Source: Xiphydria camelus (lineage: Eukaryota; Arthropoda; Insecta; Hymenoptera; Xiphydriidae). Taken from it: DNA of 64,000 nucleotides. The notes below the pieces were generated by a model. It ran no database searches. It saw only the letters and a list, made by a program, of their open reading frames with translations, and was not told where the DNA came from. Of this stretch, positions 1 through 64,000 are shown piece by piece (positions within the stretch are counted from its first letter, which is position 1; each line of letters begins with the position of its first letter). The stretch is from positions 21,188,977-21,252,976 of the forward strand of contig OY783193.1 in assembly GCA_963678675.1 (NCBI GenBank). Reading direction: 5' to 3'. Both the position numbers and the translations under genes were made by a program.

Positions 1-307
1 TGAAGTGGCTAAAGGAAAGGGGACTAGCGGCTCACCTAGGTATCGGACGGGTACTCTTTAAAGAGGCTCAGTGTGGTGCCCGGGAGGATCGCGAGGCTTC
101 TTCCACAGCCGCCAAAGCATCATCGAAGGACATGAGGGGAGGTTCTGGGGAGGGTCGGAGGGCCCTTGAGCCAGTTTTGGCTCGGGGGTCCGGCTCGGTC
201 TCGACATATGGCCCTTCGTGCGAGACCGCGGAGCGGTGTCCTACCGAGGAGACCTCCGGGGGCGGACCCTCGGAGTCCGCGGGTGGGGCACCGAATCTGC
301 CTAGAAG

Positions 308-523
308 ATGAGAGGTACCCGTAGGTCGAAGGGGAGACCCTCTAAGGCACGCGTACTGATGAAGACTGGCCGGGAGGAGACCCGGAAAGGAGTCCAGAGG
401 ACCCTCCAAGGGACTCTGACTGGCCAGTCTTCTGCCTCATCTCAGGGGGACACCCTTGGGGGAGGAGGAGGAGAGGGGGCTAATTCGGGCCCTCTCACTC
501 CCCAGCTGGCGAGGACTGGCTAA
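308..523 (+). pseudogene. Tail of LINE ORF1 (Gag-like), weak
   Basis: A 71-codon basic, Gly/Ser-rich reading frame ends 9 bases before the endonuclease frame starts, the position expected for the end of a LINE ORF1. No zinc knuckle is visible. The sequence upstream (1-307) is interrupted by stops. The call rests on position only. Confidence 0.3.
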
Positions 524-531
524 TAGTCCCT

Positions 532-3500
532 ATGGCTATGGAAAAGACAAATTTCTCGCAGATTAATTTTCAGCACTGCAAAGCGGCCTCGGCGATTTTT
601 AGCCGAGGTCTAGCGGTGGAGCAAACAGATGTAGCTCTAATTCAAGAGCCCTGGATCTTAGGAAAGGGCAGAATTGCAGGGCTGCAACTGAGGGGTGGCA
701 ATTTGATTTGTGCACCCTCGAGAGAGGGTCCCAGTGCCTGTGTCTATGTCAGAAAAAGATACAGTGCCTTGAGACTTCAAAGGTTCTGCACCTAACGGGA
801 CCTAGCGGTGGCGAAGATCAGGTTAAAGGTGGGAGGCAAGGTGACTGACGTGGTGGTGGGGTCGGCCTACTTCCCGCACGACTCTGAGGATCCTCCCCCG
901 ACGAGGGGACTCAGTGACCTTTTGTGGACCACTGCAAAAACGAGGGGCTCAGCTTGTGGTGGGGTGCGATGCAAATTCACACCACATCATCTGGGGCAGC
1001 TCAGATATCAACAAACGAGGAACAGCTCTGCTGGAATACCTCTCGACGACGGATCTCGAGGTCCTTAATAAGGGATCGAGACCTACCTTCGACACCTCCT
1101 GTAGACAGGAGGTGATCGATATTACCTTGAGCTCACGCAAGTAGGCTCAAACGATTCAAGACTGGCGGGTGAACGGAGAGGTAACGCTCTCCGATCATCG
1201 CCGTATTACTTTCAGCATCGAGGGAGACGCGGACTCGGGTACCGTAACCCTAGGGCCACAAACTGGACCACCTATAAGGGAGAGCTCGGTGAGAGGCTCC
1301 GGGAGTTGCGGGAGGGCTGCCTAAGGACGGAGGGGATGATTGACGGCGCGGTAGATGGTCTACAAGCTGTCGTCATTCAGAGAGTCTGCGTGTCCGGAAA
1401 AACGACGCAGTAACAGCACCAGGGTGCCCTGGTGGAGTAAGGAGCTTGACAGACTCCGCAGGGGCACCCGTAGGTTGCTGAATAAGGCAGTAAAAACCGA
1501 CCGGGATCTGGACTGAGAAAATTATAGGTCTTCACAGAGGGCCTATAAGACACTAGTCAGTTTCTCCAAAAGGGAGGCCTGGAAGGGATTCTGCGAGGAG
1601 CTCGTGGCTCTACCTCTAGAGGTAGACTGCGCAGGGTCTTTGTATCCGGACCACCTATCCGTCTTGATGGACTCACACTCCCAGATGGTAGAAGTGCACC
1701 ATCCTCTTGAAGGTGCATTTTCCGGGCTCTGTCACAACGGTGCAAGGGATGCCCCTCGTCGAAGAGATTCGACGGGGAGGTGGGACGGAGGACTGGAAGA
1801 CAGCCACCAAGGTGGTCATTTTCAGCAGGATCAAGTGGGCCAATAACTCCTTTGAGAGATACAAAAGCCCTGGGGTGGACGGGATCTTTCCGGCTCTTCT
1901 ACAGGAGGGAGGAGAGAGAGAGGACCTATTTAAACACCTCTGTACCATCTTCAGATCCTGTCAGGCTCTGGGTTATAACCCTAAGGCTTGGAGGAAAGTC
2001 AGGGTAGTTTTCATACCCAAACCGGGTAAGAACTGCTATGACCAGGCCAAGTCTTTTAGACCTATCAGTCTTACGTCCTTCATGCTTAAAACGCTGGAGA
2101 GACTGGTTGATAGGTACATTAGAGATACCGCTCTGGTTGAAGGACCGATAGAGCGGACTCAGCACGCATACCAGACCGGTAAATCCGTAGAGACGGCTCT
2201 TCACTGTCTTGTCCGCGAGATAGAGGGGTCTCTCGATAGGAAAGAATCGGTTCTGAGTGTGTTTTTGGACATTGAGGGGGCATTTGATAATACCTCCTTC
2301 GAAGCTATATGCGAAGCGGGGAGAGGGTTCGGCATCGATGATTCTATCGTCTGCTGGATCCAAAATATGCTGCAAACGCTGATGGTTTGAGCCAGTCTTG
2401 GGGATGCCGAGGTAGAGGCCCGGGCTGCCAGGGGTTGTCCACAGGGGGGTGTCCACTTTCTCTACTCCTGTGGACTCTGGTGGGTGGACGGGCTTCTGGT
2501 AAGGCTTAGGGCCGGTTGTACAACATGCCGATAGTTTTATTCCTGCCGACAAGTCCGCTTTACGCTATAGTCAAAATACGTCAAAAGCGGACTTGTCGGC
2601 AGGATAACACTATCGGGCAGTATATCGGCATGTTGTACAACCGGGCCTTAGTAAGGCTGGATTTACCGTACAGAGTTATGTCGATGACTTGGCTATCTCT
2701 GTTAAAGGGAAAAATCATGGATTTCTAGCGTGGCGGATGCAACGCGTGCTGGTCCTTGTGCAGAACTGGTGCCTGTCTCAGTCGCTGAAGGTTAATCCTA
2801 ACCAAGACAGAGATGGTACTGTTCACGCGTAAGAGGAACCTCACTTTTGTGGCTCCTTCCATCTTCGGCGTAAAGCTGAAGACCTCTGGGGCAGTGCGCT
2901 ATTTAGGGGTGACGCTGGATAGCAAACTCTCCTGGAGGAATCACATGAATAAACAGGCTCAGAAGGCAATTTCCACCATCTGGGGCTGTAGAACGATGTT
3001 TAGCTATACATGGGGTTGAGGCCGAAGGTGGTGGTATGGATTTACACCCCCATCTTGGTACCTCAACTCTGCTTTGCGTCAGTGGTATGGTGGCCCTCTC
3101 TCGCAAGGGACATAAACCGCAAGACGCTACTTAGAGTCTATAGACTCGCATGCCTGGGAATCACCGGTGCATTGCGTACCACTCCGACCCTGGCCATGGG
3201 GGCCCTCCTCAACCTGGCACCTCCGCACCTTATGGCGGAGGCTGGGGCGAGGGAGCCGGCGCTGCGCCTGAACTTCAGTAGATACTGGAGGCAGGCAGCT
3301 AGGGGGGGATGCCGCGATCCTTGGGGGGAACGGAGTGCTGGAAAGGTTCGCCTCAAAGAAGGGGGATCGATGCAAGGAGAGCTATTTCTTCTTTCAGCGT
3401 CGATTCCATGTTCTCCTTCCGGACAGATCGTCCTGGGAGGAGGACAAAAATGGCCTTCTGTCTCCGAAGGGACTCGTCTGGTACTCTCTTATGAGAATCA

Positions 3501-4044
3501 GGTAAAGCTGCTTTGGGTGCCGGGTCATACCGGAATCCAGGGCAACGAGAAAGCCGACGAGCTGGCTCGGTTAGGCTCTTCGCAGCCTAACCCTGAGGCC
3601 AGACGGGTAATAGGTGTCTTGATGGGGACTGTGAGGGAGGCGGCTCATAACTGGATTCAGAGCCGCTTCGCCGACCTTTGGGCACAGTCTCCAGGCATGA
3701 GACACACGAGGGCCCTCTTCAGGGGACCCTCTAGGAAGCTGAGCACCACGCTGTTGAACCTGGATAGGACCCAGCTTCGATTAGTCCTGGGGCTGGTCAC
3801 TGGGCACTGGCTCATGAGGAAGCACCTGAAGAACATGGGCCTCTGTACGGAGACCCTATGCCCCAGGTGTGGTAATGAGGAGGAGACTCCTCTGCACGTA
3901 CTGGCACATTGCGAGAGGTTGATGGCCCTAAGGACTACTATCCTGGGGCCCCCCTTTGTTGATGACGTCGATATTGGGGACATCAGGGTGAATGGGCTTC
4001 TGCGCCTTGCGAGTGAGGCCGACATACCCCGATATCACGTTTGA
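532..4044 (+). pseudogene. LINE ORF2: endonuclease, reverse transcriptase, RNase H, broken
   Basis: Successive frames give one decayed polyprotein. Endonuclease: VALIQEPWILGKGRIAGL (about 625-690), a CDAN/H/WG block near 970-1000, and an SDHR-type motif near 1195. Reverse transcriptase: KSPGVDG and FIPKPGK blocks (1865-2035), a D-I-E-G-A-F catalytic motif near 2270, and the second catalytic motif Y-V-D-D at 2677-2688. RNase H-like block: LLWVPGHTGIQGNEKADELA near 3510-3570. The C-terminus has a C-x2-C-x8-H-x4-C knuckle. The two halves of the RT are separated by the MITE at 2509-2647. Frameshifts and stops near 795, 1145, 2390, 2730 and 3020 make it non-functional. Confidence 0.85.
2509..2647. 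mobile_element. 139-bp Harbinger-type MITE inserted in LINE RT
   Basis: The termini are inverted repeats starting GGGCCGGTTGTACAAC, and the 3-bp TTA is duplicated on both sides (2506-2508 and 2648-2650). Almost the whole element folds back: the segment GCCGACAAGTCCGCTTT recurs inverted around a short loop near 2575. The 3-bp TTA/TAA target and GGGCC ends match the other Harbinger-type elements here (10469, 28593). It splits the reverse transcriptase between its two catalytic blocks and is therefore younger than the LINE. Confidence 0.8.
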
Positions 4045-4130
4045 TTGGGCTGTTCCAGCTAGGGCCCGGGCACAATGGTCCAACAGGACTGAGCGCCCGG
4101 TTTATGCCACCCATCAATTCATTCAATCAT

Positions 4131-4757
4131 TATTAAAAAGCACAGATTATTAAAGTAAATGAAAGACAATCAATTAATGTAGGATGAATAAACATTCATA
4201 TAATTATTTATTTATTTATAATTATTTATTTATATTTATTTCTTGCATTATTAATATCAATTTGCATCTATGCAAGAATATTTAACAAAAGATACAATCA
4301 TAAATTTAGAAAAATGAGAAAAAAATAATAAAATTATAAAATCTTATTTATTCAAGCTCTATCTTAATGACAGGAAAAGCAATATACATTTATTTTCATC
4401 AAACTTCATATGAACACCAATAGTATTAATATTCTTAACCACAGGAGCGTACAGCAGATGAAGACTCGAGGACACCGACCGATTAACGAAGTTAAGCAGC
4501 GAAAAGTGCGGACACTAGTTGGATGGTGACCGCTCACGATGAAAAGATATACGTCAGACCTAACCTTTTAGAACCGTCATTTTTTACGTCATCACAACGT
4601 ACGGTAGAACGTCATTATGACGTGATTTTTCTGACGTCGTGTGGATGTGCAATTAAGCCGTCTTTGCGACGTTAAAATGACGTCATATTTTTCGTCATCT
4701 GACGTCAGAACTGACCTTCAAAAAACGTCATTTCGACGTTAGTGTGCTACCTGGGTA
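4131..4757 (+). mobile_element. 5S-bearing TIR element, copy 0 (right half)
   Basis: About 627 bp matching the right half of the fuller copy at 4920-7210: the AT-rich interior (AAAAAGCACAGATTATTAAA onward), the 5S-like block and the TGACGT-rich subterminal zone, ending in GTGTGCTACCTGGGTA. The left half is absent because the LINE abuts at 4126. No protein is encoded. Confidence 0.7.
4473..4534 (+). pseudogene. 5S rRNA-derived segment, copy 0
   Basis: Contains GAAGTTAAGCAGCG, the box A region of 5S rRNA genes, followed about 20 bp later by TTGGATGGTGACCGC, a box C-like block with one base missing compared with copy 1. These are the internal control elements bound by TFIIIA in true 5S genes. 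Only the middle of a 5S gene is present, so it cannot make 5S rRNA. Whether it still drives RNA polymerase III is unknown. Confidence 0.6.
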
Positions 4758-5134
4758 CCGACGCTTGCTCTAAAACTTACATCTCCCATTTTCTAAAAAG
4801 TGCCAATCGTGTGTAATGATTTGTTCCTACTTTTATTTCAATCTACTTTTAGAATAGCATTTCTGGTCCAATATGTACTCTGCAAATCTGGCATATGCAC
4901 ATAAGCATGCATAGGTATGTACCGAGGTAGCACACTGACGTTAGAATAACATCTCAGACGTCATTTTTTGGTCAGTATAGGGTTTCAGACGTCAATTGTC
5001 GTAATATTAACGTCACAGAGACGTCATATTTACGACGTACCTTGGACGTCAAAATTAAAAGTCTTTTTGACGGAAATTTTCTGTCATTTTTAATGATGAA
5101 CGAGACTTAGAAAAATTTCGATCTCCTGCATATA

Positions 5135-6433
5135 CGAGGGTGAATCAAATATTAACCGGAATTTTGTTTCAAACATTTTAATGGTACATGAAATACAAAT
5201 TTGAATACATCTTATTTTTCTACATAATCTCCTCTCTTATTTACACACTTTTCCCACCGGATCGGAAGTTTTTTAATTCCTTCATCAAAAAATGAAACAG
5301 GTCGTGTCAGTAACCAATTGCGCACAAACGTTTCTACACCTTCGTCGTTCTCAAAGTGGTAACCTCCCAATGCTTCTTTAAGTGGCCCAAACATGTGGTA
5401 GTCACATGGCGACAAATCGGGACTGTAAGGGGGGTGTTCAAGTGTTTCCCAGTGCATTACGTGCAATTTTTCTTGAGTCAATGCAGCTGTGTGTGGTCGA
5501 GCGTTGTCATGAAGCAAAATCGCACTTCGGATAGGAATGCCTCGCCTTTTTTGTCGATAGGCAAGTTTCACTGCATCAAGCAGTTGGCAGTAGTATTGAG
5601 CATTAATTGTACGGCGTTCATGAAGAAAATCAATCAGCAGTACGCCTCTGGAATCCCAGAAAACTGTTGCAAGAACTTTCCCTGCAGAAAGACGGGTCTT
5701 GGCTTTCCGCGGTGCTGCCTCTCCAGGTTTTCGCCACTCCATGCTTGCTCGCTTTGACTCCGGGGTGTAATGGTGCACCCATGTCTCATCGCAGGTTACA
5801 ACATGTCCCAACCAATCATTCCCCTCTGCTTGATATCGTGCCAACAGCCTTTCACAAACGGCAAAACGGTTTGCTTTCTGATCTTCCGTCAAAAGGCGAT
5901 GAACCCATCTTGCACACACTTTTCGGTAACCCAAATCATCTGTAATGATTGATTGAGCACTCCCGTACGATATTCCGACATGTGTAGCAATTTCCAATAC
6001 TGTAAGGTGGCGGTCACCTGTAATCAGCTCACGAATTGCACGAATATTCGCCTGATTGATGCTCGTCCTTGGTCGGCGTGCATGGGTCTCGTTCTGTACT
6101 GTCTCTCGGCCATCTGAGAATTTTTTGTGCCAGTCATAGACTTGGGTCTTTGAAAGTGTTTCATCGCCGAACTGTGCAGATAGTCGACGACAAATTTCGG
6201 AAGGTTTTACGCCTTCCCGCGTCAAAAATTTGATAATAACGCGTTGCGCAACAGACGTGTGCACCTCTTGCTCAGACATTATGCTACTAATAGTTCATTG
6301 ATTCTGCCGCGCCAAACCGACTTGTCCCCCTCCTCTTGGCATCCCTACCTAATATATATTGAGACGCCGCGCCACTCCCATTGTCTATGGCGCGCTAAAC
6401 AGAAAATTCCGGTTCATATTTGATTTACCCTCG
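5135..6433 (-). mobile_element. Full-length mariner element
   Basis: About 1.3 kb with inverted termini CGAGGGTGAATCAAATATTA and its complement at 6420-6433, flanked by TA on both sides (5133-5134, 6434-6435), the standard Tc1/mariner target. It sits in the middle of the 5S-bearing element, whose related copies at 14430 and 62710 lack it. It contains one uninterrupted transposase frame on the minus strand, so it is a candidate for a recently active copy. Confidence 0.92.
5212..6279 (-). CDS. Mariner transposase, intact (355 aa)
   Basis: DD34D transposase of the Tc1/mariner superfamily, which cuts its own element out and pastes it at TA sites in nuclear DNA. Residues 1-130 form the paired helix-turn-helix DNA-binding region (SKTQVYDWHKKFSDGRE at about 43-59). 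The catalytic triad is complete: D164 in CDETWVHHY, D258 in LLHDNARPHTA and D293 in YSPDLSPCDYHMF, with exactly 34 residues between the last two. The 355-aa length is normal for the family. The start codon lies about 155 bp inside the element end, leaving room for a short 5' leader. No stop or frameshift is present. Activity is inferred from an intact frame plus matching termini. Confidence 0.93.
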   Translation of the reverse strand: MSEQEVHTSVAQRVIIKFLTREGVKPSEICRRLSAQFGDETLSKTQVYDWHKKFSDGRETVQNETHARRPRTSINQANIRAIRELITGDRHLTVLEIATHVGISYGSAQSIITDDLGYRKVCARWVHRLLTEDQKANRFAVCERLLARYQAEGNDWLGHVVTCDETWVHHYTPESKRASMEWRKPGEAAPRKAKTRLSAGKVLATVFWDSRGVLLIDFLHERRTINAQYYCQLLDAVKLAYRQKRRGIPIRSAILLHDNARPHTAALTQEKLHVMHWETLEHPPYSPDLSPCDYHMFGPLKEALGGYHFENDEGVETFVRNWLLTRPVSFFDEGIKKLPIRWEKCVNKRGDYVEK

Positions 6434-6922
6434 TATTTAGGTATAGGGACTTGAACATTTATTTATGAATAAATGGACAGAAATTGTAATTTGTTCAATT
6501 ATTAAACCAATAAATTATTTCATTTCGAGTTTCCAGAGTATGTTGAGCAAGTTATAAACTATACTGTTTATTAAAAAGCACAGATTATTAAAGTAAATGA
6601 AAGATAATCAATTAATGTAGGATGAATAAATATTCATATAATTGTTTATTTATTTATATTAATTTATTATTCATATCTTGCATAAACGCAAATTGATATT
6701 AATATCAATTTGCGTCTATGCAAGAATATTTATCAAAAGATACAATCATCAATTTAGAAAAATGTTGAGAAAAGAATAATACAATTATAAAATCTTATTT
6801 ATTCAAGCTCTTTCTTATTGACAGGAAAAGCAATATACATTTATTCATCAAACTTCATATGAACACCAATAGTAATAATATTCTTAACCGCAAGACCGCG
6901 CAGCAGATGAGGACTCGAGGAC

Positions 6923-6984
6923 ACCGACCGATCAACGAAGTTAAGCAGCGAAAAGTGCCGACACTAGTTGGATGGGTGACCGCT
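6923..6984 (+). pseudogene. 5S rRNA-derived segment, copy 1
   Basis: Best preserved of the three 5S-like blocks: CCGATCAACGAAGTTAAGCA, then TTGGATGGGTGACCGC at the normal spacing of about 30 bp. This matches the internal promoter half of metazoan 5S genes. Sequence before the first block and after the second is unrelated to 5S. Confidence 0.68.
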
Positions 6985-7210
6985 CACGATGAAAAGATAT
7001 ACGTCAGACCTAACCTTTTAGAACCGTTATTTTTTACGTCATCACAACGTCCGGTAGAACGTCATTATGACGTGATTTTTCTGACGTCGTGTGGATGTGC
7101 AATTAAGCCGTCTTTACGACGTTAAAATGACGTCATATTTTTTTTCGTTATCTGACGTCAGAACTGACCTTCAAAAAACGTCATTTCGACGTTGATGTGC
7201 TACCTGGGTA

Positions 7211-7483
7211 GAAACAGCGCACATGCTGTGACGATGACATTACTATATTATTTTCTTCCAAACATTTCTCCTCAAAGCGTCCTCATTTCGTAGCTATGTA
7301 GATATACATAGATCCAATGGAGATCCAATGGAGATCGTCCAATGGAGGACGGAATGATGCTTTTTTTCTTTGAATTAAACAATGACACCTATCGTATAAT
7401 AAATAACAAGCCGAATTAATTGCGGTACATTGTAATACCTAAGAAAGGATAAGAACAATAGTATATTGTGCAACAAGGGCTAA
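7211..7483. other. Gap without recognised feature
   Basis: Non-coding. A short direct duplication of GATCCAATGGAGAT near 7310-7340 is the only structure seen. Confidence 0.5.
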
Positions 7484-7800
7484 AAGTTGGCGATTGCCGA
7501 CGAGTGTGAAGTTTGCGGCCCGAGCGAAGCGAGGGCTACAATCACACTCGTCGGCGCCAACTTTGGTCCGTGTAGCACGCGATACTTTTTATAACAAGTG
7601 CATGCAAGTGGTGCTTTTCATGCTAGTTTTCAGGGACGAAAGTGAACGAAAATTCACCCAAGGGACGAAAGTGAAGCAAGTATAAACTGCGCATGCGCGA
7701 GCTCAGCTTTTCTATCCTAGCGTGCAATTTGCTATTTTCGTCCCGTAAAACTAGCATCAAAAGCACCACTTTCGATGCACGTGTTATAAAAAATGTATTT
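7484..7800. repeat. Two adjacent fold-back repeats
   Basis: First hairpin 7484-7562: stems AGTTGGCG and CCGACGAGTGTGA pair with their complements around a loop containing CCGAGCGAAGCGAGG. Second hairpin about 7588-7798: arms such as GTGGTGCTTTTCATGCTAG pair with the sequence near 7750-7790. The same GAGCGAAGCGAG-type loop recurs in the repeats at 8805 and 18555, so these belong to one loosely related family. Confidence 0.6.
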
Positions 7801-7924
7801 TAATATACTGAAGTGAAATATACAATTACGATCATTCATTCATTTCTGCACAAAGGAAAAGAAAGGAGATAGAAGTAGAAGCAGAAGGTGCATTATACCT
7901 AAATATAGCATAAGGTTAGCGTTC

Positions 7925-8262
7925 GATTTTCATCGAGCCGGCATATCAAATTCTGAAATCGCTAAAAACGACTGAATTTAAGTAGATCAACCATTTGGAA
8001 GACTATCAAACGATTCCAGGAAATTGACACAACTGCTGATAGTCCCAGATCCGGATGTAAAGTAATGGCATGCACTCTGAAGAACATCAAACTGATTCGA
8101 GAGGCGATCCGAAGAAATCCAAGGAGGTCGATGTGTAAAATCGCTAAAAAGGAGCATCCGCTATGATCTTCACCTTCACTCCTATTGTATGCAGAAGGCC
8201 CACGTACTGACAGCAAAAAGATGGACACGGCTCGATCGATGTCGAGAACTACTGACGTGTCA
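7925..8262 (+). pseudogene. Tc1/mariner-type transposase N-terminal fragment
   Basis: Plus-strand translation shows LSRSTIWKTIKRFQE, then TADSPRSGCK and LIREAIRRNPRRSMCKIAKK, the paired-type helix-turn-helix head of an insect Tc1/mariner-superfamily transposase. It ends with a degraded LQKAHLLT-like segment. Stops occur near 7952 and 8165, and the sequence is cut at 8262 by the next repeat cluster. No catalytic domain follows, so this is a dead fragment of a different element from the mariner at 5135. Confidence 0.65.
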
Positions 8263-9490
8263 AATACGAGGTTGACGGGGTTCGAGGTGGGGTGTTTGGG
8301 GGCTCACTTTATATAAATAAGAAAAGGGTTGACATACCGAAAAAAATATTCGTAAAACTTATATTTCTTATGTTTTTACACATATGATTGCGGAGGCTAT
8401 TTCTCAAAAAATTCCAAAAACCTCCTTTTCAGTTTAGTATTTTATTAAAGCTTGTACATTTCTCTTAATACCTATATATCGTTTTATTTGCTCAGGGCTG
8501 CTCAAACCAAACTATAGATAATTTCGTTATGAGGGCGCGAAACGCCCGAATGACGAATTCTATTTTTTGTCACTAAGTTTCAAATATGAGGTTGACGGGG
8601 TTCGAGGCGGGGTGTTTGGGGGCTCACTTTATATAAATAAGGAAAAGGTTGACATACCGAAAAAAAATATTTGTAAAACTTATATATTTCTTATGTTTTT
8701 ACACATATGATTGAGGAGGCTATTTCTCAAAAAATTCCAAAATAGATACTTTCGTTATAAGGGCGTGAAGCGTCGTTTTTAACGAGTGTGAAGTTTTCTG
8801 CACGAGCGAAGCGAGTGCGGCAATCACACGAGTTAAAACGACGCGAAACGCCCTTATAACGAATTCTATTTTTTGTTACTAAGTGTGAAGTACGAGGTTG
8901 ACGGGGTTGAGGACGCCCGTGAAACCGAGTTTTACGCACTGAGTGACGAAATCCTCCTTTTCAGTTTAGTATTTTATTAAAGCTTGTACATTCCTCTTAA
9001 TATCTATATATCGTTTTATTTGCTTAGGGCTGCTCAAACCAAACTATAGATATTTTCGTTATGAACGCCCGAATGACGAATTCTATTTTTTGTCACTAAG
9101 TGTCAAATACGAGGTTGACGAGGTTCGAGGCAAAGTGTTGAGAGCTCGAGCCCCCCAACACCCCACCTCGAACCCCGTCAACCTCGTATTTGAGACTTAG
9201 TGACAAAAAATAGAATTCGTCATTCGGGCGTTTCGCTCCCTCATAACGAAAATATCTATAGTTTGGTTTGAGCAGCCCTGAGCAAATAAAACGATATATA
9301 GGTATCAAGAGGAATGTACAAGCTTTAATAAAATGCTAAACTTAAAAGGAGGTTTTTGGAACTTTTTGAGAAATAGTCTCCGCAATCATTTTTGTAAAAA
9401 CATAAGAAATATAAGTTTTACGAATATCTTTTTCGATATGTCAACCCTTTTCTTATTTATATAAAGTGAATAAAAATCCCCTTATCTTGT
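8255..9490. repeat. Cluster of direct and inverted repeats
   Basis: A unit beginning CGAGGTTGACGGGGTTCGAGG and ending CACTAAGT occurs at 8262, 8587 and 9108 and inverted at about 9150-9480, with partial units at 8748-8950 and 8950-9100. The inversion centre lies near 9150. The 8748-8950 unit has an internal hairpin with loop CACGAGCGAAGCGAGTGCGG and reappears inverted at 18410-18630. No coding signal is seen. Confidence 0.65.
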
Positions 9491-9666
9491 AGACTACATA
9501 CACATTTAAATAATGTCTAAAAAGAAGTTCGTAATTCTATTGAGACGAGAATGTTTACGCTGTGACGCGTCTTTCTTTATTTATTTGCATGGCAACGATG
9601 GTTCAGTTGATCAAAAACGGATAGGTGTGGGTATAAGGGACATTACTTTATGATTTCAACGAATTA
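9491..9666. other. Short spacer without recognised feature
   Basis: Non-coding sequence between the inverted cluster and repeat X; nothing recognised. Confidence 0.4.
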
Positions 9667-10736
9667 GTTTTGATGTGAAACATCTTATGCCGCGCTTCGG
9701 GGGTGAGACCGGCTGCTCGTGAAACGTCGCTGGAGTGGCTAAATACGCTAAGGCCAGGCGAACGTTGAACATTGCCTCTATATCTATATCTATTCTAACT
9801 CGGGACGCATCGGCTCTCTCCGCCACGACTCGATGGTCCCCTTTCACCGAGCCCTAGCTTAACCTCACCCCACGCCCACTTACTACTACACGATCACTGT
9901 ATCGGTGTACGAAGCAGTATTTACCCTCATTAATGAAAGCATGAGGATTGATTGATCAATGGTTAGCACGTTTAAAAATAACATTTAAATACCGTTTGTA
10001 TAGGAAAATTGTTAGATGTGAAACATCGAAATTCTTCTTTGTAGGAAGTATGCAATAGGAAGGATGGACCACGCTACCGTTGAAAAAATACGTGCGCCAG
10101 TACGCGCATTTGTATTTATGACTGTGATACCATTAAACGGTATGAACCGTTGTGTCGAATTCCGTTTATCGCGAGACGGAACAGCGACTGATGGCAGAGT
10201 TAAGAGAGAGTAAACTAAATGCGCTTTTTGAATTAGACACAACGGTTTGTACCGTTTAATAGTATCACAATTATAAATACAAATGCGCACTGGCGAACGT
10301 GTTCTTTCGTTTTCAGCTAGATTTACTCAAGTGGACACAGCATTGAGAACAATCTAGCGGGAGTTAGTCTAGAATCTCGGTTGAGAAAAATAAATCTAGC
10401 TAGATTGTGCAGTGGATACACGATAACAATTTACTGCCAGAGAAATTTCAGCCTATTTGACCGGCTAAGGGCCGGTTTTACCAACACGGTATAAACGCCG
10501 TATAGCGCTATACTGAGAATAACCTGTACGCAAGCGTTTTACCACGATGGTATAAGTCTGGAATAGGATAAACTTTGGAATAAATGCAGGGATAGCTTAT
10601 CCGGCAGTTTCAGCGCTGGATAAGCTAGCTATCCTCGGGATAACCTAACTTTTTGTTTGCGTCTTTATTATTCCGTGACAGAATCATAATAATTGTTATT
10701 AGTTGTGAATAAGAGTTGATTGGTGTGCCAGTTATC

Positions 10737-11068
10737 AAATCATCATCTGATGATGAAATTGACGTCTTACGAAGAATGAGAAATGCTAGGAAAATACGTG
10801 CCCGGTAAGTAAATAAAGGATACCTATACCTACTAATTTATAACCAATATCTAATACAAAACTATTCCAGAGTTGACTATTTCGAAGAATACAATGGTTG
10901 TAGAATTCTTCACTTGATTTCGTTTGGAAAAACAAACCTGTCAGAGATTATTGGGACAAATACGACATCGCATTGCTTCGAGGTCGCCAAGTAATGCAGC
11001 AATTCAGCCAGCAACAAAATTATTGCCGACTTTAAGATTTCTTGCTTCGGGATCAATGCTAATTACTG
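10737..11068 (+). pseudogene. Truncated Harbinger transposase start
   Basis: An acidic first segment (SSSDDEIDVLRRMRNARKI) ends at a donor-like GTAAGT at about 10804. After a short intron, VDYFEEYN and then, after a one-base frameshift near 10915, LLGQIRHRIASRSP and LLPTLRFLASGS follow. These match the N-terminal part of PIF/Harbinger nuclease-type transposases. The frame stops near 11068, where captured sequence begins; the catalytic DDE part is missing. The inverted copy at 22150-22210 has the same frameshift, so the defect predates the spread of these two copies. Confidence 0.6.
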
Positions 11069-11109
11069 TAGGTAATCGTTTTTATCATAATGTTAAAACT
11101 TTTAATTAG

Positions 11110-11562
11110 TGATTATTATATGCCGCCACCTCTGCAACCTCCAACGACTCCTAACATCGCGAGGAGAGCTAGTTTACAGGGCTACAAGTTCATCGATCGG
11201 CATAAACCGCCACTGATCTCCCAGAAATCAATGGGCGACATACTGAAAAACATCAACAAAGTCAAAATGAAACTCGTCACAAGGTACGATTAAACAATTT
11301 TATCGCGGTAAACTTTTTATTCGCCAGGAACAAAGAGGAGTTTCGCATTGTCAGAATGTCGTGGCTGCGAAAGATTGATTTTGTTCACAGTGGGCTTTTA
11401 AACGTGTTTTTCAGATCGCCGGGTGGGAGACCTTTGCGAGCCAAACGAGAAAATAGCTCTTGCAACGACCTTCAAGAGATCTTACGGAAACGATATATCG
11501 CAATGCAATCGCCGCACAGTAAAAATTCCACCGCGACGTTGACGTTCGATAATTCGTTCTAG
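11110..11562 (+). pseudogene. Captured exons resembling mitochondrial fission regulator (MTFR)
   Basis: Exon A 11110-11283 reads a proline-rich start (MPPPLQPPTTPN) and SMGDILKNINKVKMKLVT. The donor AG/GTACGA opens an intron of 131 bp that ends TTTTTCAG/A at 11414. Exon B 11415-11562 continues in phase as RSPGGRPLRAKRE and ends FDNSF-stop. A short Pro-rich stretch, then M-x-D-I-L-K-x-I-N-K-V-K followed by R-S-P-G-G, is the conserved signature of the MTFR family, regulators of mitochondrial division in animals. The last exons and a 3' UTR appear to have been taken as genomic DNA. Upstream exons are absent, so it is a gene fragment; an acceptor-like TTTTAATTAG precedes exon A and could allow fusion to upstream transposon exons. 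Confidence 0.6.
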
Positions 11563-12500
11563 ATTAAGAACTCGATGATACTGAAGTTCTCTGGATCGCA
11601 GCAATCGCGTCGGACGGTGCTCCGAGGAACGGCTATTGTAGCCTTCCTTTCCACGCGTGAGATTGAATCATGATTATAATTTTATCTGAGTCAGAGCTTT
11701 GGAGAATCAAAATTAATAGATCTCTCTTCTTTTTTTTTATAAATGAGTCTTTCTCTGCGAGGTAATTTCGCACGACACATTTTAGATTATAGTTCTTTTT
11801 TAATAGGAGGATAGAAGCTCATAGAAACGTCGGGAAAATTTTGTTTTCTCTCTTCGCTCTTTTACTCAGAAAATACAAGTTTAAATTTAAAATTGACGCA
11901 CGCGGGTCTCTAATCGCGAGAATCTCAACGGTATCCAATAATATCAACCAAAGAAGTCATCTACCATTGCATTGTCTTCTATAAGTAACATTTAAATTTA
12001 TCTAGGTAGACATTATACCTTTCTTCAATTCGCGTGATTGCAGAGTTTTCAGGAGCAGAAGTGATACATCCGTCGTACGATGTAGAATATGAAAAAATTT
12101 TAGATTTGCATTGATACACTTTTGTAAGATACCTCGGCATTAGACATCAAGTCGTACAACGCTCTTTGTATACTCTTTAGATAGGGTCGCGTATACTTAA
12201 AAAAACGATAACATTGTACCGCTCTATGTAATCTCAGAGTAATGTCACCGCGTGATAAATCTTAAGTTGTAGCGATTTAAAAGTTTATAGATTTTAGAAT
12301 ATATTTTGTCCGATACGAGATTTGGATCAAATGGTGCAATTTTACGTTGTAATTACTATTATTGTGTGACGACCCTTATAATTTTTTGAGACTGAACACA
12401 TTCTTGTTGGTGAGATATCGAATGTTTGGACGTGTTTTGTACCTGATGCTTTTATCGACGACTCGAAAATAAAAGTTATTATTACGAAAATATAAATATA
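11563..12500 (+). other. Captured 3' UTR-like sequence
   Basis: AT-rich non-coding sequence directly after the mtfr-like stop codon, with an AATAAA hexamer at about 12468 shortly before the right transposon arm begins. Shared with the inverted copy as far as about 12145. I infer that it is the 3' UTR of the captured gene. Confidence 0.45.
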
Positions 12501-12983
12501 TTGTTATAGATATCTTTTATTTACCGCGGGCACGTATTTTCTTTGGATTTCTGATTCTTGGTAATACGTCAATGTCATCATCAGATGATGATTAAAAAAC
12601 TGGTACATCAATCAACTATTTCAAAATTAATAACAATTTACCACAACGATCAGGTTATGATTATGTCATGAAAGAATAAAGACGTCAAAAAAACAAGTTA
12701 GGTTATACTGAGAATAACAACTCCGAATTTCATTTATCGCGCCGGAACAGCTGTCAAAACGACCAAATGTCATGCGCAGTACGTACTTCTTACTACCAAC
12801 CTAAAAATAATTTTAGATGACCAACGCTTATACCTGGAATAGTTATCCCAGGCAAACTTGGAGCTGGTAAAACGCCTGCGCTTTATACCAGGTATAAAGA
12901 AGAGAGAGAAAGAGAGAGAGTATAAATTTATCCTCGGTATACTTATTCTATGTATAACTTGGCTTTGGTAAAACTGGCCCTAA

Positions 12984-13390
12984 ATAGATAGTAACTCAGT
13001 CTAGCGAGAGTGATAGGCGCCGGGTCGCAAGCGAAGGGCCTCGACCGCGTGCTCAGATTTCAGGAGCCTCGCGGGAGGCAACAGAAACCCTCTGCCTTTT
13101 ATGCTCTCCTCGGACAAAGTGCAGACCCGCAATAAATTCGACTATTGCGGTGCACGTGTACTTCTTCGGGGATAGTACCAACCGAACGGCGCTGAATCTG
13201 CGTACTCTCCCGGCGCCAATTTTCATGCTCCAGCTCGGTGGTTTCGAAGAATTTCCTTCTCCCACCATGCATAGAAGTCATATCGATATAGGTCAAAAGT
13301 ACATAAATAATGAGATAATAGTAATTGAAACTTCTTCACTGGCAAGTAAGTTTAGCCTCATATGGTACGTATGTGTGTACAATCTATAAT
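12984..13390. repeat. Right part of repeat X
   Basis: GC-richer segment (GCGCCGGGTCGCAAGCGAAG onward) shared with 49345-49745. A minus-strand frame of about 71-80 codons is open in both copies (13053-13268 and 49409-49654) but has no family resemblance and may be fortuitous. Right of it begins the arm of a large palindrome. Confidence 0.5.
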
Positions 13391-13879
13391 ACATCACGAT
13401 TGTAAATAGATATTTGATAAGTCAAAGAAACATGTGAGGCTCAACTTATTCACCAGGAAAGGAAATTTAATCGCCATTATCTTATTATCTATGAACTTTA
13501 GGCCCACATCGATGTAAGATACTTTGTTGTAGATAAAAATACGCGTGTGTATAATAACATATAATATAAAACAGTTTTTATAGAAAAATTGTTAGATGTG
13601 AAGCATCGAAATTCTTCTTTGTAGAAAGTATGCGATAGGAAGGATCGACCACGCGTCCGTCGAAAGAACACGTGCGCCAGTGCGCATTTGTATTTATGAC
13701 TGTGATACTATTATTTCTATATCGCGTAAGTAACAATCTGATTTTTGTCCACTGGATGAAGCACTGTGCGACGTCAGAAAAATCACGTCATAATGACGTT
13801 CTACCGTACGTTGTGATGACGTAAAAAAAATGACGGTTCTAAAAGGTTAGTTCTGACGTATACCTATCTTTTCATCGTG

Positions 13880-13941
13880 AGCGGTCACCATCCAACTAGT
13901 GTCCGCACTTTTCGCTGCTTAACTTCGTTGATCGGTCGGTG
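13880..13941 (-). pseudogene. 5S rRNA-derived segment, copy 2
   Basis: Minus-strand block with GAAGTTAAGCAGCG and TTGGATGGTGACCGC at 5S box A/box C spacing. It lacks one G of box C, like copy 0 and unlike copy 1. Confidence 0.6.
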
Positions 13942-14529
13942 TCCTTGAGTCTTCATCTGCTGCACGCTCCTGTGGTTAAGAATATTAATACTATTGGTGT
14001 TCATATGAAGTTTGATGAATAAATGTATATTGCTTTTCCTGTCAATAAGGAAGAGCTTGAATAAATAAGATTTTATAATTGTATTATTTTTTTCTCAACA
14101 TTTTTCTAAATTTATGATTGTATCTTTTGATAAATATTCTTGCATAGACACAAATTGATATTAATAATGCAAGAAATAAATATAAATAAATAATTATAAA
14201 TAAATAAATAATTATACGAATGTTTATTCATCCTACATTAATTGATTGTCTTTCATTTACTTTAATAATAATCTGTGCTTTTTAATAAACAGTATAGTTT
14301 ATAACTTGCTCAACATACTCTGGAGACTCGAAATGAAATAATTTATTGATTTAATAATTGAACAAATTACAATTTTTGTCCATTTGTTCACAAATAAATT
14401 TTCAAGTCCCTATATATACAGGAGACCGAAATTTTTTTAAGTCTCGTTCGTCATTAAAAATGACGGAAAAGTTCCGTCAAAAAGACGTTGAATTTTGACG
14501 TCCAAGGTACGTCGTAAATATGACGTCCC

Positions 14530-16737
14530 TTTTTTTTTTTTAAGGAGGGGGAATGCGTTTACGCACACCCGGTCTGAGCAATGACCGGGTAGTGTGGGAC
14601 TCGGGACACCTGCGCAGTGCAATGCAGGGCCCAATACCCACTAAACCTAACCTCCATCAAAAAGCCCCAAAGGTGAGGCACCGGGGAAATCCGCCACGTA
14701 AAGCTAACCAACATCCAGCACCTCACCGGGATGGACGAGTTTTGATCGCCCTCAAACTCCAACAGCTCAAAGGCCACCTCGGCTCAAGACATAGGCGGAA
14801 AACGGAAGAGACAAAGGTGGATAGATAGGAGAAGAAGAATAAAGAGAAAGAAGTACAGTAGCCTAATGTCGAGCACTTACACTCCGATCAGAGAGTGACA
14901 TCCCAAGAGAGAGATGCCATGCCAACACCGCCACCTTGTCCATAAGAGGGAAAAGGGGTTAACTACTCCACCCGCCCGTGTGAGCGCGCCCCCAATAACT
15001 CGGACACAGCGCACCCACACGGGTAGATTTGTCGTATAGCATGGGCGCATGCGCGCCACTCCAGTACTAACACCACGCAGGCTTTATCATAGCGGCCCTT
15101 CGCCTGAAGACACCACAGCTGATGAAATAAGTCATCAGCTCTGACATGTGCCATCTCTCCAAATATTGCCAACTGCATGGGGGCTGTGATGCCTCAAAAT
15201 CACGTCAGCCTGCAAGCAGGCCGGTACAATCAAGCGGGGTAAGTCACCCATCTTATCCAGTGGCCAAGGATAAGCCGCAACCATTAAGATTTCACATGGT
15301 GCGACCTGTCCAAGCTGTATCACATCCAAATCGCTCCAGCCTAGGCTGAAGACTCACCTCGAGTGCGCCGCTCAAGTCCGTTAGGACGAGCGGTCGCACT
15401 CACTTAGTCTAATCTTAGAAATAGACCTAATCCTACAGCGGTGGCACCTGGCGGCCGGGGCCCGCAGGCCCCCCGAGGTGAGCCTGCGGGTCCCGGCCAA
15501 GCCCCCCACCACTATTCCACATCCACACCATCGAGGCTTTATCATAGCGGCCGATGCGCCTAAGACACCACAGCCGATGAAACAGATCATCAGCTGGATC
15601 TTGTGTCCTCTCTCCAAAATAGCCAAACTAATGGGGCAGTACGCCTCGAAACAACATAGCCAGCAAGCAAGCTGGAACTATCATGACGACATCACCTCAG
15701 CCTGCAAGCCGGCCGGTTCAATCAAGTAGGGTAGGTTCCCTGTCATATCCAATGGCCAAAGGGTAGGCCGCGTCATGCTGGTCTCTCATGGCGCGACCCG
15801 TCCAAGCTGTGTCTCATCCCAAATTGCTCCAGCCAAGGCTGGAGACTTTCCACATCGAGTGTGGCCACTCAAGCCCAAAAGGACGAGCGGTCGCTCTCAC
15901 TTAACCTAATCTTAAAAGTAAGTCTACTCCTATAGCGGTGGCGCCGGCAGCCAACGCCCGCAGGCCCCCCGAGGGGAACCTGTAGGCCCCGACCAGCCCC
16001 CCACAGCCGCTCAACACACCTCAGAAAATGACCTCACAAGAGGGGATGCCATGCCAATCACACCATCTAGGCTTTTCCACAGCGGCCCATACGCCTAAGA
16101 CACCACAGCCGAGATCATCAACTGTGACTTATGCCATCTCTCCAAGTTCCACCTCCAACCACTCATCTCTTCGCCACAGGGCCCCGAGACCGCTCTAGCC
16201 CGTCGTTCTCGCAGAGCGAGCCCGCACCAAAGACTGGGTAGCTGCAGGGCCACCAGCAAAAGCTCATACGGCCCCCCCGCTCGATACAGAGACTTCGGCC
16301 GTCCAGGGGCAAAGTCGCCTCCGAGAGCAGAGGGGCAATGACCCCACACTATACCCCCCCATGTCAAGCTATCGGCATGCCATCGCCTACACACCCTTAC
16401 ACAGGGTTTTCGGAATCGCCGGAAAGTCGGCCGTACCCATCTAGGGTCGTAAGTCACCGACCCCGAACCGCGTAAAGGGAAGGAATAAATTCTACAACCC
16501 ACGCACCCCAGGCCAGAGCGGTCCCCCGTCCACAGTAGCTCTCTCCCCACACAACCACCGGCCAATTAAGGCAGGTGGGTTCCACCTCCAACCGCGCTTC
16601 CACCAGCCGGTTGCGCTTCCCATCGGTGGCTCTTAGTAGCCCGGACCCACGGGCGCCCATACATGGCGGCCCGCGGATCCCGACTAGGCCCCCCCCCCCC
16701 CCCCCCCCACCACGACAAGGTGGCCACCACGGGGGGG
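14530..16737 (-). mobile_element. GC-rich poly(A) retroelement, 14-bp target duplication
   Basis: The 14-mer AAATATGACGTCCC occurs immediately left (14516-14529) and right (16738-16751) of a 2208-bp insert that starts with 12 T. The element is therefore on the minus strand with its poly(A) tail at 14530. It is visibly GC-rich against AT-rich surroundings. I recognise no reverse transcriptase; the longest minus frame (16095-16565) matches no family I know. It could be a 5'-truncated LINE represented by its 3' region or a large non-autonomous retroelement mobilised by a LINE. A run of about 20 C lies at 16689-16708. Confidence 0.75.
15075..16140 (-). repeat. About 450-540 bp tandem repeats inside the retroelement
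   Basis: Imperfect units start with AGGCTTTATCATAGCGGCC-like sequence near 15080, 15532 and (as AGGCTTTTCCACAGCGGCCC) 16069. Each is followed by CACCACAGC and a block containing GCCTGCAAGC, CCAAGCTG and GACGAGCGGTCGC. Unequal spacing shows indels between units. Confidence 0.65.
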
Positions 16738-17041
16738 AAATATGACGTCCCTGTGACGTTAATATTACGACAACTGACGTCTGAAACCCTATACTGACCA
16801 AAATATGACGTCTCTGAGACGTTATTCTAACGTCAGTGTGCTCTACCTGGGTAATGTCTCTTTAAACGCGGTCTTCGTTTATGCTTCACTTTGCTCCACT
16901 CTAAAATTTACGACAAATCAATCTTTACAATGTGAGTAATTGAAATATATATGTCTCCACCTGCAGAAAGAGCTAATCAGGGAATAAAAGGGATTAATCT
17001 GTAGAGCCCGGGGTGGTCGACATATCGACCAGCGCCAGCGG

Positions 17042-17470
17042 ATGATGAATACCAGATATTTATCAAAATTTGAAGATTATGGCCCGAAACTTGTTACTCG
17101 GGGGTTTTCGAGGTCGCTCATTACGATGCTGATGTCGAAATTGGTCTATTCTCAAATCCAAGATGGCGAATGCAATATGGCGGATGATGAATTCCAGAAA
17201 TCTTTCGAATTTGAAGATTATGGCCCGAAACTTGTTACTCGGGGGTTTTCGGGGTCGCTCATTACGATGCTGATGTCAACATTGGTCTATTCTCAAATCC
17301 AAGATGGCGAATGCAATATGGCGGATGATGAATTCCAGAAATCTATAGAATTTGAAGATTATGGCCCGAAACATGTTACTCGGGGGTTTTCGGGATCGCT
17401 CGTTACGATGCTGATGTCAAAATTGGTCTATTCACAAATCCAAGATGGCTGATCCAATATGGCGGATGAT
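17042..17470 (+). repeat. 141-bp minisatellite with conserved open frame
   Basis: About three copies of a 141-bp unit (starts near 17069, 17210 and 17351). The period is exactly 47 codons and one plus frame stays open for 136 codons; units read FEDYGPKLVTRGFSGSLITM with few replacements. Open frame and multiple-of-three period could mean coding constraint, or simply reflect a unit without stops. No start context, domain or flanking exon supports a gene. Confidence 0.6.
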
Positions 17471-17610
17471 GAGAATAGACGAACTTAGACATCTGCTAAT
17501 GAGTTCACAGTTCCACGCTTTTCCAGAAAGGGCTAATGGCTGGACGAATCGGAATAGATCGTTTTCCGCCTACTTATTTGATAGTTACCGTTATATGTAG
17601 AAACATTAAA

Positions 17611-18010
17611 TTAGACGGCCGAATATTTTGACAAATATGTGTGGCATAGAAAAACAAAAAAACAAGTATTCAATAGTTTTAAAAATTTTATCCAGCCATA
17701 TCAAACTCGACCCCCTCCCCTCTCCCCGCTGGGGGGCGGGGGGTAAATTCAAATCTATCGATTCGAGCGCCATCTACCGAAGATACAACAAATATTTCCG
17801 ACAAAAGTTTCTTATTTTTTAACGCAAAACCCGAATCTGAAATAAAAATTGGGGGTTTCCATTAAAAATTTTAAGGCCCCCCCCCCCCCCCCGCGGGGAA
17901 GAGGGGAGGGGGTCAAGTTTGATATGGCTAGATAGAATTTTTAAAACTATTGAATACGTGTTTTTTTGTTTTTCTATGCGACGCAAATTTTTCAAAATAT
18001 TCGGCCGTCC
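17611..18010. repeat. About 400-bp fold-back MITE
   Basis: Ends GACGGCCGAATATTTTGA and its complement at about 17985-18005. Arms of roughly 110 bp (17625-17740 and 17885-18000) include CATATCAAACTCGACCCCCT and its inverse. The centre contains a run of C and GGGGGG tracts. No coding capacity. Confidence 0.65.
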
Positions 18011-18409
18011 CGGGACTTTTTTTACACCCTGTATAATAAAATATTAAAGCATTAATACATTACACAAGAACATTTTTTCTTCTTTTCCTTTATTGTATAT
18101 TTAGTTTTTAGCTGTGTAAATAAATATAGATTACTATTATTATTATTTCTATTATTATTAATAATGCATTGAAAATGAAAGAAACATTCATTTACATTAA
18201 AGTCAAAACAAGTACAAAAGGGGTGGTTAATGAAAAGTATGGTCTTCGTTCATTACATATATTTATTCCATAGTAGATAGTGACATATATGGTAGTGTAA
18301 ATTTTCATAACATTCGCATAACCGGTTCAAGAGCGTGATTAGTTTCGATCACGTTTTCGGCGATATTGAACACTGTGCGTCGACGCCCCACTTTTCTTTG
18401 CATTTTAGT

Positions 18410-18630
18410 ATTTTTTCGTCACTCAGTGCGTAAAACTCGGTTTCACGGGCGTCCTCAACCCCGTCAACCTCGTATTTAGCACTTAGTGACAAAAAATAGA
18501 ATCCGTTATAAGGGCGTTTCGCGTCGTTTTAACTCGTGTGATTGCCGCACTCGCTTCGCTCGTGCGGAAAACTTCACACTCGTTAAAAACGGCGCTTCAC
18601 GCCCTTATAACGAAAATATCTATATTTCTA
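18410..18630 (+). repeat. Hairpin repeat, inverse of 8748-8950
   Basis: Carries the CGTTATAAGGGCG ends and the loop CCGCACTCGCTTCGCTCGTG. It matches the minus strand of 8748-8950. Region 18011-18409 to its left is AT-rich with a TTA/ATT microsatellite near 18130-18165 and nothing else recognised. Confidence 0.6.
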
Positions 18631-18674
18631 TTAAAATGATACTAACCCTTTCAGTCACAGATTTCTTTAAAAAG

Positions 18675-18903
18675 GAAAAAACACAAAACGTGTGGCCGCC
18701 ACACACGGAAGGAGTGAAACTTCGATATCAGTTTCTCTGAATTTGATTCCGGTGGTATTAGTTTCAATTGGCTCTATACAAGTCTTTTACAATGCTTCTT
18801 CGTAGAGCCAATTGAAACTAATACCATCGGAATCAAATTCAGAGAAACTGATATCGAAGTTTCACTTCTTCCGCGTGTGGCGGCCACACGTTTTGTGTTT
18901 TTT
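18675..18903. repeat. Near-perfect 100-bp-arm fold-back
   Basis: Arms 18675-18777 and 18803-18903 are near-perfect complements (for example GTGTGGCCGCCACAC and TCTCTGAATTTGATTCCG) with a loop of about 25 bp. The few mismatches suggest a recent origin or gene conversion between the arms. Confidence 0.75.
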
Positions 18904-19209
18904 GTTGAATTCAATATGAATTTTGTTATGGGCACAAAATGTAGTGTAAGGAATATCATATTCACTGGATGTATTTTCACCGATATTGGATCCTCCAGGA
19001 ACTTGAAAATCTGTTACATTCTCCAGGATTTGAGACTGGTGTTGATCTGCATTAGCAGATATAGCAATATTTGATTGTGTTAATTTAATTCACTCTCTCC
19101 ATTTTCGACTTCGTTCTGCATCAGTTTTAGGTAGTGTCTTCGTCATTGTTTTCTTTACACGGTGCCTGTCACGAAACTCTTTTGCCCGTTGTTTTCCTGT
19201 TTTTGCCAT
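18903..19209 (-). pseudogene. Basic TE-type protein fragment
   Basis: From ATG at 19209 on the minus strand: MAKTGKQRAKEFRDRHRVKK, then LPKTDAERSRKWRE, a stop at about 19092, and an open stretch of about 60 codons reaching the fold-back at 18903. The K/R-rich TDAERSRKWR head resembles the N-terminus of uncharacterised transposon-encoded proteins in insect genomes; this is recognition by eye. A weaker second copy of the head lies at about 19270-19340. Broken by the stop and cut by the fold-back. Confidence 0.4.
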
Positions 19210-19340
19210 AATAATTGTAATATAACACACACGCAAAAGAATGTTCAGTGTTCATTGACGTTAACGAAATAGAAAGTTTATTTTACACGTTGCCTGTCAC
19301 TGTACTCTTTTGACCGTTGTGTTGTTTTTTTTTGCAACAA

Positions 19341-20927
19341 TAATTATAAATTAATACACACACACACGAAAGAATGTACAGTAATGCCTGGTGGTTACTC
19401 AAGAAAGGTCACGACTCCGATCGCAGACTACACAAGCTCCATATAGACGGCCATTCGACGCGGTAAAATCCGGAAAACTGAAAATGTACAAACGAAATAC
19501 AAACAACTTACAATTAACTCCGTGCCCTCTAGTCTGGCTTCTCATATCATCTTACGGATACGCCCAAAAAAGGGTCCTAAACGCTAGATTTATAGTGAGA
19601 CTAAATAGTCCTCTTTTAGTGGAGGTGCGACACTGCGTCGCCTCATAATATGAACAATAGCTTCCATTTTGCCCGAAGAAACCCTCTCGAGCAACACAAA
19701 CCAGACCCCCTCTGCACAGTCTAAACAGCGATTGATTTTTGCGTCATTTTTCTTCAGTTTCAAGTTAATAACTATGACATGTGCGATCAAGAGTAGATCT
19801 CCTCGAGGTCGTAAATCCCGAAGGCACTACTGCGTGACACGAATAGTGACCGAAAATGTAGAGTGGTGGATTTAAACCGTATCAGTTAGTTGAAACGATT
19901 TAACACTGCACTCACAATATTACTGGTGATTATATTGGATTCAAAGAGATACAGTAATTCCGTGATGTAGCCGTGGATTATAATTAGATACACTGAGAGG
20001 TAGTTTTGAGGGAAATGTGTGGGACTGCGAACGCGTTCGTAACCCCCATTCACCAAAACATACCACCTGCCTCGCTGTTGCGACCGATGTACAGATAATA
20101 TCTAAATTAGTGTGCGTTACTTAGGTTGCGATAATAGTGAGCCTCGCCGCGTGAGTGATAGTCGCACGGCGGCCTGGCGCTCCAGCCTCGCAAAATCGAC
20201 ACATGGCTTGCCTGGCAAAGGCGATAGTCTACCTACGGTAGAGAGTGGTGGAATGGGGCAGAGTTGAGAACGGTGTATTGGGGCAGGGTCGAGAGCGCTG
20301 TATGAGTGAGGCACGGTCGGAAACGCTGGAGTGTTTGGGTTTCGTTATGGTCTCTCGTGTCGGCGCGCGCTATTTTAGTACCCTCAGCAAAGAAGTTTCA
20401 CTTCAAAATCTCAAATGTGGTATACTACTTGAAAATACATTTCTGAACATGTTTTATTTAGAAATGTGAATTTAAATGGACGCGATGATCGAAAGGGTTA
20501 AGAATGTTAAATATTCGTAGAATATCACTCTCATGTTTGAACTTCCAGTATAACCACAATGTATGATATTCTGTCTGTGGAACGAAAATTTATTTGAAGT
20601 GAAACTTTAAGTATGACGTAAGCGTTTAAGTACTGAAAGTTTAACACGCTCCTCTCCAGGGGGTTTGGCACCGTAGGCATACTGGAGGTGGAAATGGTTT
20701 GCGAATAGTCCAGTAAAATTTCCGTTTAAATCGAAAATTGAGACATACGGGCGAAAACTTGGGAAAAGGTGTGTTTTGATGTTATTAATCGAGGGAACAT
20801 ATTAAAAGAAAAATTACCAACCGGGTACGGCTGTAAAAAATTATTTATTGTTGAAAAAATCGATTCTTCGCTAATATTTTGAAAACTACGTGACATATTG
20901 AAAAATAGTTCAGACAAAAATTGTAGA
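19341..20927. other. 1.6 kb without recognised feature
   Basis: Only short open frames in all frames (up to 85 codons) with no recognisable motif. A short CA/ACAC tract lies at about 19357-19367. GAAGTTTCACTTCAAAAT at about 20390 recurs near 33830, hinting at another dispersed repeat. Confidence 0.4.
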
Positions 20928-22607
20928 TTGATGTCTAATGCCGAGGTATCTTACAAAAGTGTATCAATGCAAATCTAAAATTTTTTCATATTCTACATCG
21001 TACGACGGATGTATCACTTCTGCTCCTGAAAACTCTGCAATCACGCGAATTGAAGAAAGGTATAATGTCTACCTAGATAAATTTAAATGTTACTTATAGA
21101 AGACAATGCAATGGTAGATGACTTCTTTGGTTGATATTATTGGATACCGTTGAGATTCTCGCGATTAGAGACCCGCGTGCGTCAATTTTAAATTTAAACT
21201 TGCATTTTCTGAGTAAAAGAGCGAAGAGAGAAAACAAAATTTTCCCGACGTTTCTATGAGCTTCTATCCTCCTATTAAAAAAGAACTATAATCTAAAATG
21301 TGTCGTGCGAAATTACCTCGCAGAGAAAGACTCATTTATAAAAAAAGAAGAGAGATCTATTAATTTTGATTCTCCAAAGCTCTGACTCAGATAAAATTAT
21401 AATCATGATACAATCTCACGCGTGGAAAGGAAGGCTACAATAGCCGTTCCTCGGAGCACTGTCCGACGCGATTGCTGCGACCCAGAGAACTTGAGTATCA
21501 TCGAGTTCTTAATCTAGAACGAATTATCGAACGTCAACGTCGCGGTGGAATTTCTACTGTCCGGCGATTGCATTGCGATATATCGTTTCCGTAAGATCTC
21601 TTGAAGGTCGTTGCAAGAGCTATTTTCTCGTTTGGCTCGCAAAGGTCTCCCACCCGGCGATCTGAAAAACACGTTTAAAAGCCCACTGTGAACAAAATCA
21701 ATCTTTCGCAGCCACGACATTCTGACAATGCGAAACTCCTCTTTGTTCCTGGCGAATAAAAAGTTTACCGCGATAAAATTGTTTAATCGTACCTTGTGAC
21801 GAGTTTCATTTTGACTTTGTTGATGTTTTTCAGTATGTCGCCCATTGATTTCTGGGAGATCAGTGGCGGTTTATGCCGATCGATGAACTTGTAGCCTTGT
21901 AAACTAGCTTTCCTCGCGATGTTAGGAGTCGTTGGAGGTTGCAGAGGTGGCGGCATATAATAATGACTAATTAAAAGTTTTAACATTATGATAAAAACGA
22001 TTACCTACAGTAATTAGCATTGATCCCGAAGCAAGAAATCTTAAAGTCGGCAATAATTTTGTTGCTGGCTGAATTGCTGCATTTCTTGGCGACCTCGAAG
22101 CAATGCGATGTCGTATTTGTCCCAATAATCTCTGACAGGTTTGTTTTTCCAAACGAAATCAAGTGAAGAATTCTACAACCATTGTATTCTTCGAAATAGT
22201 CAACTCTGGAATAGTTTTGTATTAGATATTGGTTATAAATTAGTAGGTATAGGTATCCTTTATTTACTTACCGGGCACGTATTTTCCTAGGATTTCTCAT
22301 TCTTTGTAAGACGTCAATTTCATCATCGGATGATGATTTGAAAACTGGCACATCAATCAACTTTATTTCACAACTAATAACAATTATTATGATTCTGTCA
22401 CGGAATAATAAAGACGCAAACAAAAAGTTAGGTTATCCCGAGGATAGCTAGCTTATCCAGCGCTGAAACTGCCGGATAAGCTATCCCTGCATTTATTCCA
22501 AAGTTTATCCTATTCCGGACTTATACCATCGTGGTAAAACGCTTGCGTACAGGTTATTTTTAGTATAGCGCTATACGGCGTTTATACCGTGTTGGTAAAA
22601 CCGGCCC
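20928..22607 (-). mobile_element. Harbinger-like element carrying mtfr-like exons, copy 2 (truncated)
   Basis: Reverse-complement counterpart of 10469 to about 12148. The terminus lies at 22607 against the TTA (TAA on the element strand) at 22608-22610, within the same X repeat context as copy 1. The distal arm is missing; the match stops at about 20928 next to unrelated sequence. It contains the same truncated transposase (about 21967-22330) and the mtfr-like exons. Confidence 0.8.
21514..21966 (-). pseudogene. Captured MTFR-like exons, copy 2
   Basis: Exon A 21793-21966 and exon B 21514-21661 on the minus strand, with a 131-bp intron and identical splice borders to copy 1. Both exons remain open. 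Compared with copy 1, I see four differences in the exons checked, three of which change an amino acid (R to K before ASLQ; H to D and K to R near the C-terminus). Confidence 0.6.
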
Positions 22608-23465
22608 TTAGCCGGTCAAATAGACTGAAATTTCTCTGGCAGTAAATTTTTATCGTGTATCCACTGCACAATCTAGCTAGATTTATTTTTCTCAACAGAG
22701 ATTCTAGACTAACTCTCGCTAGATTTTTCTCAATGCTGTGTCCACTTGAGTAAATCTAGCTGAAAACGAAAGAACACGTTCGCCAGTGCGCGCATTTGTA
22801 TTTATAATTGTGATACTATTAAACGGTACAGACCGTTGTGTCTAATTCAGAAAGCGCATTTAGTTTACTCTCTCTTAACTCTGCCATCAGTCGCTGTTCC
22901 GTCTCGCGATAAACGGAATTCGACACAACGGTTCGTACCGTTTAATGGTATCACAGTCATAAATACAAATGCGCACTGGCGCACGTATTCTTTCAACGGA
23001 TGCGTGGTCCATCCTTCCTATCGCATACTTTCTACAAAGAAGAATTTCGATGTTTCACATCTAACAATTTTCCTATACTAACGGTATTTAAATGTTATTT
23101 TTAAACGTGCTAACCAATGATCAATCAATCCTCATGCTTTCATTAATGAGGGTAAATACTGCTTCGTACACCGATACAGTGAGCGTGTAGTAGTAAGTGG
23201 TTAAGCTAGGGCTCGGTGAAAGAGGACCATTGAGTCGTGGCGGAGAGAGCCGATGCGTCCCGAGTTAGGCCAGGCGAACGTTGGGACGCAGTTCAGTGAG
23301 GAGACGCAGGGTGACCGTTGCCTCTATATCTATATATAGAATAGATATAAATATAGAGGCAATGTTCAACGTTCGCCTGGCCTTAGCGTATTTAGCCACT
23401 CCAGCGACGTTTCACGAGCAGCCGGTCTCACCCCCGAAGCGCGGCATAAGATGTTTCACATCAAA
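22608..23465 (-). repeat. Repeat X, copy 2 (left part, inverted)
   Basis: Inverse of 9667-10468, ending GCATAAGATGTTTCACATCA at about 23448-23467. It contains an extra segment near 23280-23360, with complementary TATAGA arms around 23320-23360, that copy 1 lacks and copy 3 has. It abuts the giant inverted repeat at 23466. Confidence 0.72.
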
Positions 23466-25576
23466 AATGACAGAGACGAGGCGACGAGACAGAGGAGGAA
23501 GTCGTCACCATGAAGGGTTCCTGAAACGGTACCAGTACTAGCAACGTGTGTGAAGAGTTTAAGAGAACGGGCCATTTACACCCAGTCGCAAATCATGCAG
23601 AGTTCCTGTGACACCCGACAGCGGCATCACGTCAGGAGTATGAACGGTGGAGAAGAACGGGAGCCTCGCTGAAAAAGGAAGGAGCAGTATTGGCGATGGC
23701 GGTGACAGCCCGGATCATGAGCAAAGGCTGAAGAACCTTGAGCGTTTTGGATAAAAAGTGGACGTGACTCGAAGCAGTTATCGTAATCGATTTACGCCGA
23801 CACTGGTGCCGTAGCCAATCTCGATCACAATGGATTCTTCCAACTATAGGCGGTTTCTATATCACTCGTCGCCGTTGATCCTTTCCCTCTTAATCCTTGT
23901 ACATAATGCATCTGTTAATATGAAGTTTGATCCGAAACCCTTCCATCCTTCCTATTGTAACACTCTCGTAACAATACGGTCCGATTATTTTATATTCATA
24001 AGGTTTTATCAGCTTTACGCGTTATTCCTCGTTATTTTCGTTATTTAACCTTGCATTCATACATTATTACTGATGGATTATTAATAAATTAATTCATGAA
24101 AGTGACTCTACTGGCTTGTGCTATTTTTCGTCCAGTATTTCCTTCCGCAAGATATTTGGATAAATGTACCCCTTCGATCTTGAAGAGTTTGGTTGGAATA
24201 AGCAAGACAGAGTGGATAGTGGACAGAGTTTAGGCATTAGGAGGCATACAAGATGTCACAATCAGCGGGACAGGATTTCGTGTAATCATGATTTATTAGA
24301 ATTTTTTCATTCATAAAATTAGCTCCCGCAGGGGAAGTTACATTTTGTACTGTAAACTATAAGATAGATGTATCTCATCTAGAGAGCTACTAATGAAGTA
24401 TAAAATATCAATTGAACACAGATTTGTTGATACAGAAACGATTACTATCCACTTCGTTGTTCAAATGCCCCCGCGATCGGATCAATTAAAAATAACGTTA
24501 AAGAACCACAACACGATGATTTCTACACCGACATTTGCGGGAAGGGCTCGTAATATCTTATATCAAGGCAACTACATCGCGACTTTCTGTTCCGCGATAG
24601 GCTTCGCTTCCTGAAACAATGTTACGTTCAATCGTCGTCGTCTCCCAGTCCCAGGCCTTCCACAGATATCGGTCGCAGACAATGTACCACAGCTGGGAGG
24701 AGGGGGATCGGCTGAAGGAGCAGTAGGGCGAGGCGGAGATGGAGGTTTTTCTGTGTGCGTGTGGAGGTGGAGGGGGGGGGCGGCGGCGGCGGCTCGGTTG
24801 GGGATTAGTACCTCCCTCAGATTTCTGTGGAAAATTGTAATAAAATATAATACATAACCGCGTCTCCTTACTCTCCACCGTCGTTCCTCGTCGCTCGTCT
24901 TCCTTTTGAAGGTGACTTGCAAGGAAACCGTTTCATGTGTGCATCGCCGATTTCATTCATTCTGTTATTATGGTATTCGACATCAAGGTCTAAGAGAGAT
25001 ACGTATTTCTCTTCTCAGCGGATAAAGTTTCTCCGCAGAATCCGCAGATTAAAAAAAACGTGTCTCTTACATTTTGATGTAGAATAACAATATCAGAATG
25101 AACGAGGTCGGCGAGATACACCGGAGACAGTATTACTTTGTTAGATAAGTTTGTAGGTGATCCTACTAATTGTATGCCAATTGTCAGCTACTCCAGTGTG
25201 GAGTATTACCAGGAGATGCCACGAGGAGGCCAATTGACACGTTACACGAATTTCGTACGACCTTTTTATCAATTTCTGAGGTTTACGAATTTCGTGTAAC
25301 TTGATCTTCCACCCTACCGCACTCGCTACATGCGACTCCGAAGGCCGAATGGTGTTGGGGCTTGAGGGTAGTGGGTCTCGTCCAGCACGTGGTCACAGCA
25401 GATGTTCTATGTGCCCTCCTCTGATTTCCTCTCGACATTGATATCGTATGCGCTCCTCTAAGTTTTCTTGCGTATTCCGCAACATATTTCGGGGAATGGC
25501 GGCACATTCTTGTTGAATCAACCTTTTCAGGTGATCGACGCTCTCAATTATTCGCACCCCATCATAAATTTTCATC
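23466..25576 (+). repeat. Left arm of giant inverted repeat (about 2.1 kb)
   Basis: Begins ATGACAGAGACGAGGCGACG and is complementary, with few differences, to 30285-32393. Landmarks: the conserved 24393-24614 segment matching 31244-31465 inverted, a C-rich patch at 24770-24790 matching 31070-31085, and an inverted copy of the last 60 codons of the rosa-like transposase at 25393-25575. The inner end is at TTTTCATCTT (25567-25576). Arms and spacer total about 8.9 kb. Confidence 0.8.
25393..25575 (-). pseudogene. Duplicated transposase C-terminus in left arm
   Basis: Sixty open codons (start MKIYDGVRIIESVDHLKRLI) identical in kind to the end of the transposase in the right arm. The left copy lacks the nonsense change present at 30382-30384, so the arm kept a less damaged version of the C-terminus than the gene itself. 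Confidence 0.65.
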
Positions 25577-26447
25577 TTATGAAAGACAAAAAACTAATAA
25601 ATAGCCTAACTAGAAAACAGCATCTACTTCTTTCCTGAAAAGTAAGGTTCTCTGTTATGTGATTCAAATGTTTCAAATCAATGCGGTACAGAGTTGAAGT
25701 GCCGTGTAGAGAAAGAGCTCCACTGTCGTACATCTGAGCCGTAGGTGAAGACAGGTCATCTTAGCGAACTCAAGTAGCAAAAGGAGTTTTCGAGCATTCC
25801 CGTATCGATAGTTTTCGTAGTTTTTGTGCATCATTAGTGCAGTGTAAGCGCGCCAGTGACTGAAAAACAATGCGATGCTATACCGAGGCCGAGAAGGCGG
25901 AGATAGTGATGTTGGCGGCGCAATTACCACACCGTGAAGTGGTACACATTTTTCGGGAGAGACATCCAGAGTGTCAATTGAGTGCTTCAACAGTGTCGGT
26001 GATACTACGAAAATTTCAAAGGACGGGGTCGACCGTGAATCTACTAAATCCAGGACGCCCGAAAGTAGATCCGGTAGTTGAAAGAACCATTCTCCAGATC
26101 GTGGAAAACAACATGAAGCAGTTGATTAGAGGGATATCGCGACAAACAGGAGGTTTGTTCCAACCGAGCAGAAAACCGTACATGAACGGTACCGGGCATG
26201 CGCAGTAGAGAAATTCTGTTCCAACCGTACGCTGGACGGTCCCTGTACGGTGTTGTGCGGCGTTCCAACCACCGCTGGGATCGTGCGTGGAACGGTTCAT
26301 GTACCGTCCATCCGATGCTTGGTCCTGAGCGTGAACTGTGTGGACTGACATGCGCATTACGGCGATTAGTTTGCCTGGCGCGATTATTTAAATACTTTTG
26401 AGAGTTGACGTTTTCTATCTCCGTATTTTTTTTTGCAAGTTATTAAA

Positions 26448-26559
26448 ATGATGTCTGACAAAGAAGATAGTGATGTGTCGGATATATCGGATATGTCCGA
26501 CACAAGTGACGATGATATCCAATTATACGAAAATAGGGTTAGAAACCAGGATTATTTAG
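26448..26559 (+). CDS. Putative acidic first exon of nested element
   Basis: ATG with AAA upstream opens MMSDKEDSDVSDISDMSDTS and continues to a consensus donor TTAG/GTAAGT at 26560. Asp/Ser-rich leaders of this kind begin many Harbinger-type proteins. The next exon was not identified, and downstream sequence is degenerate. Confidence 0.35.
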
Positions 26560-26714
26560 GTAAGTGACAGGTTGAGGTTAAGTTTACAACATCTTTGTTG
26601 GAAAATTTTGATAGAAAATCATTCAATTTGATTGAAAGACTAGGTATAACGAAGGTGGATTAAATTTGATTTAATGAGAGAAATTTCTGCACAAAATTAT
26701 GCTCCGGGAGTCGC

Positions 26715-27850
26715 CACGTCGAGCATTACCTGCCAAGAAGGAAGAATCCCCCGAGGAGTCGAAGGAAACAAAATAAAGGAACGGAAAAAAGTGAGACGGA
26801 ACAATAGCGAAGTGGTGGAAGCCGGTGCGATTAGTCCCCCGCCAGGCACACTAACAAAGTTGGTTCATCCAGTTTGACATTTGAGGTTAGGTTTTCTGTA
26901 AGTTCTCTGCCAGTTCACCCGCGTGCCGACAAAAGAGGAAGAAGGCTCTGAAAGGGAGAAACAAGCCGAGAAGGGGAAACAGAAGCTAAAGGAATATATC
27001 CTGGAAGGAATAAGAAAGAAGCAACCAACTAAGGGACGAGAGTGTCAGCTCGGAAGCTTTGCTGAACTCACCAGCAAGGAGGGGAACGCTTACGAGCAAC
27101 CAAAAGGGAGAACCAAATATTGAACAAGATATCAGTATAAAGGTAGGTCGTACTAATCCAACTAGGTAAGGAGCGCAACAAGAAGACGTGAGATTTGCTC
27201 CGGAAACGTCATGCCGAGCGTATCTGCTGAAAAGGAAGAATTCTCCAAGGAATCGAAGAAAGTAAAACAACTAAAAAGGGCTCCGGAACAATAGCGAGAA
27301 GGAGGTGGAAGCCGGAACGACCAGCCCCTCGTCAGACATACTAACAAGTCCACCCGCATACCGGTCGCGCGCGAGCAATGCAAGGGATACCCAATGAGGA
27401 ACCGGAATCTTATTAAAAAAAAAGTAAAAGTAATCGGCAGCTGTAATCAGCAGCTATTACGGTAATTATAAGACTCCCAAGGTACTGGCAAAGAGGAAGA
27501 CGCTGATAAAGGAATAAGGTGGAAGAAATAATCAACCAGGGGATACGATATCAATTTAAATGTAAGTCGTGCTAATTTAACCAGTTATACTTAACACACA
27601 CACAACACAAGACCAGGACGATAGATTGTTCTGGGAGACGCCATGCTATGCGTACCTGACATAAAGGGAGAATACCTCAAGGAATCGAAGGAATTAAAGT
27701 TCACGGACTGGAATGGGAGTTGGAACAATAGCGAGGAAAAGGTGGAAGGAATAAGGGATAAGCATGGAACCGACCAAGTAAGTAACACGACGCGAGAGCT
27801 AACAAAAGCCTGTAGGTGTTGAACGAGAACCGGAATAAACGCGAGAGGCT
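26715..27850 (+). repeat. Degenerate 430-490 bp tandem repeats in nested element
   Basis: Three units centred on GGAACAATAGCGA and GGTGGAAG (26797, 27284, 27722), each preceded by AAGGAATCGAAG-like sequence and followed by CAGACATACTAAC or a derivative. Between units, GATATCA-rich junctions with GTA(A/G)GTCGT recur at 27128 and 27548. No stable open frame runs through them. Confidence 0.55.
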
Positions 27851-28592
27851 CCATGGGAAGGATGGAGCAAAGGATGCGAGATGCAACGGTTCGTAGGAAG
27901 GTAACGAAGAAGAAGAGCTCCAGCTTTGAAGACGCATTCGGCCTCCCATGGGCGTCAGGAAGGAAATGAAATGGACTAAGTAGGAAACGCGTAGGGGGAA
28001 TTAATGAAATGAAATAACAGCAATACCAATTTATACCTACTGAAAAATTGTAAAACCTATTTCATCTTTGTTAAAACTACGTAATTTGTTTCAGACGCAG
28101 GCGGTTGGTGTGATCAGAAGAAAATAATTCAAATTGGCAATTGATGGAAGGAAGGCATATCGAAATGAGCAGGCCAGAAGGAGATCCAGATGTAGACATA
28201 CATGAAAGGAAAGAATATTTCTCGATTCAGGTAAGACATTTATGAAATGAGAATGCCGCAATACCAACCTATACCGATTGAATGATCGTGACATCTATTG
28301 TCTTTGTTAATAGGAAGAGCATGTGGGCTTGACAACCAGCACTGCAGGAGAACTTGGAAGTCGAGGACGAGGGAGATTAACGTGGCATACCAACAGACTT
28401 GCGTGTGCAAATTGATGTGTTTCTTTAATTTCATGACGAATGGAAGCGTACAAATTATATTTATTTTCATAGTATAGTTGGTAAAATAGTCTTAAAATAC
28501 TTGAACTTATGGGGCATTCCATCTCAACTTTTAGTAGTAGAAACTTTTGGGTCTCCGATTTAGTTGCTCATTTTTTTTTCCAAGTATCTTTA

Positions 28593-28718
28593 GGGCCGGT
28601 TTTACCAACAGGTATAAACGCGGTATAGCGCTATATTGAGAATAACCATAAGGCTTATTGCTGGTCATTCTCAGTACAGCGCTATACCGCGTTTATACCG
28701 CGTTGGTAAAACCGGCAC
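28593..28718. mobile_element. 126-bp Harbinger-type MITE
   Basis: Ends GGGCCGGTTTTACCAAC and GTTGGTAAAACCGGCAC, with TTA duplicated at 28590-28592 and 28719-28721. It is almost entirely palindromic (GGTATAGCGCTATA arms). The termini are nearly those of the mtfr-carrying element, so the same transposase could have moved both. Confidence 0.82.
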
Positions 28719-28721
28719 TTA

Positions 28722-29440
28722 ATCAATATAAAAACTGGCCTAAATTTTCAGAACGATTCCATAAATCGTTGAGCTGTTATTATTGTTTTTTCATCACGAT
28801 TTATGGCTTCAATTAACAAAATATGGAAGAAATGATCCATATGAAATATTTGTATTTTTTGGTGATTTCGAAAAAAAATTAATTTCTTTATATTGCGTTT
28901 TTTTTATTGAAAATGGAAATAAAAAGTGTTGTATCTCAAAACCGACATTTCTAATTTTCATGATTTTTTTACTCTACATTTCAATATCTTTTACGGTAAT
29001 TTCGAGAGCACTTAGAAAGTGGGGCCTCCCATACACATTTGTTAATGAATTTATTAGTGATTTGAAATGTCAGAATTATCTTCATTCATGCTAGCTTATA
29101 ATGGATTTTTTTGCCCTGCTAAAATGTAATTCCAATACATGATTTTATAAAATTGTACATTTGTTATTAATATGACAGATCGAATTATGAAATATGTAAT
29201 CCTATAAATATGGGCCTTTTAAGTATCTAAAAATGTCTGATGCTTTAGTATGTTTATGGTAGTATGTATATTGCATTAGTATTCGATTCTCGCTGAGAAC
29301 CGAACTCGCTTAGAAAACATCTATTCTCTAAGATAGCATGAATAAAGTCCATTCTGACATTTCAAATGAGTAAAAAAATTTATTAAAGAATGTCTATGGG
29401 AGGCCCCACTTTCTAAGTGCTTTCGAAATTATCGTAAAAG
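28722..29440. other. AT-rich interior of nested element
   Basis: No gene recognised. A 103-codon plus frame (28783-29094) is low-complexity Phe/Ile-rich sequence. TGGGAGGCCCCACTTTCTAA (29397-29416) is the inverse of 29016-29036, giving a loose inverted repeat of about 400 bp. Confidence 0.4.
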
Positions 29441-30284
29441 ATGTTGAGACTTCACGCAACTTGCAAATGACAGAAAATGTCAACTGAAATAGCGTGATAT
29501 AAGCAAGAGAACACCGTGCTCACCGCGTCGTGGGTTAGACACGACTGACCGATTCACGAACGATCCCAAAACCGTTCCAACTGCTCTTGCCAGTTACAAG
29601 CAGTGCAAACATCGCGCCTGCGCATTAAACCGATCCCACCAGTTCCGTAACAGTTCCAGAACCATACAGGAATCGTCGGTTAGAACAAACCTAGGGATTC
29701 CCAAGTCCACTGTGCAACGAGTGCTGCGATTAAATAAAATCAACAATTATAAAGGACAGACGCACCAAGCGTTACCTCATCGCGGTGATCGCCAAAGAAG
29801 ATTGACGTTTTGCCAAACGATGCTGCAACGAATGGACCGACAACCCGATGTGTTACAAAGTATCTGCTTTACAGATTAATGTACTTTCTTTGTGAATGGT
29901 GAAGTAAGGTCACATTTTCATAGATACTGGTGCGCTAGGAATCCTCATATTCTTCGCGAGCAAAATGTGCAAAATAAGCAGAAAGTGAACGTATGGGCGG
30001 GGATCCTTGGCGATCCTTGACGGAAATTTAAATGCTCAATCCTATTTGGACCTCTTGGATCATCAAATACTGCCAGCTATTCTTGAAGTGATCGACGATC
30101 AGGAGGTCATTTTTCAACACGATGGCGCACCGCCACACTCAAGTCAAAGAGTTACTGAACTATTGAATGATGTCTTTGGCGAAGCTCGTTGGATTGGATT
30201 AAGAGCGCCAACAGAGTGGCCACCTCGATCGCCCAACCTTACTCCACTGGACTTTTTTTTATGGGGTTACCTCAAGATGAAAAT

Positions 30285-32393
30285 TTATAATGGGGTGCGA
30301 ATAATTGAGAGCGTCGATCACCTGAAAAGGTTGATTCAACAAGAATGTGCCGCCATTCCCCGAAATATATTGCGGAATACGTAAGAAAACTTAGAGGAGC
30401 GCATACGATATTAATGTCAAGAGAAAATCAGAGGAGGGCACATAGAACATCTGCTGTGAGCACGTGCTGAACGAGACCCACTACCCTCAAGCCCCAACAC
30501 CATTCGGCCTTCGGAGTCGCATGCAGCGAGGGCGGTAGGGTGGGAGATCTAGTTACACGAAATTCGTAAACCTCAGAAATTGATAAAAAGGTCGTACGAA
30601 ATTCGTGTAACGTGTCAATTGGCCTCCTCGTGGCATCTCCTGGTAATACTCCACACTGGAGTAGCTGACAATTGGCATACAATTAGTAGAATCACCTACA
30701 AACTTATCTAACAAAGTAATACTGTCTCCGGTGTACCTCGCCGACCTCGTTCATTCTGATATTGTTATTCTACATCAAAATGTAAGAGACACGTTTTTTT
30801 TAATCTGCGGATTCTGCGGAGAAACTTTATCCGCTGAGAAGAGAAATACGTATCTCTCTTAGACCTTGATGTCGAACACCATAATAACAGAATGAACGAA
30901 ATCGGCGAGGTACACATGAAACGGTTTCCTTGCAAGTCACCTTCAAAAGGAAGACGAGCGACGAGAAACGACGGTGGAGAGTAAGGAGACGCGGTTATGT
31001 ATTATATTTTATTATAATTTTCCACAGAAATCTGAGGGAGGTACTAATCCCCAACCGAGCCGCCGCCGCCGCCCCCCTCCCCCCAACCCACCTCCACACG
31101 CACACAGAAAAGCCTCCATCTCCGCCTCGCCCTACTGCTCGTTCAGCCGATCCCCCTCCTCCCAGCGGTGGTACATTGTCTGCGACCGATATCTGTGGAA
31201 GGCCTGGGACTGGGAGACGACGACGATTAAACGTAACATTGTTTCAGGAAACGAAGCCTATCGCGGAACAGAAAGTCGCGATGTAGTTGCCTTGATATAA
31301 GATATTACGAGCCCTTCCCGCAAATGTCGGTGTAGAAATCATCGTGTTGTGGTTCTTTAACGTTATTTTTAATTGATCCGATCGTGGGGGCATTTGAACA
31401 ACGAAGTGGATAGTAATCGTTTCTGTATCAACAAATCTGTGTTCAATTGATATTTTATACTTCATTAGTAGCTCTCTAGATGAGATACATCTATCTCATA
31501 GTTTACAGTACAAAATGTAATTTCCCCTGCGGGAGCTAATTTTATGAATGAAAAAATTCTAATAAATCATGATTACACGAAATCCTGTCCCGCTGATTGT
31601 GACATCTTGTATGCCTTCTAAAATGCCTAAACTCTGTCCACTATTCACTCTGTCTTGTTTATTCCAACCAAACTCTTCAAGATCGAAGGGGTACATTTAT
31701 CCAAATATCTTGCGGAAGGAAATACCGGACGAAAAATAGCACAAGCCAGTAGAGTCACTTTCATGAATTAATTTATTAATAATCCATCAGTAATAAGGTA
31801 TGAATGCAAGGTTAAATAACGAAAATAACGAGGAATAACGCGTAAAGCTGATAAAACCTTATGAATATAAAATAATCGGACCGTATTGTTACGAGAGTGT
31901 TACAATAGGATGGAAGGGTTTCGGATCAAACTTCATATTAACAGATGCATTATGTACAAGGATTAAGAGGGAAAGGATCAACGGCGACGAGTGATATAGA
32001 AATCACCTCTAGTTGGAAGAATCCATTGTGATCGAGGTTGGCTACGGCACCAGTGTCGGCGTAAATCGATTACGATAACTGCTTCGAGTCACGTCCACTT
32101 TTTATCCAAAACGCTCAAGGTTCTTCAGCCTTTGCTCATGATCCGGGCTGTCACCGCCATCGCCAACACTGCTCCTTCCTTTTTCAGCGAGGCTCCCGTT
32201 CTTCTCCACCGTTCATACTCCTGACGTGATGCCGCTGTCGGGTGTCACAGGAACTCTGCATGATTTGCGACTGGGTGTAGATGGCCCGTTCTCTTGAACT
32301 CTTCACACACGTTGCTAGTACTGGTACCGTTTCAGGAACCCTTCGTGGTGACGACTTCCTCCTCTGTCTCGTCGCCTCGTCTGTCATTTTTTT
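30285..32393 (-). repeat. Right arm of giant inverted repeat
   Basis: Complement of 23466-25576, ending CGTCGCCTCGTCTGTCAT at about 32376-32393. The arm includes the transposase 3' end (to 30459). Beyond 32394 the sequence is unique in the window. Confidence 0.8.
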
Positions 32394-32403
32394 TACCACA
32401 CTC

Positions 32404-32580
32404 TCATTGCAAGTCTTGCTTCGATATTTCATGTTTCCGCCGATGCGTCTTTCTCTTACAGCTATTCGAGTCGGTCTTGGACTGCCTTCGCTTTAAAAGA
32501 GTGCCCCTGCCGTTGACGCTGCTGCTGCTGCTGCTGTCCTTGCTGCTACTACGACTCGAATGTCTGGAATCGTTGTCCAT
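32404..32580 (-). CDS. Candidate host first exon with CAG-encoded Ser tract
   Basis: Minus-strand ATG at 32580 begins MDNDSRHSSRSSSKDSSSSS and reads basic Ser-rich sequence. A GT donor-like CT/GTAAGAG at about 32470 could end the exon after TDSNS. Region 32630-33120 upstream on this strand is GC-richer, with another CAG run near 32655, fitting a 5' UTR/promoter. The gene would have to continue left across the giant inverted repeat at 32393. The sequence is not repeated in the window, unlike its surroundings. No family recognised; low-complexity coding could mislead. Confidence 0.3.
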   Translation of the reverse strand: MDNDSRHSSRSSSKDSSSSSSVNGRGTLLKRRQSKTDSNSCKRKTHRRKHEISKQDLQ

Positions 32581-33193
32581 CGGAGCGGCCGCGTATCGCG
32601 ATCGGCGAGATATCATTCAGGAGCTGGTGCGGAGTTGAGCAGTGTCGACCAGCTGCTGCTGCTGTTCGTCACTGTCTTCCACCTGGTTTTTCGGCGTCAC
32701 TGCATTTTCTTTCGCACTTTACTCACTCCTTCTGTCGGCGACTCTGCCGCGTTTTCTTTCCATGTCTTCCAATTTTCACCTTGACTCAGACTTCAATTTC
32801 ATTTCAATTGCACCTTTCGTCGACGAGGCAGAGCTCGACCACTCTGGCGAGGACCACGTTGACGGTAGCCCCTTCCTCCACGACTGCCAGTCGCATCAGC
32901 TTCTCTCTGCAATTAAATATCAGTCGTGTTATTTGGTTGAACGTCGAAAAGATACCCGAATTATTATGTCTTATCGGTTCAAACAATTACTCACCATTAT
33001 TCCAACTTTCACAATTTTGACTTTACACTTCACTTCTCCCGCATTCATCTACCTCCCGCTTTTACCATTTCAAATATTTCGCTCGTACGTAGCGCCATCT
33101 TCCAACGCCAACTCTAACTAAAACACTGCCGAAGTCAAATTTCAGAAAAATTCAGGTCGCTGCACCTGCTCGACTAGCCATTGGACATACGGT

Positions 33194-33528
33194 ATATCGC
33201 CCGAGAAATCGGATTCTCGACTTTTGAGGCGCGAGGGGCGCGGCTTCGCGTTGCTAAGGAAAAATCTCTGTTAATATGTAACTTACAACATTTACTCTGG
33301 TCTCTATCGATAGAGAATAGTCGATTTTTATGGCGTAACTAAGCATAGTTTTGGTTATAACCGTATATTTATTGAGAAAATTCGATGTAAAAATTGAGGG
33401 GTGCAGGGGGCAAACATTTGTGGTGTAAAGAGACACGGGTGCGCGCGCTCGCGACATCAGCGCTGTCGTGTCTGAGCGCGAAACTACTTGAACGAACATG
33501 CCGCGAGACACTACCGTGTCTCTTGATA
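33194..33528 (-). repeat. Repeat B, copy 1 (335 bp)
   Basis: One end TATCGCCCGAGAAATCGG, other end GTGTCTCTTGAT; both ends contain a small hairpin (GAGAAATCGGATTCTC; GAGACAC-GTGTCTC). Other copies are at 50776-51090, 55230-55558 and 59610-59944. Internal block GGTTATAACCGTATATTTAT is conserved in all. Non-coding. Confidence 0.7.
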
Positions 33529-33615
33529 TCCATGGCCAACGCATTAGCGAACGCATTGGAGTATGCATTCGTCAACGTGTAGAAGAGCCATAAAGTGTGG
33601 AGCGGGGGCAGAAGA

Positions 33616-33622
33616 AATGAGA

Positions 33623-33693
<71 letters not shown>
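33616..33693 (+). repeat. (GA)n microsatellite
   Basis: About 78 bp of nearly pure GA. Open frames read across it are artefacts. Downstream to about 34000 is non-coding, with GAAGTTTCACTTCAAAAT at 33827 shared with 20390. Confidence 0.9.
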
Positions 33694-33695
<2 letters not shown>

Positions 33696-34109
33696 TGGGT
33701 AAGGAGTGTGAGGCATCGATGTTCCCTTTCTTCTCTGTCCGTCTATTGAGGCTGTTCCCCTCCGTTTCACATTTCCGTTACCAGCCGCATTCGCCAAAAG
33801 GGGGGAACTTACTCCACCAAGCGTTAAGAAGTTTCACTTCAAAATTTTCCTTCATTTCCAATTAGTTGAAAGGATTCATATTCTGTTTAAGAGCAGCGAT
33901 AAATGCAGCTACATTTTTGGAGTCATCGTGATCGTGTGTTTTTCCAAAACTGATGTTATATCCTACATTTTTATGTCGCGTACCTCAGTGGAAAGATTTT
34001 CAAACGTAAATAAAGAAACAGTGAGTGTCATGACACTCGGTAGGAGTGAAACTTATTGGAAACGTAATCAGTAGGGGATATAAGCGTGGAAAAACTGTAA
34101 AGAAATTAT

Positions 34110-34440
34110 GAGAACAGGCGAGGAACACGACTTTGATCGTTGATAGTGAAGAAAAATCAAATTTATTGGTTGATCCATCTACTATCAACAATCAAAGTTG
34201 TGGCAGAAAAAGAAAGGATATACACAATAGAATTGGATCACAATAATCAAGTAATTACTTTATCACTACTTTTCTCTATCGATATATTTCCTCTTTCGTA
34301 TTATCACAAGTTCCAATTTACACACCGACCTGTCAAACCTGAAGTGTACACGTACCTCACTTCTATTTCATCTCTTCTTCGTATCCGGTGTAACGACGGT
34401 CAATGAGGAATTACTGATACCGATTAGGCAGATGAGTGCT
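34110..34440 (+). repeat. Fold-back family C, partial copy
   Basis: Contains the family marker blocks AATCAAAGTTGTGGCAGAAA, GATATATTTCCTCTTTCGTA and ACCGACCTGTCAAACCTGAA. The left stem sequence near 34125-34150 pairs with 34180-34200. Segments at 34440-34870 are further degenerate copies of its flanks. Confidence 0.55.
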
Positions 34441-34864
34441 GAATAACGTAGTATAATACGAAAGAGGAAATATATCATTTTTAATAATTCTGTCATTATT
34501 AGAATAGAATTGATTAACTCAGATATAGTTTTTTAATTTCTACGCTCGAGTAAGTTCGGCATATTTTAAAAGTGAAATGCTGCATATAATTGTGTAATTT
34601 ACAATTTGTTACAGATCGTTTGCGAACCCGAGAAGGTTTCTTTCCAACGAGGGATCATCCACTTGTTGTTCCAACAAGAACCAGTTGCATTCATTGCATT
34701 TGACAGGTCGGTATATAAATTGGTAGTATAATACGAAAGAGGAAATATATCATTTTTCTTAATTCTGTCATTATTAGAATTGGTTAACTTAGATTAATAT
34801 AATCTTAGTTTCTACGTTTAGTTAGTTCAGTATATTTTAAATTGTTTGTGTTATTTACAATTTG

Positions 34865-35083
34865 TTACAGATCGTATGCGAACTCGAGGGGGTTTCTTTC
34901 GAACGAGGGATCATCGTCTTGATGTTCCAAGAACCTGCTGCTTTGGTTCATTCGGCGACCTGGATCTGCTGTCTCGAGTGCATGGACGTACGTCACTTTA
35001 AATGGATGAATATCCTTTAATATCCTCCGAACCGTAGACTTGCTAACCTCTGATTCTAACCTTTCTTGCCATAGCCTGAACAT
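34865..35083 (-). pseudogene. Tc1/IS630-type transposase fragment
   Basis: Minus-strand frame reads MFRLWQERLESEVSKSTVRR, then LKDIHPFKVTYVHAL and RFLEHQDDDPSFERN. The helix-turn-helix end plus the HP(F/Y)K-x-x-x-VH-x-L and FL-x-x-x-x-DDP blocks resemble the linker between the DNA-binding and catalytic parts of Tc1-like transposases. No catalytic aspartates follow. Related, more degraded sequence is at 47700-47950 and 60740-60990. Confidence 0.5.
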
Positions 35084-35149
35084 TCGTTCGAGGGTTATTC
35101 CTTACTCTTTCTAGCAGAGCATCGATATTTTGCTGCATCTATATTCTTC

Positions 35150-36170
35150 TGGAACTTCCTAAAAAATAATTATAAAAACCCTATATAATTCAGCCCGAAC
35201 AAGTACAATCTTATCGGACTATACCTTATCGGGGAGATTTTTCGACATAATGATTCCGAAACGTTTTTATCGAGAAGTATATATTTCTAATATACGGTAG
35301 TGTTCACGAATATTGTAAAATATCGCAGGAATGTTACAGAAAAGTTACTTTCAAGAACGTGCTTTGTGGGGTGCAAATGGTGATATTTTGTATTCCATCG
35401 TTACACCAGAGGCGAAGAAGAGATGAAATAGAGAAGTGAGGTACATGTACACTTCACGTTTGACAGGTCGGTATATAAATTTAATCTTGTGATTGTATAA
35501 TACGAAAGAGGAAAAACTTATATCGATAAAGAAAAAAAAAATAAAGTTGTTACTGTATTATTGTAATCCAATTCCATTGTATCACTTATTTTTCTGCCAC
35601 GACTTTGATTGTTGATAGTGGATGGATCAACCAATAAATTTGATTTTTCTTCTCTATCAGCAATTAAAATCGTGAGAGAAAAATAAGTGATACAATGTTA
35701 TTGGATTACAATAATGGAGTAACTACGTTATTATTATTTTTTCTTTATCGATATAAGTTTTTCCTCTTTCATATTATACTATCACAAGTTCCAATTTATA
35801 TACCGACCTGTCAAACGTGAAGTGTACATGTATGTACCTCACTTTTATTTCATCTCTTCTTTGCCTTTGGTGTAACGATGGAAATTACAAAATATCATCA
35901 TTTATACCCCGCAAAGCACGTTTTTGCAAGCAACTTTTCTGTAACATTCCTGCGATATTTTACAATATTCGTGAACATTACCGTATGTTAGAAACATTCC
36001 TTTACTCATAATATATATTTCTCGATAAATTCGCCAATGTTGCAAAACAGCATAGAAGCATTTCGGAATCATTACGTTGAAAGATCTCCTCGGTAAGGTA
36101 CAGCTCGATAAGATTGTACTTGTTAGGGCTGAATTATAAAGGGTTTTTATATCCCAGAAGAATATAGGTG
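35150..36170. repeat. Family C palindrome with about 500-bp arms
   Basis: Sequence left of about 35630 is the complement of that right of it: GCAAAATATC and ACAAGTACAATCTTATCG at the outside, GTACACTTCACGTTTGACAG at 35446-35466 against 35806-35826, and TTGATTGTTGATAGTGGATG at the centre. Arms are imperfect. No protein recognised. Confidence 0.75.
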
Positions 36171-36205
36171 CAGCAAAATATCGATGCTCTCTCTGTGCTG
36201 GAAAT

Positions 36206-36510
36206 TTATTTACGAGTAAGGGCGAAATTTCAGCGGTGCATACAAAAGGATTTCTTGAAACTATTCCAACGTCTCGAGTTAATATGTAACAACATATATA
36301 CTGTCATAAATGGTACCTTTACATGTGATTAAACAATCCGTCACGGTTATTGGAAGAGTATACTTAGAGTTAAAGGTAAAATGTCTACATGGATTTCTGT
36401 ACACGACCAAAATATAAGAAAAATCCGATGGCCTGTAAAGTCGAAAGTGGTATGTTTTATTTCTCCAAAATACTAAGGCAAAGTGAAAATATAAGGGCAC
36501 TCTAGTTTAT
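36206..36510 (+). repeat. Family K repeat (gene-like fragment), copy 1
   Basis: Matches the minus strand of 45299-45628, where an open 109-codon frame exists (SIEAVNDVVIIKLNLFTSKG onward). Here the frame is broken. Other pieces are at 54349-54534 and 61770-61860. Function and family unknown; it is always next to fold-back family C or G. Confidence 0.45.
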
Positions 36511-36544
36511 AAATCCCTTTCAAAATATCACGAGAATAAATCAA

Positions 36545-36755
36545 AAGTAACGTGTTTATAATTAATTAGCTCGTATGGGTATAAAATGTGAGACTTCAAT
36601 TTTGTGGTAATAAAAAGCTATTCTCCTACATGTACGTATTCTCCTCATGAATAAATTAATTAGCTCGTATGGGTATAAAATGTGAGACTATAATTTTGTG
36701 GTAATAAAAAGCTATTCTCCTACACATGTACGTATTCTCCTCATGAATAAATTCC
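36545..36755 (+). repeat. Tandem duplication of about 105 bp
   Basis: ATTAATTAGCTCGTATGGGT through TTCTCCTCATGAATAAATT occurs twice in a row. Single copies occur at 45110-45230 (inverted) and 54550-54650. Confidence 0.7.
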
Positions 36756-36789
36756 AAACAGTAGTGAAATCCCCCGGCATGTTCATTCA

Positions 36790-37425
36790 GTGCAAACCAA
36801 AATTGATACGTAAAATACTATCCAAAAAACATTTGAAATCAATTAAGATCGCCATGTTCAAGATTTATATATAAAAAATAAAAGGCATCATTTGAAAGGA
36901 AAATTATTGTAAATCAGGTTACTAAAAAATTCGACTAAAAAAATTTATAAAAAAATATTAATAAAAAATAACTTGCTGCGTTTTTTCCTTAAAAATAAAA
37001 AAATTCAGACAGAGAATTATATTCGATGTTTATGCACTTATGATTTTAAATAAATTCGTACACTCTTATATGATACCACCAGTATACCGAACGTCGCACG
37101 GGAAACCGATCACGCGGGGCCCTTCTGGATTTCTCTGAATTTGACTTCGACAGTGCAATTTATGAATCACTCTAGCACTGTCCAAGCACTGCCAATATTC
37201 GGTATAGTGGACAAAATATGAAAACTTAAACGCGGCAAGTTCTTTTTTATTAAAATTTGTTTATAAATTTTTTTAGTCGAATTTTTTAGTAACCTAATTT
37301 ACAATAATTTTCCTTTCAAATGATGCCTTTTACTTTTTATATATAAATCTTGAACATGGCGATCTTAATTGATTTCAAATCTTTTTTGGAGAGTACTTTA
37401 CGTATCAATTTTGGTTTGCACTGTA
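36790..37425. repeat. Fold-back family G, copy 1
   Basis: Arms (about 36790-37000 and 37245-37420) include CAATTAAGATCGCCATGTTC and its inverse. The centre contains GACGTTCGGTATACTGG-like sequence and a C/G-rich patch at 37105. Copies at 39047-39595 plus 44981-45066 (split by the LTR element) and 54700-55225. Confidence 0.72.
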
Positions 37426-37439
37426 TTGTATACAGATAT

Positions 37440-37567
37440 ATAGAATACTAGGGGGCTCCGCCCCTTACTGGCTTCGCTCGTCAACCCCCGGGGGGCTATC
37501 GCCACTGCGCCGCTGTCGCGGCGCTCTCCCAAGTTTTTGCAGTAGTATCACGTCATTGCTGTCTACT
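37440..37567. other. GC-rich hairpin sequence left of CT tract
   Basis: Contains CTAGGGGGCTCCGCCCC, a strong short hairpin, and CGCCGCTGTCGCGGCG, a second one. It could be the end of an unidentified element. Confidence 0.35.
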
Positions 37568-38493
37568 CCGTTCAATACGCTCTTCTTCTTCTCCTTCTCC
37601 TTTTCCTCCTTCTCCTTCTTCTCCTTCTCCTTCCCCTTCTCCTTCTTTTTCTTCTGCATCTTCTCTTTCTCCTTCTCCTTCTCCTTCTCGTTCTTCTCTT
37701 TCTCCATCTTCTCTTTCTCCTTCTTCTTCTCCTTCTCTTTCTTCTTTTTCTCCTCCTTCTTTTCTTCTGCTTCTCCTTCTGCTCCTCCTTCTCCTCCTTC
37801 TTCTTCCTCTTCTCCTTCTTCTCCTTCTTCTCCTTCTCCTCCTCCTCCTGCTCCTTCTTCTTCTTCTTGTTCTTCTGCTCCTTCTTCTTCTTCTTCTCCT
37901 CCTTCTCCTTCCCCTTCTTCTTCTTCTTCTCCTTCTTCTTTTCTTTCTTCTTCTTCTTCTAATTCTTTTTCTTCTTCTTCTCCTTCTCCTTCTCCTTCTT
38001 CTACTTCTGCTTCTCCTTCTCCTCCTTCTTCTTCTCCTTCTTCTTCTCCTTCTTCTTCTCCTCCTCCTTCTTCTTCTGCTTCTCCTTCTGCTCGTCCTTC
38101 TCCTTCTTCTTCTTCCTCTTCTCCTTCTTTTATTTCTCCTCCTCCTCCTGCTCTTTCTTCTTCTTCTCCTTCTTCTTCTTCTCCTTCTTCTTCTCCTTCT
38201 TCTTTTTCTTCTTCTTCTCCTTCTTCTTCTCCTTCTTCTTTTCTTTCTTCTTCTACTTCTAATTCTTTTTCTTTTTCTTCTCCTTCTCCTTCTCCTTCTC
38301 CTTCTCCTTCTCCTTCTTCTTCTTCTGCTTCTCCTTCTCCTCCTTCTTCTTCTCCTTCTTCTTTTCCTTCTTCTTCTTCTTCTTCTTCTCCTCCTCCTTC
38401 TTCTTCTTCTCTTTCTCCTTCTTCGTCTCCTTCTTCTTCTTCTCCTGTTTCTTCTACTTCTCCTCCTCGTCCTCCTCCTCCTCCTCCTCTAAT
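37568..38493 (+). repeat. 0.9-kb CT-rich (CTTCTC/TTCTTC) tract
   Basis: Nearly pure pyrimidine on the plus strand for about 920 bp, mixing CTT, CTC and CCT triplets. The long open frames in both strands (Ser/Pro/Phe-rich or Glu/Gly-rich) follow from triplet composition and are not genes. Such polypurine/polypyrimidine tracts can adopt triplex structure. Confidence 0.9.
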
Positions 38494-38602
38494 AACCGTC
38501 CGTACTTCGCGCATCCGATCCCCCCCACTAGGGTTTTTGGCGACACATTTATTCGAAAACTATTTTATATAATAGAAGGATAGAAGGATACACAATATAG
38601 GG

Positions 38603-38993
38603 GAGAGTTGGGTAAAACGGGATACTAGTTTTTATTTAAAAACAAGTAGCCCCATATATCGGGCGGTAGTCAAACTAATCTCCCTTGTTGCCTTCTTATG
38701 CAGGGCAACTGATCTAGTGACTTTAGTTTCTCTCTGGACGACGTGATTAGTGACTTACAAGTAAAATTGGAGGTTAAATTAATTTGTTTCGCTTCTACAC
38801 TATATTCCATTTTTTGGTTTAAATGTGAAATAAATTAAAGGTGAGTAAAGTGAGTGAGTGAGAGCATACTACGTTTGTTTACTATAAGTATTTACAATAG
38901 TTTTAATAAATTTGCTCTTTTTAAATATTCAGATATGATTGCATTTTTCAATGCACAGTTCGGTAAAACGGGATACGAGTGGTTGGGTAAAAC
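38603..38993 (+). repeat. Left end of GGGGAGAGTTGG element
   Basis: Begins GGGGAGAGTTGGGTAAAACG. The same terminus occurs inverted at 57690-57713, and its AAAACGGGA motif recurs internally at 38963 and 57512. No coding seen here. The segment may be the left terminus of a THAP-type DNA transposon whose right end is at 57713, now 19 kb away because of insertions, or simply a separate copy. Confidence 0.5.
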
Positions 38994-39046
38994 AGGACCC
39001 CCACAAAAACAGATTCTCTGTAAAAAAAGGCGGCATTTTCATTCAG

Positions 39047-39595
39047 TGCCAAGAAAAATTGATACGTAAAATACTCTCCAAAAAAGATTTGAAATCAATT
39101 AAGATCGCCATGTTCAAGATTTATATATAAGAAGTAAAAGGCATCATTTAAAAGGAAAATTATTGTAAATCAAGTTACTACAAAATTCGACTAAAATAAT
39201 TTATAAACAAATTTTAATAAAAAAGAACTTGCCGCGTTTAAGTTTTCATATTTTGTCCACTATACCGAATAATTGGTAGTGCGTGGACGGTGCTAGAGTG
39301 ATTCATAAATTGCACTGCCGAAGTCAAATTCAGAGAAATTCAGAAGGCCCCCGCCTGATCGGTTTCCCGTGCGACATTCGCTATACTGGTGATATCATAT
39401 AAGTGTATGAATTTATTTAAAATCATAAGTGCATAAACATCGAGTATAATTCTGTCTGAATTTTTTATTTTAATGGAAAAAACGCGGCGTTCTTTTTTAT
39501 TAAAACTTGTTTATAAATTTTTTAAGTCGAATTTTTTAGTAACTTGATTTACAATAATTTTTCTTTCAAATGATGCCTTTTACTTTTTATATATA
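39047..39595. repeat. Fold-back family G, copy 2 (left of LTR element)
   Basis: Arms 39047-39210 and 39480-39595, with the second arm continuing at 44981-45066 after the LTR retrotransposon. TTTTTATATATA was the insertion site. Confidence 0.7.
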
Positions 39596-39895
39596 TGTAG
39601 AAGTGCGTGCGGTTCTGTGTATTTAGGCGAGCGTATCGGGTGATTGCGTAGTGCGTGGCAGGGCGTCTATGATTCCAGGTATTTAGGCGAAGGTATCGGG
39701 TGATTGCGTAGTGCGTGGCAGGGCGTAAGGATGTGGAATGAAACAAAGGCGTGATTGAGAATTGGTAAGAGTGAACGAGAGGCATTGTATGGTTTAGAGG
39801 GAGTCAGATGAGCGAAGCAGGAAACGAGCAGGCAGTCTTAAACGGAGAACGGTCGAGTATAGTTCGAAGTGTCGCAAAATCGGAATGATCCTACA
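39596..39895 (+). repeat. 5' LTR
   Basis: Starts TG, ends CA. Contains an internal tandem duplication of about 60 bp built on GTATTTAGGCGA and ATTGCGTAGTGCGTGGCAGG. Differs from the 3' LTR at 39611 (T/C) and about 39672 (A/G). Confidence 0.95.
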
Positions 39896-39899
39896 AAAT

Positions 39900-39917
39900 T
39901 GGGGGCTCGTCCGGGAT
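39900..39917 (+). promoter_or_regulatory. Primer binding site, tRNA-Pro type
   Basis: TGGGGGCTCGTCCGGGAT, four bases after the LTR, is the 18-base complement of a tRNA-Pro 3' end, the primer used by many retroelements for minus-strand DNA synthesis. Confidence 0.85.
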
Positions 39918-40179
39918 CCCGCCGGTTTTGCGAATTATTAACGGTGGTGATCATCAAGCGTGGGGCGCGGTAGGCAGACGGCCACACGGGGAAAAATCGT
40001 GCACTACGCGACGTGATTGTAGTGACAGTTGTTAAATGTTAGACGGACATTTGACAATTAAGGGCGAACGAATTCACGTTTATTTTACTACGTGACGTGA
40101 TTGCAGTGATAAATTGTTAAATATTAGACGGATATTTGACAATCAAAGGCGAACGAATTCATTTTTATTTTGTTTAAAA

Positions 40180-43100
40180 ATGAGTGACCACGGTGAAAGC
40201 GCACTCCATGACGTGGAGTCATTGACGGTGGATGAGTTAAAGCAGAAATTAAAAGAACTGAGTATCACTACCAAGGGTACCAAGGCGGATTTAGCTCGAA
40301 GATTACACGAAGCACTGCAAGCATTAGCGTTGCAGAATCCGGATCCAAAGGAAAAATCGGCAAGTGTCAGTCACGGTGGACTTCAAGGCGACAAGCAGAC
40401 AAAAGAAGATAATTCCAAAGGTGATGGTGAAAACGAAGATGAACGCGGTTTAGCAACCCTGTCAGTGGCTGCTCTGAAAATTCAGTTACGTGGTTTAAAA
40501 TTGCCAGCTACGGGTAAAAAAGCGGAACTGGTAAAACGATTGCAAGAGGCGTTACAAGCTGCGGAAGAAGACGGTGATATTGAAGAAGAAGAAGAAGATA
40601 ACAATGAAGAAGACGATGATAGTGAAGAAGAAGAAGTTCAAGAACAAAGTGATGGTGATCCGGGTGAAGGTGCAAATTTACGCGTCCTGGAACAGTTGGC
40701 TCGACAATTGCGTGGTAAACCTAAGTTGAATTTCAAAGACGTTACTGATACCATTGAGACATTTAGTGGTGATAAAGGTGAAAATATTCGCCAGTGGATC
40801 TTAAATTTTGAAGAAACAGCGGAAATGGCGAACTGGACTGACGTGGAAAAAGTGGTAAATGCTAAAAGGAAGCTCCAAGGTTCAGCAAAATTATTTGCTC
40901 GCTTCGAATGTCGTGCCAAGACCTGGGTGAAGCTTAAAAAGACGTTAATTGGTGAATTCGCGAAGACTACGAATAGCAAACAGGTCCACAAGCAGTTAAG
41001 TTCGACTAAGAAAAAGTCCGACGAGACGTATCAAGCCTATGTATATCGTATGCTGGAGATAGCCAGCCATACTGATATTGAAGTTGAAGCTCAGATACAA
41101 TATATCATTGACGGTATTCCTGATGAAGAGCATCATAAAACGATTCTCTACGCGGCTACTACGATTAAAGAATTGCGAAAAAAATTGCAACAGTATGAGA
41201 TACAGAAAGCAAACGACAAAAGAGCATCACAGGTAAAGCAACAAAGCAGTGATAAAAATAAGAAACCTACTGAAACACCAGATGCAACGAAAGATAAAGT
41301 GAAACGATGTTTTAATTGCGGAAGTAAAAGTCATGTGTCAAACAATTGCCCTGATAAGGATAAGGGACCAAAATGTTTTAACTGTGATCAATATGGACAC
41401 GTAGCTCCAAAGTGTACACAGCCAAAAAAGGTTGAAAGAAGCGGTACCACGAAAAATAATTCTACTAGTGCCAAGGTGAGAGTCGATGCAGTAAAATCAA
41501 GACAATCAACGGATAAAAAGACGTATAAAAAAGTTGAAATTATGGGAACAGAAGTGACAGCCGTAATTGATCCAGCCAGTGATATTCATTTAATTCGTGC
41601 CAGCCTCTATTTGCAATTGGGAGCTCCACCGTTGGAGCCAAAAGTAGTGTCGTTCAACGGTGTTGGTATACCTGTTTCGCAGTATACCATGGGACGTTTC
41701 ATAACTGAGCTGACGATTGACGGAATGACATTCAATTTCGCATTTGATGTCGTTCCAGATCATTATCTTGGACATAATTTACTGATTGGTGGCGAATTGT
41801 CCGAATTTGCAGAAGTTACGTTGAGAAATAAACAAGCAACGGTGAGCCAGTTGAAAGCTGAAGAAACTACAGTACAAACCAATGATCCGGGGTGGAAAGA
41901 GGTATTGAACATCAATGTTCTTGATGAACCGGACGATGAATACGAAGTGTCATTAAATCACCTGGTGGATTCAGAATTAAAGGACAAAATGCGCGAGTTG
42001 ATTGAAAACTATGAACTGATAAAGACGAAAAACAGTGGTGTAAAATTACAGATAATGCTGACCGATAACATCCCAGTGCATCAACATCCCCGTCGCTTGT
42101 CAGTGAGTCAAAGAGAAATAGTCAACCAGATCATCGCCGATTGGGTGAAAAGAGGAATAGTGCGGCCAAGTACGTCGGATTACGCAAGTCCAATCGTATT
42201 AGTGGAAAAGAAGAATGGTGAATTTCGATTGTGTATTGACTATCGCATGTTAAACAAAAAAGTGATCAGGGATAGGAATCCGCTTCCCCTGATTGAAGAT
42301 CAGCTTGATAAACTGCAAGATGCTGAAGTGTTTAGTACACTGGATCTTAAGGATGGATTTCTCCAGGTACCCGTAGAAGAAGGAAGTATTAAATATACAG
42401 CTTTCGTTGTACCCGACGGACATTGGGAGTTTTGCAGAATGCCGTTTGGTTTCGCCAACTCACCAGCGGTATTCCAGAGACACGTAAGAGTAGTCTTTAA
42501 AGAGCTAATCGAGAAAGGTATCGTGCATAATTATCTAGATGATTTAATTATTGCATCCAAGACAATAGAGGAGAATGTACAAAAATTAGCTACGGTGTTG
42601 AAAACAGCGAGCGAATACGGTCTGGTAATCAACTGGAAGAAGTGCCAATTTTTAGTCACCCAAGTTGAATACTTGGGGTATCTCATCAAAGCTGGACGTT
42701 ATTACCCATCAGAAAAGAAGACAGAAGCAGTGGCTAAATTTCCAAAACCAAAAACCGTTAAACAAATTCAGAGTTTCTTGGGCCTCACTGGATATTTTCG
42801 TAAATTTATATTCCAGTTTGCTATTCGTGCACGTCCGTTATCAAATTTGCTAAGAAATAACGTCAAATTTGAGTTTGGTCCTGACCAAGAAGCTGCGTTT
42901 GAAGATTTAAAAGGTGCATTGATAGATAGACCAGTACTGCGACTGTACCGTGTTGGTGCAGAGAAGGAGCTCCACACTGATGCATGTATGGGTGGTCTCG
43001 GAGCGATTTTACTACAGAGAAACCCAGATGACAACTTATTTCATCCAATCTACTACGCCAGCTGGAAGACCAGTCTAGCTGAAGAGAAATATACAAGTTT

Positions 43101-44685
43101 CGAATTAGAAATGTTAGCTGTGGTCAAAGCATTAAAGAAGTTTAGAATTTATTTACTAGGAATCCCCTTCAAGATTATAACTGATTGTCGTGCCTTTGCC
43201 ATGACCATGAAGAAGAAGGACACCTGTCTACGAGTGTCACATTGGGTGTTACTGCTAGAACAGTTCCAGTACACTATTGAGCACCGACCAGGAACGGCAG
43301 TGAAACACGTCGACACACTGAGTCGCAACCCTGTGACAGTGTTATGCATTTACCAAAACCAGGACACATTGATTGTTAAAATTCAGAGAGCTCAACAAAA
43401 GGATTCAGAACTTCTAAAATTGATCGGAAATATTAAACAACAAAACAGTCAAGAATTCAAGTTGAAAGGGCAAAAAGTTCTTTATCGAGAAAGCAACGGC
43501 ATTGAACAGCTGGTAGTCCCCAGGAGCATGCAGCGTGAGGTCATTCACCAAGCTCATGACCGAGGACACTTCGGGTGGAAGAAGACAGAATATTCATTGA
43601 TGCAAGAATTTTGGTTCCCCAAAATGCGTGAAAAAATCCAAAAATATATTGAAAATTGTATACAGTGTTTGTTGGCAGAAAAGAAAAAGGGAAAAGCTGA
43701 AGGCTGGCTCAATCCAATTGGAAAAGGTGACAAGCCATTGGACACCTATCACGTGGACCACTTGGGCCCCATGCCGTCTACAAAGAAAAGTTACAACCAC
43801 CTATACGTCGTCGTGGATGCCTTCACGAAATTTGTGTGGATTTATCCAACGAAGTCAACGACTGCTGAGGAAGTTATTACACGTATGAAGAGACAAGCAG
43901 TTACATTTGGTAACCCACAACGAATTATCTCAGATAGAGGAACTGCTTTTACATCCAACGCGTTCAAGGAGTACTGCAGTGAGGAGAAAATCGAGCATGT
44001 ATTAATTACAACTGGAGTTCCAAGGGGAAATGGACAAGTAGAACGTATAAATCGTGTCATTATACCCATTCTGACAAAATTATCCATTGAAAAACCAATG
44101 GAATGGTATAAACAGGTTGATACAGTACAAAAAGTGATTAATTCAACATTCAATCGAAGCATCGGTAAAACGCCCTTCGAATTACTGATGGGAGTGAAAA
44201 TGAAACTTAAAGATGACCCAACACTACGGGAAATAGTAGACAAAGAAATCGTTGAAATCTTCGAAGAACAACGAAGTACTCTCCGAGATGAAGCACGTGC
44301 AAATTTACTAAAAGTACAAGAAGAAAATCGCAAGACATTTAACAAAAAGCGCAAGAACCCAAAACAGTATAAAGCCGATGATCTTGTGGCAATTCAACGA
44401 ACACAGATGGCACCTGGGCTGAAACTATACCGCAAATTTCTAGGCCCTTACCGAGTTGTCACAGTACTAAGGAATAATCGCTACCTGGTAGAGAAAATCG
44501 GTACACACGAAGGTCCAGCTAAAACAAGTACGTCAGCAGACCACATGAGACCCTGGTCAAATAACATTGACAAGCTGTTCGGCTGGGAAGATGATGTAGA
44601 ACCAGAGGATGACGACTACGCAGACTATATGGAGGAAGCAGGCAGTATCGAGGACGATACTGAAGAACAGGATGGCCGAGTGTAG
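40180..44685 (+). CDS. Gag-Pol polyprotein with two SAP motifs (1501 aa)
   Basis: Single uninterrupted frame. I start at ATG 40180 (AAAATGAGT context) instead of the in-frame ATG 40114, because the latter adds a leader taken from the duplicated 5' region. Order by residue: SAP-like helix-extended-loop motifs at about 13-45 and 93-127, an acidic stretch, a Gag core, two CCHC knuckles (CFNCGSKSHVSNNC, then a second, about 376-412), protease near 462 with DPAS where D-T/S-G is usual, reverse transcriptase with Y-L-D-D at about 785, RNase H (LHTDACMGGLGAIL, about 931), and integrase with H-x3-H...C-x2-C (about 1124-1165) and D, D, E with 35 residues between the last two (about 1191, 1251, 1287). 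Gag and Pol are fused without frameshift. The stop TAG is the third to fifth base of the 3' LTR. Confidence 0.95.
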   Translation: MSDHGESALHDVESLTVDELKQKLKELSITTKGTKADLARRLHEALQALALQNPDPKEKSASVSHGGLQGDKQTKEDNSKGDGENEDERGLATLSVAALKIQLRGLKLPATGKKAELVKRLQEALQAAEEDGDIEEEEEDNNEEDDDSEEEEVQEQSDGDPGEGANLRVLEQLARQLRGKPKLNFKDVTDTIETFSGDKGENIRQWILNFEETAEMANWTDVEKVVNAKRKLQGSAKLFARFECRAKTWVKLKKTLIGEFAKTTNSKQVHKQLSSTKKKSDETYQAYVYRMLEIASHTDIEVEAQIQYIIDGIPDEEHHKTILYAATTIKELRKKLQQYEIQKANDKRASQVKQQSSDKNKKPTETPDATKDKVKRCFNCGSKSHVSNNCPDKDKGPKCFNCDQYGHVAPKCTQPKKVERSGTTKNNSTSAKVRVDAVKSRQSTDKKTYKKVEIMGTEVTAVIDPASDIHLIRASLYLQLGAPPLEPKVVSFNGVGIPVSQYTMGRFITELTIDGMTFNFAFDVVPDHYLGHNLLIGGELSEFAEVTLRNKQATVSQLKAEETTVQTNDPGWKEVLNINVLDEPDDEYEVSLNHLVDSELKDKMRELIENYELIKTKNSGVKLQIMLTDNIPVHQHPRRLSVSQREIVNQIIADWVKRGIVRPSTSDYASPIVLVEKKNGEFRLCIDYRMLNKKVIRDRNPLPLIEDQLDKLQDAEVFSTLDLKDGFLQVPVEEGSIKYTAFVVPDGHWEFCRMPFGFANSPAVFQRHVRVVFKELIEKGIVHNYLDDLIIASKTIEENVQKLATVLKTASEYGLVINWKKCQFLVTQVEYLGYLIKAGRYYPSEKKTEAVAKFPKPKTVKQIQSFLGLTGYFRKFIFQFAIRARPLSNLLRNNVKFEFGPDQEAAFEDLKGALIDRPVLRLYRVGAEKELHTDACMGGLGAILLQRNPDDNLFHPIYYASWKTSLAEEKYTSFELEMLAVVKALKKFRIYLLGIPFKIITDCRAFAMTMKKKDTCLRVSHWVLLLEQFQYTIEHRPGTAVKHVDTLSRNPVTVLCIYQNQDTLIVKIQRAQQKDSELLKLIGNIKQQNSQEFKLKGQKVLYRESNGIEQLVVPRSMQREVIHQAHDRGHFGWKKTEYSLMQEFWFPKMREKIQKYIENCIQCLLAEKKKGKAEGWLNPIGKGDKPLDTYHVDHLGPMPSTKKSYNHLYVVVDAFTKFVWIYPTKSTTAEEVITRMKRQAVTFGNPQRIISDRGTAFTSNAFKEYCSEEKIEHVLITTGVPRGNGQVERINRVIIPILTKLSIEKPMEWYKQVDTVQKVINSTFNRSIGKTPFELLMGVKMKLKDDPTLREIVDKEIVEIFEEQRSTLRDEARANLLKVQEENRKTFNKKRKNPKQYKADDLVAIQRTQMAPGLKLYRKFLGPYRVVTVLRNNRYLVEKIGTHEGPAKTSTSADHMRPWSNNIDKLFGWEDDVEPEDDDYADYMEEAGSIEDDTEEQDGRV

Positions 44686-44980
44686 AAGTGCGTGCGGTTC
44701 CGTGTATTTAGGCGAGCGTATCGGGTGATTGCGTAGTGCGTGGCAGGGCGTCTATGATTCCGGGTATTTAGGCGAAGGTATCGGGTGATTGCGTAGTGCG
44801 TGGCAGGGCGTAAGGATGTGGAATGAAACAAAGGCGTGATTGAGAATTGGTAAGAGTGAACGAGAGGCATTGTATGGTTTAGAGGGAGTCAGATGAGCGA
44901 AGCAGGAAACGAGCAGGCAGTCTTAAACGGAGAACGGTCGAGTATAGTTCGAAGTGTCGCAAAATCGGAATGATCCTACA
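44681..44980 (+). repeat. 3' LTR
   Basis: 300 bp, same length as the 5' LTR. It supplies the gag-pol stop codon. No clear polypurine tract precedes it; only the purine-rich GAAGAACAGGATGG is present. Confidence 0.95.
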
Positions 44981-45066
44981 TATATATCTTGAACATGGCG
45001 ATCTCAATTGACTTCAAATCTTTTTTGGAGAGTATTTTACGTATCAATTTTTGTTGGCACTGAATG

Positions 45067-45239
45067 AACATGCCGCCTTTTTTTACAGGGAAGCTGTTTT
45101 TGTGGGGGGATTTCACTACTTTTTGGAATGGATTCATGAGGAGAATACGTACATGTAGAAGAATAGCTTTTTATTATCACAAAATTAAAGTCTCACATTT
45201 TATACCGATACGAGCTAATTAATTATAACCACGTTACTG
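45067..45239. repeat. Inverted copy of the 36545-36755 unit
   Basis: Continues the family G flank: GGGGGGATTTCACTACTTTT, CATGAGGAGAATACGTACAT and AAAATTAAAGTCTCACATTT, the inverse of 36590-36770 and 54550-54670. Confidence 0.6.
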
Positions 45240-45298
45240 TTGATTTATTCTCGTAATATTTTGAAAGGGATTCATAGACTAGAGAGCCCTTATATTTT

Positions 45299-45628
45299 TC
45301 ACTTTGCCTTAGTATTTTGGAGAAATAAAACACATACCGCTTTCGAATTTACAGGCCATCGGATTTTTCTTATAATTTGGTCGTCTACAGAAATCCATGA
45401 AGACGTATTACTTTCAACTGTAAGTATACTCTTCCAATTACCATGGCGAATTGTTTCATCACATGTAAAGATACCACTTATGACAGTATATATATTAACT
45501 CGAGTCGTTGGAATAGTTTTAAGAAATCCTTTTGCATGCACCGCTGAAATTTCGCCCTTACTCGTAAATAAATTTAATTTAATTATTACCACATCATTTA
45601 CAGCTTCGATGCTGACCTTACGACTCAT
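45299..45628 (-). CDS. Family K open frame, unknown function (109 aa)
   Basis: Minus-strand frame beginning MSRKVSIEAVNDVVIIKLNL and ending in LFLQNTKAK. Hydrophobic and polar residues alternate, with no domain I recognise. It is the best preserved of four related sequences (36206-36510, 54349-54534, 61770-61860), which are broken. It lies inside a cluster of palindromic repeats, so it is likely an internal part of a mobile element and not a host gene. Confidence 0.35.
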   Translation of the reverse strand: MSRKVSIEAVNDVVIIKLNLFTSKGEISAVHAKGFLKTIPTTRVNIYTVISGIFTCDETIRHGNWKSILTVESNTSSWISVDDQIIRKIRWPVNSKAVCVLFLQNTKAK

Positions 45629-45727
45629 TTCAGTCAGAGTAGAACATTCATTGCAAATATCATAAACATGCCAATGCGAATAAAAATCATCTATGTTTAA
45701 CTGTTGCAGATCAATTATTCCGTTGTG

Positions 45728-45803
45728 GTGGGGGTCCTGATTGGTCTACTCGCTAAGATGCGTATAGGTTTCTTAGCGAGTAGACCAATCAGGACCCCCA
45801 CCG
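45728..45803. repeat. Perfect 30-bp-arm hairpin
   Basis: GTGGGGGTCCTGATTGGTCT and the next bases to CTAAG pair exactly with 45774-45803 across a 14-base loop. A third, diverged copy (ATCCTGATTGGTCTCTTCGC) follows at 45818. Confidence 0.85.
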
Positions 45804-45959
45804 CAAGGGAATACTTGATCCTGATTGGTCTCTTCGCTGAGTTGCGTGCACGCAAAGATACAAGTGACTCGAGAAAGACCCCCCTGGCTCCCGGTAGCGT
45901 CAATTCGGGAGATCGAAGCATCTAACCTCGAAATCAAGTGTACAAGTGATAAGAAATAA

Positions 45960-46175
45960 TTGATTTTTATTCACTCTCAACGATCAAAGTCGTTGCAGAA
46001 AAATAAGGGATACAATGGAATTGGATTACAGTAATATATTGACTACTTTATTATTACTTTTTCTTTATCGACATATTTCCTCTTTTGTATTATACTATCC
46101 CAAGTTAAAATTGATATACCGACCTGTAAAACGTGAAGTGTACATGTACCTCACTTTTATTTCATTAAGTATTAC
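45960..46175 (+). repeat. Fold-back family C, arm
   Basis: AATTGGATTACAGTAATATA, CCGACCTGTAAAACGTGAAG and flanks as in other C copies; inverse of 46990-47190. Family F lies between the two arms. Confidence 0.6.
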
Positions 46176-46179
46176 TACA

Positions 46180-46988
46180 GAACGAGTAGGTTAGAAGATT
46201 TTCATGAAGACTCATGATTTTCTGACATGTCATCTTGTACAGGTGCAACCGAAGAGGACCTAGCTCGTGTCCTATCCGTAAAAAGATGACTCGATGGACA
46301 TCGGAGAATGTCAGGCTTATCACCGAGCGCCTATCACCCATGATACATTCATAGCAATATGCGCTTTTCGTTTCAACTATTCCTGCTTTAAATAACTTTC
46401 ACTTCTTTCAAAGTGTTTACCTTGTACAAATTGTTCATCGTAGGGGGCAGCGATCAATGATTGTGACTAATCGTAGACAAATTATTCCTGCGATGATGTT
46501 CCAGTTGCAAAGCATACACTAGCAAGTCAGCTTACAACGTCCAATGTTTAGTATCAATTTTACCGCTTTTGGAACACCCATCACCCGAGCATAATCACGA
46601 TTAGGTTAACGTTAATCGCAGAATAGACCGTGAGCTCGGTCACATTATCGCAGTAGTCGGCACACCGAATTTTGCCTTTCAGTTTTAATAGACGAACTTG
46701 TCTACGACGCCTCCTACTACGAACAGTTCACAAAAGGTTATTAGCTTGAAAAAAGTAAAAGTTATTTAACGCTGGAATAGTTGAAACGAGAAGCGCGTAT
46801 TGCAATTAATGTACCGTGGGTAATAGGCGCTCGGTGACAAGTCTGACATTCTCCAATGTCCATCGAGTCATCTTTTTACGGACAGGGCACGAGCTAGATC
46901 CTATTCGGTTGCACCTGTACGAGATGACATATCAGAAAATCATGAGTCTTTATGAAAATCTTCTAACCTACTCGTTCTGCAGTAATAC
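46180..46988. repeat. Fold-back family F, copy 1
   Basis: Left part (AACGAGTAGGTTAGAAGATT, GACTCGATGGACATCGGAGA) is complementary to the right part (GACATTCTCCAATGTCCATC, AATCTTCTAACCTACTCGTT-type). The centre, near 46550-46640, is less conserved. It sits inside a family C palindrome; its own duplicated target looks like AAGTATTACT/AGTAATACTT but is palindromic with the arm, so not decisive. Second copy 52862-53555. Confidence 0.65.
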
Positions 46989-46989
46989 T

Positions 46990-47700
46990 TAATGAAATAA
47001 AAAAGTGAGGTATATGTACACTTCACGTTTGACAGGTCGGTATATAAATTCGAACTTGGGATAGTATAATACGAAAGAGGAAATATATTGATAAAGAAAA
47101 AATAATAATAAAGTAGTTGCTACATTACTGTAATCCAATTCCATTGTATCCCTTATTTTTCTGCCACGATTTCGATAGTTGATAGTGAATAAAATCGAAT
47201 TTATTGGCTGATCCATCCACTATAAACAATCAAAGTCGTGGCAGAAAAATAAGGGATACAATGGAATTGAATTACAATAATGGATTAACTACTTTATTAT
47301 TATTTCTTCTTTATTTATATATTTCCTCTTTCGTATTATACTATCACAAGTTCCAATTTATATGCCGACCTCTCAAACGTGAAGTGTACATATACCTCAC
47401 TTTTGTTTCATCTCTTCTTCGCCTCTGGTATAATCATTTACACCCCACAAAGCACGTTTTTGCAAGTAACTCTTCTGTAACATTCCTGCGATATTTTGCA
47501 ATATTCGTAAATACTACCGTATGTTAGGAATACATATTTCTCGATATATTTCAAATGTTGCAAAATATCATATAAACATTTCGGAATCATTACATCGAAA
47601 GATCTCCTCGATAAGGTACAGCTCGATAAGATTGTACTTGTCAGGGCTGAATTATATGGGGTTTTTATAATTATTTTAGGAAGTGTCAGAAGAATACAGA
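46990..47700. repeat. Family C palindrome, second large copy
   Basis: Centre near 47200 (TTGATAGTGAATAAAATCGA). Inner arms of about 200 bp, plus an extension to the right (47400-47700) like that of 35840-36180. Confidence 0.65.
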
Positions 47701-48200
47701 TGCAGCATAATGTAGATCTGTGCTAGCAAGAATAAGGAATAACCTTCGACGAGCATTCGGGCTCTGGCAACAGAGGTTAGAATCAGCAAGACCATGGTAG
47801 GGAGGATATTGAAGGATGGACGCACGTCCATGCACTCGAGGCAGCAGATCTAACCCGCCGAATGAACTAATGCAGCTGGTTCTTGGAACAACAAGTGGAC
47901 GATCCCTCGTTCGAAAGAAACCCCCTCGGGTTCGCACATGATTTGGAGTCTTTCTGGGTGCAATTGAATAGCAGCACGTTTATTTCTGTAACAAATTATA
48001 AATAACAAAATTATATCCAGCATTTCACTATTTAAAATATAGTACGAAGGAGGAAATATATCAATAGAGAAAAAATAATGTTAAAGTAATTATTTGATTA
48101 TTGTGTGATCCAATTGCATTGCATCTGCTATTCTTCTGCCACGGCTTTGATGGTGAAGAAACGTAAAATTTATTTGTTAATCCATCGATTCGCCCCGTGC
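47700..48200 (-). pseudogene. Degraded Tc1-like transposase fragment plus family C piece
   Basis: 47700-47950 is the inverse-orientation relative of 34865-35083 with more frameshifts; GGAGGATATTGAAGGATGGA corresponds to the STVRRILKD block. 48000-48190 is another arm of family C. Confidence 0.4.
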
Positions 48201-48487
48201 TCGCATGACGCTGGAAACAAAAAATAGAATTACCACAAAGATATTTGTCCTTCCATCGAAAGTAAGGTTAAAGCTGTCAAATGGCAATTAAACTTATCTA
48301 ATGACAATTCTTCTGAGATACTGCCATCTCCTTTCCTGCTCTTCATGCACAGGCAACCAGAGAAACATATCACTGCATCCGTTTACTATCTCGATATTCG
48401 AAAAAAATACAAACGATTATTAAACGGAGTGTCTGTCACATTCACCACTATTGAGATTCATAACTCCGATTACACTGAATTTTTACT
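48200..48487 (-). repeat. Family H repeat, inverted copy
   Basis: Contains GCTCGCATGACGCTGGAAAC, AGATATTTGTCCTTCCATCG and CACCACTATTGAGATTCATA, the inverse of 60170-60470 and 51324-51640. It is cut by repeat X at 48488; the neighbouring D arm resumes at 50544. Confidence 0.6.
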
Positions 48488-50480
48488 TTTGATGTGAAAC
48501 ATCTTATGCCGCGCTTCGGGGGTGAGACCGGCTACTCGTGAAACGTCGCTGGAGTGGCTAAATACGCTAAGGCCAGGCGAACGTTGAACATTGCCTCTAT
48601 ATCTATATCTATTCTATATATAGATATAGAGGTAACGGTCACCCTGCGTCTCCTCACTGAACTGCGTCTCAACGTTCGCCTGGCCTAACTCGGGACGCAT
48701 CGGCTCTCTCCGCCACGACTCGATGGTCCTCTTTCACCGAGCCCTAGCTTAACCACTTACTACTACACGCTCACTGTATCGGTGTACGAAGCAGTATTTA
48801 CCCTCATTAATGAAAGCATGAGGATTGATTGATTATTGGTTAGCACGTTTAAAAATAACATTTAAATACCGTTTGTATAGGAAAATTGTTAGATGTGAAA
48901 CATCGAAATTCTTCTTTGTAGAAAGTATGCGATAAGAAGGATGGACCACGCATCCGTTGAAAGAATACGTGCGCCAGTGCGCATTTGTATTTATGACTGT
49001 GATACCATTAAACGGTACGAATCGTTGTGTCGAATTCCGTTTATCGCGAGACGGAACAGCGACTGATGGCAGAGTTAAGAGAGAGTAAACTAAATGCGCT
49101 TTCTGAATTAGACACAACGGTTTGTACCGTTTAATAGTATCACAATTATAAATACAAATGCGCACTGGCGAACGTGTTCTTTCGTTTTCAGCTAGATTTA
49201 CTCAAGTGGACACAGCATTGAGAACAATCTAGCGAGAGTTAGTCTAGAATCTCGGTTGAAAAAAATTAATCTAGCTAGATTGCAGTGGATACACGATAAA
49301 AATTTACTGCCAGAGAAATTTCAGTCTATTTGACCGGCTAAATAGATAGTAAGAGTCTAGCGAGAGTAATAGGCGCCGGGTCGCAAGCGAAGGGCCTCGA
49401 CCGCGTGCTCAGATTTCAGGAGCCTCGCGGGAGGCAACAGAAACCCTCTGCCTTTTATGCTCTCCTCGGGTAAAGTGCAGACCCGCAGTAAATTCGACTA
49501 TTGCGGTGCACGTGTACTTTTTCGGGGATAGCACCAACCGAACGGCGCTGAATCTGCGTACTCTCTCGGCGGCAATTTTCATGCTCCAGCTCGGTGGTTT
49601 CGAAGAATTTCCTTCTCCCACCATGCATAGAAAAGTCATATCGATATAGGTCAAAAGTTCATAAATGATGAGATAATAGTAATTGAAACTTCTTCGCTGG
49701 CAAGTAAGTTTAGCCTCATATGGTACGTATGTGTGTACAATCTATAATACATCACGATTGTAAGTAGATATTTGATAAGTCAAAAAAACATATGAGGCTA
49801 AACTTATTCACCAGGAAAGGAAATTTAATCGCCATTATCTTATTATCTATGAACTTTAGGCCCACATCGATGTAAGATACTTTGTTGTAGATAAAAATAC
49901 GTGTGTGTATAATAACATATAATATAAAACAGTTTTTATAGAAAAATTGTTAGATGTGAAACATCGAAATTCTTCTTTGTAGAAAGTATGCGATAGGAAG
50001 TATCGACCACGCATCCGTCGAAAGAACACGTGCGCCAGTGCGCATTTGTATTTATGACTGTGATACTATTAAACAGTACCGATGGTCGAGTTAAGAGAGA
50101 GTAAACTAAATGCGCTTTTTGAATTAGACACAACGGTTCGTACCGTTTAATAGTATCACAGTCATAAATACAAATGCGCGCACTGGCGCACGTGTTCTTT
50201 CGACGGACGCGTGGTCGTTCCTTCCTATCGCATACTTTCTACAAAGAAGAATTTCGATGTTTCACATCTAACAATTTTTCTATAAAAACTGTTTTGTATT
50301 ATATGTTATTATACACACACGTATTTTTATCTACAACAAAGCATCTTACATCGATGTGGGCCTAAAGTTCATAGATAATAAGATAATGGCGATTAAATTT
50401 CCTTTCCTGGTGAATAAGTTGGGCCTCACATGTTTCTTTGACTTATCAAATATCTATTTACAATCGTGGTATATTTTTAT
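48488..50480 (+). repeat. Repeat X, copy 3 (uninterrupted)
   Basis: Left part matches 9667-10468 and continues without a gap into the part matching 12984-13710. The Harbinger target is empty: GACCGGCTAAATAGATAG, single TAA at 49339-49341. The right part is a palindrome, 49745-50475, whose arms (for example AATAACATATAATATAAAAC against its inverse) exceed 300 bp and which carries a nested fold-back at 49930-50285. Confidence 0.8.
49745..50475. repeat. About 730-bp palindrome at the right end of X
   Basis: ATCACGATTGTAAGTAGATA at the left pairs with TATCTATTTACAATCGTGGT at the right. Arms run to about 50070 and 50150 around an asymmetric centre of some 80 bp. Confidence 0.75.
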
Positions 50481-50543
50481 TTAATTTTACTTCATTTTTT
50501 TAAAATAAAAGATAGGAAATAAACATTTCAATTTGATTTTATG

Positions 50544-51323
50544 GCTTTTTATTAACAAGCGCGTCCGAGGATCGAAATAAACGCGAGGGAAATCGTTTCG
50601 CGAATGGAAATATTTTATTAGCTTTGAAAACCGTAACCAAACATTCAAGGAATATATTCTTTCACACACTCTGACATACATTTGATGGCGTATGCGTGTA
50701 CCCGCATCTGTGTAGACATTTCCGATCATGGCCGACTATCGCCGAAGATAGGCGGAATTAGAGTGACATTTTGACATCAAGAGACACGGCAGTGTCTCGC
50801 GGCATGTTCGTTCATCTAGTCTCGGCGTCGAAGCGAGCACCCGTGTATCTATACGCCACAAATATCTACCCCCTGCACCCCTCAATTTTTACCTCGAATT
50901 TTCTCAATAAATATATGGTTATAACCAAAACTATGCTTAGTTACGCCATATAAATCGACTATTCTCTATCGATAGAGACCAGAGTAAATGTTGTAAGTTA
51001 CATATTAACAGAGATTTTTCCTTAGAAACGCGAAGCCACGCCCCTTGCCCCTCAAAGTCGAGGATTTCTTTTCTCGGCCGCGATATATATATATGTAAAA
51101 ATGTCACAAAAATTCCGCCTGTCTTCGGCGGTATTCGGCCATGGTCGGAAATGTGTACACAGATGCGGCCACACGCATACGCCATCAAAAATGTATGTGA
51201 GAGTGTGTGAGATAATATATTTCTTGAATGTTTAGATGTTTTTCAAAATTTAAAAATATTTCCATTCGCGAAACGATTTCCCTCGCATTTTCTCGATCCT
51301 CGGACGCGCTTGTTAATAAAAAG
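50544..51323. repeat. D-B-D composite palindrome
   Basis: Arms D (50544-50770 and 51098-51323) start AACAAGCGCGTCCGAGGATC and are complementary. Repeat B (50776-51090) fills the centre. Family H flanks both sides (48200-48487 and 51324-51640), so a much larger palindrome centred near 50935 existed before X inserted. Confidence 0.72.
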
Positions 51324-51640
51324 TACAAATTCAGTGTAATCGGAGTAGTGAATCTCAATAGTGGTGAATGTGACAGATGCTCTGACAGCTAGCTAATCAA
51401 ATCGTTTAGATATTTTTAATAATCAAGACAGTGCACGGAAGCAGTGTCATTTTTCTTTGGTTGCTGGTGCATGAAGAGCAGTAAAGGAGACATCTGTATC
51501 TCGGAAGAAGTGGCATCAGATAAGTAACTTCCTAACTGACTGTCTTAACCTCATTTTCATCCCTTATACAGAACAAATATCTTTGTGGTTATTCTATTTT
51601 TTGTTTTCAGCGCCATACGAGAACGGGACGGATTGACGGA
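51324..51640 (+). repeat. Family H repeat
   Basis: AGTGAATCTCAATAGTGGTG, GGCATCAGATAAGTAACTTC, and an acceptor-like TTTTTTGTTTTCAG/CGCC at 51595-51612. The same layout occurs at 60170-60470, and the last part at 63860-63990. Confidence 0.6.
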
Positions 51641-51711
51641 AATTTGATTTTTCTTCGCAGTCCTATCAATACTCAACCTCGCAGTCCAATCAACCTAGGT
51701 AGAAAAGAATT

Positions 51712-52385
51712 CTCTAGAATTGCGGTACAATGCCACGGTATGAATATCAGGTTCTACCGACATGGCATGCTTAGACAAGGTCTGTATCAACTTTAGCGTT
51801 ATATTAAGGGCACTGCACTAATCCTGTGGCATATTTTTCTATCTAGGAAAGCATATTATTATGGTAGTACAGCTGTACAGCGTTCCGATAATATACCGTC
51901 TTCCCGTACTGACAGTATACATGCATTTTACCTCCAATATGCCGGAATTAAAAATCTCTAGAACTCTGCGGTACAATGCCACGGTATGAATATCAGGTTC
52001 TACCGACATGACATGCTTCAACAATGTCTGTATCAACTTTAGCGGTATATTAAGGGCACTGCACTAATCCTGTGGCACATTTTTCTATCTAGGAAAGCAT
52101 ATCATTATGGTAGTACAGCTGTACAGCGTTCCGATAATATACCGTCTTCCCGTACTGACAGTATACATGCATTTTACCTCCAATATGCCGGAATTAAAAA
52201 TCTCTAGAACTCTGCGGTACAATGCCACGGTAGGAATATCAGGTTCTACCGACATGACATGCTTCGGCAAGATCTGTATCAACTTTAGCGGTATATTGGG
52301 GGCACTGCACTAATCCTGTGGTACATTTTTCTATCTGGGAAAGCATATTATTATGGTAGTACAGCTGTACAGCGTTCCGATAATA
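51712..52385 (+). repeat. 246-bp tandem repeat, about 2.8 units
   Basis: Units begin GCGGTACAATGCCACGGTA at 51720, 51969 and 52214 (period about 246 bp) and contain TAGTACAGCTGTACAGCGTT, a short palindrome. Units are about 95% alike by eye. A partial inverted unit follows at 52505-52685. 246 is divisible by three, and open frames of 65 codons recur, but no gene is implied. Confidence 0.8.
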
Positions 52386-52861
52386 TATAATTGGAACTTT
52401 TGATAATACGAAAGGGGGAATATATCGATAAAGAAAAGATAATAAAATAATTACTTCATTATTGTAATCCAATTCTATCGTATCTCCTACTTTTCTACCA
52501 CGGCTTTCCCAGATAGAAAAATGTGCCACAGGATTAGTGCAGTGCCCCCAATATATTATATATAATGCTAAAGTTGATACAGACCTTGTCGAAGCATGTC
52601 ATGTCGGTAGAATTTGATATTCCTACCGTGGCATTGTAGCGCAGAGTTCTAGAGATTTTTAATTCCGGCATATTAGAGGTAAAACCTCCACTCCATCGCC
52701 TTCGACTTCTTCTACCCCGTGAGGATTTCTCACGGACCAATAGTGGGCGTTGTGATTATTCACTAATCCTTTGTTGCAGATTCAGCCTTGAGAAGATTTA
52801 TTTTAATATTGGACCAAAGGAACGGCAATCCTGTTGCTTCAACTTCCAGGTATATTAATTG

Positions 52862-53555
52862 TAAGTATTACTGGAGAACGAGTAGGTTAAAAGATTTTCG
52901 TGAAGACTCACGATTTTCTGATATGTCATTTCGTACAGGTGCAACCGAAGAGGATCTAGCTCGTGTCCTGTCCGTAAAAAGATGACTCGATGGACATCGG
53001 AGAATGTCAGCCTTGTCACCGAGCGCCTATTACCCAAGTTACATTAATTGCAATACGCGCTTCTCGTTTCATTCAACTATTCCAGCGTTAAATAACTTTT
53101 ACTTCTTTCAAGGTAATCACCTTTTATGAACTGTTCGTGGTAGGAGGCAGCGATCGATAATAGAGTCTCGTCGTAGACAAGTTCGTCTATTAAAACTAAA
53201 AGGCAATTGGTGTGCAACTGGAACATCATCGCAGGAATAATTTGTCTACGATTAGTCACAATCATTGATCGTTGCCCCCTACGATCAACAATTCGTACAA
53301 GGTAAATGCTTTGAAAGAAGTAAAAGTTACTTAGAGCAGGAATAGTTGAAACGAAAATCGCATATTGCAATGAAAGTACTATGGGTGAAAGGCGCTCGGT
53401 GACAAGCCTAACATTCTCCGATCCATCGAGTCATCTTTTTACGGACAGGACATGAGCTAGATCCTCTTCGGTTGCACCTGTACGAGATGACATGTCAGAA
53501 AATCGTGAGTTCATGAAAATCTTCTAACCTACTCGTTCTGCAATAATACCTCTAA
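52862..53555. repeat. Fold-back family F, copy 2
   Basis: Arms 52862-53160 and about 53210-53555; markers GAGAACGAGTAGGTTAAAAG and GACTCGATGGACATCGGAGA. The centre holds GATCGATAATAGAGTC and GATCAACAATTCGT. Confidence 0.7.
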
Positions 53556-53627
53556 AAAAACAGAAAAAATCACCTCTAAAGTTGAGCTTGTAAGTATTTG
53601 TACAAGTTCTCAACAACGAGTTTTTAA

Positions 53628-53704
53628 GAGGCGGCGTGGCCGAGCGGTTAAAGCGCTAGTCTACTAACTCGGGGATCGCGTGTTCGAGGCTCCTCATGTG
53701 CTTC
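53628..53704 (+). pseudogene. tRNA-Ser/Leu-like sequence, arm 1
   Basis: GCGTGGCCGAGCGGTTAAAG matches the D-arm/box A of type II (Ser/Leu) tRNAs, and GTGTTCGAGGCTC is an imperfect T-loop/box B at the right distance. The candidate anticodon loop CTACTAA suggests ACU. Acceptor ends do not pair, so it is not a functional tRNA; it is better read as a SINE-like promoter head. TCTTTTTTTTT after it would end polymerase III transcription. Confidence 0.6.
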
Positions 53705-54091
53705 TTTTTTTTTGCAAATAAAAATGTTCATTTAATCATAATTTGATAACAATCAACGTTACTAATCAATATTTTTTTTAATTTCAATTATATTTTAATT
53801 CTGGGAGCTGTGTTGAAAAAAATTAAAATTGTAGAAAAATAGCAGTTATTATTCGCTTTCGGTGAGCTCAGGCTTACAATTTGTGGGATGATAATTGTCA
53901 TAAAAGCACTCAAAACATAAATTAAGTTGACAATGACTACAGGAGATAAAACCGGTATTGCTGCAAGCGCAGGGAGTCTTCAATTTATTTAAAGGAAAGC
54001 ATACTTCATTCACGTTGGAAAAAAAATATTATTTAATAACGTTGATTGTTATCAAATTATGATTAAATGAACATTTTATTTGCAAAAAAAA

Positions 54092-54170
54092 AGAAGCACA
54101 TCAGAAGCCTCGAACACGCGATCCCCGAGTTAGTAGACTAGCGCTTTAACCGCTCGGCCACGCCGCCTCT
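54092..54170 (-). pseudogene. tRNA-Ser/Leu-like sequence, arm 2
   Basis: Inverse copy of 53628-53704 with the same box A and box B and a few substitutions. Transcripts from both copies would converge on the element centre. Confidence 0.6.
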
Positions 54171-54239
54171 TGGAAACTGGTTGTTGAGAACTTGTACAAA
54201 TACTTACAAGCTCAACTTTAGAGGTGATTTTTTCTCTTC

Positions 54240-54699
54240 TTTTTGAGTGTTGCACCCTAGGGTTGTGGTGATGTACTATACTAGTGGTGCTCTATAAATG
54301 AGTAAAGATTCGGCCAAATCGGTGACCCGAAAGCCTGAGCCTCTCTTGTTAGAGAGTTGAAAGTAAAACGTCTTCATGGATTTCTGTAGACGACCAAAAT
54401 ATAAGAAAAATCCGATGGCCTGTAAATTCGAAAGCGGTATATGTTTTATTTCTCCAAAATACTAAGGCAAAGTTAAAAATATAAGGGCTCTCTAGTCTAT
54501 AAGTACCTTTCAAAATATCACGAGAATAAATCAAAAGTAACGTGGTTATAATTAATTGGCTCGTATCGGTATAAAATGTGAGACTTTAATTTTGTGGTAA
54601 TAAAAAGCTATTCTTCTACATGTACGTATCTTCCTCATGAATAAATTCCAAAAAGTAGTGAAATCCCCCCACAAAAAACAGATTCTCTGTAAAAAAAAA
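54240..54699 (+). repeat. Family K fragment and G flank
   Basis: 54349-54534 matches 45299-45628 inverse; 54540-54690 matches the 36545 unit and the GATTTCACTACT flank. Confidence 0.5.
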
Positions 54700-55225
54700 G
54701 GCGGCATGTTCATTCAGTGCCAACAAAAATTGATACGTAAAATACTCTCCAAAAAAGATTTGAAATCAATTAAGATCGCCATGTTCAAGATTTATATATA
54801 AAAAGTAAAAGGCATCATTTGAAAGGGAAATTATTGTAAATCAGGTTACTAAAAAATTCGACTAAAAAAATTTATAAAAAAATTTTAATAAAAAAGAACT
54901 TGCCGCGTTTTTTCCTTCAAAATAAAAAATTCAGACAGAGAATTATATTCGATGTTTATGCACTTATGATTTTAAATAAATTCATACACTCTTATATGAT
55001 ACCACCAGTATACCGAACGTCGCACGGGAAACCGATCAGGCGGGGGCCTTCTGGATTTCTCTGAATTTGACTTCGACAGTGCAATTTATGAATCACTCTA
55101 GCACTGTCCAAGCACTGCCAATATTCGGTGTAGTGAACAAAATATGAAAACTTAAACGCGGCAAGTTCTTTTTTATTAAAATTTTTTTATAAATTTTTTT
55201 AGTCGAATTTTTTAGTAACCTGATA
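54700..55225. repeat. Fold-back family G, copy 3
   Basis: Arms 54715-54905 and about 55160-55225, the second truncated by repeat B. The centre CTGGATTTCTCTGAATTTGA matches copies 1 and 2. Confidence 0.7.
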
Positions 55226-55229
55226 CAAT

Positions 55230-55558
55230 ATATCGCCCGAGAAATCGGATTCTCGACTTTTAGGCGCAAGGGGTGGGGCTTCGCGTTGCTAAAGAAGAAT
55301 TTCTGTTAATGTGTATCTTATAACATTTATTCTGGTCTCTATCAATAGAGAATAGTCGATTTATATGGCGTAACTAAGCATAGTTTTGGTTATAACCATA
55401 TATTTATTGAGAAAATTCGATGTAAAAATTGAAGGGTGAAGGGGGCAGACATTTTTCCTGTAAAGATACACGGGTGCCCGCGGCGACTGCGCTATCGGCG
55501 TCATTCTGACGAACTACTTGAATGAACATGCCGCGAGACACTGCCGTGTCTCTTGATA
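55230..55558 (-). repeat. Repeat B, copy 3
   Basis: TATCGCCCGAGAAATCGG to GTGTCTCTTGAT. It truncates family G at 55225-55229. Confidence 0.7.
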
Positions 55559-56159
55559 GGGTGTTAGCATTGCCAAGGTTGGGCCCATGATGCCTGTGCA
55601 GGCGTAGGCGTTGGGACCGATGAGGACGAGATTTTGATATGTGACTTTTACCAGTAAAAATAATATTCTAATGATTTTTTTACTGTTAGTCTTTATTTAG
55701 TTTTCTTAGTTTATAATAATATACTAATTATTATATGTTATAAGAAATGCTTATTTTGTTATTTTCCGTAACAAAAATAAAATATTACTTATATTTGTAC
55801 AATTGAGTATTCCTTGTTGTCTCTTTTTTCCTGATAAATAAACATGAAATCTACAAAATCAGGAATATGCATGAAATTTTGATATGCATGAAATACAGCA
55901 GACATAATAGTTAAAGTTATTCAAAACACAGTACTAATAGTAAAAAGTAGATAAGAAAAACTCCTACCCCAAAAACATTACTTTAAAAGTAGCACGGCCA
56001 CGCCTCCCAGTGACGTATTTCAAAACACTCCGTTGTGGGAGGCGCTGGCTTGTGACGTCACTATGCACGAAACCGGCCCGCCAGGGCACCTTCTAGCATG
56101 TTTCTCAATGCCTTACGTATCGGAAGAGTACAAGTGAAGTGGAAGTTTGTTTATTTTTT
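55559..56159. other. Upstream region of THAP pseudogene
   Basis: Non-coding. TGTGACGTCACTATGCAC at about 56052-56069 is a perfect CRE-type TGACGTCA site 120 bp before the THAP ATG and recurs inverted at 57291-57308, together with a GGCCCG block. Could be a promoter duplicated at both ends of one element. Confidence 0.4.
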
Positions 56160-56191
56160 GTGACTATTTTTGTTTGACGTTTGATAGTAGA

Positions 56192-56313
56192 ATGTCGAAG
56201 AAGGAAGGAAAGAAGAAGGATTTATAAATATTGTATAGTGCCGAGATGTACAAACACATCTGTGGCAATACCGGAAGAAATATTCTTTTCCGTTCCAAAA
56301 AATCAGGATATTC

Positions 56314-56394
<81 letters not shown>

Positions 56395-56481
56395 GTTGTA
56401 CGGCAATAAAGAGGGATAAGAAAAAGAACCCGCTACTTTCTCTAAAGACCTCGCTATACTGTCGTGAGGACCATTTTAATG
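56192..56481 (+). pseudogene. THAP-domain exon, frameshifted and split by microsatellite
   Basis: ATG at 56192 (MSKKEGKKK) runs out of frame after nine codons. One frame over, IYKYCIVPRCTNTS, then IFFSVPKNQDIRK follow, the start of a THAP zinc finger (C-x4-C here, then the FxxxPK block). A GA tract at 56318-56391 separates this from KRDKKKNPLLSLKTSLYCRE and DHFNV, the C...H half of the finger, ending at a donor-like GTAAGT at 56481. THAP fingers bind DNA in P-element/Kolobok-type transposases and in host regulators. The call is secure for the family, not for host versus transposon origin. Confidence 0.65.
56318..56391 (+). repeat. (GA)n microsatellite inside THAP exon
   Basis: About 74 bp of pure GA between the two halves of the THAP finger; an expansion within coding sequence. 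It is the second such tract in the window. Confidence 0.92.
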
Positions 56482-57479
56482 TAAGTTATAGGTACAGAGT
56501 TATATACCTATATTTGGACATTGTTGTAACTGTATTGTACTGTATATTGTACATATTTTATTAATGGTATATTTCCAAAAATTTACATAAAGATAACGTA
56601 AATTTAAAGAAAGTTACCAACAACATAGTTGAAAAACAGCAGAGTACTTATAAAAATTTTAAGTACTTATAACAACTAAGTAGTATTTGAATGAAATAAT
56701 ACCACTTATAAATATCTAATACCAATCATATATTAAAAACAAATATTATTGTAAACAACTGCATAAAGATCTACGAAAAATCACCGTTATACTGTTCTTC
56801 TATCTTTAAAAATAACCGAAATATAAGGCCATGAAGGAAATGGCAAAAAATGAAAAACACCCTGTATCTCAATACTGGATCTAGTTAGCCGTGAGATTTT
56901 GACAGCATTAAATTTTTTACAAAATCGGCCCCGAGGATGTGTAACTGGATTTTTTCTATACCGTTTTTCCCAAAACTCCGTAGGTACATCGAAAAGGCGA
57001 CACCGTGTATATTTACAAATTATATATAGGCAGCTGCCTATAGACTGCTATTTATTTTATTTTTAAATCTTACCTTATTGCTTTAATATTTCGCGTTTCT
57101 GCTCCAATGAAATCTGACAAAGCATGGATTTGCGGCAAATTGTCAGATTTCCCTTGTACAAATCCACTGTCCATTTTCACAGCACAACACAAGCTTCGTA
57201 CTCGAAACAGTTAAACAGTCCTCAAAACGAAAAACTATAACACACGCTTACGGTTCTGCAGACGCCGTCAACACGAATGCGATATCCGAGAGTGCATAGT
57301 GACGTCACGGCCCGGCGTGCCGCTCGACCGGCTGTTTCAAGTGGGCGGAGCTTAGCGCAAAGTTTATAAATCTCCTACGGCTTAATTTCGCGTCAGAAAC
57401 AAAAATAAAAAAACACGTCCCAACTTTTTTTACGTGCTCAATCCATTTTTGATGTAAAAAAAATAGGTGCATATTCCTG
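56482..57479. other. AT-rich region downstream of THAP exon
   Basis: No open frame of interest. AGGCAGCTGCCTATAGACTGC near 57030-57050 contains the small palindrome GGCAGCTGCC. The inverted CRE-type copy lies at 57291-57308. Confidence 0.4.
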
Positions 57480-57713
57480 ATTGTAAGTGTCCCGTTTTAT
57501 CCGACTAGGAGGGTAAAACGGGACAGTTCCAACTTTTAGCAGAAACATTTTTTTCTCTGGTGTAACTTTTGTTTTTTCATAAATGATCATTACCATCAAA
57601 AGCTTTGTTACTAGTGAAACTAGAGGTAAAACATTGTACTTTACATTACTTTACTTAGAAAATTATAAGGCTTTAAAGACTAAGAATCCCGTTTTAACCA
57701 ACTCTCCCCTATT
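57480..57713 (-). repeat. Right end of GGGGAGAGTTGG element
   Basis: Ends CCAACTCTCCCC at 57702-57713, the inverse of 38603; internal TAAAACGGGAC and CCCGTTTTA motifs as at 38963. Possibly the terminus of the element that carried the THAP gene. Confidence 0.5.
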
Positions 57714-57785
57714 TTTCACATTATGAATTATGTATCGAATATCTGTATATATATCGAATATCTGTATATATTATGAATATATCTG

Positions 57786-58349
57786 TATATATCGAATGTT
57801 ATCTGGGCGCGGCACCCATCGAGCAAAAAGCTTTTTCATAACCAAAACATCATGTAAAATGTCGTGGATACGGGCTATCGAGATGTTTGCTATCCGAGCA
57901 AGCTCGCATATTTTTGTCGATGATGATTCAATACGGCATTGTGGATTTTCAACATTTTCGTCGGTTGTAGCGATTTTTGGACGTCCTGAGTATTCATCAT
58001 CTTGTATGGATGTACGGCCACGTTTAAATTCAGAAGCCCACTTTTTTACTGTCGAAAATGAAGAGGAGGACTCTCTTAAAGTAGAGTCTAACACTTTTTA
58101 CATGTCCGTCGAGGTTAAACCCTTTAAAACAAAGTACTTTATAACAGCCCGAAATTCAATTTCAGCCATTTATCAAACAGCGTCACAACTTATTTGCTTT
58201 ACTCGATCGCCACAAACAAATAATTAAATGCACGTGTTTGAAACTTCGCAGCACGCCATCCGAAGAATCATATTTGAAAAATATAATAGTCATTTCTTCA
58301 TATTTACGCCATCTCTGTATCAGGCTGAGAACTTTTCGAATTACCCTCG
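57786..58349 (-). pseudogene. Mariner 5' end and transposase N-terminus, truncated
   Basis: The terminus CGAGGGTAATTCGAAAAGTT (minus strand) is at 58349 next to TA. The frame starts at 58169 (MAEIEFRAVIKYFVLKGLTS), has a stop after TDM at about 58100, then continues STVKKWASEFKRGRTSIQDD and ISIARIHDILHDVLVMKKLF. This is the mauritiana/cecropia-type mariner head, a different lineage from the intact mariner at 5135. Cut at 57786 by a short TATCGAATATCTGTATATA tandem repeat; no catalytic domain remains. Confidence 0.72.
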
Positions 58350-59609
58350 TACATTGAAACACATCACCGTTTTTATAAAAAAAATTCCAATTAGGTACCA
58401 TGAAGTACATATATATGCTGGCACGTTTCGAACACGATGACATCCCATCGTTTCCACACAAAACTTGTGGCTAACTTAGCAAGCGTAGAATATTGACTTT
58501 CTTGAGCAGTTCTCGCATAAGTCAATCCATTACAGATTGTAAGTAGAAAGTTTTCATTGGCCCATCCTATATAATACACTATACATGTTACAATAGCAAC
58601 GATTCAAATGAATCATGACTGTTCTATTATATTTCCATAAAAACGGTTATATCCCGAAGTCGGAGTATAACTGTTTTTCCGCTACCTATGTATCATTAAA
58701 CATTCAATATTATTAAGATTATATTTTCTCGTTACTAAATGGAAAAACATACAAAAAGAAAGATTACCTTTAATAAATTCAATGCTGTTCCTCCTATACT
58801 CAAAAATTTTGTTTATTTTTAATATCCGTTTAAACGTTATTACGGAAGCAGTTATGTCTCGACTTCCCCCGTGTCAACTTCAAGAAATAACGCATACCAT
58901 CTATAGCATTTTATTTACGTTATCCGTAGAAAATTGGGTAATTTGATAAATATTGGTCCGCTCTTCTCTCCTCAACCTGTAAAGCTTTCAGTATATTTTG
59001 ACAAGCGAGACACGGAGGCGGACCATTTGCGGAAGAAGATAATGCAATTTTCCCGCTCCCTCATTTCGACAGCCTCCCGTATATTTTCTCTTCTAATAAA
59101 TCCGATCCCCCGGCTTGGACGCGTCTTACAATACCGCACCGTATAATTACAGCAGGTGCGAACGAATCTTCGCGACTACAATGAGATACGATTTCGGGCG
59201 AAAATTGAAAGGTGCGGTTTTATTTTTCAAAATGACCCGCCATTCTAGCAATTTCGAAATGGTTGTGAGCCGGGTAGGTTTAATGCGCGCCTCAACGTAA
59301 TGCCAAGTTCCGCCTCGCCTACGTAGGCACGGTGGCAGAAGACGCGGGGCTCGCATTGGGTGTGAAAGTGGCGTCGGGAATATCTTGTGAGTGGATTCTT
59401 TGGATGCCGGGAACACATTCCGCGGTTCCAGAGTGGAGAAAAGCTGCACGTGGGAATATGGGTTCATCGGCCGAAACGGCATTCGTCACTTTCCCTCTTG
59501 CGAACGGTCGCCTCTATCTTGATCGAGGGCGATCCTTCGGATAGGTCTTGAGGGACAGGCGGGGGGAAGGAAGTGCGAGAGGAGGGAATGCCGGAGAGAG
59601 TCCTCCGGG
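58350..59609. other. 1.26 kb without recognised feature
   Basis: Short open frames only. A moderately GC-rich stretch at 59250-59600 has no repeat copy elsewhere in the window and could be unique genomic sequence. Nothing supports a gene. Confidence 0.4.
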
Positions 59610-60170
59610 ATCAAGAGACACGGCAGTGTCTCGCGGCATGTTCGTTCAAGTAGTTTCGCGCTCAGACACGACAGCGCTGATGTCGCGAGCGCGCGCACCC
59701 GTGTCTCTTTACACCACAAATGTTTGCCCCCTGCACCCCTCAATTTTTACATCGAATTTTCTCAATAAATATACGGTTATAACCAAAACTATGCTTAGTT
59801 ACGACATATAAATTGACTATTCTCTATTGATAGAGACCAGAATAGATGTTATAAGTTACATATTAATAGAGATTCTTCCTTAGCAACGCGAAGACACGCC
59901 CCTTGCGCCTAAAACTCGAGAATCCGATTTCTCGGGCGATATATATATGTCAAAATCTCACAAAAATTCCGCCTACCTTCGGGGATAGTCGGCCATGATC
60001 GGAAATGTGTACACAGATGCGGCCACACGCATACGCTATCAAATGTATGGAAGAGTATGTGAGAGAATATATTCCTTAAATGTTGGGTATTTTCAAAGTT
60101 AATAAAATATTTCCATTCGCGAAACGATTAACCTCCCGTTTATTTCGATCCTCGGACGCGCTTGTTAATA
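59610..60170 (+). repeat. Repeat B plus D arm
   Basis: B at 59610-59944 in the orientation of 50776, followed directly by a D arm (59950-60170, to AACAAGCGCGTCCGAGGATC inverse). The other D arm is absent. Confidence 0.68.
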
Positions 60171-61740
60171 AAATGTAAACATTCAGTGTAATCGGAGTTA
60201 TGAATCTCAATAGTGGTGAATGTGACAGGCGCTCCGTATAGTTTAATAATCATTTGTATTTTTTCGATAATCGAGATAGTGAACGGATGCAGTGCTGTGT
60301 TTCTTTGGTTACCTGTGCATAAAGAGCGGGAAAGGAGATGGCAGTATCTCAGAAGAATTGCCATCAGATAAGTTTAATTGCCATCTGACAGCTTTAACAT
60401 CAGTTTCGATGGAAGGACAATTATCTTTGTGATAATTCTATTTTTTGTTATAGCGTCATGCGAGCACGAGACGAATCGATGGCTTTTCTTCTCTGTCAGA
60501 ATCAAAGCCGTGGGAGAAAAATAGGAGATGCAATGGAATTGGATCACAACAATCAAGTAATTACTTTATCATTATTTTTTCTCTATCGATATATTTCCTC
60601 TTTCGTACTATTACAAGTTCCAATTTACACACCGACCTGTCAAACCTGAAGTGTACATGTACCTCACTTCTATTTCATTTGTTCTTCGCCTCCGTTGTAA
60701 CGACAGTCAATGAGGAATCACTGATACCGATTAGGGTTCGAGGGTTATTCCTTATTCTTTCTAGCACAGCATCGATATTTTACTGCACCTGTTTTCTTCT
60801 AGGACTTCCTAAAATAATTATGAAAACCCCATATGATTGTTATTTATAATTTGTTACAGATCGTATGCGAACCCGAGGGGGTTTCTTTCGAACGAGGGAT
60901 CATCCACTTGTTGTTCCAAGAACCAGTTGCATTAGTTCATTCGGCGAGCTGGATCTGTTATCTCGAGTGCATGCCACAGCCCGAATACTCGTCGAGGTTT
61001 ATTCCTTACACTTCACGTACACTTCCATGTACACTTCATGTTTGATAGGTTGGTATATAAATTGGAACTTCTTATAGTATAATACGAAAGAGGAAATATA
61101 TCGATAAAGGAAAAATAATAATAAAGTAGTTACTACATTATTGTAATCCAATTCCATTGTATCCCTTACTTTTCTGCCACGACTTTTATCGTTAATAGTG
61201 AAGAAAAATCAAATTTATTGGTTGATCAATCTACTATCAACAATCAAAGTCGTGGCAGAAAAATAAGGGATACACAATGTAATCGGATTACAATAATGGA
61301 GGAACTACTTTATTATTATTTTTTCTCTTTATCGATATATTTCCTTTTTCGTATTATACTATCACAAGTTCCAATTTATATACCGACCTGTCAAACGTGA
61401 AGTGTGCATGTACCTCACTTCTATTTCATCTCTTCTTCGCCTCTAGTGTAGCGATGGAAATTACAAAATATCATCATTTACACCCAACAAAGCACGTTTT
61501 TGCAAGTAACATTTCTGTAACATTCCTACAATATTTTACAATATTCGTGAACATTACCGTATGTTAGAAATATATATTTATCGATAAATTCGCGAATGTT
61601 GCAAAACATCATAGAAATCTTTCGGAATCATTAAGTCGAAAGATCTCCTCGATAAGGTACAGCTCGATAAGATTGTACTTGTTAGGGCTGAATTATATAG
61701 GGGTTTTATAATTATTTCAGGAAGTCCCAGAAGAACACAA
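60171..61740 (+). repeat. Families H and C with Tc1-like remnants
   Basis: H at 60171-60470, C at 60475-60710, a degraded transposase-linked segment at 60735-60990, then a C palindrome (61010-61440, centre near 61215) and its right extension to 61740. Same order as at 34440-36180. Confidence 0.55.
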
Positions 61741-61914
61741 GTGCAGCGAAATATCGATGTTGTGCTGGAAATTTATTTACGACCAAGGGCGAAATGTCAG
61801 CGGTGCATGCAAAAGGATTTCTTAAAACTATTACAACGTCTCGTGTTAATATACAGACTGTCCCTTTCAATACACGCCAGCGTGGCGGGTTGCATATCGG
61901 TTATCCGCCTTCCC

Positions 61915-62085
61915 GAGTCGAAATTTTGGTTCTCCCTTGGTGTTCCGTCCTTCTCCACTCGAAATATTGGTTCTCCCTTGGGGCTCCGTCCTTCTCCAGT
62001 CGGCAGTATTGGTTCTCCCTTGGTGCTCCGTAATTCTCCAGTCGGTAATATTGGTTCTCCGTACTTCTCCTTAATACTCTATAAC
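61915..62085 (+). repeat. About 42-bp minisatellite, four units
   Basis: Units of the type ATTGGTTCTCCCTTGG plus CTCCGTCCTTCTCCAGTCG (starts near 61918, 61959, 62000 and 62043), followed by two copies of TTAGAAAATTTTCGACTG. The plus frame 61741-62238 stays open through the units. Related inverted sequence is at 63400-63460. Confidence 0.72.
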
Positions 62086-62405
62086 GACTCTTTTGCTTCT
62101 CTACCCGAGTCGAAATCCGACTTAGAAAATTTTCGACTGTCGCGTCCGATAGACTTAGAAAATTTTCGACTGGCACGCTCATTAGCTATAAGTATATTAA
62201 TTATCTATATATTTGTGGTAGACAGTAATACAAAATAAACAGCCACAGATATACATGAACTAAAATTTCATATTTTTAATGAAAAAAAATTACAATGAAT
62301 TATAATTTATTCTAATTCTTTATCATTAGTTGGCATTGATACATATGACTGGCAATTGATCGTAATATGAAAACATGGAGCTTGTACTAGATTTTGCGGT
62401 ACCTA

Positions 62406-62635
62406 AGGTAAAAGCACCAGTGGCCGGACGGTTAAGACCAGTATCCGGACACCCATAAAAATATATGTAGCAGATTTGATTGAGTGTTCTTACTAGATGG
62501 AATTTGTCATGGGCGTTCCTAATTTATTGAGGATTCTTTCTCAGTAATTGATTCTTTTTACCACATTTAATAGTCAGTGTTATACATAAAAATGTCCGGA
62601 TATTGGGACGTGTCCGGCCACTGGTGCTTTTTCCT
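62406..62635. mobile_element. 230-bp MITE, TA target
   Basis: Ends AGGTAAAAGCACCAGTGGCC and GGCCACTGGTGCTTTTTCCT with TA on each side (62404-62405, 62636-62637). The inner half has matching TCCGGA(C/T)A blocks. Non-coding; the TA target suggests a Tc1/mariner-superfamily origin. Confidence 0.78.
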
Positions 62636-62675
62636 TACTTGTGAAAGAGCTCTGTAAGCAGCAATGGAATACATT

Positions 62676-62870
62676 TAGGGACTTAGAAAAATTTCGGTCT
62701 CCTGCATAGGTATAGGTAGACTTGAACATTTATTTGTGAATAAATGGGCAAGAATTGTAATTTGCTCAATTATTAAATCAATAAATTATTTGATTTCGAG
62801 TTTCCAGAGTATGTTGAGCAAGTTATAAACTGTACTGTTTATTAAAAAGCACAGATTATTATAGTAAATC
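62676..62870 (+). repeat. 5S-bearing element, interior fragment
   Basis: ACTTAGAAAAATTTCGGTCT to AAAGCACAGATTATTATAGT matches the interior of 4920-7210 across the mariner insertion point (near 62712), unoccupied here. Neither terminus nor 5S block is present. Confidence 0.68.
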
Positions 62871-63290
62871 AGGACTTGGTTGCAGGAGGTTGAATGGTGA
62901 GAACGTGTGTTGGAAGTTGTGAGACGAAAAATTGTAATAAGTGCGATCAACAGAGAGTGCAAGAGTAGTATAGGGTATAGATAGAAAGCTGAGAGAACGA
63001 GTTAAAGGATAGATTATAAGGGTTTGTTGGGAAAGGGAGGGTAACGATAGGAAATTAGGAAAAGCGAGGAAAAGTCAAAAGTAAGGTTAAGTGAAGCGGT
63101 GAGGAGGAAGATAAGCAAGAGAGAAAGAGCGTGGAAAGGGCAGAGTCGGTAAGGTAGGTAAGCTTTAGACCTGTGGCGGAAAAGGAAGGTTCGGTGGTCT
63201 TTCAGTTCTCGGATTTCGACTGGGGTACGGGAGTACCTTAGAAAATTTAGTTCTCCAACGGAGGACTACGGGAGTACCTAAGAGAATTTG
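62871..63290. other. Purine-rich non-coding segment
   Basis: Plus strand is rich in G and A (GGAAAAGCGAGGAAAAGTCA type) with no open frame and no repeat partner seen. Confidence 0.4.
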
Positions 63291-63299
63291 GTTTTGCTA

Positions 63300-63660
63300 C
63301 TCCTCTGATGCTCCCAACGTGCAAATCGGGAAATAACTGCACGTACAGAGAAGCATTGGAGCACCAAAACTACCTGGATTGTAATGGGCCCAAAAGGTTC
63401 TCAGGTAGTGCTCGTCCTTCTCCAAGAGAGAACCAAGGGAGCACCAAAATTTCGACTCGGGTTGCGCCAGACACAGGCGCCACAGGCGCATGGCGCCTGC
63501 AGCGGATCGGAGGCGTCAACCGATATGCAACCCGCCACGCTTGCGTGTATAGCGGGGGACAGTTTGTATGTAACAACATACATACAAATTCAGTCGCACT
63601 ATACACGCCAGCAAATTTGGTTGCATATCGCTCGGCGCTTAGGAGATACCGACGATTCCT
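63300..63660 (-). repeat. Repeat related to the 61850-62085 minisatellite region
   Basis: CCGATATGCAACCCGCCACG and the block near 63440-63462 are inverse relatives of 61880-61960. TGGCGCCTGCAGCGG and CAGGCGCCACAGGCGCATGG form a GC-rich hairpin-prone patch. Open frames here vary between copies and are probably not coding. Confidence 0.5.
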
Positions 63661-63839
63661 GTAATTTAATGGTAATTTCGTTAGCCCGGACTCAAACCAA
63701 AAAGATGTATCAATTTGAAAAACATCGGCTAACTTTTAGTGTAGGTGATGAGTGCTCCGAAAAATGTGACAGCTGTTTGTGTTTTTATTATTAATAAATA
63801 GAAGCCGTGCTATTTGTCTGTAGTCATTCATCGAACATA
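63661..63839. other. Short segment without recognised feature
   Basis: Nothing recognised beyond AT-rich non-coding sequence. Confidence 0.35.
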
Positions 63840-64000
63840 GACAACAGAAAAGGAGTCGAAATGCAATCAGATAAGTTAATTTCTGAATTACTTCATTTAA
63901 CCTCATTTTGATAACCTATAAAGAATACATATCTTTGTGGTCACTTCTTTTTTTCTTTCAGCATTGCATATGAGGACGGGACGAACTCTTTGAGGACTAA
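63840..64000 (+). repeat. Family H repeat, partial copy at window end
   Basis: TCAGATAAGTTAATTTCTGA, ATATCTTTGTGG and a TTTCTTTCAG/CATTGCATATGAGGACGGGA acceptor-like junction as in 51520-51640; continues beyond the window. Confidence 0.55.

What the first reader, a model, noticed from the sequence alone, without database searches (positions are those of the whole stretch)
10469..12980. Harbinger-like element has captured intron-containing exons of an mtfr-like host gene
Seen: GGGCC-type termini, TAA duplication, truncated Harbinger transposase in the left arm, an inverted copy of that start in the right arm, and between them two exons with a GT/AG intron, stop codon and AATAAA. Known: the MTFR family carries the IL-K-x-IN-K-VK ... 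RSPGG signature seen here. Inference: a Pack-type DNA transposon mobilised a genomic host segment, which is much less documented in animals than in plants. Both copies keep the exons open.
Basis: partly seen in the sequence, partly recalled or inferred. Interest (0 to 1): 0.88.

Follow-up and report, generated by a model that had tools for sequence, protein, structure and literature searches.

The report
Transposon carrying captured host gene piece
In a wasp- or sawfly-like insect, a cut-and-paste jumping gene has picked up the last two exons, the intron between them and the tail of a mitochondrial-fission gene, and at least forty copies of the jumping gene now carry that stretch around the genome.

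Summary
The finding is real and larger than reported. Window 10469-12980 is a 2,512-bp non-autonomous PIF/Harbinger element with a TAA target duplication; the same host repeat is empty at 49339-49341. Bases 11122-12490 are host DNA: the end of exon 3, the intron, exon 4 and the 3'UTR of MTFR2, whose intact parent gene lies on another contig (C29). At least 40 elements carry the segment; 28 of 29 full-length copies have matching 3-bp duplications, and 18 of 29 have flanks unlike any other copy's. A complete 6.4-kb relative (C20) has an uninterrupted transposase exon, the MTFR2 segment (with a deletion of its own) and a Myb-like gene. A diverged relative without MTFR2 shows the two sides of the segment about 25 bases apart. 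The host DNA therefore most likely entered between the two genes of a full-length Harbinger; later deletions made the small form, which multiplied. My first model, a hybrid of two neighbouring elements, failed. The captured frame drifts neutrally (16 of 51 changes synonymous, 29% expected). Animal Pack-TIRs are known, and the C. elegans Harbinger Turmoil-1 is a direct precedent. Copy number and surviving intermediates are unusual; one survey reported no Pack-TIRs in insect reference genomes.

The parts
10469..12980 (+). Non-autonomous Pack-Harbinger element, copy 1 (2,512 bp)
   Evidence: Inverted ends; TAA on both sides and empty paralogous site; 29 distinct full-length copies in the genome
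10466..10468 (.). Target site duplication TAA, left
12981..12983 (.). Target site duplication TAA, right
10469..11076 (+). Harbinger 5' end: TIR, 5'UTR, transposase exon 1 (to 10804), intron (10805-10870), start of exon 2 (from 10871; frameshift and stop), ending at an internal deletion junction
   Evidence: 87.7% to the transposase-bearing element L044, whose exon 2 has PF13359 at E 1.4e-34
11079..11121 (+). Remnant of Harbinger intergenic DNA just left of the captured segment
   Evidence: Element position 611 onward resumes in L044; most of this stretch is also in the MTFR2-free relative L067
11122..12490 (+). Captured host segment of the MTFR2 gene (element positions 654-2022)
   Evidence: Colinear with parent locus L043 3590-5243
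11122..11283 (+). 3' part of MTFR2 exon 3
11284..11414 (+). MTFR2 intron 3, GT...AG
   Evidence: short database ORFs P0001-P0004 join the last exon at the same boundary
11415..11562 (+). MTFR2 exon 4 with stop
11563..12490 (+). MTFR2 3'UTR with AATAAA at 12468-12473
   Evidence: 90% to parent
12491..12721 (-). Inverted piece of a Harbinger 5'UTR, exon 1 and intron 1 start, joined on the right of the host segment
   Evidence: 76.5% to the element's own left arm; continuous with the right end in the MTFR2-free relative L068; not at this place in the complete element L065
12722..12980 (+). Harbinger 3' end with right TIR
   Evidence: 90% to the 3' end of the complete two-gene element L065
20928..22607 (-). 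Copy 2 of the element, right part missing
   Evidence: 98.6% over 1,682 bases
49339..49341 (.). Empty insertion site (single TAA) in a third copy of the host repeat
28593..28716 (+). 124-bp miniature element with the same type of ends and TTA on both sides

Best explanation
The element is a high-copy, non-autonomous Pack-Harbinger descended from a full-length two-gene Harbinger that took up a stretch of its host's MTFR2 gene, at least about 1.6 kb, as genomic DNA. Shown: the intact four-exon parent gene; a complete 6.4-kb element with uninterrupted transposase exon 2, MTFR2 DNA and a Myb-like gene; a diverged relative without MTFR2 in which the two sides of the segment lie about 25 bases apart; a 4.7-kb form with transposase and MTFR2 but no Myb gene; and the 2.5-kb form, in which most of the transposase is missing as well. 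Inferred: the host DNA was copied into a break between the two convergent genes by gap repair with template switching; a second repair or recombination with an L068-like element replaced the Myb half with the inverted exon-1 piece plus 3' end; a further internal deletion removed most of the transposase; and transposase supplied in trans spread the small form by cut and paste with 3-bp duplications. The captured exons travel as a neutral passenger. The complete element is a sister form, not the direct ancestor, because its MTFR2 segment has a deletion of its own.
For: Parent found by an N-terminal query that hits only C29 (4 candidates, 2 matched stretches); intact 231-aa frame in four exons. 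Element 654-2022 aligns to parent 3590-5243 with intron and 3'UTR; the largest gap, 217 bp, is a palindromic insert in the parent. TSDs match in 28 of 29 distinct full copies, TAA or TTA (L003 reads GTA/TTA, and L004 matches once two changed terminal bases are allowed for). 40 elements span positions 700-1900. Flanks of 18 of 29 full copies show no similarity to another's. L044: TSD TAA, transposase to its stop, MTFR2. L065: TSD TCA with unoccupied flank copies nearby, transposase frame 99% to L044, MTFR2 to parent 5406, Myb_DNA-bind_5 E 5.7e-20. L067 lacks MTFR2. Neutral drift: 32 nonsynonymous, 16 synonymous, 3 stop of 51 distinct changes, synonymous share expected 0.288, p 0.65.
Against: The pre-capture comparison rests on one diverged relative (L067, 85% over the transposase part) that itself lacks the Myb gene, and its right-side match is short (27 bp, E 1.4e-5). 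L065's captured segment lacks element positions about 1396-1751 and is altered at the start of exon 4, so it is not the direct ancestor. About 72 bp next to the segment in L065 are of unknown origin. In the tree, L038/L044 lies outside both supported subfamilies, but the order of the three branches is unresolved. No transposition was observed; a start ATG for transposase exon 1 was not established (L044 has GTG where I first assumed ATG). L066 has a broken transposase. The exon 3 part diverges more from the parent (23 of 161) than exon 4, intron or 3'UTR (6-9%), which plain neutral drift does not explain. 11 of 29 full copies share repeat DNA in their flanks, three pairs right at the insertion point. 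The copy count is a lower bound.
Confidence: 0.82

Rival explanations
1. Two-element hybrid, as proposed for Pack-CACTA: two Harbingers flanking the gene lost their inner ends and transposed as one unit.
For: The right arm carries an inverted, diverged 5' piece, as if from a second element; the model is in print for plants (passages).
Against: The complete element L065 holds MTFR2 DNA between its two genes, with a normal 3' end and no inverted piece there. The same fused right arm exists in L068, where no MTFR2 matched in the 2.1 kb fetched.
Confidence: 0.08
2. The captured exons are a domesticated or selected gene: the element encodes a short MTFR2-like protein kept by selection.
For: 38 of 45 rows have an open frame; splice sites GT and AG are present in all 45 rows; dN about 0.07 is below dS about 0.31 against the parent for the window copy.
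Against: Changes within the family fit neutrality (16 synonymous of 51, p 0.65). The frame differs from conserved MTFR2 residues at 9 of 56 columns, against a median of 1 in 65 genes. Low dN against the parent is expected from constraint on the parent branch alone. The transposase-bearing L044 has a stop in the captured frame.
Confidence: 0.04
3. The segment came through RNA (retrocopy or capture of unspliced transcript), since the right junction of the small form lies 17 bases after AATAAA.
For: Position of junction 12490 relative to 12468-12473.
Against: The intron is retained, there is no poly(A), and L065 continues about 160 bp past that point of the parent.
Confidence: 0.01
4. Horizontal arrival: the element brought MTFR2 exons from another species.
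For: DNA transposons can move between species (recalled).
Against: The segment is 84-90% identical to the host's own gene, gaps included, even in the 3'UTR, while the host protein is 83% identical to its nearest named relative.
Confidence: 0.02
5. Coincidence: transposon ends lie around the only mtfr locus.
For: None found.
Against: Parent on another contig and at least 40 copies.
Confidence: 0.001

Closest known systems
Turmoil-1 of Caenorhabditis elegans (PMC2572040; part 1 of 2 of the text read)
   Same: A Harbinger with transposase that took up two host exons with their intron (rsp-2) as genomic DNA; the captured part is described as not under purifying selection.
   Different: Capture in long ITRs, on both sides; one full and eight partial copies; 205-bp and 131-bp fragments. 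Here the capture is internal, about 1.4 kb in the small form, and at least 40 elements carry it.
Animal Pack-TIRs (Tan et al. 2021, PMC8277862; abstract, sections 7 and 9 and passages read)
   Same: TIR element enclosing non-TE genomic DNA whose source lies elsewhere; multicopy cases show distinct TSDs.
   Different: 370 cases in 100 genomes, none in insect reference genomes; only four multicopy (three frog, one alligator); median captured size 224 bp; mostly hAT and TcMariner.
Ssk-FB4 of Drosophila melanogaster populations (same paper)
   Same: Multicopy Pack-TIR in an insect that captured most of a gene.
   Different: Three loci, one of them tandemly duplicated, 9-10 bp TSDs, putative function under positive selection; here a Harbinger, apparently neutral, at least 40 copies.
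Plant Pack-TYPE elements, including Harbinger-PIF (PMC8903248, PMC13317346, PMC8616336; passages)
   Same: Transduplication of gene fragments by TIR elements.
   Different: Plant systems; the hybrid-formation model reported for Pack-CACTA does not fit here.

Membership tests
PIF/Harbinger | DDE_Tnp_4 transposase | tested here: met
   L044 exon 2: PF13359 E 1.4e-34 and PF04827 E 1.2e-11. The window copy keeps only the start of the gene.
PIF/Harbinger | Second gene with Myb/SANT-like domain (recalled as typical) | tested here: met
   L065 minus strand, PF13873 E 5.7e-20 on two joined exon readings; absent from the window copy.
PIF/Harbinger | 3-bp target duplication, TWA | tested here: met
   28 of 29 full copies TAA/TAA or TTA/TTA; the complete element L065 has TCA.
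PIF/Harbinger | Terminal inverted repeats | tested here: met
   Arms of 17 nt (one flanking base included), 94% complementary.
Pack-TIR / transduplication | Host gene fragment between the TIRs of one mobile unit | tested here: met
Pack-TIR / transduplication | Parental copy elsewhere and not embedded in the same TE | tested here: met
   Parent on C29; element DNA matches the 10-kb parent locus only over the captured segment.
Pack-TIR / transduplication | Genomic DNA capture, not a retrocopy | tested here: met
   Intron retained, and DNA downstream of the poly(A) signal in L065.
Pack-TIR / transduplication | Repeated transposition with distinct flanks | tested here: met
   18 of 29 full copies with flanks unlike any other's; 11 share repeat DNA.
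MTFR2 | Pfam Mito_fiss_reg match | tested here: not met
   No hit for the 103-aa fragment; two full-length relatives hit. The fragment is a piece of the gene, not a complete member.
MTFR2 | Sequence relation to full-length MTFR2 | tested here: met
   Best E 1.2e-42, 76% identity; host parent gene.
Two-element hybrid (Pack-CACTA type) | Left and right ends from two neighbouring elements at capture | tested here: not met
   L065 and L068.
Active transposon | Current excision or insertion | not testable with these tools
   Low divergence only (median 1.07% and 0.62% within subfamilies).

The most novel reading that the evidence does not exclude
A complete two-gene Harbinger has made a host gene's 3' segment part of its own body, between its convergent genes, where the captured 3' end may serve the element (transcription end or shielding from silencing). 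Its many derivatives, which share a 62-base identical stretch with MTFR2 in the window copy, may also feed small RNAs against the host gene.
Probability: 0.1. Interest if true: 0.75.

Novelty: new member of a known kind. Interest (0 to 1): 0.55.

Why it matters
How TIR transposons acquire host genes in animals is mostly inferred from single-copy cases. Here one genome holds the parent gene, a relative without the capture, a complete element with it, an intermediate and at least 40 elements with the segment. The order of capture, deletion and amplification can therefore be read from sequence and tested in sister species. It also adds a high-copy case in an insect; one survey of animal genomes found no Pack-TIRs in insect reference genomes (PMC8277862).

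Tried and rejected
Two-element hybrid capture: my first model from the inverted exon-1 piece in the right arm; rejected after L065 and L068.

One insertion duplicated with its host repeat: I first took copies 1 and 2 for this, since both sit at the same base of the repeat. Flank differences (18 of 659) exceed those of the element (22 of about 1,680), and the tree puts copy 1 (L001) in a group with L004, L009 and L014 (support 93), copy 2 (L040) outside that group, and a third copy at that base (L031) in the other subfamily. Separate insertions into a hotspot, or gene conversion, fit better; unresolved.

Splicing of transposase exon 2 into MTFR2: rejected, as 'GTAATCG' is a deletion junction.

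Retrocopy, horizontal transfer and domestication: see rivals.

Searches that gave nothing: Pfam on the fragments; viral contigs (44 pattern matches, no relative); transposase fragment in the protein database (22 candidates, none at E<=0.001) and in PDB sequences (two chance-level hits); the element's arms and transposase start against 20 other Harbinger loci L045-L064 (no match). A recount with the 3'UTR alone, and a search for the origin of an ORF-like piece in L065, did not complete. I first judged L065's exons closer to the parent; one search shows this for the exon 3 part (90.9% against 86.4% in L044) but not for the exon 4 part (83.3% against 87.0%), so I dropped it.

Full report
OBSERVATION. 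The region 10469-12980 starts GGGCCGGTTTTACC and ends GGTAAAACTGGCCC, with TAA on both sides; the inverted arms (17 nt, one flanking base included on each side) are 94% complementary. The surrounding host repeat is present without the element at 48685-50071; the joined flanks with a single TAA align to it at 95.8%. Within the element I read exon 11120/11122-11283, intron 11284-11414 and exon 11415-11562 with stop. A second copy on the minus strand at 22607-20928 is 98.6% identical but broken off at element position 1682.

IDENTITY OF THE EXONS. The 103-aa fragment has no Pfam match. With a padded query that admits full-length proteins, 65 of 80 candidates matched at E<=0.1. All 65 rows carry the precomputed domain PF05308, and the named organisms are Hymenoptera (taxonomy recalled); the best is Cephus cinctus at 76% identity and E 1.2e-42. 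In the two full-length relatives that I scanned, the best Pfam stretch lies at residues 5-40, in the part not captured; a second stretch was counted but not placed. Four short database ORFs (P0001-P0004) join the last exon at the same boundary. The last-exon sequence of P0003 equals that of the Apis protein P0055, and P0004 differs from Bombus P0043 by one residue. I read them as intron read-through, which places the intron where the real gene has it.

PARENT. An N-terminal MTFR2 query hits only contig C29 of the window's own genome (357 Mb, 38 contigs). The gene has four exons at L043 3001-3188, 3305-3450, 3538-3751 and 3920-4067, and an intact 231-aa frame; its nearest named relative is Cephus (83%, SH-aLRT 89). 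The captured part is element 654-2022 against parent 3590-5243, with exon 3 end, intron, exon 4 and 3'UTR in order. The largest gap is a 217-bp palindromic insert present only in the parent; the intron also has smaller gaps.

COPY NUMBER AND MOBILITY. The genome search listed 148 matches, a lower bound. After fetching the places, 29 distinct full-length copies remained (the rows of L007 duplicate L035 and were dropped), and 40 elements span positions 700-1900, the window copy included. Target duplications match in 28 of 29, TAA or TTA; L003 reads GTA/TTA, and L004 counts as matching after two changed terminal bases. With 300 bp on each side, 18 of 29 have flanks unlike any other copy's; 11 share repeat DNA, and three pairs (L001/L031, L028/L035, L010/L023) share it at the insertion point. 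Two subfamilies have median pairwise divergence of 1.07% (24 rows) and 0.62% (12 rows), and 2.4% between them. The captured 3'UTR differs from the parent by about 7%, so capture is older than this amplification.

INTERMEDIATES. L044 (C14) is a 4.7-kb element, TSD TAA, with transposase exon 2 open for 329 aa to its stop (PF13359 E 1.4e-34) and the MTFR2 segment; the captured frame has a stop there. It also holds a nested foldback element and a stub repeat of the captured exon-3 start. The window form equals it with the stretch between element positions 608 and 611 missing. L065 (C20) is a complete 6,406-bp element, TSD TCA, with unoccupied copies of its flank nearby. It has the transposase (99% to L044, no stop in the frame), MTFR2 DNA running to about parent 5406 but lacking element positions about 1396-1751 and altered at the start of exon 4, a Myb/SANT-like gene on the other strand (PF13873 E 5.7e-20) and a right end 90% identical to element 2254-2512. 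It is therefore a sister of the small form, not its direct ancestor. L066 (C29) is similar but broken. L067 (85% to L065 over the transposase part) has no MTFR2 and no Myb gene; its left context ends about 25 bases before a 27-bp match (E 1.4e-5) to L065 4041-4067, on the far side of the capture.

HARBINGER IDENTITY. The transposase piece of the window copy alone had no database match; a recalled human HARBI1 sequence matched at 41% over 44 residues, E 1e-4 for that single comparison. The family call rests on L044 and L065.

RIGHT ARM. Element 2023-2253 is an inverted Harbinger 5' piece. It is not to the right of MTFR2 in L065 but is joined to the same 3' end in L068, where no MTFR2 matched in the 2.1 kb fetched. 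The fused arm therefore probably came from an L068-like element when the Myb half was lost. This removed my first model of two elements flanking the gene.

SELECTION. Of 45 rows, 38 have an intact frame (one of the 45 is a second cut of the same element). Inside the subfamilies (41 rows; L007, L038 and one row of L015 left out, one row with a gap set aside) 51 distinct coding changes are 32 nonsynonymous, 16 synonymous and 3 stops; the synonymous share expected without selection is 0.288 (p 0.65). The window copy differs from conserved MTFR2 residues at 9 of 56 columns, against a median of 1 in 65 genes; only P0069 has more. Against this, dS to the parent (0.27-0.38 in the rows printed) exceeds the intron and 3'UTR divergence (0.07-0.09), and the excess lies mostly in the exon 3 part (23 of 161); I have no explanation.

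COMPARISON. Turmoil-1 of C. elegans, a Harbinger with transposase, carries two rsp-2 exons with their intron in its ITRs (PMC2572040). Tan et al. report 370 Pack-TIRs in 100 animal genomes, four multicopy, none in insect reference genomes, plus Ssk-FB4 in fly populations, and favour gap filling for single-copy and fork switching for multicopy cases (PMC8277862). The present family belongs with these. What stands out is the copy number, the size of the segment, its seat between the two genes of a complete element, and the surviving series of forms. I found no report of this family in the listings of my paper searches, which cover only an open-licence library.

CHANGE AFTER CHECKING.

Noticed in passing
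39596-44980: An LTR retrotransposon with 300-bp ends 99.3% identical (39596-39895 and 44681-44980) and one 1,523-aa gag-pol frame whose start carries two SAP-domain stretches (PF02037 E 6.9e-16).
   Followed up: partly
10468/12981, 22608, and L031 (C10:14057254): Three copies of one host repeat carry elements of different lineages at the same base: insertion hotspot or gene conversion.
   Followed up: partly
L028 and L035 (C20): Pack copies inserted into Harbinger exon-1 sequence, both at GACGTC|TTA; in L035 the host is another Pack copy.
   Followed up: partly
28593-28716: A 124-bp miniature element with the same terminal type and TTA on both sides.
   Followed up: no
L065 2509-2760 and L044: An ORF-like stretch bounded by possible splice sites, next to a stub repeat of MTFR2 exon 3; no Pfam match; possibly a second captured gene piece.
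   Followed up: partly
11122-11283: The exon 3 part of the capture diverges from the parent at 14% against 6-9% for the rest.
   Followed up: no
L043 4084-4304: The parent gene's 3'UTR carries a palindromic insert of about 217 bp that is absent from the captured segment, probably a later MITE insertion.
   Followed up: partly
5212-6279 (minus): A mariner transposase with an uninterrupted 355-aa frame.
   Followed up: no
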